Positions 1 to 64,000 of a stretch of 64,000 nt of DNA are shown one piece after another. The first letter of the stretch is position 1. Every line of letters begins with the position of its first letter. This stretch comes from Caulobacter hibisci (GTDB lineage: Bacteria; Pseudomonadota; Alphaproteobacteria; Caulobacterales; Caulobacteraceae). Location: the NCBI RefSeq assembly GCF_016135805.1, contig NZ_JADWOX010000007.1:124001-188000 (forward strand), in the 5' to 3' direction. The translations under genes and the position numbers were made by a program. The notes beneath the pieces were generated by a model, which saw only the letters and a program-made list of their open reading frames with translations, searched no databases and was not told where the DNA came from.

Positions 1-481
1 ACATGCCCAGCATCATGAACCGCCAGCTCTCGCCATGGCTCATGGTGGCGTCGGCCGCGCCCTTGAACAGGTGCACGTCGGCGATCACGTCGTGCAGGAA
101 GGCGGTCGAATTGTCGGCGAACTCGGTCTCTGCGTTCTCGTCGGTGACCCGCAGATAGAGCAGGTTCAGCCGCTCCCAGGTCTCGGTTGTGATCTGGTCG
201 CGCACCTGGCGGGCGTTTTCGCGGGCCATGGTCAGGGACGACACCACCGAATTGGGATCTGCGCGGTCGAGCACCAGGGCGCGGGCGGCGTCATAGGGCG
301 AGACCTTGCCGGTCTCGCTGTCGCCGACGGCCGACAGGGCGATCCACACGGCCTGGACCCCGGAATCGGTCTGGTCGAGCGTGGCGTTCAGCATCACGCT
401 CGACAGGCGCGACAGGTGTTCGGCGCGCTCGATGTAGCGGCCCAGCCAGTAGAGGCTGTCGGCGACCCGAGCCAGCATCAT
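1..481 (-). CDS. alpha-E domain-containing protein (DUF403), partial
   Basis: About 160 N-terminal residues are present; the rest lies left of the window. The protein begins MMLARVADSLYWLGRYIERA, the characteristic start of alpha-E (DUF403) helical proteins. Their biochemical role is not established, but they are nearly always encoded beside a circularly permuted ATP-grasp protein and often a transglutaminase-like protease, suggesting a peptide-ligation system. That partner lies directly upstream here, and its TGA stop overlaps this ATG (ATGA), so the two are translationally coupled. Tandem ATGs at 481 and 478 make the exact start uncertain by one codon. Confidence 0.88.
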   Translation of the reverse strand, partial: MMLARVADSLYWLGRYIERAEHLSRLSSVMLNATLDQTDSGVQAVWIALSAVGDSETGKVSPYDAARALVLDRADPNSVVSSLTMARENARQVRDQITTETWERLNLLYLRVTDENAETEFADNSTAFLHDVIADVHLFKGAADATMSHGESWRFMMLGM

Positions 482-2016
482 TGACCGTTTCCCTTCTGGC
501 CGTTGCCGTTTCCGTTGTGGCCGTTCTCCTCGGCCAGCACCCAGGTGTCCTTGGAGCCGCCGCCCTGGCTGGAGTTCACGACCAGCGAGCCGCGCTTCAG
601 CGCGACGCGGGTGAGGGCGCCCGGCGTGACGATGGTCTTCTCGCCGCAGAGGATGAACGGGCGCAGGTCGACGTGGCGCGGTTCGATGCGGCCGTCGACC
701 AGGCAGGGCGCGGTCGACAGCTGGATGGTCGGCTGGGCGATGTAGTTGGCCGGATCGGCCTTCAGCGCCTCGGCGAACTCGGCGCGCTCCTGGGCCGAGG
801 CATGTGGTCCCACCAGCATGCCATAGCCGCCCGAGGCCCCCACGGCCTTGACCACCAGCTTGTCGAGATTGGCCAGCACGTGGCTGAGCTGGCTCTTCTC
901 GCGGCAGAGGTAGGTCTCGATATTGGGCAGGATTGGGTCCTCGCCCAAGTAGTAGCGGATGATGTCCGGCACGAAGGCGTAGACGGCCTTGTCGTCGGCG
1001 ACCCCCGTGCCCGGGGCGTTGCAGATCACCACGTTGCCGGCGCGATAGGCGTTGAACAGGCCAGCGGCCCCCAGCGACGAATCCCGACGGAAGGTGAGGG
1101 GGTCGATGAAGTCGTCGTCGACCCGGCGATAGATCACGTCCACCCGGCGCAGGCCGGTGGTGGTGCGCATGTAGACCATGTTGTCGTGGACCACGAGATC
1201 GCGGCCCTCGACCAGCGGCACGCCCATCAAGCGGGCCAGATAGGCGTGCTCGTAGTAGGCGCTGTTGTAGACGCCGGGGGTCAGCACCACGACCTGCGGG
1301 TCCGACCGCCAGTCGGCGCTCATGCTCTTCAGCGTCGCGAGCAGCAGGTCGGGATAGCGCTCGACTGGCCGCACGCCGGCCTCGCGATAGGTGCCCGGGA
1401 AGGTGCGCTTGGCCGCGTCGCGATTGGCCAGCATGTAGGACACGCCCGAGGGGACGCGCAGATTGTCCTCCAGCACGGCGAACTGACCGTCCTGGCCGCG
1501 GATCAGGTCGCTGCCGCAGACATTGGCGTACGACTTGTGCGGCACGTAGAGGTTCTGCATCTCGCGCCGGTACGAGGGCGCGCCCAGCACCAGGTCGCGG
1601 GGCACCACCCCGTCCATCAGGATCTGCTGCTCGCCGTAGATGTCGGCCAGGAACATGTTCAGCGCCTGCAGGCGCTGGGTCAGGCCTGATTCGATCTTGG
1701 CCCACTCGGCGGCCGGGATGATTCGCGGGAACAGGTCGGTCGGGATGATCCGCTCGGTGGCGCTGCCGGCCCCGTAGACGGTGAAGGTGATGCCCTGCAG
1801 CAGGAACGAGCGTTCCAGCGTCTTCTGCCGGTCGGCCAGGGCCGAGGCGCCCAGCGTCGCCATCCGGGTCTGCAACGGGGCGTAGTGGGCCCGCACGTCG
1901 CCGCCGGCGGCGAACATCTCGTCATAGGCCACGCCCGGCAGGTACGCCGCCCCCGTCATCGGCAGGGTCGGGGCCTCGTCCAGACTTTGTATTTTCGCCG
2001 CCACGCCGCTGTCCAC
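478..2016 (-). CDS. circularly permuted ATP-grasp type 2 protein (DUF404/DUF407)
   Basis: A 512-residue protein of the circularly permuted ATP-grasp family, predicted to form an amide or peptide bond using ATP; the physiological substrate is unknown. Diagnostic stretches are GAPSYRREMQNLYVPHKSYA near residue 145, VLEDNLRVPSGVSYMLANR near 181 and a glycine-rich VKAVGASGGYGM loop in the C-terminal half. The last 15 residues are an Asn/Gly-rich low-complexity tail. The start is GTG at 2016; no strong ribosome binding site decides between it and later starts. It is the first gene of a two-gene leftward unit with the alpha-E protein. Confidence 0.88.
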   Translation of the reverse strand: MDSGVAAKIQSLDEAPTLPMTGAAYLPGVAYDEMFAAGGDVRAHYAPLQTRMATLGASALADRQKTLERSFLLQGITFTVYGAGSATERIIPTDLFPRIIPAAEWAKIESGLTQRLQALNMFLADIYGEQQILMDGVVPRDLVLGAPSYRREMQNLYVPHKSYANVCGSDLIRGQDGQFAVLEDNLRVPSGVSYMLANRDAAKRTFPGTYREAGVRPVERYPDLLLATLKSMSADWRSDPQVVVLTPGVYNSAYYEHAYLARLMGVPLVEGRDLVVHDNMVYMRTTTGLRRVDVIYRRVDDDFIDPLTFRRDSSLGAAGLFNAYRAGNVVICNAPGTGVADDKAVYAFVPDIIRYYLGEDPILPNIETYLCREKSQLSHVLANLDKLVVKAVGASGGYGMLVGPHASAQERAEFAEALKADPANYIAQPTIQLSTAPCLVDGRIEPRHVDLRPFILCGEKTIVTPGALTRVALKRGSLVVNSSQGGGSKDTWVLAEENGHNGNGNGQKGNGQ

Positions 2017-2264
2017 GCTGTGTTGTCCGCATCTTGGGCCGTCGGGGAAACTCCGCCAGCCGATCGAATCCTAGAACGCCTCGGGACCGGCCGTGGCGGA
2101 TTTCGTGCTCCGCCCCGCCGATGCGCACGACTGCTCATCATTTGGGCGCCATTTGCCAGGGCTGAGAAGGCGCCATCGTTTGTCCTCGCCGCATTTCGCG
2201 GCGTGACAGGCGTGAAGCGCCCGACTACACGAGGCCAGGGGGCGCTCCGCGCGGGGACGAAGGC
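2017..2264. other. divergent intergenic region between ATP-grasp gene and tamA
   Basis: About 250 bases separate the leftward ATP-grasp gene from rightward tamA, so promoters for both must lie here. I see no convincing operator palindrome, RNA gene or small coding sequence with a good ribosome binding site. Confidence 0.6.
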
Positions 2265-4049
2265 TTGGTGCGTAAGACGACAGTCCTGGGCGTGGTCGCC
2301 GTGGTGGCGGCCTTGGCGTCCCAGGCGCGAGCGGACGAGCCTTCGGCGACCATCACGGGCGTCGAGGATCGCGCTCTGCGCGAGTCGATCCAGCGCGCCC
2401 TGACCGAGTCGGACGGTCCTCCGGGCAGCCGCTCCGAGGCGCGACGCCGCGCTCGCGACGCCGCCGACGACGCCGTCGCCGTCCTGCGCGCCGAGGGCTA
2501 CTACGCCTATGTCGTCGAGCCCGACGTCACCGAGGCCGATCCGCCGCGCGGCGTGGTCAAGGTCACGCCCGGGCCGCTGTTCGTCTTCGCCGATCCGCGT
2601 ATCGACTGGTCGGGCGAGCCGCCGGACGAGGGCGTGCGCGAAAGGGCCTTCTCGGTGCTGGGCCTGACCGAGGGCGCGGCCGGCCGCGCCGCCGAGGTGC
2701 TCGGGGCCGAGGGCCGCGCCGTCGCCCAGGTCCAGAAGTTGGGCTATGCCGACGCCATGGCCGATCCGCGCCAGGTGATCGTCGACCACGCCGACCACAC
2801 CGTCCGTCCGACCTTCGTCATCGCCTCGGGCGAGCTGGTGAAGGTCGACGGGGTGGAGCTGTCGACCAAGGGCCGCACCAACATCGTCTGGCTGCGGCGC
2901 CTGGCGCCGTGGACGGAAGGCGACGTCTACGATCCGGAAGACATCGCCGAGCTGGAGCGCCGGCTGCGCGACACTGGGGTCTACGACACCGTCTCGGTGG
3001 CCCTGGCCTCCAAGGACAAGGCCCTGCCCAGCGGCCTGCGTCCGATCCAGGTGACCCTGGCCGACCGCGCCTCGCGGACGCTAGAATTTGGCGCCGGCTA
3101 TTCGACCAGCGAAGGTCCCGGCGTCGACGTCAAATGGATCCGCTACAACCGCCTGCGCCGGGCCGACACCACGACGATCACCACCCAGGTGGCCAAGCTG
3201 GAAAAGAGCCTCGAGGGCTCGGTGGCCCTGCCGCACTGGGGCCGACCGCAGCAGACCCTGAAGCTGACCAGCAAGGTGTTCGGCGAAACCACCGACGCCT
3301 ATGACGAAACCGGCGCCACCTTCAGCGCCGACCTGACGCGGCGCCTGCAGGCCACGCGCTACCAGACCTACGGCCTGTCGCTGGACCTGTCGCAGACCAC
3401 CGAACTGACCACGGCCAGCGGCGGCACGGTCGGCCAGAGGCTGAACCTGGCCACCTTCACGGCCCTGACCGCCTATGCCTGGGATCATTCCGACAGCATC
3501 CTCGACCCCAAGAAGGGCTGGCGGGTCGAGGCGCGGGCGGAGCCGACGGCGATCACCGGCGACACCAGCCTCGTCTACATCCGCACCCAGGCCCAGGGCT
3601 CGGCTTATCTGCCGTTCGGGGACGACGCCAAGACCGTGCTGGCGGGCCGGGTGAAGCTGGGCGCCATGCTGGGCGGCACCATGCCCGAAGTCCCGGCCTC
3701 GCGGCGCTTCTATTCGGGCGGCGGCGGCTCTGTGCGCGGCTACGCCTACCAGGCCATCGGCCCGCGCCTGTCGGACAACACCCCCCAGGGTGGACTGTCG
3801 CTGTTCGAGGCCTCCCTCGAAGTGCGCCATCGCTTCACCGAGCGCTGGGGCGGGGTGTTCTTCCTCGACGCCGGCGCCGTGGGGATCGAGCCCACGCCCA
3901 GCGCCGACGATTTCAGCGCCGGGGTCGGCTTCGGCGTCCGCTACGACCTGGGCTTTGGCCCCATCCGCGCCGACTTTGCTGTGCCGCTGGAAAAGCGCAA
4001 GGGCGACCCGGCCTTCCAGATCTATCTCAGCATCGGGCAGAGCTTTTGA
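2265..4049 (+). CDS. tamA: autotransporter assembly factor TamA (BamA-family outer membrane protein)
   Basis: An outer-membrane protein of the Omp85 family that works with TamB in outer-membrane assembly or phospholipid transport. The N-terminus is a signal peptide (hydrophobic residues 7-18, likely cleavage after SQARA at 23). Residues 25-260 carry POTRA-like repeats, followed by a D15/surface-antigen beta-barrel. Near residue 480 is RFYSGGGGSVRGY, containing the conserved VRGY motif of the barrel lumen loop. The protein ends in phenylalanine (SIGQSF), the usual terminal residue of barrel proteins. Start is TTG at 2265 or the adjacent GTG at 2268. It overlaps tamB by four bases. Confidence 0.93.
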   Translation: MVRKTTVLGVVAVVAALASQARADEPSATITGVEDRALRESIQRALTESDGPPGSRSEARRRARDAADDAVAVLRAEGYYAYVVEPDVTEADPPRGVVKVTPGPLFVFADPRIDWSGEPPDEGVRERAFSVLGLTEGAAGRAAEVLGAEGRAVAQVQKLGYADAMADPRQVIVDHADHTVRPTFVIASGELVKVDGVELSTKGRTNIVWLRRLAPWTEGDVYDPEDIAELERRLRDTGVYDTVSVALASKDKALPSGLRPIQVTLADRASRTLEFGAGYSTSEGPGVDVKWIRYNRLRRADTTTITTQVAKLEKSLEGSVALPHWGRPQQTLKLTSKVFGETTDAYDETGATFSADLTRRLQATRYQTYGLSLDLSQTTELTTASGGTVGQRLNLATFTALTAYAWDHSDSILDPKKGWRVEARAEPTAITGDTSLVYIRTQAQGSAYLPFGDDAKTVLAGRVKLGAMLGGTMPEVPASRRFYSGGGGSVRGYAYQAIGPRLSDNTPQGGLSLFEASLEVRHRFTERWGGVFFLDAGAVGIEPTPSADDFSAGVGFGVRYDLGFGPIRADFAVPLEKRKGDPAFQIYLSIGQSF

Positions 4050-7000
4050 CCGACGCAGCCCCGCCGCCAGAGCCCGTCGAGCAGGTCGCAGAGGCCGCGG
4101 TCAAGGTCGCGCGCCGCATCGGCGGACCCGGCTGGCTGATCATCGTCTCGGTGACCCTGGTCGCCATCGTCGCCCTGTTCCTGGGCGTGGTGCGCTACGG
4201 CGTCATCACCCCGCAGGGCCGGGCCTTCCTGGAAGCCCGCACCAGCGGCCTCAAGCTCGGCCGCATCGGCACGCTGAAGATCGAGGGCCTGTCGGGCGAC
4301 ATCTGGCGTGACTTCGGCGTGCGCCGCCTGACCATCTCCGACGAGAAGGGCGTCTGGCTGGAGGGCGCCGACCTGCGGGTCGTCTGGCGTCCGCGCGAGC
4401 TGTGGTGGCGGCGCTTCCATGCCGACAACATCGAGGCGCGGCAGGTGACCCTGGTGCGCCGCCCGACGCTCGGGCCCAAGGGCAAATCCAGCGCCGCGCC
4501 GGTCTCGGTGGACCTCGACGCCTTCAAGCTGCGCCTGGTTTCCCGGCCGGCGTTCAGCAACGTCGCCGGTGATTTCGACGTCTCCGGGGCGTTCGAGATG
4601 GCGCGTCTGGGCGGACAGGCCGGACGGCTGTCGGCCGCCAGTCGCCTGCATCCGGGCGATCATCTGGACCTAGTCTTCGACCTGGGCCGCGACCAGACCC
4701 TGCTGCTGACCGCCACCGGCCGCGAAGCCAAGGGTGGGGCCCTGGCCGGCAGTCTCGGCCTGCCCGCCGACCGCACCTTCCAGCTCGACGCCAAGGCCAA
4801 CGGCACGACGCAGGCCGGCGCCTTCACGGTCCGCGCCCAGAGCGGCGACACCGTTCCGCTGCGGGCCGGCGGGGCTTGGACCGCCCAGGGCGGCTCGGCC
4901 AGCGGCCATGTCGACCTGTCGGCCTCCAGCCACACCGACCTCTATGAGCGGATGTTCGGCGCGACGGTCGATGTCGACCTGGTCGGCACGAAGGCCGGGG
5001 CCTCCACCGACCTGTCCCTGAAGCTGCGCGCCCCGAACCTCATCCTCGACGCCAAGGGCCTGGCCGACATCAGCCAGCGCCGCACCGCGCCCGAGGGGCT
5101 GACCTTCTCGGCGGCGGTCAAGGATCTGTCCAAGATCACCCCGATCCCGAAGATGGGCGCGGCCAAGGCCCAGGGCGTCTTCAAGCTCGGCGCCGACGGC
5201 TTCTCGGTCGAGGGGCCGGCCGACGTCGCCAATCTGGAGCTGTTCGGCTACCGCCTGGCGCGCGCCAAGGGGCCGGCCTTCGTCGGCTGGAAGAAGGGCG
5301 AGCTGACCATCCGCGCTTCGGCTTCGGGCGAGGGCGGGGCGGGCGAGGGACTGCTGGCGCCGCTGGGCCGCGCGCCCAAGGCCGAGTTCGAGGGGGCGCG
5401 GCTGAAGGACGGCCGCTTCCTGATCAAGCGCGCCAAGATCGTCGCTCCCAACCTGGTCGTCGACGGCAAGGGCGAGCGCGGCATCCTGGGCGGCCTGTCC
5501 TTCGACGGCTCGGCCAAGGTCGCGTCGCTGACGCCGGTCCGCCCAGGCATGAAGGGCGCGGCCGACATCAAGTGGTCGGCCAGCCAGGCCCACAACAAGC
5601 CCTGGAACTTCACCGCCGACGCCAGGGGAAGCGGCTTCGCCAGCGGCCTTGCCGAGCTCGACCGCCTGCTCGGCGCCGCGCCCAAGCTCAGCGCCCGCGC
5701 GGCCTGGGACAACGGCAAGCTGTCGGTGGCCGAGGCCAAGCTGGACGGCTCGGCCGCCCGCGCCAAGGCTTCCGGCGTCATGAACCCCGGCGGCGCCCTG
5801 GCCTTCAAGCTCGACTGGTCGGCCGAGGGACCGTTCGGCGCCGGCCCGGTCGAGGTCAGCGGCAAGGCCACGGGCGACGGCGCGATCACCGGCACGCTGG
5901 CCGCTCCACGCGCAGACCTGAAGGCCGCCTTCGACAGCATCGACCTGCCGCGCCTGCCGCTGAAGGACGCCAGGCTGGCCCTGACCTTCGCCAAGCGCCC
6001 CGACGGCGCCGACGGGACGGCCGACCTCCAGGCGACCAGCACCTACGGCCCCGCGCGCGGCAAGACCGCCTTCCGCTTCGCGCCCGGCGGCCTGGAGCTC
6101 TCCGACCTCGATATCGACGCCGGCGGGCTGAAGGCCCAGGGCGCGGCCTCCCTGCGCGACGGTCGCCCCGCGACCGCCGACCTGACCGTGGCCGTCGGCC
6201 CCGGCGCCTTCCTGGCCCAGGGCTCGGTGAAGGGCGCGGTCAAGCTGGTCGACGCCCCCGGCGGACCCAACGCCACGCTCGACCTCGTCGCCCAGGACGT
6301 CGCCGGCGGCGCCTGGAAGCTGCGCAACGCCACGATCAAGGCTTCAGGGCCGATGAGCCGCCTGCCGCTGACCCTCGACGCCCGCGGCGAGGCCCCTGCC
6401 GGTCGCTGGAACCTGGCCGGGACCGGCGTCCTCGCCCAGCAGGCCGAAGACTATCTGCTGACCCTCGACGCCAAGGGCCGCATGGCCCGCACCGAGATCT
6501 CGACCCGCGAGACGGCGCAAATCCGCTTCGGCGGGCCGCGCACGACCAGCCTGCTGCGGCTGAACGTCGGCGACGGACGGGCCGACCTGGATCTCGACAT
6601 CGGCGGCGACGTCGCCACGCTTCGCGGCGACCTGGTGGGCGTCAGCCTGACGGCGCTCAATCCCGATCTCGCCGGCCGCATCGACGCGCGGGTGTCGATG
6701 CGCGGCCAGGGCGAGGCGCTGGACGGCGAGCTGGACGCCAATCTCTCCGGCGCCCGCGAGCGCGGCGCCAAGGCCAACCAGTCCCTGGACGCCACCATCC
6801 ACGGCGACCTGCGCGACCGGGTGATGACCATCAAGGCCAGTGGCTCCAATCCCCAGGGCCTCAAGGCGGAAGCCGACCTGACCCTGCCGACCGAAGCCTC
6901 GGCCAAGCCGTTCCGCCTGGCCATCGACCGCCGCCGCGCGGTTCAGGGCCGGTTCCTGGCCCAGGGCGAGATCAAGCCGCTGTGGGACCTGCTGATCGGT

Positions 7001-8218
7001 CCCGAGCGCGGCCTGTCGGGCAAGATCGACGCCGAGGGAACGCTGGCGGGCACCCTGGCCGATCCACGGCTGATCGGCCGCGCCGCCCTGACCGGCGGCA
7101 AGTTCGAGGACGGGCAGTCCGGTCTTCGCCTGCAGGACGTGGCCATCACCCTGGCCCTTGCCGACAACGCCATCGACGTCAGCCAGGCCCAGGGTGCCGA
7201 CGGGCGCGGCGGCACGGTGTCGGGCCAGGGGCGGATCAGCCTGGCGCGCGACGGCGTCGGCAGCTTCCGCCTCGATATGAAGAACTTCCAGGTCATCGAC
7301 AACGAGCTGGCCAAGGCTTCGGCCACCGGCCAGACGACGATCAACCGCGACTCCGCCGGCAAGGTGAAGCTGACCGGGGCCCTGACCATCGACCGCGCCG
7401 ACGTCTCGGCCCAGTCCAAGACCCCGGCCGGCGTCGTCTCGATGGACGTCATCGAGCGCAATCGCCCGCAGGACCTGGTCCAGGGCGTCGAGGTCCGCCA
7501 GCGCAAGGCCGATTCCGGCATGGCCCTGGACGTCACGCTGAAAGCCCCGCGGCGGATCTTCGTCAAGGGCAGGGGGCTGGACGTCGAGCTGTCGCTGGAC
7601 GCCCATGTCGGCGGCACCACCGCCAGCCCGGTGCTGGACGGCGTCGCCCGGGTGGTGCGCGGCGAATACGACTTCGCCGGCAAGCGCTTCGAGTTCGACG
7701 ACGACGGCGTCGTGCGCCTGGCGACCCAGTTGGAGCGCATCCGTCTCGACCTGACCGCGACCCGCGAGGACGACGCCCTGACGGCGGTGATCAAGGTGGG
7801 GGGCACGGCCGCCAAGCCGGAAATCACCCTGACCTCGACGCCGGAACTGCCGCAGGACGAGGTGCTGTCGCAGGTGCTGTTCGGCGCCTCGGCGGCCCAG
7901 CTGTCGCCGATCGAGGCCGCCCAGCTCGCCTCCGCGCTCGCCTCGCTGGCCGGCGGCGGCGGCTTCGACGTCATCGGCAACCTGCGCAGCTTCGCGCGCC
8001 TGGATCGCCTGGCCTTCGCCGAGGGCACGACGGGCATGACCGTGGCCGGCGGCAAGTACGTGACCGACGACGTCTATGTGGAGATCATCGGCGGCGGCCG
8101 CGAAGGGCCGGCGGCCCAGGTCGAATGGCGCATCCGCCGGGCGCTGTCGCTGGTCTCGCGCCTGGGCGGCGACGGCGACGCCAAGCTTTCAGTGAAATGG
8201 CGAAAGAACTATAGGTAG
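4046..8218 (+). CDS. tamB: translocation/assembly module protein TamB (DUF490)
   Basis: A 1390-residue inner-membrane-anchored, periplasm-spanning partner of TamA; the family forms long beta-taco grooves that move lipids or help outer-membrane proteins insert. A single transmembrane helix lies at residues 30-49, followed by a very long repetitive beta-rich region. The conserved C-terminal DUF490 section starts around residue 1050 and ends in SVKWRKNYR. The TTG start overlaps the tamA stop (TTGA), so translation is coupled. Length and order (tamA then tamB) match the usual alphaproteobacterial arrangement. Confidence 0.93.
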   Translation: MTDAAPPPEPVEQVAEAAVKVARRIGGPGWLIIVSVTLVAIVALFLGVVRYGVITPQGRAFLEARTSGLKLGRIGTLKIEGLSGDIWRDFGVRRLTISDEKGVWLEGADLRVVWRPRELWWRRFHADNIEARQVTLVRRPTLGPKGKSSAAPVSVDLDAFKLRLVSRPAFSNVAGDFDVSGAFEMARLGGQAGRLSAASRLHPGDHLDLVFDLGRDQTLLLTATGREAKGGALAGSLGLPADRTFQLDAKANGTTQAGAFTVRAQSGDTVPLRAGGAWTAQGGSASGHVDLSASSHTDLYERMFGATVDVDLVGTKAGASTDLSLKLRAPNLILDAKGLADISQRRTAPEGLTFSAAVKDLSKITPIPKMGAAKAQGVFKLGADGFSVEGPADVANLELFGYRLARAKGPAFVGWKKGELTIRASASGEGGAGEGLLAPLGRAPKAEFEGARLKDGRFLIKRAKIVAPNLVVDGKGERGILGGLSFDGSAKVASLTPVRPGMKGAADIKWSASQAHNKPWNFTADARGSGFASGLAELDRLLGAAPKLSARAAWDNGKLSVAEAKLDGSAARAKASGVMNPGGALAFKLDWSAEGPFGAGPVEVSGKATGDGAITGTLAAPRADLKAAFDSIDLPRLPLKDARLALTFAKRPDGADGTADLQATSTYGPARGKTAFRFAPGGLELSDLDIDAGGLKAQGAASLRDGRPATADLTVAVGPGAFLAQGSVKGAVKLVDAPGGPNATLDLVAQDVAGGAWKLRNATIKASGPMSRLPLTLDARGEAPAGRWNLAGTGVLAQQAEDYLLTLDAKGRMARTEISTRETAQIRFGGPRTTSLLRLNVGDGRADLDLDIGGDVATLRGDLVGVSLTALNPDLAGRIDARVSMRGQGEALDGELDANLSGARERGAKANQSLDATIHGDLRDRVMTIKASGSNPQGLKAEADLTLPTEASAKPFRLAIDRRRAVQGRFLAQGEIKPLWDLLIGPERGLSGKIDAEGTLAGTLADPRLIGRAALTGGKFEDGQSGLRLQDVAITLALADNAIDVSQAQGADGRGGTVSGQGRISLARDGVGSFRLDMKNFQVIDNELAKASATGQTTINRDSAGKVKLTGALTIDRADVSAQSKTPAGVVSMDVIERNRPQDLVQGVEVRQRKADSGMALDVTLKAPRRIFVKGRGLDVELSLDAHVGGTTASPVLDGVARVVRGEYDFAGKRFEFDDDGVVRLATQLERIRLDLTATREDDALTAVIKVGGTAAKPEITLTSTPELPQDEVLSQVLFGASAAQLSPIEAAQLASALASLAGGGGFDVIGNLRSFARLDRLAFAEGTTGMTVAGGKYVTDDVYVEIIGGGREGPAAQVEWRIRRALSLVSRLGGDGDAKLSVKWRKNYR

Positions 8219-8317
8219 GGCAAGGCTGTTGCGCGGGCGCCCGGTTTCCCTCTTGGAGGAAAGCACGTTTTGCCCGCGGCCCTTGGACTAGGCTTGGCCA
8301 AGGGAGACATCGAATCC

Positions 8318-9580
8318 ATGCGGATCTACGACGAAGATCGGGCCGTGCTGGGGAGCCTGGCCGCCGACGGACCTCGGATGATCGACCGGGCCGTGGCCTG
8401 GTGCGCCATCAACTCGGGCAGCCGCCACCTCGCGGGCCTGGAGCGGCAAAGGCAGGTTCTGGTCGAGGCCTTCTCCATGCTGCCCGCCGCGCCTGCCGAA
8501 ATCCCGCTGACCGCCTCGCCGGAGATCGCCGCCGATGGCCGCCAGGTCGAGCAGACCCATCCGCCGGCCATCGCCTTGGTCGTGCGGCCCGAGGCGAAGG
8601 TCCAGGTCGTGCTGACCGGCCACTACGACACCGTCTATCCGGAGACCTCGGCGTTCCAGACCGTCAGCACCCGCGCCGACGGCGCCCTGCACGGTCCGGG
8701 CATCGCTGACATGAAGGGCGGGATCTCGGTGATGCTGGCGGCCCTGGAGGCCTTCGAGCGCCACCCGAAGGCGTCCAATCTCGGCTATCGCGTGCTGCTA
8801 TCGCCGGACGAGGAGATCGGCTCCATTGCCTCCGCCCCCGTCCTGGCCGACTTCGCGCGGCTGGGCCATGTGGGCCTGACCTATGAGCCGGCCCTGGCCG
8901 ACGGGGCGCTGGCCAGCGTCCGCAAGGGCTCGGGCAATTTTCACGTCGTGGTCCACGGCCGCGCCGCCCACGCCGGCCGCGACTTCGCCTCGGGCCGCAA
9001 CGCGGTGATGGAGGCCGCGCGCTTGGCCCAGGCCCTGCACGCCCTCAACGGCCGGCGCGAGGGCGTGACCCTCAACATCGCCAAGATCGACGGCGGTTCG
9101 CCGCTGAACATGGTGCCCGACATCGCCGTGCTGCGCTTCAACGTCCGCTTCCCCTCGGCCGCCGACGCCGCCTGGCTGGAGGGCGAGATCGCCGAGATCG
9201 TCGCCTCCACGAAAAGCGACGGCCTGCACGCCCACCTTCACGGGCGCATCACTCGCGGCGCCAAGCCGTTCAACGCCGCCCAGGAGAAGCTGTTCGGCGC
9301 GGTGAGGGACGTCGGCGCGCTGCTCGGCCAGGACATCGCCTGGAAGCCGTCCGGCGGCGTCTGCGAGGGCAACAACCTGTTCGCCTCGGGCCTGCCCAAT
9401 ATCGACAGCCTGGGCGTGCGCGGCGGCGACATCCACAGCGAGGCCGAGCACGCCTGGCCCGCCAGCTTCGTCGAGCGCGCCCAGCTCTCGGCCCTGACCC
9501 TGATCAATCTCGCCAGCGGTGACATCGACGCCCAGGCGATCCGCGCGGCCATGGCCGTCGCCGTACCGGAGACACTCTGA
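8318..9580 (+). CDS. M20 family zinc metallohydrolase, possible succinylglutamate desuccinylase substitute
   Basis: A 420-residue dinuclear-zinc hydrolase of the ArgE/DapE/carboxypeptidase G2 type. All expected metal and catalytic positions are visible: GHYDTV (His102, Asp104), GIADMKGG (Asp131), SPDEEIGS (Glu165/166), YEPAL (Glu190) and HSEAEHAW (His near 373). I chose the ATG at 8318 because AGGGAGA lies just upstream; an in-frame extension to 8270 lacks such a site. It abuts astA with no gap, and astE is missing from the operon. I infer, without proof, that it removes the succinyl group at the end of the AST pathway. Confidence 0.85.
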   Translation: MRIYDEDRAVLGSLAADGPRMIDRAVAWCAINSGSRHLAGLERQRQVLVEAFSMLPAAPAEIPLTASPEIAADGRQVEQTHPPAIALVVRPEAKVQVVLTGHYDTVYPETSAFQTVSTRADGALHGPGIADMKGGISVMLAALEAFERHPKASNLGYRVLLSPDEEIGSIASAPVLADFARLGHVGLTYEPALADGALASVRKGSGNFHVVVHGRAAHAGRDFASGRNAVMEAARLAQALHALNGRREGVTLNIAKIDGGSPLNMVPDIAVLRFNVRFPSAADAAWLEGEIAEIVASTKSDGLHAHLHGRITRGAKPFNAAQEKLFGAVRDVGALLGQDIAWKPSGGVCEGNNLFASGLPNIDSLGVRGGDIHSEAEHAWPASFVERAQLSALTLINLASGDIDAQAIRAAMAVAVPETL

Positions 9581-10585
9581 ATGCTCGTCGTGCGTCCCGC
9601 CGGCTCGGCGGATTTCGACTCCCTGATGGAACTGGCCGAGCTCTCGGGCCGGGGCTTCACCAGCCTGCCCGAGGACGAGCCGACCCTGCGCGAGCGCCTG
9701 GCCCTGTCGGAAGCCAGCTTCCAGGCCGGCGTCGCCCCGCCCGAGGCCTGGTACACCCTGATGCTGGAAGACCTGGAGACCGGCGTCATCGACGGCGTCG
9801 CCGGGGTCAAGGCCAGCGTCGGCCTAAAGCGGCCGTTCTTCTCGTTCCGGGTGGTGACCCTGGCCCAGTCCTCGCCAGTGCTGGAGATGCGCTTCGACCA
9901 CAAGGCCCTGGTGCTGGTGAACGAATGCGCCGGCTGGTCGGAGGTCGGCTCGCTGTTCCTGCGGCCCGAGAAGCGCAAGGGCGGGGCCGGGCGGCTGCTG
10001 GCCCAGTCGCGCTACATGCTGATCGGCATCGAGCCGCAGCGCTTCGCCGAGATGGTGCTGGCCGAATTGCGCGGCTGGTTCGACGACGACGGCTCGTGTC
10101 CGTTCTGGGAGCACGCGGCCAGCAAGTTCTTCCGGCTGGAGTTCGACCAGGCTGATCTGATGAGCGCCTCGACCAACGGGCAGTTCATCCTCGACCTGGC
10201 CCCGCGCCACCCGATCTATACCGAGCTCCTGGCCCCGGCCGCCCGCGACGTCATCGGCAAGGTCCACCGCGACGGCGAGGCGGCCCGAGCTATGCTCGAG
10301 CGCGAGGGCTTCCGCTACCAGGGCCTGGTCGACCTGTTCGACGCCGGCCCCACCGTGGCCGCGCCGCGCGACGACATCCGCACGGTGCGTGACGCACGCC
10401 GCCTGCGGGTGAAGATCGGCGAGGACGCGTTCGGCGAAGAGGCGCTGATCTCGTCCACCGAGGTCTCGCGCTTCCGGGCCGTGCGGGCGCCGGTGCTGAT
10501 CGACGGCGAGGCGGCGATCCTGGGCCGCGAGGCGGCTGACGCCCTGGGCGTGGCCGAGGGCGACTATGTGCGGGTGAAGGCATGA
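9581..10585 (+). CDS. astA: arginine N-succinyltransferase
   Basis: First step of the arginine succinyltransferase pathway: succinyl-CoA plus L-arginine gives N2-succinylarginine and CoA. At 334 residues it has the usual family length and shows typical stretches such as SEVGSLFLRPEKRKGGAGRLL (shortened: SLFLRPEKRKGGAGRLL), SRYMLI and GFRYQGLVDLFDAGPTV. The ATG directly follows the stop of the M20 hydrolase, and its own stop overlaps the astD start (ATGA). Cytoplasmic. Confidence 0.93.
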   Translation: MLVVRPAGSADFDSLMELAELSGRGFTSLPEDEPTLRERLALSEASFQAGVAPPEAWYTLMLEDLETGVIDGVAGVKASVGLKRPFFSFRVVTLAQSSPVLEMRFDHKALVLVNECAGWSEVGSLFLRPEKRKGGAGRLLAQSRYMLIGIEPQRFAEMVLAELRGWFDDDGSCPFWEHAASKFFRLEFDQADLMSASTNGQFILDLAPRHPIYTELLAPAARDVIGKVHRDGEAARAMLEREGFRYQGLVDLFDAGPTVAAPRDDIRTVRDARRLRVKIGEDAFGEEALISSTEVSRFRAVRAPVLIDGEAAILGREAADALGVAEGDYVRVKA

Positions 10586-12030
10586 GCGGCGTCTATATCG
10601 ACGGGATCTGGAAGAGCGGGCAGGGACCCGAAGCCGTCTCCACCGACCCGGCGACCGGCGAGGTGGTCTGGCGCGAGGCCACGGCCTCGTCCGTCGATGT
10701 CGAGGCCGCCGTCGCCGCGGCCCGCAAGGCCTTCCATCCCTGGGCCGACCTGCCGCGCGAAGAGCGGATCGCCATCCTGCGCCGCTACAAGGAGGTGCTC
10801 GTCGAGCGGTCCGCGTCTTACGCCGAGGCCCTGAGCCGCGAGACCGGCAAGGCGCTGTGGGAGACCAAGGCCGAAATCGGCTCGATGGCCGGCAAGGTCG
10901 ACGCCTCGATCAAGGCCTATGACGAGCGCACGGGCGTCGCCGAAAACGCCATGCCCTTCGGCCGCGCGGTGCTGCGCCACCGCCCGCACGGGGTCATGGC
11001 GGTGCTGGGGCCGTTCAACTTCCCGGGCCACCTGCCCAACGGCCACATCGTGCCGGCCCTGCTGGCCGGCGACACCGTGGTCTTCAAGCCCTCGGAAGAG
11101 ACGCCCCTGGCCGGCCAGCTGCTGGTCGAGGCCCTGGAGGCGGCGGGTGTGCCCGCCGGCGTCGTCAATCTGGTGCAAGGCGGCCGCGAGGTCGGCCAGG
11201 CCCTGATCGACCAGGAGATCGACGGCCTGCTGTTCACCGGCTCGGCCCAGGCGGGGACCTTCTTCCGCCGCCACTTCGCCGGTCGGCCCGACGTGATCCT
11301 GGCCCTGGAGCTGGGCGGCAACAATCCGCTGGTCGCCTGGCAGGCGGGCGATCCGGCCGCCGTCGCGGCCCTGGTGGCGCAGTCGGCGTTCATCACCACC
11401 GGCCAGCGCTGCTCCTGCGCCCGCCGGCTGATCGTGCCCGACGGTTCGGAAGGCCAGGCGATCATCGAGGCGGTGGCGGCCCTGGTCCCGAAGCTGACGA
11501 TCGGCCCCTGGAACGGCGACGAGCCGTTCATGGGTCCGCTGATTTCCGAACGCGCCGCCGGCCACGCCCTGGCCGCCGCCGGCCGCATCGAGGGCCAACG
11601 TCTGCTGGAGCCAGGCCGCGTGGAGGGCCTGTCGGGCGCCTTCGTCTCGCCGGGCCTGATCGACGTCACCGGCGTCGATGTGCCCGACGACGAGATCTTC
11701 GCCCCGGTCCTGCAGGTGCGCCGCGTGGCCTCGTTCGACGAAGCCCTCGTCGCAGCCAACGCCACTCGCTACGGCCTGTCGGCGGGCCTCGTCAGCGAGA
11801 ACCCGGCGCTGTGGGACCGCTTCCTGGCGCGGATCCGGGCCGGGGTCGTCAACCTCAACCGCCCGACCACCGGGGCTGCCGGAACCATGCCGTTCGGCGG
11901 CCTCGGGGCCTCGGGCAACCATCGGCCCAGCGCCTACTACGCCGCCGACTACTGCGCCTATCCGATGGCCAGCTTCGAGGCCGGGGCGGTGCTCGACACC
12001 ACCGGCGACATCAAGGGCCTTCGTCCATGA
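10582..12030 (+). CDS. astD: succinylglutamate-semialdehyde dehydrogenase
   Basis: NAD-dependent oxidation of N-succinylglutamate 5-semialdehyde to succinylglutamate. The 482-residue aldehyde dehydrogenase fold is complete: FNFPGH with catalytic Asn146, LELGGNN with general-base Glu243, and GQRCSCARR with nucleophilic Cys277. The name AstD rather than a general aldehyde dehydrogenase rests on sequence feel plus its position between astA and astB, to which it is joined by ATGA overlaps. Its substrate would come from a transaminase (astC or argD) not present in this window. Confidence 0.93.
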   Translation: MSGVYIDGIWKSGQGPEAVSTDPATGEVVWREATASSVDVEAAVAAARKAFHPWADLPREERIAILRRYKEVLVERSASYAEALSRETGKALWETKAEIGSMAGKVDASIKAYDERTGVAENAMPFGRAVLRHRPHGVMAVLGPFNFPGHLPNGHIVPALLAGDTVVFKPSEETPLAGQLLVEALEAAGVPAGVVNLVQGGREVGQALIDQEIDGLLFTGSAQAGTFFRRHFAGRPDVILALELGGNNPLVAWQAGDPAAVAALVAQSAFITTGQRCSCARRLIVPDGSEGQAIIEAVAALVPKLTIGPWNGDEPFMGPLISERAAGHALAAAGRIEGQRLLEPGRVEGLSGAFVSPGLIDVTGVDVPDDEIFAPVLQVRRVASFDEALVAANATRYGLSAGLVSENPALWDRFLARIRAGVVNLNRPTTGAAGTMPFGGLGASGNHRPSAYYAADYCAYPMASFEAGAVLDTTGDIKGLRP

Positions 12031-13364
12031 CGGCGATCGAGGCCAATTGCGACGGCTTGGTCGGCCCGACCCACTCCTATGTCGGCCTGTCGCCCGGCAA
12101 CATCGCCAGCCAGGTCAACGCCGGACAGGTCTCTAACCCGCGCGCGGCGGTGCTGGAGGGCCTCGACAAGATGCGCCGCCTGGCCGACTGGGGCGTGCCG
12201 GAGTTCGTGCTGCCGCCGCACGAGCGGCCGGACGTCGGGTTCCTGAAGGCGATCGGTTTCACCGGCTCCGACGCCGCCGTCATCGAGAGCGCCTGGAAGA
12301 CCGCCCCGGCCTTGGCCGCCGCCGCCTGCTCGGCCTCGCCGATGTGGGCCGCCAACGCCGCCACGGTGACGCCCAGCGCCGATACGGCCGACGGCCGGGT
12401 CCACTTCACGCCCGCCAACCTACTGACCAACCTGCACCGCAGCCTGGAAGGCCAGCAGACCGCCCGGTCCCTGCGCCGGCTGTTTCCGGACGAGACCCGC
12501 TTCGCCGTCCACGATCCCCTGCCGACGCAGCCGCACTTCGCCGACGAGGGCGCGGCCAATCACGTGCGGCTCTGCGCCGACCACGGCGCAAGCGGCGTCA
12601 ACCTGTTCGTCTGGGGCCGCGAGGCCTGGGAGCACTGGAGCGGCGCCTATCCGGCCCGCCAGACCCGCGAGGCCTTCGAGGCCATCCAGCGCCGCCACGC
12701 CGCCGCCCGCGCGGTCTTTCCCCGCCAGGGCCGCCGCGCCATCGCCGGCGGAGCCTTCCACAACGACGTCGTCTGCATCGGCACGCGCGAGACCCTGTTC
12801 TTCCACGAGGCCGCCTTCGAGGACCGCGCCGCGATGGAGGCCGACGTCCGCCGCGCCGCCGAGGGCCTGTTCGAGCCGGTGTTCGTCGAGGTTTCCGAGG
12901 CCGACCTGCCGATCGAGGACCTGGTGAAGAGCTACCTCTTCAACTCCCAGCTCCTCGTCCTGCCCGGCGAGGACCGCCTCGTCTTGCTGGCCCCCGGCGA
13001 GACCCGCGACAATCCCCGCGCCCGCGCGGTCGCCGAGGGCCTTGTCGCCTCCAACGGCCCGATCGGGCGGGTGGAGTATGCCGATGTCCGCCAGAGTATG
13101 CGCAACGGCGGCGGTCCGGCCTGCCTGCGCTTGCGGGTGGTGCTGACCGACGACGAGCTTGCCGCCGCCAACCCCGCCCAGCGCTTTGACGCCGTGCTGC
13201 ACGAACGCCTCGCCGACTGGGGCCAGCGCCGCTATCGCGACCGCCTGGCGCCGGCCGATCTCGCCGATCCGTCGCTGCTGATCGAAAGCCGCGAGGCCCT
13301 GGACGAGTTGACCGGCATCCTCGACCTCGGCGACGGCTTCTATCCGTTCCAGAGAGACGCATGA
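12027..13364 (+). CDS. astB: N-succinylarginine dihydrolase
   Basis: Hydrolyses N2-succinylarginine to succinylornithine, CO2 and two ammonia; second step of the AST pathway. The 445-residue protein starts EANCDGLVGPTHSYVGLSPGN-like (N-terminal GLVGPTHSYVGLSPGN) and carries the C-terminal NGGGPACLRLRVVLT segment with the catalytic cysteine, both hallmarks of AstB. The ATG at 12027 overlaps the astD stop. A longer in-frame reading exists upstream but would lie entirely inside astD. Confidence 0.94.
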   Translation: MTAIEANCDGLVGPTHSYVGLSPGNIASQVNAGQVSNPRAAVLEGLDKMRRLADWGVPEFVLPPHERPDVGFLKAIGFTGSDAAVIESAWKTAPALAAAACSASPMWAANAATVTPSADTADGRVHFTPANLLTNLHRSLEGQQTARSLRRLFPDETRFAVHDPLPTQPHFADEGAANHVRLCADHGASGVNLFVWGREAWEHWSGAYPARQTREAFEAIQRRHAAARAVFPRQGRRAIAGGAFHNDVVCIGTRETLFFHEAAFEDRAAMEADVRRAAEGLFEPVFVEVSEADLPIEDLVKSYLFNSQLLVLPGEDRLVLLAPGETRDNPRARAVAEGLVASNGPIGRVEYADVRQSMRNGGGPACLRLRVVLTDDELAAANPAQRFDAVLHERLADWGQRRYRDRLAPADLADPSLLIESREALDELTGILDLGDGFYPFQRDA

Positions 13365-13867
13365 GCTTCTCGATCCGCCCGACCCGCGCCTACGACGCGA
13401 TCCCGATCGTCGCCGTCCATCGCGCCACGGCGGCCATTCCCGGCGGCATCGCGCGCCGGCCCGAAGAGATCACCGACGCCTATATCGACCGGATCCTGCA
13501 CGAGGCCCTGGCCGATGGCGTCGGCCTGGTGGCGGTCGACGCGGCCGGCGGCGTCATCGGCGAGATCCACGCCGTCCGCATTCCGGTGAAGCTGTTCTCG
13601 CACGTGCTGTCCGACCTGACCGTGGCCGTGCATCCGGACTGGCGGGGCAGGGGCGTCGGCTCGGCCCTGTTCCAGGCGCTGTTCGCCGCCGCGCGCGAGA
13701 TGGACCCGCCGATCGTGCGGGTGGAGCTCAATGCGGGCGCGGGCAATGCCGGGGCCCTGCGCCTCTATGAGCGGCTGGGGTTTCGCGAGGAAGGGCGGCT
13801 GGCCAAGCGCGGACGCTTCCCGGACGGGACGTTCGAGGACGACATCGCGATGGGGCTCATTCTCTGA
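13361..13867 (+). CDS. GNAT family N-acetyltransferase
   Basis: A 168-residue acyl-CoA-dependent N-acyltransferase. The acetyl-CoA binding motif is GRGVGSALFQAL around residue 91, followed by NAGALRLYERLGF, the usual GNAT motif B. Its ATG overlaps the astB stop (ATGA), so it is the last gene of the arginine operon; the acceptor substrate is unknown. A large palindromic repeat begins at its stop codon. Confidence 0.85.
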   Translation: MSFSIRPTRAYDAIPIVAVHRATAAIPGGIARRPEEITDAYIDRILHEALADGVGLVAVDAAGGVIGEIHAVRIPVKLFSHVLSDLTVAVHPDWRGRGVGSALFQALFAAAREMDPPIVRVELNAGAGNAGALRLYERLGFREEGRLAKRGRFPDGTFEDDIAMGLIL

Positions 13868-13993
13868 TCCCTCTCCCCTTGCGGGAGAGGGTGGCCTCCG
13901 AAGGAGGTCGGGTGAGGGGTCTCTCAGAACCGTCCGTGCGCCCCCTCATCCGTCGACTTCGTCGACACCTTCTCCCGCAAGGGGAGAAGGATC
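13866..13993. repeat. intergenic inverted repeat between convergent genes (REP-like)
   Basis: Arms of about 26 bases at 13866-13891 and 13967-13993 are near-perfect inverted copies built on CTCCCCTTGCGGGAGA, itself partly palindromic. They occupy the gap between two convergent genes and overlap both stop codons. Two further GC-rich segments lie between the arms (GGCCTCCGAAGGAGGTC). This is a dispersed intergenic element of the type common in Caulobacterales; it may also act as a bidirectional terminator. Confidence 0.75.
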
Positions 13994-14891
13994 AGGAGGC
14001 GACCTCGCTCGCCGTCATCGCCCGCACGCCGATCTTCCCCAGCCCCGCCAGTAACCGCCGCAGCGCTGAGATCCGGAACGGCTGCCCGGTCACGTACGGC
14101 GTCAGGGTGAAGCCCAGCACTCGCCCGCCGAACCGCTCGGCGCCGTCGGCCAGGTAAGCGGCCGCTTCCAGCACCTGGCCCGCCCATTCGTCCTCGGTCT
14201 GCCGACGGTCGATCATCAGGGCGCGGTCGTCGAGTTCATTGGACAGCGGCAGGCCGATCACCTCGCCGGCGTCGGTCTTCATCGCTACCGGAACCTCGTC
14301 CTGCTCCCAGTCGAGGCAGATGTCGAAGCCCGCCGCGCGGATCAGGTCGAGCGTCGCGAACGACTGCTGCCGGGCCGGGCTGAGCCAAGCACGCGGCGAC
14401 AGCCCCGCCGCGTCGAACCGAGCCCGCACCTCGGACACCCAGGCGGCTTCGGTCTCGCGGTCCAGGCCGCCCCAGTGGATGTGGGTGGTCGATAGGCCAT
14501 AGGCGGCGATCTCGTGGCCGTCGGCCAAGATCGCCTCGACCAGGGGCTTCAGCCGCTCCAGCTGGTCGGCGTTGATCGGGAAGGTCGCCTTCAACCCCGC
14601 CGCCTTCAGGGCGTCGAGGATGCGGTAGACGCCCACCCGGTTGCCGTAGTCGCGCGTCGTGTAGTGGCGCAGGTCCGGATAGGGGGTGACCATGGCGCCG
14701 GGGTGCTTGAACGGCTTGCCCGGCGGGTTGAGCGGATGGTGCTCGATCGGCACGACGATCATCGCCGCCACGGCCGCGCCGTTCGGCCAGGCTATCGGGG
14801 CGCGCACGGTCGAGGGCCGCCAGGCGTAGCGGTCCTGGTCCATACCGTAGGACCGGTGCGGATAGATCAGGTGCTCGTCAGGCAGCGGCAT
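13992..14891 (-). CDS. polysaccharide deacetylase family (PuuE-type) hydrolase 1
   Basis: A 299-residue protein of the NodB-fold carbohydrate esterase 4 superfamily, closest in style to PuuE allantoinases and cyclic-imide hydrolases rather than chitin deacetylases. Visible stretches are PHRSYGMDQDRYAWRP, the RDYGNRVGVYRILDAL segment (typical 'W/YGNRVG' box) and GHEIAAYGLSTTHI. Probably cleaves a C-N bond in a cyclic or linear amide, but the substrate is not readable. Its start overlaps the end of the upstream paralogue by 14 bases, so the pair is co-transcribed. Confidence 0.8.
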   Translation of the reverse strand: MPLPDEHLIYPHRSYGMDQDRYAWRPSTVRAPIAWPNGAAVAAMIVVPIEHHPLNPPGKPFKHPGAMVTPYPDLRHYTTRDYGNRVGVYRILDALKAAGLKATFPINADQLERLKPLVEAILADGHEIAAYGLSTTHIHWGGLDRETEAAWVSEVRARFDAAGLSPRAWLSPARQQSFATLDLIRAAGFDICLDWEQDEVPVAMKTDAGEVIGLPLSNELDDRALMIDRRQTEDEWAGQVLEAAAYLADGAERFGGRVLGFTLTPYVTGQPFRISALRRLLAGLGKIGVRAMTASEVAS

Positions 14892-15822
14892 GGTCGAACC
14901 CCGTTCCTGGCGTGGCCAGGCCGCGCGCGGCGATGTCGGCCACGGTCTGGTCGAAGTAGTGGTCGCGATAGTGCTGCGCTATCTCGCGGGCCGTGGTGAT
15001 CCACACCTCGTCGTGGCCGGCGATGTGGCGCAGGGCCTCCTCGAACGGCCGGATGCGGTGCGGCTGGCTGACGAGATAGGCGTGCAGCGGGATACACATC
15101 ACCGTCCCCGACTTCTCACCTTCCTCCAGCAACTGGTCGAAGTGGCGCTTGAGCACGTCGGCATAGCGCCACGGGCTCATCGACAGCGCGCCGTAGGTGA
15201 TGACGTCGTTGACCTCCAGCGAATAGGGCATCGAGATCAGCTTGCCGGTCTTGGTCTTCACCGGCTGGGGCTGGTCGTCCTGGAAGAGGTCGCAGGTGTA
15301 CCAGAAGTCGTTTTCGGCCATCAGGTCGAAGGTCTTCTCGGTGTGGGTCAGGGCCGGGGCCAGGTAGCCGCGGATCCGCTGGCCGGTGGCGGCCTCGACC
15401 GAGCGGATCGAATCCTCGATCACCGCCCGTTCCTGGGCCTCGTCCATGCCGTAGGAGAAGCGGGTGTTGTAGATGCCGTGGCTGAAGAACTCCCAGTTCC
15501 GCGCCACGCAGGCCTCGATGATCTCCGGGTGGTGGTCGAGCAGCCCGACCGACAGTGAGATCGAGCCGCGCATGCCGTACTTGTCGAGCAGCTCCATCAG
15601 CCGCCAGTGGCCGACCCGGTTGCCCCAGTCGCGCTGCGAATAGCCGACGACGTCCGGCGAGGGCTTGGGCCAGCCCGGACGCTGCGGGTTCTTGGGCGGA
15701 TCGAACTCGTAATATTCGATGTTGGGCGCGATCCAGAAGGCCAGCTTCTTGCCGTCCGGCCAGACGATCTTGGGTCGGTCTCTGTAGGGCCAATGGTCGT
15801 AGAGATTGGGATCGGCCTGCAT
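14878..15822 (-). CDS. polysaccharide deacetylase family (PuuE-type) hydrolase 2
   Basis: A second NodB-fold hydrolase of 314 residues. It shares the WGNRVGHWRLMELLDKYGMRG box, near residue 72, with its neighbour (shortened motif WGNRVGHWR), followed by HPEIIEACVARNWEFFSHGI. I prefer the ATG at 15822, which has GGAG six bases upstream, over GTG at 15834. It lies just downstream of the lyase and dehydratase genes in one leftward operon, which suggests a nitrogen-containing precursor is hydrolysed to a substituted dicarboxylate. Confidence 0.8.
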   Translation of the reverse strand: MQADPNLYDHWPYRDRPKIVWPDGKKLAFWIAPNIEYYEFDPPKNPQRPGWPKPSPDVVGYSQRDWGNRVGHWRLMELLDKYGMRGSISLSVGLLDHHPEIIEACVARNWEFFSHGIYNTRFSYGMDEAQERAVIEDSIRSVEAATGQRIRGYLAPALTHTEKTFDLMAENDFWYTCDLFQDDQPQPVKTKTGKLISMPYSLEVNDVITYGALSMSPWRYADVLKRHFDQLLEEGEKSGTVMCIPLHAYLVSQPHRIRPFEEALRHIAGHDEVWITTAREIAQHYRDHYFDQTVADIAARGLATPGTGFDHAAA

Positions 15823-15834
15823 CTGACGCTCCAC

Positions 15835-16695
15835 TCAGCCGGCGGCGTAGGCCGCGCCGGTCTCGACCATTTCAGCAAGGCCGATGCGGTCGTTCACCCC
15901 GCCCATGTCGATCATCCGCTCTGCGAACGGACGGGTCGCGCCATTGGCCTTCAGGCTGGCCAGGAAGGCCTCGGCCGTCGGAACCAGGGCCCGCACCAGG
16001 GCGCCGGGCGAGATCACCAGCTTGAAGCCGATATTGCCCAGTTCCGTCACGTCCAGCAGCGGGGTCTTGCCGCCCTCGACCATGTTGGCCAGCAGCGGAA
16101 CCCTGCCAGCGAAAGCGTGGGCGATGGCGCTCATCTCGCCGATGGTGCGCGGGGCCTCGACGAACAGCACGTCGGCGCCGGCCTCGACATAGGCGTGGGC
16201 GCGGTCGAGCGCGGCTTCGAAGCCTTCGACGCCGATGGCGTCGGTGCGGGCGATGATCAGGGTCTGGTCGCTGGCCCGGGCGTCGAGCGCCGCGCGGATC
16301 TTGCCCGACATCTCCTGGGTCGAGACCAGGCCCTTGTCCGACAGGTGCCCGCACTTCTTGGGGAAGGTCTGGTCCTCGAGCTGGATCGCCGAAGCCCCCA
16401 TGCGCTCGAAGATCCGCACCGTGCGCTGCACGTTGACGGCGTTGCCGAACCCGGTGTCGCCATCGACGATCAGCGGCAGGTTCACCCGCTCGGACACCCG
16501 GCCGACCACGTCGGCCACATGATCGAACGACACCAGGCCGATGTCGGGCCGGCCCAGCTGGGTGTAGGCGATCGAGGCGCCGGACAGATAGATGGCCTCG
16601 AACCCGGCCTGCTCGATCAGCAGGGCGGACAGGGCGTCGTAGGCGCCGGGGGCCAGCAGCGGCGTGTCTTGGGCGAGGCGGTCGCGCAGGCTCAT
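15835..16695 (-). CDS. isocitrate lyase/PEP mutase family lyase, 2,3-dimethylmalate lyase-like
   Basis: A 286-residue TIM-barrel enzyme of the ICL/PEP-mutase superfamily. Metal-binding DGDTGFGN (Asp78, Asp80) and the mobile-loop KKCGH signature (113-117) with the catalytic cysteine are present. The KKCGH loop marks a C-C lyase (isocitrate, methylisocitrate or dimethylmalate lyase), not a phosphonomutase. It overlaps LeuD-like and LeuC-like dehydratase genes, the same trio as in the Eubacterium barkeri nicotinate pathway (dmdAB plus dimethylmalate lyase). I infer cleavage of an alkylated malate to pyruvate plus a fatty acid. Confidence 0.78.
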   Translation of the reverse strand: MSLRDRLAQDTPLLAPGAYDALSALLIEQAGFEAIYLSGASIAYTQLGRPDIGLVSFDHVADVVGRVSERVNLPLIVDGDTGFGNAVNVQRTVRIFERMGASAIQLEDQTFPKKCGHLSDKGLVSTQEMSGKIRAALDARASDQTLIIARTDAIGVEGFEAALDRAHAYVEAGADVLFVEAPRTIGEMSAIAHAFAGRVPLLANMVEGGKTPLLDVTELGNIGFKLVISPGALVRALVPTAEAFLASLKANGATRPFAERMIDMGGVNDRIGLAEMVETGAAYAAG

Positions 16696-17180
16696 GCGGC
16701 GGCTCCCTTCAGGCGTCGTTTCAGGTGCGGGATCAGGCCGCCGTCGTCGATCATCGCCATCAGGTGCGGCGGGATCGGCGTCAGGGCGTAGGTCTTGCCC
16801 GTGGTGATGTTCTCGAGGCGTCCAGCGACCGGATCCAGAAGGATCCGATCGCCGTCCGTCATCTCGCCGACCTGGGGAAACACGAAGGCCGGCAAGCCGA
16901 GGTTGATGGCGTTGCGGTAGAAGATGCGGGCGAACGAGGTCGCCAGCACCGCAGAGACGCCAAGGAGTCGAAGGGAGACGGCCGCCTGCTCGCGCGACGA
17001 GCCGAGGCCGAAGTTTGCGCCGGCGAACACCACGTCGCCCGGGCGCACCGTGCTGGCGAAGTCCGGGGCGATCGCCTTGAGGCAATGCTGCGCCAGCTCG
17101 GCCGGCGGCAGCTTCATCAGGTTGCCCGGGGCGAGCAGGTCGGTGTCGATGGCGTCGCCGAAGACGAAGGCGCGAGACAT
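16692..17180 (-). CDS. 3-isopropylmalate dehydratase-type small subunit (LeuD/DmdB-like)
   Basis: A 162-residue swivel domain of aconitase-family hydro-lyases. It begins [20 protein letters not shown], matching the DxIDTDxIxP box, and contains FGLGSSREQA, the substrate-carboxylate-binding loop. It overlaps the large subunit by one base and the lyase by four (ATGA). Pairing with a KKCGH lyase argues for a specialised dehydratase such as 2,3-dimethylmaleate hydratase rather than leucine biosynthesis. Confidence 0.82.
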   Translation of the reverse strand: MSRAFVFGDAIDTDLLAPGNLMKLPPAELAQHCLKAIAPDFASTVRPGDVVFAGANFGLGSSREQAAVSLRLLGVSAVLATSFARIFYRNAINLGLPAFVFPQVGEMTDGDRILLDPVAGRLENITTGKTYALTPIPPHLMAMIDDGGLIPHLKRRLKGAAA

Positions 17181-18463
17181 CAGGCGGCTCCCGTCAGATA
17201 GGGGCGGGGATCGACGATGCGGCCGGCCGTCGCGGCGGCGGCCACGGCGTAGGGCGAGCCGAGATAGACGTTGGCCCCCGCATGGCCCATGCGGCCCTGG
17301 AAGTTGCGGTTGGTCGACGAGATGCAGGTCTCGCCCTCGGCCAGGATCCCCGCGCCCATGCCGGCGCAAGCCCCGCAGCCCGACGGCATCAGCACCGCGC
17401 CGGCCGCCAGCAGGGTCTCCATCACGCCTTCGCGCGCGGCCAGTTCCGCCGTCCGGGCCGAACCCGGGGCCACCAGCAGCCGCACGCCCGGGGCCACGCG
17501 GCGGCCCTTCAGTACGGCGGCGGCCATGCGCAGGTCCTCGATCTTGGCCCCGACGCAGGCGCCGATATAGGCCTGGTCGATGCGGATCTGCGCGAACTCG
17601 GTCGCGTCGCGGGTGTTGGCCGGCGAGTGCGGGGCGGCGATCTGCGGCGACAAATCCGACGCGTCGAAGCGATGGACGGCGGCGTAGGTCGCGTCGGGAT
17701 CCGAATGCAGGGCCAGGGCCGCCGCCTCGTCGGCCACCGGCGCGCCGCGCGCGGCCAGATAGGCGAAGGTCGTCGCGTCCGGCGCCACGACGCCGGTCTC
17801 GGCGCCCAGTTCGGCGGCCATGTTGGCCAGCACCATACGCTCGGCCATCGGCATGGCCTCGACCAGCGGGCCGGCGAATTCCACCGCCTTGAAGGCGTTG
17901 TCCATGCCGAGTTCCCGGCACAGGAACAGCATGACGTCCTTGGCCGTAACGCCCGGCTGGAAGGCGCCGGTCCATTCCACGCGAATGGTCTCCGGCACGG
18001 CCAGCCAGGTCTCGCCGGTGGCGGCGATGGCGGCCATGTCGGTGGCGCCATAGCCGGCCGCATAGGCCCCGAAGGCCCCGGCCGTCGGGGTGTGGCTGTC
18101 GCCGCCAGCGATGAAGGCGCCCGGACGGATCAGGCCGTGCTCGGGCAGGACGAGGTGGCAGATGCCGACCATGTCGAAGAAGCTGGAGACGCCATAGTCG
18201 CGGGCGAAATCGCGGGTCCCTTTCAGGATCGCCGCCGATTCCGCGTCGACGGCCGGCACGTAGTGGTCGGAGACGATGGCCACCTTGGACGGGTCCCACA
18301 GGCCCACGCCCAGCTCTTCCAGCAGCGGACGCCAGCGGCGCGGGCCGCTGCTGTCGTGCGCGAAGGCCAGATCCACCTTGGCCGTCACGAGGTCGCCGGC
18401 GCGCACGCTCGGCAGGCCCGCGGCCTTGGCGATCACCTTCTCGACGAGAGTTCGTCCGCTCAA
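17180..18463 (-). CDS. 3-isopropylmalate dehydratase-type large subunit (LeuC/DmdA-like)
   Basis: The 427-residue catalytic subunit of a [4Fe-4S] hydro-lyase. Cluster ligands are visible as YIGACVGA and [12 protein letters not shown], and [21 protein letters not shown] is the conserved substrate loop (core [13 protein letters not shown]). It is shorter than most LeuC proteins (about 465) and fits the bacterial/archaeal LeuC2/homoaconitase/DmdA group. First gene of the five-gene leftward operon: LeuC-like, LeuD-like, lyase, deacetylase 2, deacetylase 1. The reaction is water addition or removal on a (substituted) malate/maleate; the exact substrate is inferred only. Confidence 0.83.
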
Positions 18464-18581
18464 CCTAGTCGCCTCCCGGTCAAATTCAGCGGCGACCGGG
18501 GTAGGCGCGGGGCCCCCGGCTAGAAAGGCGGAAGTTCAGATCAATTGCTGTGCGGTCATTTCCGGCCGCCGGAGGACTACG

Positions 18582-19772
18582 ATGCCCCTCGACGCCGCTC
18601 GCACCATTCCCGCCTTCGACTGGAAGGACCCGCTCGCCCTCGACGCCCGCCTGACCGAGGACGAGCGCCTGATCCGCGACGCCGCCCGGGCCTACGCCCA
18701 GGAGCAACTGCTGCCGCGCGTGGTCAGCGCCTATGCCGACGGCCGTTTCGATCGCCAGATCATGACCGAGATGGGCGAGCTTGGCCTGCTCGGCTCGACC
18801 CTGCCGGAGGAATATGGCGGCGCCGGCGTCAGCCACGTGGCCTACGGCCTGGCCGCCGCCGAGATCGAGGCCGTCGACAGCGGCTATCGCTCGGCCATGA
18901 GCGTGCAGTCCTCGCTGGTCATGTACCCGATCTACGCCTTCGGTTCGGAAGAGCAGAAGCGCAAGTGGCTGCCGGGCATGGCCCGCGGCGAGCTGATCGG
19001 CTGTTTCGGTCTCACCGAGGCCGACGGCGGCTCCGACCCCGGCTCGATGCGCACCGTGGCCCGCAAGGTCGACGGCGGCTACGTGCTGAACGGCGCCAAG
19101 ATGTGGATCACCAACAGCCCGATCTCCGACGTCGCCCTGGTCTGGGCCAAGCTCGACGGCGAGATCCGCGGCTTCCTGGTCGAGCGCGGGACCGAGGGCT
19201 TCACCACCCCCAAGATCGACGACAAGCTGTCCTTGCGCGCCTCGATCACCGGCGAGATCGTCCTGCAGGACGTGCTGGTGCCGGCCGACGCCATGCTGCC
19301 GAACGTCAAGGGCCTGCGCGGTCCGTTCTCGTGCCTGAACAAGGCCCGCTACGGCATCGCCTGGGGCGCGATGGGCGCGGCGCGGTTCTGCCTGGAGACC
19401 AGCGCGGCCTATGTCGCCGACCGGGTCGTGTTCGGCCGCCCGCTGGCCGCCCGCCAGCTGATCCAGAAGAAGCTGGCCGACATGCAGACCGAGATCGCGC
19501 TGGGCTTCGAGGGCGCCCTGGCCCTGGGCCGCCGCCTCGACGCCGGCGACTGGGTTCCGGAGGCCATCAGCCTGCTGAAGCGCAACAACTGCGGCAAGGC
19601 CCTGATCATCGCCCGCGAGGCCCGCGACATCCACGGCGGGGCCGGCATCTCCGGCGCCAGCCATGTGATGCGCCACGCGGCCAACCTCGAGACGGTCAAC
19701 ACCTACGAAGGCGCGGCCGACGTCCACGCCCTGATCCTGGGCCGGGCGATCACCGGCCTGGCGGCCTTCTGA
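18582..19772 (+). CDS. acyl-CoA dehydrogenase, glutaryl-CoA dehydrogenase-like
   Basis: A 396-residue FAD enzyme. The segments [43 protein letters not shown] with the catalytic-base Glu, and [12 protein letters not shown] are the pattern of glutaryl-CoA dehydrogenases, which oxidise and decarboxylate glutaryl-CoA to crotonyl-CoA. GGAGGA precedes the ATG at 18582, deciding this start over a longer reading that enters the divergent region. It is transcribed away from the LeuC operon. Substrate could be glutaryl-CoA or a related dicarboxyl-CoA. Confidence 0.85.
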
Positions 19773-19783
19773 GGAGAGAGGCG

Positions 19784-20506
19784 ATGAAGCACCAGACCAT
19801 CCGCGGCAAGATCCTCTACACCTCGCGCAAGCCGGGCCGTGAAGGCCAGGAGCGGGGCCGCGAGTACTTCGCCATGACCCGCCACACCGACGGCAAGGTC
19901 ACTATCCGGGCCCAGTGCGAGATCGAGGAGCCGGATCCCACCGTCCTGCGCGACGCCGTCTACTCCCTCGACGAGCACAACCGGCCGATGGACTTCCACC
20001 TGCGCCTGACGGTCGGCGACAAGTTCATGGGCTCGGGCTGGTTCCGCTTCGGCGAGGACTTCATCGAGTGCGAAAGCTACGGCCCGTCGATCGGCCGCCT
20101 GTCGCAGCGCGTGCCGATGAACGGCCACTTCGACGGCTTCGGTACCCACCCGATCATCGGCGACGCCTACATGTGCAAGGTGATCGACGTCTCGAAAGGC
20201 CCGCACAAGCGCAAGCTTCGGGTTTTCCTGCCCTCGGTCGATCACCGCGGCGCCACCCCGCCGCAGATCGTCGAGAGCGGCATCACGCTTGAGTATGTCG
20301 GCGAGGAAGAGGCCACGACCCCGGCCGGCACCTTCGCCTGCCGCCACTTCCGTTTCCTCGGCGAGGACGGCGGCATGGTCAGCAAGGACGGCGAGCATCC
20401 GACCTACGACATGTGGGTCACGGCAGACGAGGACTCGCTCTTCGTGAAGGGCGGCGTCGGCGGGTATATGCAGACCTGGTACGAGTTGGTGGAGTTGCAG
20501 CGGTAG
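19784..20506 (+). CDS. conserved hypothetical protein, co-transcribed with acyl-CoA dehydrogenase
   Basis: A 240-residue protein with no signal peptide and no catalytic motif I recognise. It is rich in beta-type segments (for example ESGITLEYVGEEEATTPAG followed by FACRHFRF), reminiscent of DUF3108-like lipocalin-type folds, which I offer only as a resemblance. It begins at ATG 19784 behind GAGGAGAG, 11 bases after the dehydrogenase, so the two form a short operon. A hydrophobic-ligand or CoA-ester binding role is possible but unproven. Confidence 0.75.
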   Translation: MKHQTIRGKILYTSRKPGREGQERGREYFAMTRHTDGKVTIRAQCEIEEPDPTVLRDAVYSLDEHNRPMDFHLRLTVGDKFMGSGWFRFGEDFIECESYGPSIGRLSQRVPMNGHFDGFGTHPIIGDAYMCKVIDVSKGPHKRKLRVFLPSVDHRGATPPQIVESGITLEYVGEEEATTPAGTFACRHFRFLGEDGGMVSKDGEHPTYDMWVTADEDSLFVKGGVGGYMQTWYELVELQR

Positions 20507-20520
20507 CGCCAAACGCAAAT

Positions 20521-20740
20521 CCCTCTCTCTTAGAGAGAGGGAGGGGCCCGCCGCGAAGCGGTGGGAGGGTGAGAGGTTTCACCGCTGGCCGACTTCAACA
20601 GGCCGCGACATCGCCTTGAAGCGTCGAAGCTTTTGCCAACCAAACATGCGCGGAACGACCGCGCTCGATCCTGAGAGATTATAACCTCTCACCCTCCCAC
20701 GCCTTCGGCGCGGGCCCCTCCCTCTCTCGATGAGAGAGGG
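20521..20740. repeat. long inverted repeat of REP-like elements
   Basis: Two arms of about 57 bases (20521-20577 and 20683-20740) are imperfect inverted copies; each contains an internal CCCTCTCTCTTAGAGAGAGG-type hairpin and a GGGAGGGTGAGAGG segment. The roughly 105 bases between the arms carry nothing I can identify. The element fills the gap between two convergent genes. Confidence 0.72.
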
Positions 20741-20754
20741 ACGAAAGGCAGCTC

Positions 20755-21537
20755 TCACCGCCCCGGAAACACCGGCTTGCGCTTCGCCAGGAACGCCGTG
20801 CGTCCCTCGATGAAATCCGGCCCCGACACCGAGGCCACGAAGGCCGCTCGCGTCGCCGCGTCGTCCTCGACGGCGCCGGCCAGGATCGCCCGGATCGTCG
20901 CCTTGATCGCCCGCACCGAATGCTGCGAGGCCGCCGCGATCTCGGCCGCCTTGGCCGCCGCCGCGGCCGGAACATCCGTCTCCACCGCATCGATCAGGCC
21001 CAGCCGCAGCGCTTCCTCGGCCCGCAGCAGCCGTCCGGTGAACAGGATGTCCTTGGCCGCCGAGGCGCCGACAGCGTCCACGAGCCGCTTGGTGTCTTCC
21101 AGGCTGTAGGTCAAGCCGAGCTTGGCGGGCGTGATGGCCAGGCGGGCGTCCGAGGCGGCGATGCGCAGGTCGCAGGCCAGGGCGACGGCCAGGCCGCCGC
21201 CGACGCAGGCGCCTTCGATGGCGGCCAGCACCGGCTTCTCCAGCCCGGCGATCGCCCCGATCCCGGCCGCGATGGCGGCGTTGTAGTCGGCCGCGCTTTC
21301 CGGCGTCGCATAGACCGCCTCGAACTCGCCGATGTCGGCGCCGGCGGCGAAGTGGCCGCCGCGGCCGGTGACGATCAACACCTTGGCGTCCGAGGCGGCG
21401 AAGGCCGCGCAGGCGTCGGGCAGGGCGCGCCACATGGCCAGGGCGATGGCGTTGCGCTTGGCCGGCCGATCGAAAGCCAGAGTCGCGACGTCGCCGTCAA
21501 TGGTCAGGGTCAGCGCGCCGTCGGCGAAAGCGGTCAT
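20755..21537 (-). CDS. enoyl-CoA hydratase/isomerase family protein
   Basis: A 260-residue crotonase-fold protein that hydrates or isomerises unsaturated acyl-CoA esters. The oxyanion-hole region GGHFAAGADIGEFE (near 59-72) and GACVGGGLAVALACDLRIA (near 109-127) are intact. The second catalytic position lies in the AKLGLTYSLEDTKRL segment, which departs from the usual glutamate pattern, so activity could be isomerase rather than hydratase. It overlaps the amidase start by four bases (ATGA) and ends a leftward operon beginning at 25639. Confidence 0.85.
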   Translation of the reverse strand: MTAFADGALTLTIDGDVATLAFDRPAKRNAIALAMWRALPDACAAFAASDAKVLIVTGRGGHFAAGADIGEFEAVYATPESAADYNAAIAAGIGAIAGLEKPVLAAIEGACVGGGLAVALACDLRIAASDARLAITPAKLGLTYSLEDTKRLVDAVGASAAKDILFTGRLLRAEEALRLGLIDAVETDVPAAAAAKAAEIAAASQHSVRAIKATIRAILAGAVEDDAATRAAFVASVSGPDFIEGRTAFLAKRKPVFPGR

Positions 21538-22865
21538 CGGAAGGCCTCCGGAACGGTCGCGGGCGGCAGGGCTTCGGCCAGGCGCGCGGCCAGGGCCTGG
21601 GCGGCGCCGTCGGTCCAGGCGATCACCTGCAGCGACAGCGGCAGGCCGTCGGCGTCGCCCGCCGGCAGGGCGAAGGCCGGGGCGGCCAGCACATTGCCCA
21701 GGGCCGTCAGGTCGGCCTGGTTGGCGGGCACGGGGCCGTCGAAGGCGAAGGCGTGCTGCGGCGTGGTCGGCGTCAGAAGTCCGGCGTAAGGCGCTGTTAC
21801 AGCACGAATTGTCCGCCAGGTCTCGGCCAGCAGGCGATAGGCCTCGGCCAGCTTGGCCGGCGTCTGCCGGGCGCCCCAGGCCAGCAGCGACCGAAGCTCC
21901 GGCGTGAAGCCTTCCGGGTCCAGGGCCAGGGCGCGGCGATGCTCGACTCCGCCCTCGACCTCGCTGATCAGCAGACCGGCGCGGCGCAGGGCGCCCAGGT
22001 CCAGGTCATCGATCCTCAGCTTCTCGATCCGCCAGCCGGCGGCCGTCAGGGCGTCCAGCGTGCGGGCGAAGTTGTCGGCCACCGCCGGCTCCAGCTTCAC
22101 CAGCCCGTCCAGGTCAAGCACCGCCAGCGGCCGGCCGTCCAGCGTCGCCGGCGCATCGACGCCGCAGGCCTGGGCGACCAGGGCCGCGTCGGTCGCCGAG
22201 CGGGCGTGGACGCCCACGTGGTCCAGCGTCCAGGACAGCGCCGTGACCCCGTCGGTGGCGATGGCGCCCAGGGCCGGCTTGTAGCCGACCACGCCGCAAT
22301 AGGACGACGGCAGCCGCACGCTGCCCATGGTGTCGGTGCCCAGGGCCGCCGCACACAGCCCCGCCGCGACGGCCGCCGCCGAGCCGCCCGACGAGCCGCC
22401 GGGGGTGAAGCCTGCGCGGTGCGGGTTCTCGCACCGCCCCAGGAAAACGTTGTCGTTGGTCGCGCCCAGCGCGGCCTCGTGCATGTTCAGCGTGCCGAGG
22501 ATCACCGCCCCGGCCGCCCGAAGCTGGGCCACGCAGGCCGCATCGGCCGGCGCGACGTTGCGGGCATAGGCCTTGATCCCGGCGCTGTGGACCAGGCCCT
22601 CGACGGCGATATTGGCCTTCACGGCGATCGGTGCGCCGTCGATCGGCGACAGCGGCGTTCCCGCCGCCCAACGCAGGGCGCTGGCCCGGGCCTCGGCGCG
22701 CGCGCCGGCCGCGTCGAGCTCGACCACGGCCTTGATCGCCGGGTTCAGCCGCTCGATGCGGTCGAGATAGGCCTCGGTCACGTCCACGGGACTGACGCCC
22801 GCCGCGTAGAGCGCCGGCAGGCCGGCGACGCCGGCCGCGATTATGGGATCGGAAAAGCCCGCCAC
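21534..22865 (-). CDS. amidase signature family protein
   Basis: A 443-residue serine hydrolase of the amidase signature family, cleaving carboxamides to acid plus ammonia. The Ser-cisSer-Lys triad is visible: Lys in PIAVKANIAVEG, cis-Ser in GGSSGGSAAAVAAGL, and nucleophilic Ser in TDTMGSVRLPSSYCG. GTG start one base after the ligase stop. Lying between a CoA ligase and an enoyl-CoA hydratase, it may act on an amide intermediate of the same pathway, for example a half-amide released by the PuuE-type hydrolases. Confidence 0.87.
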   Translation of the reverse strand: MAGFSDPIIAAGVAGLPALYAAGVSPVDVTEAYLDRIERLNPAIKAVVELDAAGARAEARASALRWAAGTPLSPIDGAPIAVKANIAVEGLVHSAGIKAYARNVAPADAACVAQLRAAGAVILGTLNMHEAALGATNDNVFLGRCENPHRAGFTPGGSSGGSAAAVAAGLCAAALGTDTMGSVRLPSSYCGVVGYKPALGAIATDGVTALSWTLDHVGVHARSATDAALVAQACGVDAPATLDGRPLAVLDLDGLVKLEPAVADNFARTLDALTAAGWRIEKLRIDDLDLGALRRAGLLISEVEGGVEHRRALALDPEGFTPELRSLLAWGARQTPAKLAEAYRLLAETWRTIRAVTAPYAGLLTPTTPQHAFAFDGPVPANQADLTALGNVLAAPAFALPAGDADGLPLSLQVIAWTDGAAQALAARLAEALPPATVPEAFR

Positions 22866-22866
22866 C

Positions 22867-24264
22867 TCAGTAGCGCTCGTCGATCAGGCGGATCGGCTTC
22901 TGGCGCACGTCGATCTGGGTCAGGCCGGCCGTCGCGCCCTTGGGGGCCAGTTCGACCTCGACCTCGATGCCGATCTTGCGCTTGAGGATCTCGCCGTAGA
23001 AGCTTGCGATATCACGCCATTCGGCCGTATCGGCCGTGGTCTCGGCGGTCACCGCGAAGCTGTCGCGGCCGGTCGCGTCGCGCCGCGCGCGGCAGATGAA
23101 TTCGCCCGCGAAGGCCGGCGCATGCTCCAGCATCGCCCCCACGCCCTGCGGGAAGATGTTGATCCCGCGGATCTTGACCATGTTGTCCGAGCGCCCGAGG
23201 AAGCCCTCGATGCGCTGGAACACCACGTCGATCGACGAGGGCTTCGGGATCGCCCGGGTCACGTCGTGGGTGTTGAAGCGGATCAGCGGATAGAGGTCGT
23301 CCTTGAAGAGGCAGGTGACGATCATGTCGCCCAGCTCGCCCGGGGCCACGGCCGCGCCGGTGTCGATGTCGCAGATCTCGAGGTAGTGGGCGTCCTCGTG
23401 CACGTAGAGGCCGTCACGGTCGGGGCCTTCGCCGGCGATCAGGCCGGTGTCGCCGACGCCGTACCAGTCGAAGCACTTGGCGCCGCCCCAGGCCTTCTCC
23501 ATCGCCGCCCGGTCCTCGCGGCCCAGGTGCGCTGAGATCAGGCGCACGGGAATGTCGCGGCCAGGCTCGACGCCCATCTCCAGCGCCGTATCGGCCAGCT
23601 TCTTCAGATAGTCGCCAAAGCCTACCAGCACGGTGGCCCCGAAGCGCTTCATCACCTCGACCTGCTGGGCCGAACGGGTCTCGACCCCGGTGCCGGCCGA
23701 CAGGAAGGTCGCGCTGGTCCAGCGGGTGACGGCCTCGCGCACATAGTGGCCGCCGTTGATCATGCCGTGGCCGTAGACCGAGTGGATCACGTCGTCGGGC
23801 CGCAGGCCCTGGAACTGGTAGTTGCGGGCCAGCAGCAGGTTCTGCACCTCGCGGCTCTTGGGGCCGAACAGCAGCACCTGCGGCGAGCCTGTGGTGCCGG
23901 AGGTCGTGTGCAGCATCACCGGCGGCCGCTGGCCTTCGGGATAGCCCTCGAAGCCGGCGAAGTCGCCGAACGGCGGCTGGCGTTCCAGCGAGGCCATGAT
24001 GTCGGACTTGTCGAAGCTGGGCAGGCCCGGCAGGTCGTCCAGCGAGCGGATGTCGCCGGGCTGAATGCCGGCGTCGCCCCACAGGCGCTGGTAGAAGGGC
24101 GTCTTCCAGGCGCGATCGACGCAGCGCAGGAACAGGCGGTTCTGGTGCGCCCGGAGGGCGTCGCGACTGGTCTGGGTGGCGAAGCGCGTGAAGTCGTCGC
24201 CGATCGGGTGGTCGGCGACGAGGGCGGGATAGTCGAGCGACTGCCAGTAGGTCTGGTGGGACAT
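22867..24264 (-). CDS. phenylacetate-CoA ligase-like AMP-forming enzyme
   Basis: A 465-residue member of the PaaK branch of adenylate-forming enzymes, activating a carboxylic acid to its CoA ester with ATP. The P-loop-like HTTSGTTGSPQ, DWYGVGDTGL (A5 region), PLIRFNTHD and GRSDNMVKIRGINIFP (A8 hinge) are in order. PaaK itself normally prefers aryl acids; the acid used here is unknown. Second gene of the leftward MmgE-ligase-amidase-hydratase operon. Confidence 0.85.
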   Translation of the reverse strand: MSHQTYWQSLDYPALVADHPIGDDFTRFATQTSRDALRAHQNRLFLRCVDRAWKTPFYQRLWGDAGIQPGDIRSLDDLPGLPSFDKSDIMASLERQPPFGDFAGFEGYPEGQRPPVMLHTTSGTTGSPQVLLFGPKSREVQNLLLARNYQFQGLRPDDVIHSVYGHGMINGGHYVREAVTRWTSATFLSAGTGVETRSAQQVEVMKRFGATVLVGFGDYLKKLADTALEMGVEPGRDIPVRLISAHLGREDRAAMEKAWGGAKCFDWYGVGDTGLIAGEGPDRDGLYVHEDAHYLEICDIDTGAAVAPGELGDMIVTCLFKDDLYPLIRFNTHDVTRAIPKPSSIDVVFQRIEGFLGRSDNMVKIRGINIFPQGVGAMLEHAPAFAGEFICRARRDATGRDSFAVTAETTADTAEWRDIASFYGEILKRKIGIEVEVELAPKGATAGLTQIDVRQKPIRLIDERY

Positions 24265-24280
24265 GAGTACCTTGGGGATC

Positions 24281-25639
24281 TCAGCCGCCGCTGGCGAGGA
24301 GGAAGGCCTCGCGGGCGTCGGCCAGGGTGTCGAAGCGGTCGAAAAGGTCGGTCAGCGGGGCGTGAACGGCCTCCATGCCGACGAAGGCCAGGCACGAGCG
24401 GGCCTTTTCCAGGTGCTCGTCGCGGCTCATCGGAAAGTCGGGCGAACCCAGCTGGGCGGTGACGTCGAGCACGATCTCGCGGCCGTCCTTCAGCTTGGCG
24501 ATGGCGCGGGCCGGCACGAAGGCGGCGGGATCGGGATTGCCGTCGCTCTCGACGACGATCCGCGCGGCCAGGGCCAGGACGTCGGGCTCGTTGAGGCGCG
24601 CAGGTGTGTAGTCGTCCAGGCCCACGCGGCCGCGGGTCAGCATGACGGCGGCCAGATAGGGCAGGCACAGGCGGGCATAGGCCGTGTCCATCTCCGGCTT
24701 GGCGACGCGGCCCACCAGGTGGCGGATCAGCGGCGGGGCCGAATAGGTCAGGCTGTCGAGGTCGCTTGGCCCGACGCCGTGCTCGGTCGCCAGCCTGCGC
24801 ACGGCCACCAGCCCGCCATGGCAGGCGCGGCCGGTGGGGAAGGGCTTGCAGGAGACCTCGGCGATGCGGCGGCGGCTTGGCAGATCGGCCAGCACGGGGC
24901 CCAGGTCGAAGCCGGCCTCGAACAGCGGCAGGTAGCCGAACGGACCCTCCAGCCAGTCGCGCGGACCGGGCAGGCCTGCCTCCGCCACATCGATCGCCTG
25001 CAGGGCCGAGCGGGCGGCGGCGGCGATCTGGACGGGCAGGGCGGGCTTGCCCTCGGTATGGGCCTGCATGGTGCCGCTGCTGAAGGCCAAGGCATAGCCC
25101 ATGGCGTCCATCGCCGTCTCGCGCGGCAGGCGCTTCAGCCGCGCCAGGGCCGCCGTCGCCCCGAATACTCCCGCCGTCGCCGGCCGGAAGAAACGCAGGG
25201 CGGTCGTTGCAGCGACCCCCAGGGCGATGGCGACGTCGACGCCGGCGACCATGGCCGCCAGCACCTCCTCGCCGCTGTAGGGACCGGAGCGGTCGAGTTC
25301 TGCGATCAGGGCCGGCACGATGGTCGGCAGAGGGTGCAGCACGGCCCTTTCGTGGACGGAGTCGTATTCCTGGCCGTGCAGCTGGAAGGCGTTGACGAAG
25401 GCGGCCTGGGCCGGCGGCAGGCGCACGCCCGGCCGTCCGAGCACCAGGCCTTCGCCGTCTCCGCCCCAGCCGCGCGCGGCCGCCAGTATGGCGTCGGAAT
25501 AGGCAGCGCCCGCGCCGGCCGCGCAGACGGCCACGGCGTCATGCAGCAGGCGGCGGGCGTCGGCCTGGACGGCGTCCGGCAGGGCGTCCCAGCGCAGCGA
25601 CAGGGCGTGATCGACGAGGGCTTCGGCGGCGGCGGTCAT
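24281..25639 (-). CDS. MmgE/PrpD family protein
   Basis: A 452-residue member of the MmgE/PrpD family, which includes 2-methylcitrate dehydratase, iminodisuccinate epimerase and cis-aconitate decarboxylase. Typical segments are the N-terminal helical LLHDAVAVCAAGA, GQEYDSVHERAVLHPLPTIVP-type core (HERAVLHPLPTIVPAL) and VSCKPFPTGRACHGGLVA. The His of HERAVLHP replaces the more usual DDTH, so the reaction is uncertain. First gene of the leftward operon; promoter must lie in 25640-25826. Confidence 0.8.
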   Translation of the reverse strand: MTAAAEALVDHALSLRWDALPDAVQADARRLLHDAVAVCAAGAGAAYSDAILAAARGWGGDGEGLVLGRPGVRLPPAQAAFVNAFQLHGQEYDSVHERAVLHPLPTIVPALIAELDRSGPYSGEEVLAAMVAGVDVAIALGVAATTALRFFRPATAGVFGATAALARLKRLPRETAMDAMGYALAFSSGTMQAHTEGKPALPVQIAAAARSALQAIDVAEAGLPGPRDWLEGPFGYLPLFEAGFDLGPVLADLPSRRRIAEVSCKPFPTGRACHGGLVAVRRLATEHGVGPSDLDSLTYSAPPLIRHLVGRVAKPEMDTAYARLCLPYLAAVMLTRGRVGLDDYTPARLNEPDVLALAARIVVESDGNPDPAAFVPARAIAKLKDGREIVLDVTAQLGSPDFPMSRDEHLEKARSCLAFVGMEAVHAPLTDLFDRFDTLADAREAFLLASGG

Positions 25640-25826
25640 GGGGTGACGCTAGCAGCGGCGCCGGCTGGTCTTCGGCGCGGCGTCGCGGTTTGCGCGCACA
25701 GCGGACAACGGCGCGGCTGTCCGCCAGTCGGCCAAACGCGAAAACGCTCTCGCGCCTTCGCAGGACCGGTCCAGCCTTCCTTGTGCGGACTGTCGGGGGA
25801 CGGTTCGCGAATACAGGAGGGCCGTC

Positions 25827-25928
25827 ATGCTGATGCGAGTTCTGTTGTTGCTGACCAGCGCGTTCCTGCTGATGGAAGCCGGACCGATGCTGCTCGACCA
25901 GATGGAACGCGAGCGGACGGGCTCCTGA
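25827..25928 (+). CDS. 33-residue hydrophobic small protein
   Basis: ATG at 25827 is preceded by a perfect AGGAGG (25815-25820) with six-base spacing, followed by an open frame to TGA at 25926. The product is basic at residue 4, then a hydrophobic stretch VLLLLTSAFLLM (5-16) and an acidic/basic tail ending RERTGS: a single-pass membrane miniprotein or a signal-like leader. A terminator-like hairpin follows 20 bases later. It is divergent from the MmgE/PrpD gene. Function unknown; I rely on the ribosome binding site, composition and terminator. Confidence 0.6.
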   Translation: MLMRVLLLLTSAFLLMEAGPMLLDQMERERTGS

Positions 25929-25947
25929 CGTCTTCCTTCAACTTGTT

Positions 25948-25977
25948 CGTCATCCCGGTGCTCTGGCCGGGATGACG
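25948..25977 (+). terminator. rho-independent-like terminator after the small protein
   Basis: An 11-bp perfect stem CGTCATCCCGG/CCGGGATGACG with an 8-base loop is followed by AGCTTTT. It could end transcription of the 33-residue gene. The GTCATCCCGG core is also a dispersed intergenic motif in this window. Confidence 0.6.
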
Positions 25978-26033
25978 AGCTTTTGAGCTGGCTTCCGATA
26001 GCCGTCCCACTTGCCATCCCTCAATCCGAATTT

Positions 26034-26125
26034 CCCCGCGAAGGCGGGGATCCAAGTGGACTTTCAGGATTGGGCGCGGCCGTGGGTGATCTGCCGACTC
26101 GGCTTGGATCCCCGCCTTCGCGGGG
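26034..26125. repeat. 23-bp perfect inverted repeat
   Basis: Arms at 26034-26056 and 26103-26125 are perfect 23-base inverted copies, each itself a hairpin (CCCCGC GAAG GCGGGG). This is a widely dispersed alphaproteobacterial intergenic palindrome pair; it fills the gap before the stop of the CoA-transferase gene. Confidence 0.78.
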
Positions 26126-26171
26126 ATGCTCGGTGAAAAGGTAGCCGAGGGTTTCCGAATTCCGCTTCGGC

Positions 26172-27281
26172 TTATCGCGCCCGCCACCCGGCAGGACCGG
26201 CGCCCAGCGCGGGCGGGACCGAATCGATTACCGCCGGTTCATTGCTGAACAGGATCGGCGTGCCGACGATCTCGTTGCCGTCGGCGTCGCGCGACAGCAT
26301 GCCCCGCGCTTCCAGGGCCGGATCCTCGAACGTCTCCTTCAAGGTGCGCACCGGCGCGAAACAGACGTCGCGGCCGTCGAACCAGGCTTCCCATTCGGCC
26401 CGGGTCTTGGTGATGAAGGCCTCGCGCAGGCAGGCCCGCAGCGGCTCCTGGCCGGGTCCTGGCTGCAGCTCGGCATAGGGCAGCAGGTCCAGGCGCTCCA
26501 GGCCCGCCAGCAGGTTGCGGGCGAACTTCACCTCCGAGCCGCCCAGGCAGATCCACTGGCCGTCGGCGCATTCGTAGAGGCCGTACATGGCGTTTCCGCC
26601 CCAGGAGCGTTCGTCCTTGGGGACGTGAGCCTCGCCGGTCGCGAAGATCTTGCCGGTGACGTTGGGCGTCCAGGCCAGCACGCTGTCGAACATGGCCACA
26701 TCCAGATAGTCGCCCAGGCCCGTCTTCTCCCGCCGCAGCAGGGCCATCAGCACGCCCGACAGGGCGGTCAGGCTGGCCAGGGCGTCGGCGGCGGGCATGT
26801 TGGGCGGGGTCGGCTTGCCGTCGAAGCCTTCGCTTAACGACACCATGCCGGCCAGGGCTTGCACCGCGATGTCGTGGGCCGGCTTGTCGCGATAGGGACC
26901 CGTTTGCCCGAAAGCCGAGATGGCCACATAGACGATGCCCGGATTGCGCGCCTTCACGGCCTCGTAGTCGAAGCCCAGCCGCTGGATCACGCCGGGCCGG
27001 AAGGCCTCGACCACCACGTCGGCCTCGGCGGCCAGGTCGAGCAGCAGGGCGCGGCCCTCGGCGGACTTCAAGTCGACCTGCAGGCTGCGCTTGCCGCGGC
27101 TGGTGTTGCGGAACCAGACGCTCGTCCCGTTCTTGCGATAGCCGATCTCGCGGGCCGGATCGCCTTCGCCGGGCGGCTCGATCTTCAGCACATCTGCGCC
27201 GTGGTCGGCCATCATCAGGGTTAGCATCGGCCCCGGCAGAAAGAACGACAGGTCGAGAACGCGGACGCCTTCCAGCTTCAC
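26172..27281 (-). CDS. CaiB/BaiF family (class III) CoA-transferase 1
   Basis: A 369-residue class III CoA-transferase, moving CoA from a donor such as succinyl-CoA to an organic acid. It shows MKLEGVRVLDLSFFLPGPM, IKLEP-type DVLKIEPPGEGDPAR, and PPNMPAADALASLTAL, which holds the catalytic Asp near residue 167. GTG start at 27281 overlaps the stop of the next upstream transferase gene (GTGA). Tandem transferases may form one two-protein enzyme or treat two acids. Confidence 0.87.
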   Translation of the reverse strand: MKLEGVRVLDLSFFLPGPMLTLMMADHGADVLKIEPPGEGDPAREIGYRKNGTSVWFRNTSRGKRSLQVDLKSAEGRALLLDLAAEADVVVEAFRPGVIQRLGFDYEAVKARNPGIVYVAISAFGQTGPYRDKPAHDIAVQALAGMVSLSEGFDGKPTPPNMPAADALASLTALSGVLMALLRREKTGLGDYLDVAMFDSVLAWTPNVTGKIFATGEAHVPKDERSWGGNAMYGLYECADGQWICLGGSEVKFARNLLAGLERLDLLPYAELQPGPGQEPLRACLREAFITKTRAEWEAWFDGRDVCFAPVRTLKETFEDPALEARGMLSRDADGNEIVGTPILFSNEPAVIDSVPPALGAGPAGWRAR

Positions 27282-28438
27282 GAGGCAACTCCCAGCACTT
27301 CGGCGGTATGCTCGCCCAGCTTCGGCGCCCGGACGCCGGGCATCCGCTCGCCGTCGATCTTCACGGGGCAGGCCAGCATGGCCAAGCCCTCCGCTCGGTC
27401 AGGGTGCTCGACCACGTCGCGCATGCCGACCTCGGCCACGAACGGATTGTCGAGCGCGTCCATCATCTCGAGGATCGGCGCGAACGGCACCTTGCCGCCG
27501 AGCAGGGCTGTCCATTCGGCCGTGGTGCGCGTGCCAAACAGCACGTCCATCGCCTCGCTCAGGGCGGGACGGTTGGCGTGGCGGCTGGGGATGTCGGCAA
27601 AGCGCGGGTCGGCCTTCAGCGCGGCGGCGCCGGCCAGGTCGCACAGGGCTTCCCAGAACTTCGGCGTCTGGCACATGACAAGGCCCCAGCCGTCGGCGGT
27701 CTTCACCGCCTGCGACGGCGCGATCGATGGGTGGGCGCCGCGCGGCAGGCGCTGGACCTTGTAGCCTTCGTTCATCGCCCAGACGGCCGGGTAGGACAGC
27801 TGGTGCAGGGCGACGTCGAACAGCGAGACGTCGACGTCGCAGCCTTCGCCCGTCGTCCTAGCCGACAGCAGGGCGCTGACCACGCCAAAGGCCAGCATGG
27901 TCCCGGTCATGAAGTCGACCATGGACACGCCCAGCCGGGCCGGCGGGGCGTCCGGCTCGCCGGTCAGGCTCATCAGCCCGGCTTCGGCCTGCATCAGGTA
28001 GTCGTAGCCCGGCCAGCCGGCCCGGCTGTTGCCGCGCCCGTAAGCGGAAAGGTGGCCGCAGACGATGGCCGGATTGACGCTCTTCAGGTCGTCATAGGTC
28101 AGCTTCATCTTGCCCGGCTGGTCGCCGCGCAGGTTGTCGACGACCATGTCGGCCTGGGCCACCAGACGCTCGAAGGCCGCTCGGCCCTCGGGCGTCTTGA
28201 TGTCCACGGCGATGGACTTCTTCGACCGCGAGAAGGTTTGGAAGAACTGGCTGTCGGCCGTTCCCAGAAAGAACGGGCCGGTGGCGCGGCTGACGTCGCC
28301 GCCCATGGCCGGCGCCTCGATCTTGACGACCTCGGCGCCCAGCTCGGCCATCAGCTGGGTGGCGTAGGGGCCGGCGCCGTACTGCTCGACGGCCAGCACC
28401 TTGATCCCGGCCAGCGGGCGACGCACCTGACCGCTCAT
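27278..28438 (-). CDS. CaiB/BaiF family (class III) CoA-transferase 2
   Basis: A 386-residue class III CoA-transferase with AGIKVLAVEQYGAGPYATQL at the N-terminus and PPARLGVSMVDFMTGTMLAF holding the catalytic Asp. The 'GVSMVDFMTG' form is usual in mesaconyl/succinyl-type transferases. The ATG at 28438 touches the stop of the acyl-CoA dehydrogenase gene by one base. Order (hydratase, dehydrogenase, transferase 2, transferase 1) suggests CoA activation of the same dicarboxylate that the dehydrogenase then oxidises. Confidence 0.87.
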   Translation of the reverse strand: MSGQVRRPLAGIKVLAVEQYGAGPYATQLMAELGAEVVKIEAPAMGGDVSRATGPFFLGTADSQFFQTFSRSKKSIAVDIKTPEGRAAFERLVAQADMVVDNLRGDQPGKMKLTYDDLKSVNPAIVCGHLSAYGRGNSRAGWPGYDYLMQAEAGLMSLTGEPDAPPARLGVSMVDFMTGTMLAFGVVSALLSARTTGEGCDVDVSLFDVALHQLSYPAVWAMNEGYKVQRLPRGAHPSIAPSQAVKTADGWGLVMCQTPKFWEALCDLAGAAALKADPRFADIPSRHANRPALSEAMDVLFGTRTTAEWTALLGGKVPFAPILEMMDALDNPFVAEVGMRDVVEHPDRAEGLAMLACPVKIDGERMPGVRAPKLGEHTAEVLGVAS

Positions 28439-29619
28439 CAGGTCGGGTTCCGGGCCACGAGCTGGCGGGCGATGATGATCCGCTGCATCTCGTTGGTGCC
28501 TTCGCCGATGCACATCAGCGGGGCGTCGCGGAACAGCCGCTCGATCGGATATTCCTTCGAATAGCCGTAGGCGCCGTGGATGCGCATGGCTTCGGTGGCG
28601 ACGTACAGCGCCGTTTCCGACGCGAAGTACTTGGCCATGCCGGCTTCCATGTCGACGCGCTCGCCGCGGTCGTAGGCCTTGGCGGCGTCTTCCACGAGCA
28701 GTTCGGAGGCGCGGGTCTTGGCCCCCATCTCGCCGAGCTTCAGCTGGATAGCCTGGTGCTGGGCGATCGGCTTGCCCATGGTCTTGCGCAGCTGGGCGTA
28801 CTTGACGCTTTCCAGCAGCGCGCGCTTGGCGATGCCGACCGAGCGGGCCGCGACGTTGATGCGGCCGATCTCCAGGCCGCCGGTGGCCATGACGAAGCCC
28901 TGGCCTTCCTCGCCGCCGACCAGGCACAACTCGGCGTCGCAGCGATAGTCCTCGAAGATGAACTCGCCGCTGTCGATGCCCTTGTAGCCCAGCTTCTCCA
29001 GCTTGCGGCCGTTCGTGACGCCGGCGATGGGCGCGCGAGTCTCGGGATCGATCTTCGGGGTGATGAGCATGCTCATCCCCTTGTGGCGCGGCTGGGCTTC
29101 CGGATCGGTCTTCACCAGCAGGGCAGAGACATGGCCCTCGATGGCGTTGGTGATCCAGGTCTTGGTCCCGTTGACGACGTAGTCGGCGCCGTCGCGCTTT
29201 GCGACGGTGCGGATGCCCTGCAGGTCGGTGCCGGCGTCCGGCTCGGTCAGGCCAAGGCACCCGCGCATCTCGCCGCTGGCGAAGCGGGGCAGCCAGAAAT
29301 CCTTCTGCTTCTGCGTGCCGAACTTCTGGACGACCATGGCCATCATCAGGTGCGAGTTGAAGACGCCCGTCAGGCTCATCCACTCTGCGCTGATCTTGGT
29401 GACGATCCGCGAATAGGTCAGGGCCGACAGCCCCAGGCCGCCGTATTCCGGGTCGATCAAGGCGCCGAACAGACCCAGCTCCTTCATGTCCTCGACCAGG
29501 GCATGGGGATATTCGTCGTCGTGCTCGAGCTGCATCGCCACGGGGGAGACCTTCTTTTCGAGCCACTTGTCGATGGCGTCGAGGATGGCGCGTTCGTCGG
29601 CTTCCGAGATCTCGCTCAT
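28438..29619 (-). CDS. acyl-CoA dehydrogenase
   Basis: A 393-residue FAD acyl-CoA dehydrogenase. GCLGLTEPDAGTDLQGIRT binds flavin and substrate, TWITNAIEG follows, and CIGEGTNEMQRIIIARQL near the C-terminus supplies the catalytic Glu. Placed between two CoA-transferases and a MaoC hydratase in one leftward operon, it probably creates a double bond in a short branched or dicarboxylic acyl-CoA. One base separates it from the hydratase stop. Confidence 0.88.
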   Translation of the reverse strand: MSEISEADERAILDAIDKWLEKKVSPVAMQLEHDDEYPHALVEDMKELGLFGALIDPEYGGLGLSALTYSRIVTKISAEWMSLTGVFNSHLMMAMVVQKFGTQKQKDFWLPRFASGEMRGCLGLTEPDAGTDLQGIRTVAKRDGADYVVNGTKTWITNAIEGHVSALLVKTDPEAQPRHKGMSMLITPKIDPETRAPIAGVTNGRKLEKLGYKGIDSGEFIFEDYRCDAELCLVGGEEGQGFVMATGGLEIGRINVAARSVGIAKRALLESVKYAQLRKTMGKPIAQHQAIQLKLGEMGAKTRASELLVEDAAKAYDRGERVDMEAGMAKYFASETALYVATEAMRIHGAYGYSKEYPIERLFRDAPLMCIGEGTNEMQRIIIARQLVARNPT

Positions 29620-29620
29620 C

Positions 29621-30142
29621 CTAGTAGTTCCCGACCTTGTCCTCGACGGCGTGGCCGCGCGCCGGGATCAGCATGTTGCGCTTGAAGGTGCAGACGACCG
29701 TGCCGTCCTGGTTGATGCCCGTGGTCAGGATCGTGACGATGCCCTGGCCGGGACGCGACTTGCTCTCGCGCTTGGCCAGCACCTCGCTCTCGCCATAGAT
29801 CGTGTCGCCGGCGAACACCGGCGCGCTGAACTTCACTTCGTCCATGCCCAGGTTGGCGATGGCCTTCTGCGAGACGTCGGTCACGCTCATGCCGATCAGC
29901 AGGGCCAGGGTGTAGGGGCTGACCACCAGGTTGCGCTTGAACTCCGAGGCCTTGGCGAACTCGACGTCGAAGTGCATCGGGTGGGTGTTCAGCGTCAGCA
30001 GCGTGAACAGGTGGTTATCGTACTCGGTCACCGTCTTGCCGGGGCGATGCTCGTAGACGTCGCCGACGATGAAGTCCTCGAAATAGCGGCCGAAGGTCTC
30101 GCGATAGCGTTGCGGGCCGACCTCTTTCCAGTTCTGGACCAA
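29621..30142 (-). CDS. MaoC family hot-dog-fold dehydratase, mesaconyl-CoA hydratase-like
   Basis: A 173-residue hot-dog enoyl-CoA hydratase. The catalytic Asp/His lie in GRYFEDFIVGDVYEHRPGKT and TEYDNHLFTLLTLNTHPMHFD (core NTHPMHFD), typical of the MaoC branch that hydrates mesaconyl- or beta-methylmalyl-type CoA esters. The start is TTG at 30142, supported by AGGAG seven bases upstream; a longer in-frame reading runs into the neighbouring lyase gene. It lies next to a citrate-lyase-type gene whose product would cleave the hydrated ester. Confidence 0.83.
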   Translation of the reverse strand: MVQNWKEVGPQRYRETFGRYFEDFIVGDVYEHRPGKTVTEYDNHLFTLLTLNTHPMHFDVEFAKASEFKRNLVVSPYTLALLIGMSVTDVSQKAIANLGMDEVKFSAPVFAGDTIYGESEVLAKRESKSRPGQGIVTILTTGINQDGTVVCTFKRNMLIPARGHAVEDKVGNY

Positions 30143-30159
30143 GGTTGTTCTCCTGGAGG

Positions 30160-30960
30160 TTAGGCGCGGTCGAGCACGCGCCGGGCGGCGCGGATGACCG
30201 GCAGTTCGATCAGCTTGCCGTCCAGCAGGGCGGCGGCCCCGCCGGCGGCGTCGAAGGCCTCGACCACGCGCTGGGCGCGCTCGATCTCGGCGGGCGAGGG
30301 GGTATAGGCGGCGTTCACCGCAGCCACCTGGGTCGGGTGGATGCAGGATCGGCCGGTGAAGCCCAGGGCCTTGGCCCGCAGGGTCGAGGCGGCCAGGTCG
30401 TCGGGATCGGCAAGGTTCAGGTGCGGCACGTCCAGCGAGGCGACGCCGGCGCGGCCGCAGGCGGCGATCAGAGTGCCCCGGCCCAGCAGCAGGGCGTCCC
30501 AGTCCATGGTCGAGCCGAGATCGGCCGACAGGTCCGCTCCGCCGAACAGGGCGCCGGTCACGCCGGGCGCGGCGCAGATCTCGAACGCCCGGCGCAGGCC
30601 CTCGGCCGACTCGACCACCGGCCACAGCGGCAGGCCGGGCAGGATCTCGCCGGCGGTCAGCAGGTCTTCCGGCGCGGCGACCTTGGGGATCATCAGGAAG
30701 TCGGGGCGCGCGTCGCTCTCGGCCAGGGCCACGAGGTCCTTCAGGCCCTCCAGCGTGCGTACGCCGTTGATCCGCAGGCCGACCACGGCGGTGCGCGGCT
30801 GGCCCAGGAAGGCGAGGGCGGCGGCGCGCGCCTCGGCCTTGCCGGCCGGCGGCACGGCGTCTTCCAGGTCGATGCAGGCCGCGTCGGCGCCGGCGTCCAG
30901 CGCCTTGCCGAAGCGGTCCGGACGCGTGCCGGGCACGAAGAGCAGCGAGCGATAGGTCAT
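30160..30960 (-). CDS. HpcH/HpaI aldolase/citrate lyase family CoA-ester lyase
   Basis: A 266-residue TIM-barrel lyase of the CitE/malyl-CoA lyase group. The start RSLLFVPGTRPDRFGKAL, the AACIDLEDAVPP metal-binding segment (Glu and Asp), ALFGGADLSADLG and GRSCIHPTQVAAVN are all diagnostic. It likely cleaves a citramalyl-, malyl- or methylmalyl-CoA into pyruvate or glyoxylate plus an acyl-CoA. ATG at 30960; a TTG at 30969 is an alternative. First gene of the leftward lyase-MaoC-ACAD-transferase operon. Confidence 0.87.
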   Translation of the reverse strand: MTYRSLLFVPGTRPDRFGKALDAGADAACIDLEDAVPPAGKAEARAAALAFLGQPRTAVVGLRINGVRTLEGLKDLVALAESDARPDFLMIPKVAAPEDLLTAGEILPGLPLWPVVESAEGLRRAFEICAAPGVTGALFGGADLSADLGSTMDWDALLLGRGTLIAACGRAGVASLDVPHLNLADPDDLAASTLRAKALGFTGRSCIHPTQVAAVNAAYTPSPAEIERAQRVVEAFDAAGGAAALLDGKLIELPVIRAARRVLDRA

Positions 30961-31012
30961 GATCGGCAAAGCCGCCCGTGTCGTTGAAATGTCAGGACAA
31001 TCGCCCTGGCCG

Positions 31013-31897
31013 TCAATCGCCGATCGGGACCCCTTGCGCGAACGCCTCGGCGATCTTTCTCCGACAGGCGATCCAAACGCCGTCGTGGGCGGCGACGTGA
31101 TCCAGGAACTTGCGGAAGGCGCCGATGCGGCCCGGGCGGCCGATGATCCGCAGGTGCAGCCCCAGGCTCATCATCCGCGCCCCGACTTCCTGGCTCTCGG
31201 CGTGCAGCTCGTCGAAGGTGGCCACGGCGTAGTCCAGCCAGTCCTTGGCGGTCAGCGACGGGGCCAGCCAGAACTTCATGTCGTTGGAGTCCATGGCGTA
31301 GGGCAGGATCACCATCGGCTGGCTCGTACCGTCCGAGGTCTCGACACGATCCCAGAACGGGAAGTCGTCGGAATAGTCGTCCATGTGATAGCTGAACCCG
31401 GCCTCGGCCAGCAGCCTACGGGTGTGGTCGGTGTGCAGGTAGCGCGACAGCCAGCCGGAGGGACGCGTGCCGATCGTCTGTTCGATCGAGTCGGCGGCCT
31501 TGGTGATGAACTCGCGCTCCTTGGCCTCGTCCATCCAGAACTGATGGGTCCAGCGGTAGCCGTGGGCGGCCACCTCGTCGCCGCGGGCGCGGATGGCGGC
31601 GGCCAGGTCTGGGGCGCGTTCCAGGGCCAGGGCGGCGGCGGTCCAGGTGGCCTCGATCCCGTGCTGGTCGAGGATGCGCAGGACGCGCGGCGCGCCGGCC
31701 TTTATGCCGTAAAGATAGTTGCTCTCGCTGCCGTGCATCCGCATCGGCCTCTTGGGAACCGCGCCCAGCTCATCGACCGGCTCGGGACCCTTGTCGCCGT
31801 CGCGGATGTTGTGCTCGGCGCCTTCCTCGACATTGACGACGATCGACAGGGCCAGGCGAGAACCGTCCGGCCAGCGGAAATCGTCAGGTGCGGGCAT
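31013..31897 (-). CDS. polysaccharide deacetylase family (PuuE-type) hydrolase 3
   Basis: A 294-residue third NodB-fold hydrolase. It has FRWPDGSRLALSIVVNVEEG (first strand), GDEVAAHGYRWTHQ with metal-binding His, GWLSRYLHTDHT and a late LGLHLRIIGRPGRI segment, the pattern of PuuE-type allantoinases and imide hydrolases. ATG at 31897 has GGAGAAA upstream; a longer start at 31966 is less supported. It is separated by about 50 bases from the CoA-ester lyase operon and may be co-transcribed with it. Confidence 0.8.
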   Translation of the reverse strand: MPAPDDFRWPDGSRLALSIVVNVEEGAEHNIRDGDKGPEPVDELGAVPKRPMRMHGSESNYLYGIKAGAPRVLRILDQHGIEATWTAAALALERAPDLAAAIRARGDEVAAHGYRWTHQFWMDEAKEREFITKAADSIEQTIGTRPSGWLSRYLHTDHTRRLLAEAGFSYHMDDYSDDFPFWDRVETSDGTSQPMVILPYAMDSNDMKFWLAPSLTAKDWLDYAVATFDELHAESQEVGARMMSLGLHLRIIGRPGRIGAFRKFLDHVAAHDGVWIACRRKIAEAFAQGVPIGD

Positions 31898-32017
31898 GGG
31901 GGCTTTCTCCAAGAGGCGAACAGTCTGAGCGCGGCGCTCGCGCCCATCGGGGCGGCGATCCAGCATGCGGCTTCAATCTTCACGGCGGCGCTGTAGCCGC
32001 AACGGAGGGAGCGCCCG

Positions 32018-32332
32018 ATGGCCGTCACGCGGATTGTCGCCCTGTTCAACCTGAAGCCCGGCGTCACCGCCGCCGACTACGAGGCCTGGGCCAAGGAACG
32101 CGACCTGCCCACCGTCAACGGCCTAGCCTCGATCGACAAGTTCGAGGTCTTCCGCTCGGCCGCCCTGCTGGGGACCGAGGCGCCGCCGCCCTACCAATAT
32201 GTCGAGATCATCGACGTCGCCGACATGGACGCCTTCGGAGGCGAGGTGGCGAGCGAAACGATGCAGGCGATCGCCGCCGAATTCCAGGCCCTGGCTGACC
32301 CGATCTTCATCGTCACCGACAAGGTGGGCTGA
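32018..32332 (+). CDS. REDY-like HapK/EthD-type small protein
   Basis: A 104-residue protein, MAVTRIVALFNLKPGVTAAD at its start, with the layout of dimeric alpha-beta-barrel proteins (Dabb/EthD superfamily), specifically resembling REDY-like HapK proteins. Members often sit beside oxidative catabolic or pigment genes and may be small dehydratases or chaperones for hydrophobic intermediates. GGAGGGA lies upstream of the ATG. Two bases separate it from the SDR gene, so they are one operon. Confidence 0.75.
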   Translation: MAVTRIVALFNLKPGVTAADYEAWAKERDLPTVNGLASIDKFEVFRSAALLGTEAPPPYQYVEIIDVADMDAFGGEVASETMQAIAAEFQALADPIFIVTDKVG

Positions 32333-32334
32333 GC

Positions 32335-33174
32335 ATGGCGGGACGTTTCGAGGGCAAGACGGCGGTCGTCACCGGGTCCGGCCGGCGCGGGGGCCTGGGG
32401 GAGGCCATCGCCCGGCGCCTGGCGCAGGAGGGAGCGGCGGTTGTCGTCTCCGATCTTGGTCGCCCCGTCGATCCTTCCACGCCTGCCGGCATGATCGGCG
32501 GGACCGAGGAGATGGAAGCGATCGCCGCCGATCTGCGCCAGTACGGCGGGTCGGCCAGCACTCAGCCTTGCGACGTCCGTCGCTGGGAGGAGGTCCGGGC
32601 GCTGGCCGACCATGCCAAGGCGACCCACGGCTCGCTCGACATCTGGGTCAACAACGCCGGCATCGGCTACATCATGAAGCCGCTGATGGACGTGCGGCCC
32701 GAGGACTGGTCGGCCGTCATCGACGTCAACCTGACCGGCGCCTTCTTTGGCCTCAAGGCCGCCGCGGAAGTGATGATCGCCCAGGGCAAGGGCGGGCGCA
32801 TCGTCAACATCGCCAGCCAGGCGGCCAAGTCCGGCTTCCCGCACGCCCAGGCCTACACCGCCTCCAAGCACGGCCTGGTCGGCCTGACCCGCTCGGCGGC
32901 CATCGAGCTGGGCGCGCACCAGATCACCGTCAACAACGTCTGCCCCAACCACGTGACCACGGGTCTGGGCGCCTGGCAGAACGAATACTTCGCCAAGGTC
33001 ACCGGCGCGGCCTCGGTCGAGGCCTATCTCGCCGCCATGGCCGCCCGCATCCCGCTCGGCCGCCCCGGCAAGGCCGAAGACACCGCCGACGCGGTGGCCT
33101 TCCTGTGCTCCGACGACGCCAAGTACATCACCGCCGAGAGCCTGAACGTCTCCGGCGGGGAAGAGCCGCACTAA
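32335..33174 (+). CDS. SDR family NAD(P)-dependent oxidoreductase
   Basis: A 279-residue classical short-chain dehydrogenase. Cofactor loop TGSGRRGGLGEAIA (near 14-27), NNAGIGY, the catalytic Ser region NIASQAAKSG and the YTASK catalytic Tyr/Lys pair are all present. The glycine loop is slightly extended (SGRRGGLG). Forms a two-gene operon with the HapK-like protein. Substrate is an unidentified alcohol/ketone, possibly a hydroxyacyl compound from the adjacent pathway. Confidence 0.88.
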   Translation: MAGRFEGKTAVVTGSGRRGGLGEAIARRLAQEGAAVVVSDLGRPVDPSTPAGMIGGTEEMEAIAADLRQYGGSASTQPCDVRRWEEVRALADHAKATHGSLDIWVNNAGIGYIMKPLMDVRPEDWSAVIDVNLTGAFFGLKAAAEVMIAQGKGGRIVNIASQAAKSGFPHAQAYTASKHGLVGLTRSAAIELGAHQITVNNVCPNHVTTGLGAWQNEYFAKVTGAASVEAYLAAMAARIPLGRPGKAEDTADAVAFLCSDDAKYITAESLNVSGGEEPH

Positions 33175-33306
33175 GACCCCCCTCCGGCCCTCCGGGCCAC
33201 CTCTCCCAGAGGGAGAGGATTTGGTCTTCCGCCTTGCCATGAAAATGCTCCCCCTTTGGGGGAGCTGTCGCGAAGCGACTGAGGGGGCGAGCGCCGGCGG
33301 CGCTCG
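33175..33306. repeat. REP-like palindromes between convergent genes
   Basis: Two hairpin units fill this gap: one around 33183-33219 (GGCCCTCCGGGCC, CTCTCCCAGAGGGAGAG) and one around 33247-33292 (CTCCCCCTTTGGGGGAG followed by GTCGCGAAGCGAC). Both are dispersed intergenic palindromes and probably terminate the two convergent transcripts. Confidence 0.65.
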
Positions 33307-34308
33307 CTACAGCTTCACCGTCACCTTGCCCATCGACTTGCCCGAGTTGAGCCAGTCCACCGCGTCGTAGATCGCCTCGACGCCTTCGAACGTCGTGTCG
33401 TCGGCCACGGCTTTCAGCTTGCCGGCCGCCTTCAGCGCCGCCAGGTCCGCCCGGGCCGCAGGCCAGTGCTCGGTCAGCAGGCCGTTCATGAAGCCGCGGA
33501 TCGAGGCGGCCTTGTAGTAGAGCTTGTGGGCGATGCGCGGGGCGCTGACGATCTCGGCGCCGCCGTCCATGTCCTGCGCCACCCCGGCCACGACCAGGCG
33601 GCCGTGCCGCGCCAGGTTGTCGGAGAAGGCGTCGAAGATGTCGCCGCCCACCGTGTCGATGCCCACGTCCAGCGCTTCGGGGAAGTCGCGGGCCAGGGCC
33701 TGGGCCACCGGCTCGGCGCGGTAGTCGATCACCGCATCCGCGCCGAGGCTTTTGACGAACTCGGCCTTCTTCGGCCCGCCACAGACGGCGATGACCTTGC
33801 AGCCATGGGCCTTGGCGACCTGCACCAGGATGTGGCCTAGGCCCCCGGCCGCGGCCGAGATGGCCACGGTCTCGCCGGGCTTGGCCTGGCCGATGGCGTG
33901 GAAGGCCACGTGGGCCGAGACGCCGGTCGAGGCCAGGATCAAAGACTCCTGGTCGGCCGCCGGCACCTTCACGAAGGTGCTGGCCGGCGCGATGTTCATC
34001 TCGCGATAGCCGCCGCCGAAGCGCACGCTGGCCACCGCGTCGCCGACCGACAGCTCCGTGACGCCTTCGCCGACCGCCTCGACGATCCCGACCGCCTCGA
34101 CGCCCATCGCGACCGGCGGCGCGACCTTGACGTAGCTGACGGCGTTGCGGGCGATCTGCACGTCGAACAGGCCGTTGATGCCGCACCAGGCGTTACGGAC
34201 GGCGACCTCGCCGGGACCGGGCGCGCGGGTGTCGATGTCGACCACGTCGGCGGCCTCGCGCAGGGTGCGGGCGAAGCGGCGCAGTTCGAGGGCGCGGTAG
34301 GTGCTCAT
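33307..34308 (-). CDS. zinc-independent MDR family NADPH:quinone oxidoreductase
   Basis: A 333-residue medium-chain reductase of the quinone oxidoreductase branch. It keeps the NAD(P) site AAAGGLGHILVQVAKAHG near residues 155-172 and the ADAVIDYR segment, but lacks the zinc-ligand cysteines of alcohol dehydrogenases. Its start overlaps the stop of the FAD oxidase gene (ATGA), so both belong to one leftward operon. Reduces quinones or alpha,beta-unsaturated carbonyls; the true substrate is unknown. Confidence 0.86.
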   Translation of the reverse strand: MSTYRALELRRFARTLREAADVVDIDTRAPGPGEVAVRNAWCGINGLFDVQIARNAVSYVKVAPPVAMGVEAVGIVEAVGEGVTELSVGDAVASVRFGGGYREMNIAPASTFVKVPAADQESLILASTGVSAHVAFHAIGQAKPGETVAISAAAGGLGHILVQVAKAHGCKVIAVCGGPKKAEFVKSLGADAVIDYRAEPVAQALARDFPEALDVGIDTVGGDIFDAFSDNLARHGRLVVAGVAQDMDGGAEIVSAPRIAHKLYYKAASIRGFMNGLLTEHWPAARADLAALKAAGKLKAVADDTTFEGVEAIYDAVDWLNSGKSMGKVTVKL

Positions 34309-35915
34309 TTGGGGGCTCCGAGGCCGAGGACGCCGGGATTGACCAGGCCTTGCGGGTCGAGGGCGGCCTTCACCGCCTCCAGCAGGGCCCAGGACGCCTC
34401 GTCGCGGCTGGCTTGATAGGGATAGACGCGGCCGATCTGCAGGTGGCCGGTTCCTTCGGCCTGGAAGATCGCCGCCACCCGCGCGCGCGCCTCGCTGACC
34501 GTCGCGAAGGCGGCCGGGTCGTGGGGCAGGGCGGGCAGCTTGGCCAGCAGGTGCGGCTCGATCGTCGCCTCGTGCAGGGCATGGCGCGCGCCGGGCCAGT
34601 AGAAGGTCGGCTCGATGACGAAGGCGTTGGTCGACAGGGCCGTGAACATGAAGGCCGTGTCGATGCCGTGCTCGGCGAAGGCGCCCGCCATGTCGGCGTA
34701 GACGGCCTCGATCGCCGCGTGGATCGCCACGGCCCGCGACAGCGGCGCGACGCACTGCAGCGTCGCCCACCGCTCGCCGCCGGGACCCAGGATGCTGTTG
34801 GCGGCCGGGAAGGGCTGGGCGCGGATGATGCGCGGGATGCTGTTCTCGATCTCGCGGCCGGCGAAACGCTTGGCGATCGCCTTGGCCTCGGCGAGATCGG
34901 CCTCGACCCCGGCCTTGCTGCGGCCTTCGCTGATCACGTGCAGCGGATAGTCGTCGGCGCCGACGAAGTTGCGGCCGGCCAGGGCGATCTTGCCGGCGGC
35001 CAGCAGGCCCTTGAACAGCGAGCCCTGCTTGGCGACCACGTCCTGCAGCACCTTGACGTCGGTCAGCAGCGAAGAGCGGCGCAGGCGCACCTTGGTCAGG
35101 TTCGGATCGAAGCCGCACAGCTCGCTGGCGATCCCCGCGCGGGTGATCTCGGCCATGGCGCCGATGATGCTCGCCGCGTCCGAAAAGGCGAAAGACGCGT
35201 AGGCCTCGTGGGCCGGCCGGCGGATCAGCCGCAGCGTCACCTCGGCCTTGATGCCCAGCGCCCCGCAGTCGCCGCCGAACAGCCCCGTCAGGTCCGGCCC
35301 GTAGAACCGCCAGAACGGATGCTCGCCGCCTTGTCCGCGCGCGCCGGTGCGCAGGATCCGGCCGTCGCCCGTCACCACGGTCAGGGCCACGACGCTCTCG
35401 CTGGTGGTGCCATAGTGGCCGGCGCCGAAGAAGGCGTTCTGCTGCGACAGCCCGCCGCCGATGGTCGAGGTCAGGCCCGACATCGGCCCCCAGAACGGCG
35501 CCCGCAGACCCAGCGGCTTCAGCGCCTCGTCCAGGGTCTTCCAGGTGCAGCCGGCCTGGACGGTGGCGACCATGTCGTCGGCGTCGATGCGGACGATCTG
35601 GTCCAGCTTGGCTAGATCCAGGCTCAGCGTGCCGGCGCGGGCCGGGATGTAGCCCTTGGTGTAGCTCATGCCGCCGCCGCGCGGGGCCAGGGCCAGGTTC
35701 TCGCGCGAGGCCAGGCCAGCCACCGCCGCCAGTTGCTCGACGCTGGTCGGCGCGACCACGGCCAGCACGGTCTCGTCGCTGATCGCGAAGATGTCCTGGC
35801 TGTAGAGCGCGCGGCTCGCTTCGTCGTCGCGCACGCCGGCCTCGCCGACGATGGCCCGCAGGGCGGCGACGATGGAAGTTCGGCTGGCGGATGGATCGGA
35901 TTTGGCGGCGGCCAC
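34305..35915 (-). CDS. FAD-binding (PCMH/VAO-type) oxidoreductase
   Basis: A 536-residue flavoprotein of the vanillyl-alcohol-oxidase/GlcD type. The FAD PCMH domain is seen in LALAPRGGGMSYTKGYIPA (near 77-95), GCTWKTLDEALKPLG and SGLTSTIGGGLSQQNAFFGAG (shortened TSTIGGGLSQQNAFFGAG), followed by FGGDCGALGIKAEVTLRLI. The C-terminal cap ends GLVNPGVLG, as in 4-cresol dehydrogenase and alkyl-DHAP-synthase relatives. Start assigned to GTG 35915 without a clear ribosome binding site. Oxidises an alcohol, hydroxy acid or phenol-like substrate. Confidence 0.83.
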   Translation of the reverse strand: MAAAKSDPSASRTSIVAALRAIVGEAGVRDDEASRALYSQDIFAISDETVLAVVAPTSVEQLAAVAGLASRENLALAPRGGGMSYTKGYIPARAGTLSLDLAKLDQIVRIDADDMVATVQAGCTWKTLDEALKPLGLRAPFWGPMSGLTSTIGGGLSQQNAFFGAGHYGTTSESVVALTVVTGDGRILRTGARGQGGEHPFWRFYGPDLTGLFGGDCGALGIKAEVTLRLIRRPAHEAYASFAFSDAASIIGAMAEITRAGIASELCGFDPNLTKVRLRRSSLLTDVKVLQDVVAKQGSLFKGLLAAGKIALAGRNFVGADDYPLHVISEGRSKAGVEADLAEAKAIAKRFAGREIENSIPRIIRAQPFPAANSILGPGGERWATLQCVAPLSRAVAIHAAIEAVYADMAGAFAEHGIDTAFMFTALSTNAFVIEPTFYWPGARHALHEATIEPHLLAKLPALPHDPAAFATVSEARARVAAIFQAEGTGHLQIGRVYPYQASRDEASWALLEAVKAALDPQGLVNPGVLGLGAPK

Positions 35916-36026
35916 GGAGGGGTCTCGAAAGCTAGGGTCACCGCTTCGATAGTCCCAACCGCGGTGCGGCCGGGGAGGGGGCGGCAGCTTTCTCCGACAG
36001 GCGGCGCCCGACCAAGCGAGCCGACC

Positions 36027-37025
36027 ATGAGCAAGACCCTGGAAGTCGTCCTCAAGCGCACGATCGAGGAGATCCCGACCGCCGCCGATTTCGAGGTCGT
36101 CGAGCGCGCCGCCCCGACCAGCGCGCCGGCCGGCCAGCTGCTGGTGCGGGTGCTCTATCTGTCGCTCGATCCCTATATCGGCTCGCGCCTGCGCGGCCGG
36201 CACATGGGCGAGCCGCGCCCCGGTCCGGGCGAGAGCCTGCCGGGCGCCGCCGTCGCCGAGGTCATCGCCTCGGGCCATCCCGATTTCGTCGTCGGCGACC
36301 ACGTGGTCGGCGAGGCCGGCTGGACCCAGGTCGGGCTGATGAACGCCGCCGAGGTGCGCAAGGTCGATCCCTCGCTCGGCGTCTCCAATCACCTGGGCGT
36401 GCTGGGCATGCCGGGCCTGACCGCCTGGGCCGGCGTCACCCAGTTGGCCAAGGTCGGCGAAGGCGACGTCTTCACGGTCGACGCGGCCGCCGGCAGCGTC
36501 GGCGGCACGGCCGGCCAGATCGCCAAGATCCTCGGCGCCAAGGCCGTCGGCATCGCCGGCGGGGCCGACAAGGTGGCGCAGGTGGTTCAGCAGTACGGCT
36601 TCGACGCCGCCGTCGACTATCGCAGCGAAGGCTGGGTCGACCAGTTGAAGGCCCTGACCGACGGCGGCCCCACCGTCCACTTCGAGAACGTCGGCCTGCC
36701 GATCCTGCAGCCGGTGTTCGGCCTGCTGAAGCTCTACGGCCGCGTGGTGCTGTGCGGCCTGTCGGCCCACTACCAGGTCGACGGCCCGCCGCCGCAGTTC
36801 GGCCTTGGCCCCATCGTCGGCAAGCGCGCCCAGATGCTGGGCCTGATCGTCTACGACTTCTATCCGCGCTGGGCCGAGTGGGTGAAGACCGCCGAGCCCT
36901 GGATCAAGGACGGCCGCCTGGTGCAGGTGGAGGACCTGGGCGACGGCATCGAGACCGCCCCGGCCCAGTTCGAGCGGCTGATGAAGGGCGCGAACTCGGG
37001 TAAGACCCTGGTGAAGGTGGGCTGA
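36027..37025 (+). CDS. MDR family NADP-dependent oxidoreductase (CurA/2-alkenal reductase-like)
   Basis: A 332-residue zinc-independent medium-chain reductase. SLDPYIGSRLRGRHMGEP (near 47) is the signature of the leukotriene B4 dehydrogenase/CurA group, which reduces conjugated enones. The coenzyme loop is AAAGSVGGTAGQIAKILGAK and the C-terminus includes VYDFYPRWAEW. It is divergent from the FAD oxidase gene; shared control is likely but no operator is evident. Confidence 0.87.
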   Translation: MSKTLEVVLKRTIEEIPTAADFEVVERAAPTSAPAGQLLVRVLYLSLDPYIGSRLRGRHMGEPRPGPGESLPGAAVAEVIASGHPDFVVGDHVVGEAGWTQVGLMNAAEVRKVDPSLGVSNHLGVLGMPGLTAWAGVTQLAKVGEGDVFTVDAAAGSVGGTAGQIAKILGAKAVGIAGGADKVAQVVQQYGFDAAVDYRSEGWVDQLKALTDGGPTVHFENVGLPILQPVFGLLKLYGRVVLCGLSAHYQVDGPPPQFGLGPIVGKRAQMLGLIVYDFYPRWAEWVKTAEPWIKDGRLVQVEDLGDGIETAPAQFERLMKGANSGKTLVKVG

Positions 37026-37050
37026 GGCCCTCCTTCTCCAAAGCGCGTCA

Positions 37051-37106
37051 TCCCGGAAAGCCCGAAGGGCTTATCCGGGACCCAGGGGCCGGCGCACTGC
37101 GCCGGC
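37051..37106. terminator. two hairpins between convergent genes
   Basis: 37051-37080 folds as TCCCGGA-AAGCCC-GAA-GGGCTT-TCCGGGA and 37088-37106 as GCCGGCGCA/GCGCCGGC. Neither has a long T run. They lie between convergent MDR and MFS genes and contain the dispersed GTCATCCCGGA motif. Confidence 0.55.
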
Positions 37107-37122
37107 CTCAGTCATTTTGGGC

Positions 37123-38451
37123 TCAAGCCTTCCCAAACCGCGCATAGACCGCCGCCGCCGCGATGTTGAACGCCGCCGGCAGGAACGAGAACGCCATCGC
37201 CACCCCGATCAGCGCCGAGCCCGGCTGGGGCGCGCCCTGCATCGCCAGGGCGCTGGAGAAGCCGAAGGCCGACAGCACCAGGCCCGTCAGCAAGGTGCCG
37301 CCCAAGGCAAAGCCGATCTTGTCGGCCCCGGTCCACAGGGCCGAGAACACGCCGGCCCGGCTCTCGCCATGCGCGGCCTCGTCCTTGGCGATGACGTCCG
37401 ACAGCAGGCTGTAGCTCATCAGGCTCCAGCCCGAATTGAACAGCGCGAACAGCAGCACCAGGCCGTAGATCGCCGGCAGCGGCGCCCCGGCCATCAGGCC
37501 CCACAGCCCCTGCACGACACCGTGGCCGAGGGCGGCGGCGATGTAGATCCGCTTGCGGCCGAAGGCGGTCGACAGCTTGATCCACAGCGGCTGGGCGGCG
37601 ATGACCACGGCGCTCATCATCAGCACAATCAGGCCCAGCTGGTTCAGGGCGTCGGTGCGGCCCATGTTGTAGCTGAGGAAATAGACCATGGCCGCATAGC
37701 CCAGGCCCGAGCCGACCAGCTGCAGGATGTAGGCGGCGAGCAGCGGCCGGAAGGTGGCGTCGGTGACGGCGCTGAGAATGGCCTTCAGGCGCAGGGCCGG
37801 CTGGCCGGCGGCCTGCACGACGGGGCGCGGCGAGGCCAGGAAGGCGATCAGCAGGCTGACCGAGCACACCGCCGCCAGCACCAGCGACATCTGCGAATAG
37901 GCCGGCCGGCCGCCGCCCCAGGTCTGGACCAGCACCGGCGCCAGGGCGTTGCCGACCAGCAGGCCGATGGCCGAGAAGCCCATCCGCCAGGCCATGACCA
38001 CGGTCCGCTCCTTGGGATCGTCCGACAGCTCGGTGCCGATCGCCAGGTACGGCACCGAGAAGGCCCCGAACACGATCATGTAGACGCTGAAGGCGCAGGC
38101 CACATAGACCGCCTTGGCCGTGGCGGTTCCCTCCGGCACATGGAACAGCAGGATCAGCGCCGCCGGCGCCAGCAGCGCCCCGACCAGCAGCCACAGCCGT
38201 CGCGGCACGCGGTCCTTCCAGCGGTCGGAGACCAGCCCGACGGTCAGGTCCGACAGCAGGCCCCAGAACAGCTTGGGAAAGAAGATCGCCGCGCCCGCCA
38301 GCGCTGGCTCGACGCCCAGCGCATTGGTCATGAAGAACAGCAGCAGCAGCGACGGCGCGTCGCGGAACACCTGGCCGGCGATCTGGCCCGCGCCATAGCC
38401 GGCGTGGACGAGAAGGGGCAGGCGGGACGAGGGCGGCTTGGCGGCGGTCAT
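37123..38451 (-). CDS. MFS transporter, glycoside-pentoside-hexuronide (MelB-like) type
   Basis: A 442-residue inner-membrane transporter with about 12 hydrophobic segments. KLFWGLLSDLTVGLVSDRWKD (core LLSDLTVGLVSDRWKDR, near 60-78) is the loop 2-3 motif of the GPH cation-sugar symporter family, and a second related motif occurs near IAAQPLWIKLSTAFGRKR. The carried solute is not identifiable; in this setting it may be the organic acid or amide degraded by the neighbouring enzymes. Confidence 0.87.
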   Translation of the reverse strand: MTAAKPPSSRLPLLVHAGYGAGQIAGQVFRDAPSLLLLFFMTNALGVEPALAGAAIFFPKLFWGLLSDLTVGLVSDRWKDRVPRRLWLLVGALLAPAALILLFHVPEGTATAKAVYVACAFSVYMIVFGAFSVPYLAIGTELSDDPKERTVVMAWRMGFSAIGLLVGNALAPVLVQTWGGGRPAYSQMSLVLAAVCSVSLLIAFLASPRPVVQAAGQPALRLKAILSAVTDATFRPLLAAYILQLVGSGLGYAAMVYFLSYNMGRTDALNQLGLIVLMMSAVVIAAQPLWIKLSTAFGRKRIYIAAALGHGVVQGLWGLMAGAPLPAIYGLVLLFALFNSGWSLMSYSLLSDVIAKDEAAHGESRAGVFSALWTGADKIGFALGGTLLTGLVLSAFGFSSALAMQGAPQPGSALIGVAMAFSFLPAAFNIAAAAVYARFGKA

Positions 38452-38633
38452 GGCGCGGATCCGATGAAGACGATCTCGCGACGCTAGGCGCGAAACGGCG
38501 GTTCAAGGGGGCGTGAGCGGCGGCGCCCGACTGTCGGACAGTTGCCGGCGAAAACCGCGTACGGTTGCGCGAAGCGGCGGCGCCGGCCACTTCAGCGGCC
38601 ATCCGGCCTCAGTTCACAAGGTCTAGGAGGGAA

Positions 38634-38678
38634 TGGTGGGTGTAGTAGGATTCGAACCTACGACCCGCTGATTAAGAG
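38634..38678 (-). other. attachment site: 3' half of tRNA-Lys(CTT) at the prophage left end
   Basis: Read on the minus strand, the 45 bases contain anticodon loop CTCTTAA (anticodon CTT), 3' anticodon stem TCAGC, variable GGTC region, T arm GTAGG-TTCGAAT-CCTAC, acceptor strand TACACCC, discriminator A and encoded CCA. The bases 5' of the anticodon loop (ending CCCTATTT) cannot pair with TCAGC and no D arm or 5' acceptor strand follows, so the tRNA is split. An integrase gene lies 134 bases away. This is the pattern of integration into a tRNA 3' half; the intact gene should lie right of the window. Confidence 0.85.
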
Positions 38679-38812
38679 AAATAGGGTCCAAGGAAAAAGC
38701 TAAGTAAATCAAAGGGTGTTGAGCAAAAGCGCGGGCTGTAATGGGCCGTTGCATGTCGTCTTTTGTCGAAAAACTCACACGGTCGTTTCCGAAACTCACA
38801 CGGGGCCTCCGA

Positions 38813-40222
38813 TTACAGGGCGAGGCCCGACGCCCGGTAGTAGGTTTCCAGCAGATCCTTGCCCTGGTCGGCGATTTCCGGCCCGATCTCGCCATAGTGG
38901 CGGTCGCCCAGTTCCTTGATGTGCTTGCGGCTCTGCAGGGTGCGGCTGGCCAGCTGGTCGTCCGACAGGCCCGCCTGGCGCGCGATCGTCCAGGCGGTGT
39001 CGCGCAGGTCGGCGAAGGTGAGGTCGGCGATGCTGGGGCAGGCGAGGGCGGCCAGGTCGCGCACGTCGGAGAACCTGCGGCGCAGGTGCTCGCTGTCGGC
39101 CTCCATGCCGCGCTTGCTGGTCGTGTCGCGCTCGCGCTTGAGCTGGATGACGCGGCGATCGGCCGCCTTGAGCGGCTGGACCTTGTCGTCCTTGCGGCGG
39201 GCCAGGATCGCGTCATAGCGGTTGCGGCCGATGAAGGTCATGGGCGTGCCGCCCTTGCGCCCGGTCTTCTGGCGGGCGGTGTGGGCGCGATAGCCGGGCA
39301 GCACCTTGGCCTCGGTCAGTTGCAGGATGTCGATCGCCGACCACGACAGGTCGAACGAGAGGATGGCCGCGTCGGCGACGTCCTCGTAACCGTTGGCGTC
39401 GGCGGCGGCGATCAGGGCGCGCAGCTCGTCCAGGGTGGCGGGGCGGATGCGCCCCGGCGGGGTTTCGCGCTCGACCTCCTTGGCCCAGTTGACCACCTCG
39501 CGGCGCTTGCGCTTGCGGATCCAGTTAAGCCAGACCGACGCCACGGCCAGCACGCCCGAGGCCTGGTTGACGCCCGCGTGCTGATGCAGCGCCCAATAGG
39601 CCTCATAGAGGGGGTCGAACAGATCATCGTCGCCCTGCTGGACGGGCTCCAGCGTCATGATCGACAGACCGCGCAGGGTGGCCAGGTCGCGGGTCATGCG
39701 GGCGCGGCCGGCGGCGTCGCTGGCGAGGGGGCGCTGGGCGTAGCCGGCGATGGCCTCCAGCAGCCGCCCCAGCTTGTTCTTGTAGTCGCGGCGGGTGGCG
39801 GCGGACTTGGAAAGGTATTCGTTGCTTTCCAGCCAGGCCGTTTCCAGGGCGCCGATCGAGGCCCCGACCGCCACGGCCATGGTCTGAACCGAGCTGAGCG
39901 CGGGGGCGAAGGCGGCCAGGTGAGGCGGCGTCTCGTCGCCGGCTTTCCAGGCGGCCACGGCGGCATTGATCTCGCGGGCCATGTCGATGGCCGCGCCGTA
40001 GGACAGATAGACGCCCTTGTCGTCGACCAGGCTGCCGCTTCTCCAGCCTGCCTTGCGCGGCGCGGGCTGCGGGATCCAGCGCGGGCGGAACGAGCCGTCG
40101 GCCTGCGGCCGGGGCACGAAGCCGGGCGGCAGGGCGCCGTGGGCGCGCTGGGCGCGCTTGGCCTTGGGCGGATCGACGCGCCTGTGGCGCGGGTCGGCGG
40201 GGCGGCGGGGCGCTTTGGACAT
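38813..40222 (-). CDS. int: tyrosine-type site-specific integrase, diverged active site
   Basis: A 469-residue phage integrase adjacent to a tRNA attachment site. The N-terminal half has a basic Pro-rich arm and a SAM-like core-binding segment (SKSAATRRDYKNKLGRLLEA). The C-terminal catalytic domain aligns by eye around SFDLSWSAIDILQL, the RQKTGRKGG beta-hairpin, TFADLRDTAWTIARQAG (Arg near 407) and RHYGEIG (candidate Tyr near 444). The first catalytic Arg is replaced in SWSAID, and the HxxR histidine by Ala, so the active site is atypical. ATG at 40222 follows AGGAGG. Confidence 0.82.
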   Translation of the reverse strand: MSKAPRRPADPRHRRVDPPKAKRAQRAHGALPPGFVPRPQADGSFRPRWIPQPAPRKAGWRSGSLVDDKGVYLSYGAAIDMAREINAAVAAWKAGDETPPHLAAFAPALSSVQTMAVAVGASIGALETAWLESNEYLSKSAATRRDYKNKLGRLLEAIAGYAQRPLASDAAGRARMTRDLATLRGLSIMTLEPVQQGDDDLFDPLYEAYWALHQHAGVNQASGVLAVASVWLNWIRKRKRREVVNWAKEVERETPPGRIRPATLDELRALIAAADANGYEDVADAAILSFDLSWSAIDILQLTEAKVLPGYRAHTARQKTGRKGGTPMTFIGRNRYDAILARRKDDKVQPLKAADRRVIQLKRERDTTSKRGMEADSEHLRRRFSDVRDLAALACPSIADLTFADLRDTAWTIARQAGLSDDQLASRTLQSRKHIKELGDRHYGEIGPEIADQGKDLLETYYRASGLAL

Positions 40223-40244
40223 GAAGGCCTCCTCTCAAAAGGCC

Positions 40245-40270
40245 GGGGGCGACGAGTGATCGCCGCCCCC
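40245..40270. terminator. GC-rich hairpin upstream of the integrase gene
   Basis: A 10-bp stem (GGGGGCGACG/CGCCGCCCCC with one wobble or mismatch) and loop AGTGAT, followed on the minus strand by GGCCTTTTG. It could end leftward transcripts from upstream genes before int, and also sits just before the integrase ribosome binding site. Confidence 0.5.
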
Positions 40271-40304
40271 TTGGTCTTGTCAACCGCCGCGCCAGCCTGG
40301 CGCG

Positions 40305-40535
40305 TCAGTCGGACGGATGGGGTGAAAAGCCCAGGTCGCCCAGGCCTTCGTCGAACTTGCCGGTCACCACGTCGACCAGGTCGGCCAGGTCGGCGGTGTC
40401 GGGACCGCCCAGCGAGCGGGCGCCGGCCGGGTCGGCGATGCGGAGCAGGGCGGCCAAGGCCCGGGCGGCCCCGCGCGCGCTCTGCATGGCCGGCGGCAAG
40501 GTTTGAAAATCAACGCTACTCAAGAAAGCCCCCAA
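40305..40535 (-). CDS. hypothetical small phage protein
   Basis: Up to 76 residues, helical and alanine-rich (QSARGAARALAALLRIADPAG) with an acidic C-terminus. No motif recognised. TTG at 40535 has no ribosome binding site; an internal TTG at 40523 is preceded by GGGGGC and may be the real start. Lies upstream of int on the same strand, so an excisionase or int-control role is conceivable but not shown. Confidence 0.5.
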   Translation of the reverse strand: MGAFLSSVDFQTLPPAMQSARGAARALAALLRIADPAGARSLGGPDTADLADLVDVVTGKFDEGLGDLGFSPHPSD

Positions 40536-40587
40536 TCACAGGTTTAGGAAGGGCGCACTATGACTAGGAGATTAGTTCAGTCCGCCA

Positions 40588-40654
40588 TGCGACAAGCTGT
40601 CGCACGCGGGAGTAAATACAAACAAACAACTTGCGATGTCGCGAGGTTGTATTT
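40588..40654. promoter_or_regulatory. palindromes in the int-upstream intergenic region
   Basis: TGCGACA-AGC-TGTCGCA (40588-40604) is a perfect 7-bp inverted repeat and AAATACAA/TTGTATTT (40614-40621 and 40647-40654) a second. The 205-base gap is AT-richer than its surroundings. These may be operator or integrase/excisionase arm sites. Confidence 0.45.
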
Positions 40655-40740
40655 GCGAAACAACCCTTGGGGGAAGTGGTTAGACTCCGTGTTACTCTTG
40701 TGGACTCTGGAAGCGTCGAGGGATTAATAGTCAAAGCTGA

Positions 40741-41193
40741 CTATCTAGGGTTTATTCGAGTTTGGGCAGAGGGCCTTGCCGTCTGCTTCTCGCCCTCTCC
40801 CTTGTCGCTGATAGCGGCGCGGCCGGCGTCGGTGATGACGTAGCGCCCACGGTTCGCGATCGCGGCTCCCTTGTTCGTGAGGCCCTTCAAGACCTCGTAG
40901 GGGTAGGCGTCGCGAAGGTCGGTCGGCTCGTCGGTCATGACGGCGAGCGCGATCAGCTCTTCCGGGGTGAAGACAGGCGGGGCCTGTAGGCGGTCCCAGG
41001 CTTCATCGGCCGAAGCGCACGCTACGCCGTCCACGATCCATTGCCGCTCGCCGGTGCGCGTCGCGCGATAGTAGCGGTCGATGTAGCGAAGGCGGCGCTC
41101 TTGATCGCACCGGCCGCCCTCACCGAACCATTCCTTGCCGCCGTTGTAGTGCGAGCCGTCGCGGCGCACGGTCCAGTCGCTCGGGAACGCCAT
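40741..41193 (-). CDS. hypothetical phage protein
   Basis: 150 residues, soluble, with an aromatic/basic N-terminal half (GSHYNGGKEWFGEGGRCDQE) and a winged-helix-like C-terminal half (EVLKGLTNKGAAIANRGRYVITDAG). The latter resembles a generic DNA-binding wing but I cannot name a family. Its C-terminus AISDKGEGEKQ resembles that of the next three genes. Last gene of the leftward early cluster; one base after the preceding stop. Confidence 0.7.
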   Translation of the reverse strand: MAFPSDWTVRRDGSHYNGGKEWFGEGGRCDQERRLRYIDRYYRATRTGERQWIVDGVACASADEAWDRLQAPPVFTPEELIALAVMTDEPTDLRDAYPYEVLKGLTNKGAAIANRGRYVITDAGRAAISDKGEGEKQTARPSAQTRINPR

Positions 41194-41194
41194 G

Positions 41195-41467
41195 TCAGCC
41201 TTCTCCCTTGTCGCTGAGAGCGGCGCGGCCGGATTGAGCGGCGAGGGTGAAGATATCGACCGCCTTGCCTGCCGGCGGAGCCTCGACGAAACCGTGACGC
41301 CGCTTCAGCATCGCCTTCCACCCTAGGATTAGGGCGTTAGCGCGTTCTCGCTCCCGTACGTCGCTGGGGTTGGTGCTGTCGCCGATCGCGTGAACGAGAG
41401 CCTCGCGCTCTCTGATCGCGTAGCGGAGTGCGCTGCGCTCCAATTCTCGAACCGTCAGCTTCGCCAT
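41195..41467 (-). CDS. hypothetical phage protein
   Basis: 90 residues, strongly helical and charged at the N-terminus (RELERSALRYAIREREALVHAIGD), then a short basic segment KAMLKRRHGF. No family recognised. Ends ALSDKGEG, a tail shared with neighbours. ATG overlaps the stop of the upstream gene by one base. Confidence 0.7.
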   Translation of the reverse strand: MAKLTVRELERSALRYAIREREALVHAIGDSTNPSDVRERERANALILGWKAMLKRRHGFVEAPPAGKAVDIFTLAAQSGRAALSDKGEG

Positions 41468-41706
41468 CAGCCTTCTCCCTCGGACTGAGGGGCGGGCATT
41501 TCAGCGTCCTCTTCAGCAAGGTCGCTGTAGGTGCGCGCTTGAGGCTCTTCCTCGACCTGGCCCGACCCTCCGCACGTTTTGCAGGCGTGCGTCTCGGTGA
41601 TCGGCTCGCCACGGTCGTAGTCGATCCAGCCGGTAGGCACGTCCCAAATGCCCTCACCGCCGCAGCCTGGGCAGATGACGAAGCGTGCTTCGTGGCGACA
41701 GGTCAC
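41467..41706 (-). CDS. small zinc-ribbon-like phage protein
   Basis: 79 residues with a DnaJ-like pair of CxxCxGxG motifs: CPGCGGEGIWD and CKTCGGSGQVEEE, plus an N-terminal Cys-His pair. Four cysteines could bind one zinc and mediate protein or nucleic-acid contact. GTG start overlaps the preceding gene's stop (GTGA). Acidic C-terminal tail. Confidence 0.72.
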   Translation of the reverse strand: MTCRHEARFVICPGCGGEGIWDVPTGWIDYDRGEPITETHACKTCGGSGQVEEEPQARTYSDLAEEDAEMPAPQSEGEG

Positions 41707-42701
41707 TGATCACCCTCCCCTTGAGGAGAGAGGGCGGCGAGCAGGGCCATCAGGTCGGCGAGCGAGAGGCCGGGGACGGTCGCAAGCTTGTATTCCTCCG
41801 CCACCATCTCGGGCGAGTAGATGAAGGCCCGATTGCGCGACATTTCGCGATCAGCGCCCGCCTTCCGGTCGGCAACGGCGGCGTAGACCCGTTGGAACGC
41901 TTCGCCCTCCACCAGCGCAGCCTTCTCGTCAGGGGCGGCGGCCTTGCGTAGGGCGGCGATAACCCAGTCGATCCTCTCGCGGTCGTAGCCGTAGATCTGG
42001 CCGAACGCCTTGGCGCCCGGCATCGTGTAGAGAATCCACACGCCGTCTTCGCGGTCGAAGCTCGCACCGAACCCCTCGCTATCGGGGAAGGCCTTCGATA
42101 GATCCGGTTTACCCTCTTCCCCCTCATGGGAGACGGCGGGAGGCGAGGGCGCGGCGGCGAGGATCGAAGCGCGGTGGCGCTCGATGCTGTCGGCGATCGA
42201 CGACTGGCCGACCTCGCAGGCGATTTCGAAGCCTTCGCGATAGCGGTTGCCTGCGCCGTCGTCTTCGAAGTTCTGGTGCTTGGCCAGGTAGCGCAGCGCC
42301 TGCTGGGCGCGCTCCATCGTCTCGGTCATCACCTCGGTCAACCGCGCGACGACTTCGGCGCCGCCCAAGCCCTGATCGCGCTCGGCCGCCAGGGCGCGGT
42401 TGTGCCAGCGGTCCTTGGCCGCCAGCAGCCACTCCGCCTCGGCCGGCAGGCCGACCGCCGCCAGTTGGCGGATCCGCCCATCGGCGTCGCGCGTGACATC
42501 GGCGTGCCCTGGCGCATGGCCGTCATTGCGATCCATGATCACGCGCAGGGCGGCCTGAACGGCGGGGTGATCGTTCCAGATGCCGTCGGCGCGGAAGCGC
42601 GCAAGGTCGCCCTCGCCATAGTCTTCCATCACCGCGTCGGCGGCGGCGCGGGCCTCCGCCAGTTCGGCGGCGGTCTGTTGACCGAAGCGACGCCCGCTCA
42701 C
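41703..42701 (-). CDS. hypothetical phage protein
   Basis: 332 residues, soluble, acidic and mostly helical; no catalytic motif recognised. Segments such as DREDGVWILYTMPGAKAFGQ (near 225) look like a compact beta unit between helical parts. GTG start at 42701 overlaps the HTH gene stop (GTGA). A longer in-frame reading to 43229 would run through the HTH and ASCH genes and is rejected. Ends LLAALSPQGEGDQ, matching the repeat-derived tail seen in three downstream genes. Confidence 0.72.
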   Translation of the reverse strand: MSGRRFGQQTAAELAEARAAADAVMEDYGEGDLARFRADGIWNDHPAVQAALRVIMDRNDGHAPGHADVTRDADGRIRQLAAVGLPAEAEWLLAAKDRWHNRALAAERDQGLGGAEVVARLTEVMTETMERAQQALRYLAKHQNFEDDGAGNRYREGFEIACEVGQSSIADSIERHRASILAAAPSPPAVSHEGEEGKPDLSKAFPDSEGFGASFDREDGVWILYTMPGAKAFGQIYGYDRERIDWVIAALRKAAAPDEKAALVEGEAFQRVYAAVADRKAGADREMSRNRAFIYSPEMVAEEYKLATVPGLSLADLMALLAALSPQGEGDQ

Positions 42702-42931
42702 GCCGCCGCCTTCCCGCCCGACGCCGCGGCGAGCCAGGCGCTGAGCCGCAGGAAGTTTTCGTGGCTGAGGGTGGCGTCGGCGTTGGCGGCGCGGCTGAAG
42801 GTGGCGGCCGAGACGCCGGCCTCGGCGGCGGCGTCGCGATAGCCGGGCAGGTCGGCGCGGTCGGCCAGGCGCTGGCGCAGGGCCTGGGCGAAGGCGACGG
42901 CGTCGAACAGGGGTTTGATCAACTCGGTCAT
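42698..42931 (-). CDS. small helix-turn-helix regulator
   Basis: 77 residues with a XRE/Cro-like HTH around YRDAAAEAGVSAATFSRAAN (helix-turn-helix near 31-50) followed by THE recognition segment LSHENFLRLSAWL. It could be an additional phage repressor or early regulator. Preceded by the junction TGAGCCATG, seen at several gene starts in this cluster. Confidence 0.72.
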   Translation of the reverse strand: MTELIKPLFDAVAFAQALRQRLADRADLPGYRDAAAEAGVSAATFSRAANADATLSHENFLRLSAWLAAASGGKAAA

Positions 42932-42934
42932 GGC

Positions 42935-43396
42935 TCAGGCGCGCTCCTCGATCGTGGCGGGGTTCCAGCCGATGACGATGCGCGCCAGCTCGTGGGCGCT
43001 TTCGTCGTCGCGGGCGTTGTCGCGCTGCCATGTCCACAGGGCGGGCCAGTCGGCGAAGCCGTCGTGGGCGGCCAGCCTGGGCAGGTGCTCGGCGGCCTGG
43101 GGCATGGCCTGTTCGCAGGCCTCCAGCAGGCGGGCCAGGCCCGCGCCGTGGTCGTTGAAGGTGAGCACGGGGCCGACGATGCGCAGCACGCCCGCGCCGG
43201 TGATCATCACCTGGGCGCGCAGCACGCACAGGGCGGTGACGCCGGCGGCCTTCTTGCCGGGCCCCTGCGGAAACAGCAGGGGGATGCGGTCGCCCGGCCG
43301 GGCGTGCTTGGCCACGCCGATGCGGCGGAAGGTGAGGTCCTTGCTACCGTCGCGAATGGCGGCCTGGAAGGCGGGTTGAAAATTATAGGCGACCAT
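42935..43396 (-). CDS. ASCH/PUA-like domain phage protein
   Basis: 153 residues. FQAAIRDGSKDLTFRRIGVA followed by GDRIPLLFPQG and ALCVLRAQVMITGAG has the layout of the ASCH domain (PUA-like beta-barrel), which binds RNA or modified bases. ATG at 43396. Three bases separate it from the HTH gene downstream. Role in the phage unknown; RNA binding or amidohydrolase activity is possible. Confidence 0.65.
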   Translation of the reverse strand: MVAYNFQPAFQAAIRDGSKDLTFRRIGVAKHARPGDRIPLLFPQGPGKKAAGVTALCVLRAQVMITGAGVLRIVGPVLTFNDHGAGLARLLEACEQAMPQAAEHLPRLAAHDGFADWPALWTWQRDNARDDESAHELARIVIGWNPATIEERA

Positions 43397-43401
43397 GGGC
43401 G

Positions 43402-43746
43402 TCAGGCTCCTTGGCGTTGGAGAAGGCCGCGCAGGGTGCTGCGCTGGCGATCGAGGCGGGCGGCGTCGGCGGCCTGGGGTGGGCGAGACGCGGCGGGGGC
43501 GGGCGGGGCGGGCTGGGCCTGGTGCTGGCCAGCCTTCAGCGCGGCGATGGCGTCGGCGTCCCACTTGGGGTGGACGCCCGGGCCGCTGAGGAACGGCGCG
43601 GGCAGGCGGCCGTCGGCCACCAGGTCGCGCCAGACGTGGGCGAACCGCGAGCGCGACAGGCCCACGGCCTGGGCGACGGCCGCCTGGGAGAGGGCGGCGG
43701 CGGTCACGACTGGGATCGCCTGCTGGCGTGAAGCCGTAGCGACCAT
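43402..43746 (-). CDS. HTH domain phage protein (excisionase/regulator-like)
   Basis: 114 residues. AALSQAAVAQAVGLSRSRFA is a clear helix-turn-helix near 17-36, followed by a wing HPKWDADAIAALKAG as in MerR-type or excisionase-like proteins, and a Pro/Ala-rich C-terminus. It overlaps the next upstream gene by 43 bases, more than usual here, so one of the two starts may be misjudged. Confidence 0.68.
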   Translation of the reverse strand: MVATASRQQAIPVVTAAALSQAAVAQAVGLSRSRFAHVWRDLVADGRLPAPFLSGPGVHPKWDADAIAALKAGQHQAQPAPPAPAASRPPQAADAARLDRQRSTLRGLLQRQGA

Positions 43747-43982
43747 TGGGCGCAGGCCAGTTCGAATAGCTGGTCGGCGGCGAGGTTTGCCGCTTCTTCC
43801 ACCTTGTGGGTTTCGACCGCGTAGCCGACGACGTCGGCTACGGTCATGCCGGCGGCGTTCAGGAGCGCGGCGATCGCGGCCGGCTGGGCGTCGATGTCGA
43901 GGTCAGCGAACGCGGCCAGAGTTTCGGCGCGAACCTTTTCGGCCTGCGCGAGAATGCGCTCGGCCAGGTGTTGCTTGCCCAT
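43704..43982 (-). CDS. hypothetical small phage protein
   Basis: 92 residues, helical, MGKQHLAERILAQAEKVRAE at the start, no recognised domain. Its ATG at 43982 overlaps the stop of the upstream gene by one base. Likely part of the polycistronic leftward early unit. Confidence 0.65.
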   Translation of the reverse strand: MGKQHLAERILAQAEKVRAETLAAFADLDIDAQPAAIAALLNAAGMTVADVVGYAVETHKVEEAANLAADQLFELACAQWSLRLHASRRSQS

Positions 43983-44365
43983 CAAGCCGCCTCCCGCTTC
44001 TCGCCCTGCAGGGCCGCGTCGGCATGCGTGATGGCCTGGGGGTGCAGCACCACGGCGGCCAGGTCGCCGCTGGCGCCGAACATCTGGGGCGAGGTCGCCA
44101 GGTGCTGGGCCAGGGTGAGCAGCGCATTCCACGTGCGCTCGCCGGCCGGCGACAGCAGCGGCCCTTCGCCGTGGGCCAGCCAGTCGGCCGACAAGGCGCC
44201 GGCGGGCAGCTCGCGCACCGAGACGATCAGGCCAAAGCCTGCGAGGTAGTGGGCGGTGCTGGAGACGTCGGCGACCAGGGCGCCCAGGGGCGTCTTGCGG
44301 GCGGTCTCGGTGTCCAGGCTCTTGCGCCAGAGGGCGCTGGCGGTGCGATTGCGGCGGCCAGTCAT
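43982..44365 (-). CDS. hypothetical phage protein
   Basis: 127 residues, basic N-terminus (TGRRNRTASALWRKSL) and a helical body (TWNALLTLAQHLATSPQMFG). No family recognised. Overlaps the neighbouring gene by four bases (ATGA). Confidence 0.65.
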   Translation of the reverse strand: MTGRRNRTASALWRKSLDTETARKTPLGALVADVSSTAHYLAGFGLIVSVRELPAGALSADWLAHGEGPLLSPAGERTWNALLTLAQHLATSPQMFGASGDLAAVVLHPQAITHADAALQGEKREAA

Positions 44366-44748
44366 GCCGCGCTCCTTTCGGGCTCTGAGGGGGCCAGCTG
44401 AAGGCCCGGCGCCGCCGCCGGCTGGCGCACGCGGGCGCTCCAGTCGGGATCGGCCGCGGCGATGGCCTGGGCCAGCTTGTCGCGGGCGGCGGGGCCGAAC
44501 GGGGTGAAGAGATAGGCAAAGCCCGGATCCACGGCCTGGCCCTCGGGCGCATAGACGGTCACCCGCACGCACGGCCCGCTGGCGTGGACGGCGTCGCGGG
44601 CGGCGTTGGCGTCGCGCAGGCCGAACGGCATGCCCGCGTGGCCGCGCTCGACCAGCAGGGCCAGCAGGGCGCGGGCCAGCTCGTCGGCGGTGGCGAAGGT
44701 GCGATCAGGCTCGAACCCGCGCCCCAGGCAGAAATTGGCCCGGCTCAT
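44362..44748 (-). CDS. hypothetical phage protein
   Basis: 128 residues, MSRANFCLGRGFEPDRTFAT at the start and a beta-type segment CVRVTVYAPEGQAVDPGFAY. No family recognised. Overlaps the P-loop gene by four bases (ATGA) and the downstream gene likewise. Confidence 0.65.
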   Translation of the reverse strand: MSRANFCLGRGFEPDRTFATADELARALLALLVERGHAGMPFGLRDANAARDAVHASGPCVRVTVYAPEGQAVDPGFAYLFTPFGPAARDKLAQAIAAADPDWSARVRQPAAAPGLQLAPSEPERSAA

Positions 44749-45197
44749 CGGCGCACCGCCGCGGCGTCGAGCGCCGCGCCCGTGGCCACCATCCAGGCGA
44801 TGAAGAGGCAAAAGGCGATGGCGGCGGCGATCATCAGCCAGGGCATGGCTCGGTCGAGGGCGTCCATGGCGATGGCGACGCGGGCGCCCAGGCTCGGCCG
44901 CCCCAGGATCTGGCGGGCGGCGGCGGGCGTGACTTGGTGGCCCTCGTCGATGAACACGCCCGTGACCTCGTGGCCGCGAATGGGGTTGTCGGTCGGCAGT
45001 CGCACAACCTTGCCGCCGGCCGCCTCCCACTGGGCGACAAGGACGGGGTGCATCTGAGACTTGCCGGTTCCCTCGCCAGCGATGATCAGGGTCATGCCGC
45101 GGGCCGGCTTGCCCTCGGCGTCGCGCCTGTGGCCCAGGCGCAGGCGCTCGGCGGCCTGGGCCGCTTCCTCCTCGGGCGGCGGAGCGTAGGGAACCAT
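44745..45197 (-). CDS. mini P-loop protein with C-terminal membrane anchor
   Basis: 150 residues. LIIAGEGTGKSQMH (near 37-50) is a Walker A motif and VFIDEGHQ (near 82-89) a DExH-like Walker B, only about 35 residues apart. The C-terminus PWLMIAAAIAFCLFIAWMVA is a transmembrane helix. This resembles a truncated Zot-type or helicase-type NTPase core tied to the membrane. Too short for a complete motor domain; a sensor, decoy or superinfection-exclusion role is possible. Overlaps both neighbours. Confidence 0.7.
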   Translation of the reverse strand: MVPYAPPPEEEAAQAAERLRLGHRRDAEGKPARGMTLIIAGEGTGKSQMHPVLVAQWEAAGGKVVRLPTDNPIRGHEVTGVFIDEGHQVTPAAARQILGRPSLGARVAIAMDALDRAMPWLMIAAAIAFCLFIAWMVATGAALDAAAVRR

Positions 45198-45589
45198 CAG
45201 TGCGCCCTCCGGTCGGTGTGCCGGCCGCCGTCGCAGGCCGCTCCGTTGATGCCGTTCGCCAAGGCACGCGCGGCGATTGGCGCGAGGAACGCTTTGCCGG
45301 CGGCGCCCATGGCGCCAAGGTGGGAAACGGCGCAGTGGACGGCCACGGTGGTGACGTTGCCGTAGGTCGAGGTCTTGCTGAATTCGCCCAGGGCCGTCAT
45401 GCGCTGCAGCGTGGTCAGCACCAGGCGCTCGATCAGCGCGCCCATGGCCGAGAGGGTTTGGTCGCCCGGTGAAATGTCGGCAAGCGAGCCGGTGATGGCG
45501 ATCATGCGGTCAAGCGCGCCGTCCAAAGCGGCCTGCATGTCCTGGGCCTGCTGCTCGGTCATCGACGTTGTGAAGTGAACCTTTGTCAT
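45197..45589 (-). CDS. hypothetical phage protein
   Basis: 130 residues, begins TKVHFTTSMTEQQAQDMQAA; helical first half, then a Gly/Ala-rich hydrophobic stretch (SHLGAMGAAGKAFLAPIAAR). No family recognised. One-base overlap with the P-loop gene. Start follows the recurring TGAGCCATG junction. Confidence 0.65.
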   Translation of the reverse strand: MTKVHFTTSMTEQQAQDMQAALDGALDRMIAITGSLADISPGDQTLSAMGALIERLVLTTLQRMTALGEFSKTSTYGNVTTVAVHCAVSHLGAMGAAGKAFLAPIAARALANGINGAACDGGRHTDRRAH

Positions 45590-45592
45590 GGC

Positions 45593-45814
45593 TCAGGCCT
45601 CCGGGTAGTTGCGACGGTGGCGGTCGGTGTCGCGCTCGACCTCGGCCTCGATCGCCTCGACGTTGGCGGCGTGCATGGCGGCGAAGGCGCGGCGCTCCTC
45701 GGCGCAGGCTTCCAGGAAGTCGGCGAGGGCGCTGCTGGCCTGATAGATCGCGCCCGCGACGACGGCGAAGGCGACGAAGGCCAGGACGGGGTGTTGCTGG
45801 ATCAGCTGGGTCAT
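45593..45814 (-). CDS. small membrane protein with cytoplasmic coiled segment
   Basis: 73 residues. Residues 10-30 (VLAFVAFAVVAGAIYQASSAL) hold one transmembrane helix, followed by a long charged helix ending RDTDRHRRNYPEA. Function unknown. Three bases separate it from neighbours on both sides, and the ATG follows TGAGCC. Confidence 0.68.
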   Translation of the reverse strand: MTQLIQQHPVLAFVAFAVVAGAIYQASSALADFLEACAEERRAFAAMHAANVEAIEAEVERDTDRHRRNYPEA

Positions 45815-45817
45815 GGC

Positions 45818-46084
45818 TCAGACCTCCCCGATGGCGGAGAGGTAGAGGTCCAGGATGGCGTCGGCCTCCTGGCGCTTGGCGCGGTCGGTCTTGCGCAGGC
45901 GCACGACGGTCTTCAGCACCTTGACGTCGAAACCGTTGCCCTTGGCTTCGGCGTAGACCTCGTCGATCTGGTCGCTGATCTCGGCCTTTTCGACCGCCAG
46001 GCGCTCGACGCGCTCGATGATGGATTTCAGCTGGCCTTGCGCGGTGCTGTTGAGCACGTCGGCATGCGGTGTGGGTTCGGACAC
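45818..46084 (-). CDS. gapR: GapR-family DUF2312 nucleoid-associated protein, phage-encoded
   Basis: 88 residues. DVLNSTAQGQLKSIIERVER, EKAEISDQIDEVYAEAKGNG and VLKTVVRLRKTDRAKRQEAD cover almost the entire DUF2312 family. In Caulobacter the chromosomal GapR is a tetramer that clamps overtwisted DNA ahead of replication and transcription and stimulates topoisomerases. GTG start at 46084 has AAGGGG upstream. It is the first gene of the leftward early operon, directly behind a promoter with two operators and a parS-type palindrome, so it is probably expressed early in infection. Confidence 0.88.
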   Translation of the reverse strand: MSEPTPHADVLNSTAQGQLKSIIERVERLAVEKAEISDQIDEVYAEAKGNGFDVKVLKTVVRLRKTDRAKRQEADAILDLYLSAIGEV

Positions 46085-46125
46085 GTTCGCCCCTTCCGTT
46101 TGTGTTTCGTGTGAAACGGTGACAG

Positions 46126-46152
46126 GGACGGATGGTAGAGGACTAATGGTCC
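46126..46152. promoter_or_regulatory. tandem operator pair upstream of gapR
   Basis: GGACGGATGGTAG (46126-46138) and GGACTAATGGTCC (46140-46152) fit a shared 13-bp pattern GGACNNATGGTCC with a 14-bp period. A matching pair lies at 47299-47325 between repressor and cro. They overlap the predicted gapR promoter, so the S24 repressor or Cro-like protein probably binds here. Confidence 0.65.
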
Positions 46153-46162
46153 TAATCGTCAA
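46134..46162 (-). promoter_or_regulatory. candidate promoter of the leftward gapR operon
   Basis: On the minus strand TTGACG (46162-46157) matches the -35 box of Caulobacter-type housekeeping promoters, with a weak TCTACC -10 candidate 17 bases on. Both operators overlap the spacer and -10. Confidence 0.4.
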
Positions 46163-46168
46163 CCCAAA

Positions 46169-46184
46169 TGTTCCACGTGGAACA
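46169..46184. promoter_or_regulatory. parS-type 16-bp perfect palindrome
   Basis: TGTTCCACGTGGAACA is a perfect palindrome that fits the bacterial parS pattern TGTTNCACGTGNAACA bound by ParB. A degenerate relative, TGTTTCGTGTGAAACG, is at 46103-46118 in the same intergenic region. No parA/parB genes are seen in the prophage part shown, so host ParB would be the reader if it is functional. Confidence 0.65.
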
Positions 46185-46240
46185 AATATAGGGACGGTTT
46201 GCCGATGGCGACCAGGACGGTCGGTTGTCAAACTGGCGCA

Positions 46241-46624
46241 ATGAGGCGCGCGATTTTGATTTTGGGCGGGGTTGCTGCCGCTGTGGTTGGTGGTGGGTTC
46301 TGGGCGTGGTCGGCTATCGAGGCCTCGCACGCGGCAGAACTGAGAGAGGCCTACAGGGCGGGGCTGGAGCGACGCAACGCGCGCTTCCTGAACGCCCACC
46401 CTGATGTGGCGGGCGACTACGTCACGGAGGTGCGAGGTGGTGCGCCGTTCGCTGTTATGGGCGACCCGCTAGAGGTGCAAGTCAGGGTCGACTGTGAGCA
46501 GTCAGGGGCCGACATGCCTATCGATATTCAGGCTTGCGAACAGGCTAAGGCCGCGTTGAAGGCGGCGCGCAAGCGCGAGGCTGAGGAGGCCCGAGCGTTG
46601 GTGTATGGCGTGCCCGCTAATTAA
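46241..46624 (+). CDS. hypothetical membrane-anchored phage protein
   Basis: 127 residues with an N-terminal hydrophobic segment (ILILGGVAAAVVGGGFWAW, near 5-23) then a soluble, helical, charged domain with two cysteines. ATG at 46241 is chosen because it places the membrane segment at the N-terminus; an in-frame upstream start at 46199 lies near the parS-type site. Convergent with the repressor gene, overlapping it by four bases. May be a lysogeny-expressed exclusion factor; unproven. Confidence 0.6.
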   Translation: MRRAILILGGVAAAVVGGGFWAWSAIEASHAAELREAYRAGLERRNARFLNAHPDVAGDYVTEVRGGAPFAVMGDPLEVQVRVDCEQSGADMPIDIQACEQAKAALKAARKREAEEARALVYGVPAN

Positions 46625-47226
46625 AGCTTGAAGGCGACGGCGTGCAGTGCGCGAACTTTGGTCGCTTCGTAGGTCAAGGTCTTGGGCTCATTCCACTGTT
46701 TGGCGAACACATGACCTTGGCGCTGGCCTTCGTAGGTCTTGATCACGCCTGAACCATCGGTGAACTCGATAACGACGTCACGATCGCGGGCCGGCGGATA
46801 GTTTTTTCGCACAATCAGCGTTTCGCCCGGGAAGATCCGTGGCTCCATGCTGCTGCCCATTGGGCGAACCCCGAAGAACTCGCCTGGGCCTAGCGCCAGG
46901 CCATGGGGCAATTCAATCCAGTCGATGACCTCACCCTCATTCAGGGCGATGCGTTCGCCGTCGCTAGCGGCGGCGTAGCCGAACACCGGGACCTTGTTGC
47001 GTGAAGATGTCGGCGGCGGCCCGAACTGCTGAGGTTCCGGCGGGGTTTCGTTGAAGAAGGCCCGAACCTGCTGGGCGTGGCGTTCGCTAAGGTCGCCGCC
47101 GCTTTTGAGCTTCCGGTAGAGGTAGCTCGAATTCATCCCGAGCGTCTTAGACAACTGGTAGGCCGCGCCGCGAGGCATGGTCTCCAGGCGTTCAGCGACG
47201 ATCGTCCAGGTCAGGGCTTCTTCCAT
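46621..47226 (-). CDS. S24/LexA-like phage repressor
   Basis: 201 residues. The N-terminal HTH (GAAYQLSKTLGMNSSYLYRK) binds DNA; the C-terminal S24 peptidase domain has VRPMGSSMEPRIFPGETLIV with Ser126 and GVIKTYEG with Lys163, the same 37-residue Ser-Lys spacing as LexA. No Ala-Gly or Cys-Gly cleavage pair is clear in FGYAAASDGE, so self-cleavage is uncertain. ATG at 47226 is favoured over a TTG at 47280. Divergent from the cro-like gene with two operators between them. Confidence 0.85.
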   Translation of the reverse strand: MEEALTWTIVAERLETMPRGAAYQLSKTLGMNSSYLYRKLKSGGDLSERHAQQVRAFFNETPPEPQQFGPPPTSSRNKVPVFGYAAASDGERIALNEGEVIDWIELPHGLALGPGEFFGVRPMGSSMEPRIFPGETLIVRKNYPPARDRDVVIEFTDGSGVIKTYEGQRQGHVFAKQWNEPKTLTYEATKVRALHAVAFKL

Positions 47227-47298
47227 GACCGAACGGTATGCGGTGTGTCGCGAGAGAGCGGTATTGACCGAATAGGCCAAATCAGTTCAGCCAAAATG

Positions 47299-47325
47299 GG
47301 ACGGATGGTCCGTGACGGAAAGTCC
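47299..47325. promoter_or_regulatory. tandem operator pair between repressor and cro-like gene
   Basis: GGACGGATGGTCC (47299-47311, inverted-repeat half sites ACGGA/TCCGT around it) and TGACGGAAAGTCC (47313-47325) repeat the GGACNNATGGTCC pattern with a 14-bp period. The second overlaps the GGAAAG ribosome binding site of the cro-like gene, so binding would also block its expression. Confidence 0.65.
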
Positions 47326-47327
47326 CT

Positions 47328-47588
47328 ATGCGACAAATTGTCCTAAACCACAAGGCCCAGCCTGACGAAACGCCCGTAGAGCGGGTGTTTCGCGTGTTTG
47401 GCGCCGCTCGTGCGAGCGCCATTGCCGGTCTTACGACCGAGGCGTTGAGGAAGTGGAACCGGCGCGTCTCGACCGGAGGTCAAGGTGGTCTAGTGCCGGC
47501 GCGGTATCAGGCGGCGTTCCTCCGGGCGGCGCAGGCTGACGGTCTGGCGTTGAGCGCCGAGGACTTCATTGCGGAGGCCCGGCAATGA
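47328..47588 (+). CDS. Cro-like small regulator
   Basis: 86 residues with a HTH-like VERVFRVFGAARASAIAGLT followed by EALRKWNRRV, the pattern of Cro/YdaS-type regulators in which the phage's second repressor opposes the S24 repressor. ATG at 47328 follows GGAAAG within an operator. Probably the first gene of the rightward (lytic) transcript; overlaps the next frame by four bases (ATGA). Confidence 0.75.
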   Translation: MRQIVLNHKAQPDETPVERVFRVFGAARASAIAGLTTEALRKWNRRVSTGGQGGLVPARYQAAFLRAAQADGLALSAEDFIAEARQ

Positions 47589-48103
47589 TACCGATGAAGT
47601 TTCGCGCCCGGGACTACGTGAGGGGTCGCTTCACCTTGGCCGAGGTGCTGGAAGCGCGGGCAGATGCGCGTAAGGCACAGGGCGTAGCGCCGCGGCTGGC
47701 GCGGCTGGATCCCCGATCGCCGGTGTTGCCGCTAGTTGACTGGCCCGCGTGTGCCTGTGGCGCCGGGGCGGGCGTAAGCCTGCAGGCGCTCGGCGAACTC
47801 GCGCAGCAGCTCCAACTGCTCGGAGCCGATCCCGCCGTCGTCCGAATGGCCGCTGTACTGCATGACCGCGTCCATGAAGAGTTGGGCGTTCTCGGCCGGC
47901 GTGACCGTCTTGGCCTTAATGTTGTTCACGAAGCCCAGGGCCAGGCCGAACAGAACAGCTTCGGCGGCGCCCAGGCGCAGGTGGGCTTCAACGCCTCCCT
48001 CGCCAAGCTTGTCCACCGTCTTTTCCAGCGCGCGCAGGCGCTCCTGAACCGTCTTTTCGCCCATGCCCGCAAGCTGGGCCGAGTCCTCGGCGGTGGCAAA
48101 TGA
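47585..48103 (+). CDS. possible rightward gene overlapping an opposite-strand gene
   Basis: Open for 172 codons; the ATG overlaps the cro-like stop and its TGA overlaps the next gene's ATG, as expected of a true operon member. The first 50 residues (IPMKFRARDYVRGRFTLAEV onwards) look protein-like, but from about 47732 the opposite strand has a better coding pattern. It may be genuine, truncated, or only partly translated. Confidence 0.35.
   Translation: MIPMKFRARDYVRGRFTLAEVLEARADARKAQGVAPRLARLDPRSPVLPLVDWPACACGAGAGVSLQALGELAQQLQLLGADPAVVRMAAVLHDRVHEELGVLGRRDRLGLNVVHEAQGQAEQNSFGGAQAQVGFNASLAKLVHRLFQRAQALLNRLFAHARKLGRVLGGGK
47732..48064 (-). CDS. hypothetical phage protein
   Basis: 110 residues, MGEKTVQERLRALEKTVDKL at the start (short coiled-coil-like helix), then a hydrophobic AEAVLFGLALGFVNNI segment and an acidic middle. 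Codon pattern is natural for the genome (C/G third positions, no rare runs). No family recognised. It lies within the rightward gene block on the opposite strand. Confidence 0.6.
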   Translation of the reverse strand: MGEKTVQERLRALEKTVDKLGEGGVEAHLRLGAAEAVLFGLALGFVNNIKAKTVTPAENAQLFMDAVMQYSGHSDDGGIGSEQLELLREFAERLQAYARPGATGTRGPVN

Positions 48104-48480
48104 CCCCCTGGACCCCCACCGACCTGGCCACCTGGCGCGCCCTGGTCGCCGAGGCCCAGGCCTGCGCCGACAAGCCGGCGCGCCGCGCGGTCGAACTGGG
48201 CAAGCTGGCCCGCAAGGCCAACCGGGCGGTGATCCCCGCCGTCTCGCCCGACGGGGTGGGCCGGTGCTTCAACCTGTTCCGCTTCGCCGAGACCTTCGCC
48301 TGCCTGGATGCGGCGGGCCGGGCCAGCAACGCCAAGGCCCTGGGCGAGAAGGCGGCGCTGGCGGCCCTGGCCATCGACCCGCCGCCGGCGGGGCAGGCGG
48401 GCGCCAACGTCGTCGAGTTGGCGCCGCCGGCCGACGCGGCCCCGGCGCCGGCGCGCTTCCGCGCCGATCTGGACGGGTGA
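48100..48480 (+). CDS. hypothetical phage protein
   Basis: 126 residues, helical and basic in the middle (VELGKLARKANRAVIPAVSP), Pro/Ala-rich at the C-terminus. No motif recognised. Early rightward operon, followed after four bases by the next gene. Confidence 0.65.
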   Translation: MTPWTPTDLATWRALVAEAQACADKPARRAVELGKLARKANRAVIPAVSPDGVGRCFNLFRFAETFACLDAAGRASNAKALGEKAALAALAIDPPPAGQAGANVVELAPPADAAPAPARFRADLDG

Positions 48481-48484
48481 CGCC

Positions 48485-49117
48485 ATGTCGGGGGCCGATC
48501 GCAAGCTGAAGACCGAAAACTACGACGCCGCCCGGCCGCGCTGGATCGTCGCCGCCCGGGTGGTGGCCGACCACGAGGACGTCAACGCCGTGCAGGTGCA
48601 GTTCGCCGGGGGCGGGGAGACCCGCGCCGGCGCGGGCCTGATCCGGGCGCGCAAGCTGAGCTTCTACCTGGGCCACGTGGCGGCCGGGCTGTCGGTGCAT
48701 GAACTGGCCAATCTGAGCAAGGCCACGCGCAAGACCATCCGCGAGCATATCCAGGCGGTGGAAGACGAACGCGACGACGGCTCGCCCCTGGCGGTCGAGC
48801 TGGACGCCCTGACCGCCGAAATCCAGCTGATCCTGGCGCGCAAGGATTACGTGGCCCAGCGCCGCGCCGTGACGCTGGCGCTCGCCGCCGACCAGGGCGT
48901 GGGCGGGATGGGCGCGCCCGAACCCCTGCCGCCGCTGGCCCGCGCGGCCCTGGACCCGGCGCTGGACCGCCTGCTCGCGACCTGGCACGCGGCCGACACG
49001 GCCAGGGCCGCCTGGGCGGCCCTGTGCGCCGCCGGCGAGGCGGCGCTGCTGATCACCCACGACGACGCGGCCGGCGCGGCCGTGTCGCTCGTCACCGACC
49101 TGCGGGAGGCCAGCTGA
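48485..49117 (+). CDS. hypothetical phage protein
   Basis: 210 residues, soluble. ADHEDVNAVQVQFAGGGETR and IRARKLSFYLGHVAAGLSVH suggest a mixed alpha/beta N-terminal half; the C-terminal half is a long helical Ala-rich region. No family recognised. Stop overlaps the next start (TGATG). Confidence 0.65.
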   Translation: MSGADRKLKTENYDAARPRWIVAARVVADHEDVNAVQVQFAGGGETRAGAGLIRARKLSFYLGHVAAGLSVHELANLSKATRKTIREHIQAVEDERDDGSPLAVELDALTAEIQLILARKDYVAQRRAVTLALAADQGVGGMGAPEPLPPLARAALDPALDRLLATWHAADTARAAWAALCAAGEAALLITHDDAAGAAVSLVTDLREAS

Positions 49118-49989
49118 TGGCCCCCGCGCACAAGACGCCCGCCCCGCAATTGCAACAGCCGCCGACCGACGCGGCTGGAATGCCGATCCAGAGGGACTTC
49201 ACAAGCCGTGCGGGGAGAACGGGTGGGTATCCCGCGGCTCATGGATCGGAAGTTCGGCAGGCCGGGGGCGGGTTGCGCCCCGCTCCCGGCCGCACCTCAG
49301 GGAGAGGCGACGCTCTGCAGGTGGCGGCCCTCTATGTCGAGACCGGCGGCTGCTACTTCGGCCTGCCTGACGTAACCGTCGTTGGCCACGGAGAAGATCA
49401 CGCTGACGGTTCAACGACGGTGCATCTTGACGGGAGGGCCTATCGCGGGCCCTGGCCAGTCGTGGCCCATCCGAGCTGCAAGCGTTTTGGGCGCTTCTGG
49501 CATGGCAGCACGCGCAAGCCGCACCAGTTCAAGATGGGCGACGACGGCGGCTGTTTCGAGCACGCCCTGTCGACCGTCCGCGCCTATGGCGGCGTCATCG
49601 AGCACCCCTGTGACAGCCGGGCCTGGGGTCTGTTCCAACTCAACGCGCCGCCTCGTCAAGGCGGATGGGTAAAAGCTGACGATCTGGGCGGCTGGACCTG
49701 CTGCGTGGATCAGGGGTTCTACGGCCACTTCGCAAACAAGCTGACGTGGCTCTACGTTTTCGGGGTGAGCCGCGAAGACCTGCCCGATCTGCTGTGGGGC
49801 AAGGGTGAGCAGCGCCTGCATCCTGTCGCGCTGGAGAAATACGGCTACGAAAAAGCCCGGCGCATCGGGATGATGGCCATGGTGGGCGGCAAGGACAAAG
49901 TCCGTATTCGAAACCGGACCCCTGAGCGCTTCCGTGACCAGCTGCTCTCGATCGCGCGGTTGTCGCGCGCGCGGACGCTGACCCGATGA
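49117..49989 (+). CDS. conserved phage protein of unknown function
   Basis: 290 residues. From residue 67 onwards there is a conserved-looking core: AALYVETGGCYFGLPDVTVV, VVAHPSCKRFGRFWHG, GVIEHPCDSRAWGLF and GGWTCCVDQGFYGHFANK, ending TPERFRDQLLSIARLSR. I have the impression of a family met in other proteobacterial phages, with HP(S/P)C and EHPxxSxAW motifs that recall a nucleotide-modifying enzyme, but cannot name it. Overlaps the primase gene by four bases. Confidence 0.72.
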   Translation: MAPAHKTPAPQLQQPPTDAAGMPIQRDFTSRAGRTGGYPAAHGSEVRQAGGGLRPAPGRTSGRGDALQVAALYVETGGCYFGLPDVTVVGHGEDHADGSTTVHLDGRAYRGPWPVVAHPSCKRFGRFWHGSTRKPHQFKMGDDGGCFEHALSTVRAYGGVIEHPCDSRAWGLFQLNAPPRQGGWVKADDLGGWTCCVDQGFYGHFANKLTWLYVFGVSREDLPDLLWGKGEQRLHPVALEKYGYEKARRIGMMAMVGGKDKVRIRNRTPERFRDQLLSIARLSRARTLTR

Positions 49990-51083
49990 CCCCCCAGCGC
50001 CGCGAACTTCCCTACGCCTGGGCCGAGGTCAAGGCGCAGCTGCAGGCCAATATCAACCGCCTGCTGACCCGCCTGGGCTTTGGCCAGATGAAAGAGGACG
50101 ACGGCCGCGTGTGGCCCAGGAACCCCTGGCGCGACGATCGCCGGGCGGGCTCGTTCAACATCGCCGTGGCCCGGGTGAAGAACTTCGACATCGGGGCCTG
50201 GCACGACTTCGCCACCAAGGACGGCGGCGACATCTTCGACCTGATCGCCCGCTGCGAGCGCCACGCCGACAAGATGAGCACCTACTGGTGGGCGCTGGAA
50301 TGGCTGGGCTGGGGCAAGGGCGAGGTGCGCACCAAGGCCCAGGCCGACCAGGACCGCGAGCGCGAGGAGGCCAACCGCCGCGCGCGCGAGGCCAAGAGCG
50401 AGGAAGAGGCCAGCGCCAAGCGCCAGCAGCTGCTGGGCAAGTGGCTGGCCCTGCCGGGGATCGGCGGCACGGTGGCCGAAACCTATCTGCGCGAGGCGCG
50501 GGGCATCGACCTGTCGCGCCTGCCGAAACTGCCCGAGGCCCTGCATTTCTCGCCCGCCTGGGACCACTTCGACAAGGAAACCGGCGAGATCACCACCTGG
50601 CCGGCCATGGTCAGCGCCATGACGCGCGGCAGCAAACTGGCGGGCCTGCATATCACCTGGCTGGCGCCGGACGGTTCGGGCAAGGCGCCGGTGACCCCGG
50701 CCAAGAAAATGCGCGGCAGCGTCAGCGGATCGGCGATCCGCCTGACGCGCGGGGCCGGCGGCCTATCGCCGACCGAAGCGCAAAAGCGCGGCGCGGCCAT
50801 TCCGCTGGTGATCGGGGAGGGGATCGAAACCACCCTGACCTGCGGCGTGGCCCAGCCCGGCTATCGCGCCTGGGCGGCCGGGTCGCTGAGCCTGATGGGC
50901 CTGCTGGACTGGCCGCCCTTCGCCAGCGCCGCGATCCTGCTGCGCGACAACGACTGGAAGCCCGAGGCCGTCGCGGCCTTCGACAAGGTGGTGGACCACT
51001 GGCGCGCCCAGGCCGCCGGACGCCCCCTGAAGGTGGTGGGCGCCAAGGTGGGCAACGACTTCAACGATTGGGTGCGCGCGTGA
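49986..51083 (+). CDS. toprim domain-containing phage primase
   Basis: 365 residues. The N-terminal part holds a short zinc-less primase-type segment (KNFDIGAWHDFATKDGGDIF). The toprim domain has LVIGEGIETTL (catalytic Glu near 278), AILLRDNDW (DxD-like, near 316) and KVGNDFNDW. Makes RNA primers for phage replication. Overlaps the helicase start (GTGA) and acts with it as the replication pair. Confidence 0.87.
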   Translation: MTPQRRELPYAWAEVKAQLQANINRLLTRLGFGQMKEDDGRVWPRNPWRDDRRAGSFNIAVARVKNFDIGAWHDFATKDGGDIFDLIARCERHADKMSTYWWALEWLGWGKGEVRTKAQADQDREREEANRRAREAKSEEEASAKRQQLLGKWLALPGIGGTVAETYLREARGIDLSRLPKLPEALHFSPAWDHFDKETGEITTWPAMVSAMTRGSKLAGLHITWLAPDGSGKAPVTPAKKMRGSVSGSAIRLTRGAGGLSPTEAQKRGAAIPLVIGEGIETTLTCGVAQPGYRAWAAGSLSLMGLLDWPPFASAAILLRDNDWKPEAVAAFDKVVDHWRAQAAGRPLKVVGAKVGNDFNDWVRA

Positions 51084-53002
51084 ATAGGCCGGTCAACCCT
51101 TACGACGCCATCGCCCGCGAGCTGGAGCTAGACCCGGTCGAGTTCAGCGAACTGCGCCAGCAGGGCCTGGCCGATCCGCCGCGCGGCTGTCCCATGAAGG
51201 TCAAGGACAAGTGGGGCGAGGAGCACGACATTGAGCCTGGCGGTTGGCGCGAGGCCGGTTTCATCGGCGACGACGGCGCGCTGCCCTACAACTGCCCGAT
51301 CATCCCGCTGGGCCAGGATGAGCAGTTCATCTATGTGCTCTCGCCCCTGGGGCACGTGCGGATGCTGAAGGAAAACGTCGGCAAGACCGCCCTGATGATG
51401 GCGTTCGGCGGGCGGGTGTCGTGGCTGGAATGGGCCTATCCGCGCTGGAGCAAGGGCACGGAAACCTCACCGGCCGAGGTGACGGGCTTTGCGGCCGAGA
51501 ACCTGCTGATCGACCTGATCAACGCCTGCGCCTGGAAGGGCGGGTTCGCGATCGAAGACCATATCCGCGGGCGCGGCGCCTGGCGCGACGATGACGGCAG
51601 TCTGATCTATCACGCGGGCGACCGGGTGCTGATTCAGGGGCGCTGGCGCGCCTGCGGCGAGTATAACGGCCATATCTATGCGGCCCGGCCCAAGCTGGGG
51701 CGACCGGCGGCCAAGTACGAGGCCGAGGGCGAGGGCTCGCCCGGCGACAACCTGCTGGGCCTGCTGCGCACCTTCAACTGGGATCGCGGCGAGCTGGACG
51801 CGCGCCTGACCCTGGGCTGGCTGATGACGGCCAAGGTGGGCGGGGCGTTGCGCCGCCGGCCGGTGCAGTTCGTCAACGGCGAGGAGGGCAGCGGCAAGAG
51901 CACGCTGCAGGAATTGCTGCGCCTGGCCATGAATGGCGCCCTGATGAGCACCAGCAACACCACCCAGGCCGGGATCTATCAGAAGATCCGCCAGGACAGC
52001 GTGGCGATCCTGGTCGACGAAATGGAGAGCAAGGAAGACAACCGCGTCGTCGACAAGATCCTGGAGCTGGCGCGCATCGCCTATAGCGGCGACAAGATGC
52101 AGCGCGGCGGCCAGGACGGCCAGGGCAAGGAATTTGCCCTCATGTCGTCGTTCATGGGCAGCTCGATCGCCAAGCCGGCCACCAACGCCCAGGACGACAG
52201 CCGCATGGTGGTGTGCCTGCTGCGCCCGCTGATCCGCAAGCCGGGCGTCGAGGCCAAGGAAATCGACACGCGCACCATCGAGCAGTGGGCGGCCGACGTG
52301 GCCGCCGACAGCCCGATCAGCGCCGGCGACGTCGATCTGTGGGGCCGGCAGCTGCTGCGCCGCTGGTTCGAGTGGTGGCCGCGCTGGGGCGGCCTGCTGC
52401 GGGTGTTTCGCCAGGCGCTGCTGGCGGCGGGGCATGATGACCGCTCGGCCGACACCTTCAGCCCGCTGGCGGCGGCCTGCCACGTGGCCCTGCGCGACAC
52501 CCTGCCCGAACCCGCCGAGTTGAAGGAATGGATGGAATGGCTGCGCGCCGACCAGCTGGTGGAGACGGCGACCAAGGAAAAGACCTGGCGTCGCTGTTTC
52601 ATGCACCTGCTGGGCGCCACGCCGCGCTATCTCGAGCAGCAGGCCAGCAAGAGCGTCGGGGCGGCGCTGGAGGCCTTCAAGGCCGATCCGATGATGCAGC
52701 CCGACGAGGTGAACCGGCGCCTGGCCATGAGCGGCCTGGCGCTGAGCTGGCCCAAGGCTGGCGATGGCGGGTTCTCACCCCAGGCGTGGGACACCGCGCG
52801 GCTGTTCGTGCCGGCCAAGAGCGCCCAGCTGTTCGAGTTGTTCGCCGGCACGCCCTGGCAGGGCCACCTGGCCTCGCCCGGACCCTGGATCGGCGTGCTG
52901 CGCCAGATGGACAAGGGCCTCTGGGAGAACGGCAAGTGCGACAAGGGCCTGGACCGCAAGGCCAGCGGGATCTTCATCAACCTCGCCGACGCCCTGGCAT
53001 AG
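51080..53002 (+). CDS. phage primase-helicase/AAA ATPase
   Basis: 640 residues, GTG start overlapping the primase stop. FVNGEEGSGKSTLQELLRLA (Walker A near 268-275) and SVAILVDEMESKEDNRVVDK (Walker B near 307-314) mark a P-loop replication helicase of the phage/plasmid D5/SF3-like type. Probably unwinds the phage origin and recruits the toprim primase. Followed by a small gene and then the hexamer array. Confidence 0.86.
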   Translation: MNRPVNPYDAIARELELDPVEFSELRQQGLADPPRGCPMKVKDKWGEEHDIEPGGWREAGFIGDDGALPYNCPIIPLGQDEQFIYVLSPLGHVRMLKENVGKTALMMAFGGRVSWLEWAYPRWSKGTETSPAEVTGFAAENLLIDLINACAWKGGFAIEDHIRGRGAWRDDDGSLIYHAGDRVLIQGRWRACGEYNGHIYAARPKLGRPAAKYEAEGEGSPGDNLLGLLRTFNWDRGELDARLTLGWLMTAKVGGALRRRPVQFVNGEEGSGKSTLQELLRLAMNGALMSTSNTTQAGIYQKIRQDSVAILVDEMESKEDNRVVDKILELARIAYSGDKMQRGGQDGQGKEFALMSSFMGSSIAKPATNAQDDSRMVVCLLRPLIRKPGVEAKEIDTRTIEQWAADVAADSPISAGDVDLWGRQLLRRWFEWWPRWGGLLRVFRQALLAAGHDDRSADTFSPLAAACHVALRDTLPEPAELKEWMEWLRADQLVETATKEKTWRRCFMHLLGATPRYLEQQASKSVGAALEAFKADPMMQPDEVNRRLAMSGLALSWPKAGDGGFSPQAWDTARLFVPAKSAQLFELFAGTPWQGHLASPGPWIGVLRQMDKGLWENGKCDKGLDRKASGIFINLADALA

Positions 53003-53069
53003 GGCGTTCAAAGGGGCCTTCCCGCGCCCCATCGGCGCGCTAGGGTGCCGCTTTGGCAATGGAGGCGTC

Positions 53070-53309
53070 ATGCCGTATTTCAGCAAGTTCGACGGGCCGC
53101 ACGACGAGGTGGTGTGGGTCGATATCGAGAGCATCGTTTCGTTCTCAGCCTATGAGGCCCCGGCGGGCGACGACGAATGTTGCCACCTGCGCCTCGCTGG
53201 CGGCCATGCCTTTACGGTTAAAGCGACCGTCGAGGCGGTCGAGGAGGCTCTGATTGGCCGCCAGATCGAGGGGCTGCAGGACGGCCGCCGTCGCGCGCCT
53301 CGACGCTAA
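53070..53309 (+). CDS. hypothetical small phage protein
   Basis: 79 residues, VWVDIESIVSFSAYEAPAG and HAFTVKATVEAVEEAL suggesting a small beta-rich fold, with a basic C-terminal GRRRAPRR. ATG at 53070 has GGAGG upstream. No family recognised. Confidence 0.68.
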   Translation: MPYFSKFDGPHDEVVWVDIESIVSFSAYEAPAGDDECCHLRLAGGHAFTVKATVEAVEEALIGRQIEGLQDGRRRAPRR

Positions 53310-53565
53310 AGGGCGCGGCCGCCAGCGCGGGAGCGCTGGTGGCCGTGACTGACGGCGCAGGGGCCGCCAGGCCCCGGTGCGCGCCGTCTCCGCTTCTCTT
53401 GCCTACGCACCGGCGCAGCGCCCCGCAGGGGCGCGGTGCGCGCCGGTTCCGCCTCTTCCTACGATCGCCCCGACCCCGACCCGTTGGCCGCGATCAAACT
53501 ATGCCTAAGCCTCCCCCGACCCTCGCCGGGGTAGCGTGAAATTCGGATCGGGGCGATTTGAGCCC
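53310..53565. other. structured GC-rich intergenic segment
   Basis: No plausible gene. Contains hairpin CCAGCGC-GGGA-GCGCTGG (53322-53339) and a direct repeat of about 30 bases (53375-53407 and 53434-53463, both starting CGGTGCGCGCCG and ending CTACG). Together with the following array it forms about 490 gene-free bases. Confidence 0.65.
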
Positions 53566-53795
53566 GGTTCTAGACGGTTCTGGCGACGGTTCTACCGAAA
53601 CGCGAACCCGATCAACAGCTTGCAGCGATAGAACCCTTAGAACCGTCAGAACCCTGGCGGCGTGCTCCTATGCACTCATGCAGGCGCACACATGTAGAGG
53701 TATAGGGTTCTAACGGTTCTATAGGTTCTGTATCTAGTAAGTGCTTAAAAAAACGGAATTAATCGCAGAACCCAACGGCAGAACCCAACAGAACC
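53566..53795. repeat. twelve-hexamer array (GGTTCT/AGAACC), candidate origin or packaging site
   Basis: GGTTCT starts at 53566, 53576, 53588, 53706, 53715, 53724; AGAACC starts at 53630, 53639, 53648, 53767, 53780, 53790. The order is three forward, three reverse, three forward, three reverse, with exact 9-bp spacing in the two middle triplets. The middle triplets are near-perfect inverted copies (16 of 17 bases, 53639-53655 versus 53704-53720). AT-rich sequence lies at 53729-53765. The array ends eight bases before the TerS-candidate start. Confidence 0.85.
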
Positions 53796-53803
53796 CATAA
53801 ACA

Positions 53804-54382
53804 ATGGCCGATTTATTCGACCTAACCCCGACAGCGGGCGTTTTGCCGACAGCGGGAGCGGCGGTGGAAAACGCGCCGAGGCGCGGCCGGCCGAAGGGGG
53901 CGAAGAACAAGCGGGCGGGCGACCTGGGCGCGATCCTGACCGCTACGCATGAGGGTCGCACGCCGGGCCAGCAGCTCGCGGCGCTGTGCATGCCGACCGC
54001 CCAGGACCGGCGCGAGGCCAAGGCCCGCGCGCGGGCGCTGGGCTTCAAGGACGTCGATCTGCTGGCGGCCGTGGTCAAGGCCGAGAACCTGGCCAAGGCC
54101 CTGGGCTGGGTCGATGCGGGGACGGGCAAGCCGACCATGCAGGGGGTGCGCGACGCCTGGGCGATGATGTTCAAGGCCTATGGCGAGCTGCTGCCCTACG
54201 TGCACCAGCGCCTGGCGCCGAAAGAGGCCGAGAAGCCCCGCGACCAGGTCCCGCTGATCCTCATGGATCCCGAGCCGTCGGGCGGCGCGATGCTGCCGAG
54301 CGCGTTCGTGGAAAGCGAGGAAGATCAAGCACTTATCGAAGTGCTGCCGATCGAACTCACACGAACCAACTCACACGACTAG
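53804..54382 (+). CDS. putative terminase small subunit
   Basis: 192 residues. The N-terminus carries a basic AT-hook-like RRGRPKGAKNKRAG (near 26-39), the middle is helical (KAENLAKALGWVDAGTGKPT), and the C-terminus is acidic. Position directly upstream of the terminase large subunit and next to a repeat array fits TerS, which recognises the packaging site, but sequence motifs alone do not prove it. No Shine-Dalgarno before the ATG; the last AGAACC hexamer sits there instead. Confidence 0.55.
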   Translation: MADLFDLTPTAGVLPTAGAAVENAPRRGRPKGAKNKRAGDLGAILTATHEGRTPGQQLAALCMPTAQDRREAKARARALGFKDVDLLAAVVKAENLAKALGWVDAGTGKPTMQGVRDAWAMMFKAYGELLPYVHQRLAPKEAEKPRDQVPLILMDPEPSGGAMLPSAFVESEEDQALIEVLPIELTRTNSHD

Positions 54383-54657
54383 CGCCAACCCCTTACGCCG
54401 TAAGGGTTAGAGGCCATTGCGCACGCTGATTGAAAATCAGCAGGCCGCGCCGCCTGGGCGCTCGCGCCGGCCGCCAGGGGGAGGGGACCTCCCCCCGGCC
54501 TTGACCACCCCCCACCCCCCCAAACGCGGCCGGCCCCCTCGTCCCTAGGGGTGTTCTTCCGTCCGGTATCACGTCTTCACGCCAAGCCCCCCGCCTGCCG
54601 GGGTCGCCGAACCTGTCCGCGTCGAAACGGGTCAGGGTCTGGGAAGGCGGGTCAGGG
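54383..54657. other. structured intergenic region between TerS candidate and TerL
   Basis: No gene. Hairpins at 54387-54408 (AACCCCTTA/TAAGGGTT) and 54425-54441 (GCTGATT-GAA-AATCAGC), then long C-runs at 54491-54521, so the minus strand has four G-runs of five or more and could form a G-quadruplex. A structured packaging, cohesive-end or control element is plausible. Confidence 0.6.
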
Positions 54658-56160
54658 GTGTCGGAGAGCGTTCAGACCTTAGACCTGCGCAACTACGCCG
54701 GGCCGGTGGCCAAGGCGTATGAGCACAGCCGCGCGAAGATCGCGCTGCTGGGTGGTCCTACTGCTGGGGGAAAATCGCAGGGCTCTGCCCGGCGGTTTCT
54801 CCGCGTCACTCTCATGCAGCACCCTAGCCCAAGGGACGGCGTGCGCAAGTGCCGGATCACCTGCGTGGCGCCGACCTATCGGATCCTGTGGGACACGGCG
54901 ATCCCCAGCTATCTGAAGGTCTGGCCCAAGACCTGGGGCCAGTGGAGCGGCGCCAAGGGCGACCCGGCGGAACACGTCTTCAGCCTGAACTTCAACGGCG
55001 CGCCGGTGCAGCTGGAAATGAAGTTCCGGGCGCTGCAGGACAAGTCGGCCGAAGAGTTCATGCGCGGCCGCGAGACCACGGGCTGGTGGTTTCCGGAAAC
55101 CGACACCATGCCGGCCGAGGACCTGCTGAGCCTGGCCGCCAACCGGGTCGGCCGCTATCCCGAACCCGACGACCGCTGGGACCCGGAAGAGGCCCGGGCC
55201 AAGGGGTGGGCGCCGGCCTGGGCGGGCGTCTATGGCGACTTCAACGCGCCGATCGTCGGCAGCTGGTTCCACGACAAGTTCTATCTGCGCCGCGAGGATC
55301 GCGAGGGCCTGTTCATGCAGCCGCCCGGCCTGCTGGCCGACGGCACGCCCAACGCCGAAGCCGAAAACCTGCACAATCTGCGCAAGATCGACCCGGATTA
55401 TTATCGCGCGCTGGCGTCGAAAATGTCGGATTACGACATCGCCCGCCTGCTGATGTGCCGGCCGGGCTGGCCGCGGCTGGGCAAGCCGGTCTATGCCCAC
55501 TTCCGCGACGAGGTCCACGTGGCCACCGTCGACATCGAGCCCGATCCGTCGCTGCGCGTGGTGATCGGGGCGGATGCGGGCCAGACGCTGAACCCGGCCG
55601 CCACCTTCAGCCAGGTCAGCTACAGCAACCAGCGGCGGGTGATCGAGGAGATCACGCCGGTCAAGCGCCAGATGGACCTGACCGAGTTCGCCGCCGAGAT
55701 CCGGCGCACCATGGACACCCGGTTCCCGCGCTGCCGCGAGGCCGAAATCATCGTCGATCCCTCGGCCAAGGCCGGCAGCACGATGAACAGGGCGATCAGC
55801 TACGCCCAGCTGCTTCAGGCCCATACCGGGATCGCGGTGCGCCTGGCGCCCAGCAACAAGCCAGAGCAGCGGATTAGCGCGGTCAGCGACCGGCTGCGCC
55901 GCTCGGCGGGGCCGGGCGAGCCCGCCCTGCTGATCAGCCCGCGCTGCCGGGGCCTGATCGCCGCCTACAGCGGCGGATACCACTTCGCCAAGACCGGCAA
56001 CGCCTATCGCCCGCTGCCCGAGAAGAACGAGCACAGCCACGAGGCCGACGCCGACCAGTACGCCGAACTGGGGGTCAGCGGCCTGGGCGCGACGGCCGGC
56101 GGCTTTATCCCCCCCTCTGCGCGCGCCTCGCACAATGGCCCGGGTGTCATCCTCGACTAG
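54658..56160 (+). CDS. terL: terminase large subunit
   Basis: 500 residues. The N-terminal ATPase has Walker A LLGGPTAGGKSQ (32-40) and a Walker-B-like WWFPETDTM. The C-terminal nuclease has GADAGQTLNPAATFSQV, EAEIIVDPSAKAGS and HEADADQYAEL with acidic residues for metal. Powers DNA packaging and cuts concatemers. GTG start at 54658 has GGAAGG upstream. Confidence 0.9.
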   Translation: MSESVQTLDLRNYAGPVAKAYEHSRAKIALLGGPTAGGKSQGSARRFLRVTLMQHPSPRDGVRKCRITCVAPTYRILWDTAIPSYLKVWPKTWGQWSGAKGDPAEHVFSLNFNGAPVQLEMKFRALQDKSAEEFMRGRETTGWWFPETDTMPAEDLLSLAANRVGRYPEPDDRWDPEEARAKGWAPAWAGVYGDFNAPIVGSWFHDKFYLRREDREGLFMQPPGLLADGTPNAEAENLHNLRKIDPDYYRALASKMSDYDIARLLMCRPGWPRLGKPVYAHFRDEVHVATVDIEPDPSLRVVIGADAGQTLNPAATFSQVSYSNQRRVIEEITPVKRQMDLTEFAAEIRRTMDTRFPRCREAEIIVDPSAKAGSTMNRAISYAQLLQAHTGIAVRLAPSNKPEQRISAVSDRLRRSAGPGEPALLISPRCRGLIAAYSGGYHFAKTGNAYRPLPEKNEHSHEADADQYAELGVSGLGATAGGFIPPSARASHNGPGVILD

Positions 56161-56169
56161 GGCCAGCGC

Positions 56170-56499
56170 ATGAAAATCCAGGGCGATCGGAACTACCCCG
56201 TGCCGGTGCAGGGCCTTGCGGCCAAGCCGAAAGCGATTTTTCAGGCCACGCTGACTAGCGCCGCCCAATCGCTCGCGGCGCTGCGGGGGTCGGCGCTGCC
56301 GGATGGCGCCGTCTACGCCATGATCCGCGTGGAAACGGCCAACGGTCGTTGGCGCGACGACGGGGTCGACCCGACGGTGTCGGTCGGCATGCTGCTGGCC
56401 ACCAGCGACCAGCCGCTGATCTATGACGGCGACCTGGCCGCGCTGAAACTGATCGCGGCCAGCGGTTCGCCGGTCCTGACGGTGGCGCTCTATGCCTAG
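56170..56499 (+). CDS. hypothetical phage protein
   Basis: 109 residues, beta-rich (YAMIRVETANGRWRDDGVDP, SVGMLLATSDQPLIYDGDLA), about the size of a small structural or head-decoration protein. No family recognised. Overlaps the next gene by eight bases. Confidence 0.65.
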   Translation: MKIQGDRNYPVPVQGLAAKPKAIFQATLTSAAQSLAALRGSALPDGAVYAMIRVETANGRWRDDGVDPTVSVGMLLATSDQPLIYDGDLAALKLIAASGSPVLTVALYA

Positions 56500-58669
56500 G
56501 TCGATCAGCGCCGGCATCGCCGGTTTTCGCGCCCTGAGCGTGGGCGGCGCCGCGTCCGCCATCCTGGCCATGAGCTGGATGCCGCCCGCGGCCACGACGG
56601 GCGTGGCCTACAATTCCGCGCCCATGGTGACCGGTGGGAACGCGCCGTACATCTTCGTGATCACGGCCGGCGCCCTGCCAGCGGGCCTGACGCTGAATCC
56701 CGCGACCGGGGCGGTGACGGGCACGCCGACCACGGCCGCCACCTATGCGTTCACGATCGCCGTCACGGACGCCAGCGGCTCGGCGAGCGTGGCCACGTCT
56801 ATCGCCGTCAGTGCGGCGAGCGCGGTCATGAACCTCTTTATCACATCCGATCAAGACAGCGTTGCGGGCGAGGAGCGAGACGATAACCTGGCTAACGCCC
56901 TGTTCCTGATCGACCAGGACAAGTTCAACATCGTCGGCTACGTGGCCAACGCTCCCGATGGACTTGCATCGTCCTATGATGGGCTGTTCCTGGCTTACGA
57001 GGCTGATCGGCCTTATCTGCAAGCCCGCAACCCGACCGCCACCTTTAAAACCAAGGCGCAACTTGCGCCGCTCGTATACCAGGGCTCGCAGACTGACGCC
57101 CCAGCCGCTGGTTACTGGACGTCGGGCGATACTGGCTACGCGGCCGAGCATGCTGCCGCTCAGGCGTTGATCGCGGCGGCTGTAGCCTACGGAAGCCCCT
57201 CGTCGAGCGATCCGTATCAAAAGCTTTGGGTCGCCAATATCGGAGGCTACACGACCCTCGCGCAAGCTTGCTACGAGGCGATCCAACTTGGTCAGCAACC
57301 CGACTTCCTAAAGCGCATCCGCCTGATCGGCAGCCTGACGCACAACGCCAACGTCACCCTCAACTCGTGGACTTATCTGGCTAGCAACCAATGGCGCACG
57401 CCCTCCTATGGCGCGGGCCTGTTCGACGACCTCTGGATGGTGTCTTGGACCGGTAAAGGTACGGCGTTCACCAGCCAGGCAGGCGACACCGACGCGTTTT
57501 GGGACACCAAGGTCCGGCCGTTTGGCGCGCTCGGCGCCTACCTGGAAAAGGTGCGCGCGAACTCGGGCTACACTCAACGCTTCCCGCGTGGGCAGGACAG
57601 CGCGGCGTGGCTCTGGCTGCGTGAGGCCATGCGCCTGAACAGTTTCGACCCGGCCGACGCCAGTAACGGCCTTGGGCCGATGCAGCTCTACAACACGGGC
57701 GCGGCTTGGCCCTACAGCCAGTGGACTGGTGGCGGTACGTATCCGTCGTCTGGGATCGACACCAAGTACAGCCCGACCCACTGGGCCGCCCCGGCTCCGA
57801 TGTCCGACAGTACGTCGCGCAGCACGATCAACATGACGCAATGGTATGCGCTCATGGAGGCGGCGTTCGCGAAGTGCCGCCCCGACTACTGGACGCCAGA
57901 TCGCATTACCGGCACGTCGTGGATGGCCTACGCCGCCGACCAGCAAGATGGCGCAGTCGGCTCAAGCTCGCTTCTTGCCGCCAACGCTCTGTTCACCCGC
58001 TACGGCGTGGCTTTGCTCGCGCAGGCCACGGCCGCCAAGCGCCCCGTCAAGTCTCAAACGTCCGCGCTCGCCAAGCCGGGCATGACCTTTGACGGCACCG
58101 ACGATGAACTGATCACCACCAACGCTGCGAACGTCCTCGCCATGCTGGGCGGGGTAAACTCCAACTCTCGCTGGTTCTGGATGGCCCGCATCGAGAAATC
58201 GAACGACACCAGCACGCGCTACCTGAAGACCATCGGCAGTGGCGCCACGAACCGCAACTACCTCTACAAGTCGAACGATAAGGCCTCCGGTGTTTCGGAC
58301 GGAACCGCGGGCCTTGTCGACACCAGTCGCCCGGTGTTCAACGACACGAACGGCGTGCTGTGCATGGTGATCGGCGGTCTCGATGGCACGACCGAGTTCG
58401 GCTATTTCAACGACTTGCCATTCAGCCCGAGCCCCACGGCGACGATCGCCGCTCCAACCACCAGCACGGCGCTATTCGCCCTCGGCTCCAACGGCGCGAG
58501 CAACAACTACTCGTCGATGGTCTACATCGCCAGCGGCGTGGTCGTGGGCTCGCAACCAACCCTCGATACGGTCCAGCGGCTCACTGCTTGGCTGTCGTGG
58601 GAGATCTACGGCGACGGGCGCCTGTGCGCTTCGGGTAATCCTTACAAGGCCGCTCGCCCGGCAGACTGA
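56492..58669 (+). CDS. Ig/nucleoside-hydrolase-like/lectin-like modular phage protein
   Basis: 725 residues. Residues 30-110 resemble a bacterial putative-Ig (He_PIG) repeat (NPATGAVTGTPTTAATYAFT). From 117 ITSDQDSVAGEERDDNLANA, FNIVGYVANAPDG onwards resembles the DUF1593 nucleoside-hydrolase-like domain with its acidic, Asp-rich metal loop. Residues 525-725 look like a concanavalin-type beta-sandwich (MTFDGTDDELITTNAANVLA). Lies between TerL and portal where podophages often carry accessory genes; a tail-fibre/spike or glycan-binding hydrolase is the best guess. Confidence 0.68.
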   Translation: MPRSISAGIAGFRALSVGGAASAILAMSWMPPAATTGVAYNSAPMVTGGNAPYIFVITAGALPAGLTLNPATGAVTGTPTTAATYAFTIAVTDASGSASVATSIAVSAASAVMNLFITSDQDSVAGEERDDNLANALFLIDQDKFNIVGYVANAPDGLASSYDGLFLAYEADRPYLQARNPTATFKTKAQLAPLVYQGSQTDAPAAGYWTSGDTGYAAEHAAAQALIAAAVAYGSPSSSDPYQKLWVANIGGYTTLAQACYEAIQLGQQPDFLKRIRLIGSLTHNANVTLNSWTYLASNQWRTPSYGAGLFDDLWMVSWTGKGTAFTSQAGDTDAFWDTKVRPFGALGAYLEKVRANSGYTQRFPRGQDSAAWLWLREAMRLNSFDPADASNGLGPMQLYNTGAAWPYSQWTGGGTYPSSGIDTKYSPTHWAAPAPMSDSTSRSTINMTQWYALMEAAFAKCRPDYWTPDRITGTSWMAYAADQQDGAVGSSSLLAANALFTRYGVALLAQATAAKRPVKSQTSALAKPGMTFDGTDDELITTNAANVLAMLGGVNSNSRWFWMARIEKSNDTSTRYLKTIGSGATNRNYLYKSNDKASGVSDGTAGLVDTSRPVFNDTNGVLCMVIGGLDGTTEFGYFNDLPFSPSPTATIAAPTTSTALFALGSNGASNNYSSMVYIASGVVVGSQPTLDTVQRLTAWLSWEIYGDGRLCASGNPYKAARPAD

Positions 58670-58759
58670 CGGGAGCGCCTCCAAATTGCTGCACGCGAAG
58701 TTGCGTCCCTGCTGGCTACCGGCTAGGCAAGCATGGCCGCAACATCATCGGGGGCTTTG

Positions 58760-59887
58760 ATGGCGAGTGAAAGAAAGCAGTACCTTGGTATCGACCTTCT
58801 GCGGTTCGCAGCCGCAGCGATCGTCACGGTTTATCACCTGACCTTCTGGGTCACCTACTTCCCGACGGGCATGAGCGCCAAGGTCGCCATCACGCCCATC
58901 CCGGCGACCCTGATCAGTCCGCACATGGAGTTTGGCTGGATCGGTGTGCAGATCTTCTTTGTCATCTCCGGTTTCGTTATCGCGTTCAGCGCCGCTCAGG
59001 CGTCTGCGAGCCAATTCCTAAAAAGCCGACTGCTTCGCTTAGCGCCGGCTGTCTGGATTTTGGCCCCGCTTAGCGCCGTCGCCCTAGTCACTACCCACGC
59101 GCTTTCGACCAAGGCGACGGTGGCGATCTTGTTGAAATCGCTTGCCTTCTTTCCGTTTTCGCCTTGGGTAGATAGCGTGTACTGGACGCTCGGCATCGAG
59201 ATTTCCTTCTATGCCATGGTCTTTGTGCTGCTGATTGCCGGATTGATGCGCTTCTTTGAGCACGTCATGTCGGCGGTTGGTTTGATCAGCTTGGTCTACT
59301 GGATCGCCAGCCTATGGCTCAACGAGCCCCATAACCGGCTCTTCGAGTTGGCCCTCATCGAACACGGCTGCTTCTTTGCGTTAGGGGCCTTCCTATGGTT
59401 GGTCAGCGCACGAGGAGTGACGAACTGGCGGTTGGTCATGATCGGGCTGTCGATCGCGGCTGCGATGATTGAAATCCCTTTTGAGGTACACGAACGCGCG
59501 CTGAAAACTGGATCGCCTGGTCACATTCTGCCGCCGATAATCGTCTGGGGATCGCTGGTCGCTTTCATGGTCGCCTCGATCCTTCTACCCGCGGTCAATA
59601 AGTCGCTGGCTCCCTGGAGCGTTGCGCTGCGAAAACTGGGCCTGATGACTTACCCGCTTTATCTGGGTCACAACGTGCTCGGTGCGGCCCTTTTGGGTGG
59701 CTTGGCTCGCCTCGGATTTACGGGCCTCCTGCCGTTGGTAGGCGTGGCAGCCTTGTCGGCAGGCTTGGCCTATATTGTGGCGGTCATCCTCGAGCCTCGG
59801 CTCCGAACGTGGCTGTCGCGAACGTTTGATGCCGCTACCGACCTAGTCGCGGTCCTCGTTGCGCGCAGAGGCGCGGCTCAACACTAA
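58760..59887 (+). CDS. OafA-type acyltransferase 3 family membrane protein
   Basis: 375 residues with about ten hydrophobic helices. YLGIDLLRFAAAAIVTVYHL (acceptor/His motif), FGWIGVQIFFVISGFVIAF, LKSRLLRLAPAVWILAP and VDSVYWTLGIEISFYAMVF are characteristic of acyltransferase 3 proteins that acetylate LPS O-antigen or other surface sugars. Base composition is less GC-rich than neighbours, pointing to separate acquisition. Prophage O-acetylases commonly change the receptor (lysogenic conversion). ATG at 58760 has GGGGG upstream; 58733 is an alternative. Confidence 0.85.
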   Translation: MASERKQYLGIDLLRFAAAAIVTVYHLTFWVTYFPTGMSAKVAITPIPATLISPHMEFGWIGVQIFFVISGFVIAFSAAQASASQFLKSRLLRLAPAVWILAPLSAVALVTTHALSTKATVAILLKSLAFFPFSPWVDSVYWTLGIEISFYAMVFVLLIAGLMRFFEHVMSAVGLISLVYWIASLWLNEPHNRLFELALIEHGCFFALGAFLWLVSARGVTNWRLVMIGLSIAAAMIEIPFEVHERALKTGSPGHILPPIIVWGSLVAFMVASILLPAVNKSLAPWSVALRKLGLMTYPLYLGHNVLGAALLGGLARLGFTGLLPLVGVAALSAGLAYIVAVILEPRLRTWLSRTFDAATDLVAVLVARRGAAQH

Positions 59888-59897
59888 ATGACCCCCC

Positions 59898-59940
59898 GTT
59901 CCTTCGTGCAGCCGGTTCCAGCGGTGCTGCACGAAGGAAC
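59898..59940. terminator. 15-bp perfect hairpin after the acyltransferase
   Basis: GTTCCTTCGTGCAGC (59898-59912) and its exact inverse (59926-59940) flank a 13-base loop. No T-run follows. It probably terminates or insulates the acyltransferase transcript from the head genes. Confidence 0.6.
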
Positions 59941-60106
59941 GAGGCTCCGGCCGAGCAAGAGATGGGGTTCTGATGCTCGGCCGGACATGCGCAGGCGATC
60001 CGGGGGGATACGGCTGCGCAACGCGCTAGACAATGCTGAGCGGCGCAGCTTGTTCCCGCCAAGCTCCTAACCCCCCCGGGTCTTTTTTCGCCCGAAGCTC
60101 AACCCC

Positions 60107-60310
60107 ATGAGCTTCCTCCGCGCCCCGAAGGCTCCCGAGAGCCAGACGCCGCCCAACCCGGACGACGTCGCCAACCGATCCAACGACGCGCGCCGGCGCC
60201 GCCTGCTGGGCGGCGGGCGCAACGCCACGGTGCTGGGCCAGATGGCCGAAGGCGCATCGGCGGGCGGGGCCAGTCCCCGCACGCTGACCGGCCTGAACCC
60301 GGGCGGCTGA
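60107..60310 (+). CDS. small phage protein upstream of the portal
   Basis: 67 residues, Pro-rich start, then a basic ARRRRLLGGGRNATVLGQ segment resembling short proteins commonly encoded before podophage portals. Function unknown; possibly a head-assembly accessory. Confidence 0.65.
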   Translation: MSFLRAPKAPESQTPPNPDDVANRSNDARRRRLLGGGRNATVLGQMAEGASAGGASPRTLTGLNPGG

Positions 60311-60324
60311 GGGGAGCGCGGGGC

Positions 60325-62001
60325 ATGGCGGCCGACTGGAAAGCGATCATCCGGCAGCGCGATCACCTGAAGGCGATCCGCGCCCTGCGCGACAGCGAGT
60401 TTCAGCTGATCGCCGACTACTACATGCCGCGCAAGACTTTCGAGGTGGCCCCCCAAAAGGGCCAGCTGCGCCCGCGCCTGGTGACCACCAGCGTGCCCCA
60501 GCGCGCCCTGGCCGACAGCGCCGCGTTCCTGGTCGGCTACCTGATCGACCATACCCGCCCGTTCGTGAAGCCCAACGTGGCCCGCGGCCTGGTCGCGGCC
60601 GGGCGCCAGACCGAACTGGACGACGCGAGCCTGGACTACCTGGACGGCGTCAGCTGGTCGGTGTTCGACCGGATGATGCTGCCCCAGTCGGGGTTCCTGC
60701 AAAGCGTCAGCCGGCTGGCGATCGAGCTGCGCGGCTTTGGCACGGGCGTGCTGTGGACCGGCCGCAAGCGCGGATTTGGCCCGGTGTATCAGGCCCGCCC
60801 GTTCCGCCGGTGCTGGATGTCGTCGGACGAAAACGACCAGATCGACACGGTCTATTACGAGTGGTGCTTGCCTGCCTGGCAGGTGGTGCAGCAGTACCCC
60901 GCCGCCAAGGGTGTCGATAAGATCGCCGAGCTGGCGAACGATCCCAAGCGCGAGCAGACCGACGTGACCCTGCTGCACGCGGTGGAGCCGCGCCGCACGG
61001 GCCGGGCCCTGCAGGCCGGTTCCGACAAGCCGTTCGCCAGCGTGGTGATCGCCGTCGACTACGAAGGCGCCGTGCTCGAGGAAAGCGGCTACGACAGCTT
61101 TCCCTACAGCGTGCCGCGCCTGGGCGTGGAGGAGGGCAGCGCCTACGGCACGGGGGACGCCTGGCGCGCCCTGCCTGACGCCATGGTGCTGAACGCCCTG
61201 CAGCGCGACGTGGAAGCCGGTGTCGGCCTGCGTGTGCGCCCGCCGATGTTCTCGCCGGCCCGGCTGTTCGGCAAGCCGATCGACCGGCGCCCGGGGGCGC
61301 TGAACGTCTATGACGAAACCGGCCTGGGCTTCCAGACCCTGAAGGACGCCATCCAGTACATGCCGGTCGGCGGCGACGTCGGGATCGGCTCGGACTACAT
61401 GCAGATGCTGGAACGCCGCATCGAGCAGGCGTTCATGACCGACTGGATGCGCCTGCCCGATAACGGCCAGCGCACCGCCACCGAAATCAACGACCGCCGC
61501 GACACCCGCCTGCGGGCCATGGCCGCCCTGATCCCGGGTGTCGATCGCGACCTGATGGGCGTCTGCGCCAGTCGCACCCTGGACGTGATGGTGGCGGAGG
61601 GCCAGCTGGCGCCGCCGACCGAGCAGCTGAGCGAGGTCGAGGTCGACTGGGACTATGCCGGTCCGCTGGCCATCGCCCAGCAGATGGGCCAGGTGGGCAT
61701 TTTCGAGCGCATCCTGGGCCTGGCCGAACGGGTGGCCCAGATCGACAGCCGCGAGGTGGCCACCGTGGCCATGGGCGAGGGCCTGCGGGCCAGCGCCGAC
61801 GCCCTGGGCGCGCCGGTGGGCATGATGCGCTCGCGCACGGCCGTGGCCGAGATCCGCGCCGAGGACGATCGCCGGGCCGAGGAAAAGCACCAGGCCGAGA
61901 CCGCCGCCACCGCCGCCGCCGCCCTGCGCGACGGCGGGCAGGGCGTGCAGACCCTGGTCGCCGCCGACCAGATGCAAAACCAGGAAAGGATGGCCGCGTG
62001 A
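60325..62001 (+). CDS. head-to-tail connector (T7 gp8-like portal) protein
   Basis: 558 residues of the Head-tail_con family, the portal of T7-like podoviruses. Typical blocks are RDSEFQLIADYYMPRKTF, DSAAFLVGYLIDHTRPFVKP, AIELRGFGTGVLW and SYGTGDAWRALPDAMVLNAL-like SAYGTGDAWRALPDAMVLN. The C-terminus is Ala-rich and helical. Twelve copies form the DNA-entry ring in the capsid. Confidence 0.9.
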   Translation: MAADWKAIIRQRDHLKAIRALRDSEFQLIADYYMPRKTFEVAPQKGQLRPRLVTTSVPQRALADSAAFLVGYLIDHTRPFVKPNVARGLVAAGRQTELDDASLDYLDGVSWSVFDRMMLPQSGFLQSVSRLAIELRGFGTGVLWTGRKRGFGPVYQARPFRRCWMSSDENDQIDTVYYEWCLPAWQVVQQYPAAKGVDKIAELANDPKREQTDVTLLHAVEPRRTGRALQAGSDKPFASVVIAVDYEGAVLEESGYDSFPYSVPRLGVEEGSAYGTGDAWRALPDAMVLNALQRDVEAGVGLRVRPPMFSPARLFGKPIDRRPGALNVYDETGLGFQTLKDAIQYMPVGGDVGIGSDYMQMLERRIEQAFMTDWMRLPDNGQRTATEINDRRDTRLRAMAALIPGVDRDLMGVCASRTLDVMVAEGQLAPPTEQLSEVEVDWDYAGPLAIAQQMGQVGIFERILGLAERVAQIDSREVATVAMGEGLRASADALGAPVGMMRSRTAVAEIRAEDDRRAEEKHQAETAATAAAALRDGGQGVQTLVAADQMQNQERMAA

Positions 62002-62207
62002 GCCGGAAGTCACCGCCCAAGCCGACCGCGCCCCGCACGGCGCCAGAGCCGGCGCTGGCCGGCTGCGTCACCTGCCGCTTCGCCGTCTGGACCGACCAGC
62101 AGGCGCGGGGCGTCTGCAAGCGCTTTCCGCCCACGCCCATCGCCGGGGCGGGCAATCTCCAGCCCTCGGTGACGGCGCTGGACGCCTGCGGTGAGCACCG
62201 CCCGTGA
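61998..62207 (+). CDS. small cysteine-containing phage protein
   Basis: 69 residues with CVTCRFAVW, GVCKRF and ACGEHRP: four Cys and a His that could hold zinc. Overlaps the portal gene (GTGA) and the following one. Function unknown. Confidence 0.68.
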   Translation: MSRKSPPKPTAPRTAPEPALAGCVTCRFAVWTDQQARGVCKRFPPTPIAGAGNLQPSVTALDACGEHRP

Positions 62208-62575
62208 CCCTGCTGGATTTCGATCCGAGCGCCGCCGCCCAGGCGGTGCGCTATCGCGACGCCGAGGAAATGGCCAGGCGCTATCGCCGCGTGTTCGGCG
62301 GCCAGGACGGCCGCACGGTGCTGCTGGACCTGCTGCACCTGGCGGGCGTGGCCCAGATCCGGCCGCCGGGCATGAGCGACGGCGACCGGCGCCACCATGA
62401 CGGCCGCGCCGCCCTGGCCCTGGAGATCCTGGCCCTGGCCGGCCCCGACGTCGTCGGGGCGACCGTGGGCGTGATGACCGCAGACCTTGTTCCACCGGAA
62501 GGACTAGACGATGACCGACCAATCGAACCCGCCCGCGAACCCGCCGGGAGACCCGGGGCAAACCCCGATTTCTGA
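62204..62575 (+). CDS. Bbp19-like phage protein
   Basis: 123 residues. RYRRVFGGQDGRTVLLDLLHLAGV-like region (core YRRVFGGQDGRTVLLDLLH) and RAALALEILALAG recall the Bbp19 family found next to portals and scaffolds in Bordetella-type podophages. GTG start overlaps the previous gene by four bases, and its end overlaps the scaffold gene by 65. Confidence 0.7.
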   Translation: MTLLDFDPSAAAQAVRYRDAEEMARRYRRVFGGQDGRTVLLDLLHLAGVAQIRPPGMSDGDRRHHDGRAALALEILALAGPDVVGATVGVMTADLVPPEGLDDDRPIEPAREPAGRPGANPDF

Positions 62576-63386
62576 CAAGCCGTTCTATGACGCCTGGGGT
62601 GATGACCTGAAGGCGTCGGCCACCATCGTCAATGCCAAGTCGGCCGAGGACGTGGCGCGCATGTACCTGAACGCCGAAAAGCGCCTGGGCGTGCCCGCCA
62701 ACCGCCTGCTGGTCGTGCCCGACAAGGTCGACGACGCCGAAGGCTGGGGCAAGATCCACGCCGCCCTGGGCCGTCCCGACACGGTCGAAGGCTATCAGGT
62801 GCAGCTGGGCGAGAACGCCAGCGACGCCGACAAGGCGTTCGTCGACAAGTTCCTGGGCGAGGCCCACAAGGCCGGCGCCAGCCCGGCCGTTGTGGCCGCC
62901 GCCATCGGCGTGCTGAACGAGGCCACGGCCCAGGCGCGGACCGACGCCGAAGCGGCCGACAAGGCCGCCGCCGAGGCCACGCGCGCGGCGCTGGACAAGG
63001 CCTGGGGCGACAAGGCCAAGGTCTATGACAGCGAGATCCCGGCGCTGCTGACCCAGCTGGGCGAGGAGCTGGACAAGACCCTGCCCGAGGGCGCCAGGCT
63101 GGGCGACGTGGTCGAGAAGCTGAACGCCGAGGGGATGGGCAACAGCCCGACCCTGCTGCGCCTTCTGGCCCATCTGGCCGACAGCCGCGCCGAGCCTGGT
63201 TTGCCTGGCGGGGGCAAGGGCGGCGCCGACCGGGGCATGACGCCCGATCAGGCCGGCGCGGCTCGTCGAGCGTTGGAGGCGGACCCGGTCAAAGGGTTGG
63301 CCCTGCGCGACCGTACTCACAGCCTGAACAAGGACGTGCTGGCTGAGCGTAACAGGTTGCTGGCGATCGAAACCGGCAAGGCTTGA
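62511..63386 (+). CDS. putative capsid scaffold protein
   Basis: 291 residues, highly charged and helical, with disordered Pro-rich N-terminus (NPPANPPGDPGQTPI), KSAEDVARMYLNAEKRLGVP and an Ala/Glu-rich helical core, ending with a basic tail. This layout and its place between portal and capsid are typical of podophage scaffold (gp9-like) proteins. Confidence 0.75.
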   Translation: MTDQSNPPANPPGDPGQTPISDKPFYDAWGDDLKASATIVNAKSAEDVARMYLNAEKRLGVPANRLLVVPDKVDDAEGWGKIHAALGRPDTVEGYQVQLGENASDADKAFVDKFLGEAHKAGASPAVVAAAIGVLNEATAQARTDAEAADKAAAEATRAALDKAWGDKAKVYDSEIPALLTQLGEELDKTLPEGARLGDVVEKLNAEGMGNSPTLLRLLAHLADSRAEPGLPGGGKGGADRGMTPDQAGAARRALEADPVKGLALRDRTHSLNKDVLAERNRLLAIETGKA

Positions 63387-63424
63387 CCGTCGCCGCAAAT
63401 CAGTGAAGTCAATGCGTAACAGCC

Positions 63425-63474
63425 GGGGATGCGCCGAAGCTGAACTGCCCTTCGGGGCATCTTAGAGCATCCCC
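63425..63474. promoter_or_regulatory. nested hairpin upstream of the capsid gene
   Basis: Outer stem GGGGATGC/GCATCCCC (63425-63432 and 63467-63474) encloses TGCCC-TTCG-GGGCA (63446-63459), a UUCG-type stable hairpin. The 257-base gap before the capsid has no gene. It may act as terminator, mRNA stabiliser or processing site. Confidence 0.5.
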
Positions 63475-63643
63475 ACCTTCGCCCTTCGCCGGGTAGCCCC
63501 ATGGGTCCGGCTTTCGAGGGCGACGCGCCAGGGCGCGTTAAAGCCAGGACGCATCCGGTTCGCCGGGGAGTGCTGCCGATCAAAACCCCATTGATCGACG
63601 CCGTGCGCGCAGCGCGCGGCCGCAGCACGAAGGACGTCCGGCC

Positions 63644-64000
63644 ATGGCCGAGAACACCGAACTTTCGCAATACGTGCCCGGCTTCAAGGCCAACCTGAAC
63701 CTGGCCCCGCAGCAGACCGACAGCCGCCTGCTGGCGTCGGTGGACAGCGAACTGAACTATTCGGAGCCCGGCACGGGCTTCAACGCCGACGACGTGGGGA
63801 TCAGCGATCCCGAAGACGTCAACACGCGCGTCCCCGACACGCCGGACAAGTTCCTGGACAAGACCCGCCGCGTCGGCTTCTTCACCACCTTCCAGGACAG
63901 CGCCTGGGTGGACAACGTCGACAAGGTCGCCGAGCTGGTCGATCCGACCAACCCGACCATGCAGGCCCTGATGGCCGGCCGCTGGCGCAAAGCCGATGCC
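63644..64000 (+). CDS. major capsid protein, partial
   Basis: The first 119 codons; cut by the window edge. MAENTELSQYVPGFKANLNL and TGFNADDVGISDPEDVNTRV, FTTFQDSAWVDNVDKVAELV have the look of podophage coat proteins (T7 gp10-like/P22-like). Located directly after the scaffold, as expected. GGACG upstream of ATG 63644 serves as ribosome binding site. Confidence 0.75.
   Translation, partial: MAENTELSQYVPGFKANLNLAPQQTDSRLLASVDSELNYSEPGTGFNADDVGISDPEDVNTRVPDTPDKFLDKTRRVGFFTTFQDSAWVDNVDKVAELVDPTNPTMQALMAGRWRKADA

Follow-up and report, generated by a model that had tools for sequence, protein, structure and literature searches.

The locus analysed here raises the question of what a dense and symmetrical set of short repeats does between the helicase and terminase genes of a prophage. 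The array lies in a window of 64,000 nucleotides, the whole stretch of Caulobacter hibisci DNA analysed in this study, and consists of 12 exact hexamers, GGTTCT or its inverse AGAACC, at positions 53566-53795 (230 bp), ordered as three forward, three reverse, three forward and three reverse copies (F3-R3-F3-R3). The original prediction had given this number, order and length, and analysis of the window confirmed them with exact coordinates. A replication origin, a packaging (pac/cos) site and a late-gene control region had been named as candidate functions.

Analysis of the array revealed four triplets, here named A to D. The outer triplet A (53566-53593, plus strand) has GGTTCT starting at 53566, 53576 and 53588 (steps of 10 and 12 bp). 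The inner triplet B (53630-53653, minus strand) has AGAACC, which is GGTTCT on the minus strand, at 53630, 53639 and 53648 (steps of 9 and 9 bp). The inner triplet C (53706-53729, plus strand) has GGTTCT at 53706, 53715 and 53724 (steps of 9 and 9 bp), and the outer triplet D (53767-53795, minus strand) has AGAACC at 53767, 53780 and 53790 (steps of 13 and 10 bp). The regular 9-10 bp periodicity claimed earlier thus holds strictly for the inner triplets and not for the outer ones. Triplets B and C form a 24-bp inverted repeat (21/24 identical) around a dyad centre of 52 bp (53654-53705, 58% GC) whose length varies among relatives, in agreement with the predicted inverted repeat with a separation of about 50 bases. 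The symmetry goes beyond this central pair. A mirror partner of opposite orientation was found within 2 bp for all 12 sites (p 0.003 against shuffled intervals and orientations), and therefore A mirrors D as B mirrors C. The A-B arm gap (53594-53629) is 36 bp long with 56% GC, and the C-D arm gap (53730-53766), the AT-rich DNA noticed earlier beside the third triplet, is 37 bp long with 32% GC against 68% within 1.5 kb of the array. This C-D gap is the proposed melting segment. The end of triplet D is separated from the ATG of the next gene by 8 bp.

The hexamer occurs 32 times in the 64-kb window, 12 of these inside the array; the shuffle expectation is 16.75 +/- 3.52 and none of 100 shuffles reached 32. 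The triplet with 9-bp steps occurs exactly twice in the 5.57-Mb genome, both times in the array, and a search allowing two mismatches added one further place, with a backwards-pattern control giving 3+3 matches at up to two mismatches.

The genes around the array, all on the plus strand, belong to replication and packaging. A primase gene (49986-51083; 365 aa, DUF7146 and Toprim_3) is followed by the gene of the proposed initiator helicase (51080-53002; 640 aa, P-loop helicase-like), whose relatives carry arrays. Family matches of this helicase were Pfam DUF5906 (weak, E 8e-4, below its cut-off), PHROG 21086 (function unknown) and PHROG 35358 ('DNA primase'). The array begins 564 bp downstream of the helicase gene. 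A 79-aa ORF at 53070-53309, between helicase and array, is of doubtful reality, and searches with it gave no relative at E 1e-3 among the loci covered. The first gene after the array is terS-like (53804-54382; 192 aa); its product has no Pfam or PHROG match of its own, and it was named by position and by relatives, in which RGRPKG-type homologues precede terL. The terL gene itself lies at 54658-56160 (PHROG 2, E 2.6e-14). Among the 10 window proteins scanned, no family of the RepA/RepE or O type of non-helicase initiator was found.

The original prediction had staked its case on the recurrence of the array in related prophages. The array was present there, mostly with another hexamer (hereafter, word). 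In the closest relative (L003/L018, one contig; TerL 71-72% identical) the array occupies the same place with TCCAACC/GGTTGGA. Other relatives use CTTCCA, GAAACC, CGAACC and CTAATAC/GTATTA, and the words of remoter relatives include GTAACA, CGTTCC, CGTCCC, CGTTAC, GGAACA, CTCACA, GGTAAC, CCTAAC and GGTTAC. A search for GGTTCT only would therefore miss most relatives, since their arrays mostly use another word.

Comparison of arrays with a clump of at least eight copies (48 arrays) revealed that same-orientation steps peak at 8-9 bp (151 steps) and 11-12 bp (57 steps). Mirror symmetry exceeded that of shuffles at p<0.05 in 20 of the 48 arrays (mean z 2.55); the remaining 28 fell short of this level, and L079, L094, L145 and L146 showed no mirror excess. 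Exact words alone were counted, by which some arrays lose mirror sites. All 12 sites are mirrored in the window, in L009, in Bdellovibrio phage phi1422 (L093) and in another alphaproteobacterial genome (L102), and mirroring is nearly full in L111 (12 of 13 sites) and in an Arsenophonus plasmid (L148; 12 of 14). Mean GC over the 39 arrays with three clear gaps was 0.40 for the C-D gap, 0.49 for A-B and 0.57 for B-C, the local value being 0.63, and the C-D gap was lower in GC than the A-B gap in 32 of these 39. The layout is a quasi-palindrome with an AT-rich gap in the arm distal to the helicase.

The survey of helicase relatives covered 80 loci with a helicase match, 70 of them distinct. At least nine copies of one hexamer within 330 bp were found at 43 of the 70, the fraction being taken over all loci. 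A rule that yields 64 evaluable loci counts short loci only if positive and so favours positives. Among loci with at least 1500 bp downstream, 39 of 60 hold such a clump. Markov resamples of 15 kb (n=100) gave a top clump of five copies in 54, six in 39, seven in six and eight in one, which was the maximum. Clumps of nine or more that are not arrays exist in real DNA (L009, L067 and phage Pmp11). The top clumps in L009 (CGTCGC, 19 copies) and L067 (AGCCAT, 13 copies) were other, upstream repeats and the arrays of these loci (AGAACC, 12 copies; GTATTA, eight copies) were used instead, so that 44 positives became 43. In L067 (genome G025) the stretch 441-900, upstream of the replication genes and outside the array, is dense in AGCCAT and CTCTGGC repeats (13 and 12 copies). 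Same-contig or near-identical loci (L112, L114-L117, L119-L121, L123, L125, L126, L133-L135 and L147) were left out of the survey, and the short loci L032-L053 were replaced by longer stretches. Two loci of genome G015 differ in what they hold: L033, which carries the helicase, stops about 250 bp after the helicase match and was left aside; the contig of L066, which carries the array, has no helicase.

A clump of nine or more was lacking at 27 of the 70 loci, some of which are short stretches and some of which have seven or eight copies. PHB04, Dolphis, Mwe-JY13, PY223 and Phaeobacter pGal_G40 have a helicase relative and showed no clump in the stretch read. Records were read for 15 of the 23 phages and three of the 14 plasmids with the helicase; of the three plasmids, L148 has an array, L149 a clump of seven after the helicase and L150 none.

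Of 46 arrays, 43 lie between the helicase 3' end, which some overlap, and 3.4 kb downstream. The exceptions are ZRG1, with the array in a gap 4.6 kb downstream of the helicase, fHe-Yen8-01, and Acinetobacter phage Acjo_20, with the array upstream of the helicase gene. The gene on the other side of the array varies. In phi1422 the array is directly 3' of the helicase gene and the next gene is not terS. In the 11.6-kb Arsenophonus plasmid an array of 13 copies is directly 3' of the helicase gene, and the terS annotation is about 5-6 kb away. In L063 and in Synechococcus phage MinM1 a NusG-family gene, not terS, follows the array. These NusG-family genes (L063:7984-8541, in a Caulobacteraceae genome, and L088:9940-10566, in MinM1) occupy the terS position of other phages; a possible reading is an antiterminator as first late gene. 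The Arsenophonus nasoniae plasmid also carries, besides the annotated terminase small subunit gene, protelomerase-family and LuxI/LuxR-type genes, and a second clump (CTTGTA, seven copies) near 9031. Overall, the survey and the controls described below show that the array is associated with this helicase family, independently of terS.

Packaging was first suggested by the adjacency of array and terS, the array being a pac or cos site read by the TerS encoded 8 bp downstream. Array and terS adjoin in the window and in most TerS-bearing relatives, and multimeric TerS rings can use repeated sites. A site of this kind should travel with TerS and TerL whatever the replication genes. Controls were drawn from 20 phage records found with TerL; one of these (MT835534) also has the helicase, and 12 of the other 19 were read. 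'Without helicase' here means absence from the tblastn list at E 1e-8. One control, L087, whose sequence starts 156 bp upstream of terL, was excluded. The evaluable controls were the other 11 (BcepC6B, Rollin, Hodr, Ss1, Y3, RHph_TM3_14A, MEP301, Pmp11, VA-RY-3, Mwe-JY08 and Mx8). No two-way array was found before terS in the stretch read of any of these 11. Clumps of nine copies occur elsewhere in two of them, and the comparison of 43/70 with 2/11 gave a one-sided p of 0.009 with relatedness ignored. In Pmp11, repeats in the same direction lie inside terS. Vibrio phage vB_ValP_VA-RY-3, which has no helicase match, has an intergenic two-way array of AGGATA (L097:3873-4120; nine copies, gaps 63, 54 and 54) located 1.3 kb before the first terminase-side gene; perhaps another initiator uses a similar origin plan there. 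TerL served as a search anchor that found relatives; with TerS alone, phages and viral contigs gave no match.

Covariation of the word with the neighbouring proteins was analysed by partial Mantel tests on 18 loci, 17 of them with TerL, hand-chosen for helicase, TerS and a clear word, without the near-duplicates L011, L012, L014 and L017; their words were assigned by us from clump scans. With 17 taxa, the word correlated with helicase distance given TerS (0.66, 0/2000 permutations) and given TerL (0.71, 0/2000), and did not correlate with TerS given helicase (0.02, p 0.45) or with TerL given helicase (-0.03, p 0.63). Within the helicase, the value for the C-terminus given the core was 0.51 (0/2000) and for the core given the C-terminus 0.21 (p 0.06). 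When the L008 group was cut to one representative (12 taxa), helicase given TerS was 0.60 (0/2000) and TerS given helicase 0.12 (p 0.16). When the group was removed (11 taxa), TerL given helicase rose to 0.35 (p 0.005), which weakens the independence from TerL in this subset and is a point in favour of packaging. The match of word and helicase is not one-to-one, as the L031 helicase is 55% identical to that of the window, a closeness equal to that of the AGAACC loci, and its word is CGATTG. The apparent coevolution could also be hitch-hiking, since the array and the helicase gene are linked. Our computation shows that the word tracks divergence of the helicase, not of TerS or TerL.

The window itself has a mosaic structure. 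Its primase (75/62%), TerS (50/64%) and TerL (56/72%) are identical at the levels given to those of L004/L018, loci with the word GTTGGA. Its helicase is only 39/41% identical to the helicases of L004/L018 but 53-56% identical to those of eight loci that use AGAACC or GGAACC. The stretch 49986-54382 looks recombinant, as if a cassette of helicase and array had been exchanged, because for primase, TerS and TerL the nearest locus is L004 or L018, and helicase and word resemble the AGAACC/GGAACC loci. The pair of the window and L018, with TerS proteins 64% identical and different words, argues against a site read by TerS, as do the arrays that precede NusG-like genes, the ProQ gene of a plasmid or the helicase itself. 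After the helicase-anchored survey and the helicase-less controls the packaging site was dropped as a candidate, and we consider it very unlikely.

The reader of the array is probably the neighbouring putative helicase, through its C-terminal 167 residues (52499-52999, plus strand), the domain whose divergence the word follows more closely than that of the core. An AF2 model of this domain reached a pLDDT of 90, and the model of the full-length helicase was poor (pLDDT 56). The best solved match to the C-terminal model was 5vfy, an accessory protein of the pCW3 relaxosome, with a weak Z of 4.5, and several DNA-binding domains followed lower. Foldseek with the same model gave best E values of 0.6 (PDB) and 0.17 (viral models); 'Virulence associated protein E' ranked 49th among the viral models (E 2.4). 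We assign the domain to no fold family, because these E values are high and the VIA Z scores do not exceed 4.5. Among the PDB structure matches listed, no entry was named as a SaPI Rep or D5-type helicase; a 'Rep-DNA complex' (5kbj) had Z 2.3. A profile search of PDB sequences gave one short P-loop match. For the D5, Primase_Cterm or DUF927 helicase families, all matches were below cut-off (DUF5906 at 8e-4 in the window, TIGR01613 in L018 and L004, DUF927 at 7e-4 in L101). The C-terminal winged helices of other mobile-element replication proteins are suggested as origin readers in the account given in PMC5862659.

Considering the candidates together, the comparative data favour the origin among the three functions first named, with the AAA-helicase as favoured binder, and speak against TerS and packaging. 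We propose that the array is the replication origin of the prophage and is read by the neighbouring helicase, a reading based on comparison of sequences to which we give a probability of about 0.85. Copies of the helicase would bind the 12 hexamers via the C-terminal DNA-binding domain. Each arm offers three sites in each orientation flanking a gap of about 37 bp, and the two mirrored six-site arms may seat two helicase assemblies facing each other. Melting would begin in the AT-rich gap of the helicase-distal arm (53730-53766). The helicases would next unwind the DNA in outward direction, working together with the primase of the phage and the polymerase of the host. The agreement of 12 sites with two hexamers is suggestive numerology, not a result. 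The sign of the GC skew counts against an origin: cumulative skew has a maximum near the array, where an origin should show a minimum. The skew is of low amplitude and confounded by gene direction.

A second role in late-gene control was kept as possible since the outer triplet ends so close to the terS start codon, and because the array abuts the next gene in most relatives. The next ORF, terS or other, starts within 45 bp past the array in 30 of 44 cases, about twice the background of 31% at randomly placed positions in ten loci (p 4e-7); the distance is 46-85 bp in 11 and more than 85 bp in three, ORF choice being imprecise in GC-rich DNA. Any promoter of the next gene would probably need to be inside the array, and therefore binding of the initiator could time late genes. 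These data can be read in two ways. The array could serve the terS-terL operon as operator or late promoter region, with a phage regulator as its binder, and be no origin at all; the adjacency to ORF starts and the AT-rich C-D gap just upstream of terS are in keeping with this. We regard it as improbable, as arrays also occur in phages with unrelated first genes, in a plasmid and far from such genes, and the word tracks the helicase; a promoter scan also found no sigma-70-like match, a weak test for Caulobacter. Alternatively, the origin could double as an operator, with helicase on outer triplet D holding back terS until replication fires. The 8-bp distance and the closeness of an ORF start, of whatever gene, in 30 of 44 arrays agree with this double role and the 14 arrays with longer distances do not, and we hold it possible but rather unlikely.

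A coding or chance repeat, or a structured RNA element, is hardly credible as explanation of the array. GGTTCT can read Gly-Ser, the strand as single-stranded DNA folds into a nested hairpin (z -4.5), and an exact scan found the 9-bp-stepped triplet in at least 120 viral-contig stretches, mostly as single triplets among the matches listed. Against this, the array lies between genes, any inverted layout gives hairpin potential, and the spacing stays similar under different words, as does the mirror plan in many arrays.

The origin proposed here is of a kind already known, the iteron origins of initiator helicases in SaPI/PICI, SCCmec (Cch2) and P4. Phage P4 has a primase-helicase initiator (alpha) with iterons (ori-crr). 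In iteron plasmids (RepA/RepE) and in lambda (O), tandem initiator sites likewise lie beside an AT-rich segment; unlike here, these initiators are not helicases and their sites are longer and usually in one orientation. The P4-family model TIGR01613 matches the helicase group weakly (L004 and L018, E 1e-4 and 6e-4, below cut-off) and does not match the window helicase. At TIGR01613 loci of Caulobacteraceae, seven of 14 over-cutoff places have a clump of at least seven copies, four of them exactly seven and within reach of chance. Locus L159 is also arranged F3-R3-F3-R3, with the last three copies overlapping, and the P4-family primase-helicase genes of L158, L159 and L154 lie near two-way arrays with outer gaps of 53-78 bp (53-69 bp in L158 and L159) and a centre of 34-36 bp, where the present family has mostly 38-64 and 50-100 bp. 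These loci are possible cousins of the mirror plan with different gaps.

In the PICI/SaPI rep-ori systems (EcCICFT073, SaPIbov1/SaPI5 Rep), as here, the initiator helicase is described beside a primase and the origin 3' of the initiator (PMC6092414, PMC7581432). According to PMC7581432, SaPI Rep reads iterons 3' of its own gene with the C-terminal domain and appears to bind as two hexamers. A plasmid with pri-rep-ori of an E. coli PICI is described as differing in maintenance from versions without pri or ori (PMC6092414). The putative origin of SCCmec Cch2, with AAGTG iterons, is described in similar terms: the helicase is of Primase_Cterm type, and the isolated C-terminal domain bound downstream direct repeats at this origin; the site has three iterons, and no mirrored arms are reported in the passages of PMC7581432 drawn on here. 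The window shares with PICI/SaPI the iterons 3' of the initiator-helicase gene, here at the distance of 564 bp. It differs in the arrangement of its four triplets as a mirrored pair of arms: the 37-bp gap between sets C and D has 32% GC, and this unit is doubled by the mirror arm A-B with its gap of 56% GC. It differs also in lying, like other members of the family, in a complete phage with terminase and portal genes. PICI satellites are defined by the lack of capsid, portal and terL genes, and the window has terL and a Head-tail_con portal gene. Three features seem new: the mirror plan is doubled, it is spread among complete phages, and the word changes with nearly fixed geometry. Among the open-access matches listed, no mirror-plan origin was found by title or abstract.

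Tentatively, these features may reflect a general origin design for self-loading helicases, with four triplets, mirrored arms, one hexamer per arm and a face-to-face pair, in which exchange or drift of the helicase C-terminus changes the word, the geometry stays nearly fixed and occupancy by the initiator times late expression. The array would give a likely origin to varied phages and prophages, none of which has one annotated in the feature tables read, tables that may omit origins. PMC6092414 describes an origin plan unique to PICI satellites; the present array would extend this plan to complete phages and hints that PICI and phage replicons share an ancestor. The 4 x 3 mirror geometry offers a way to study how two ring helicases load face to face without a separate loader, and the many natural pairs of word and helicase are a ready set for decoding DNA recognition.
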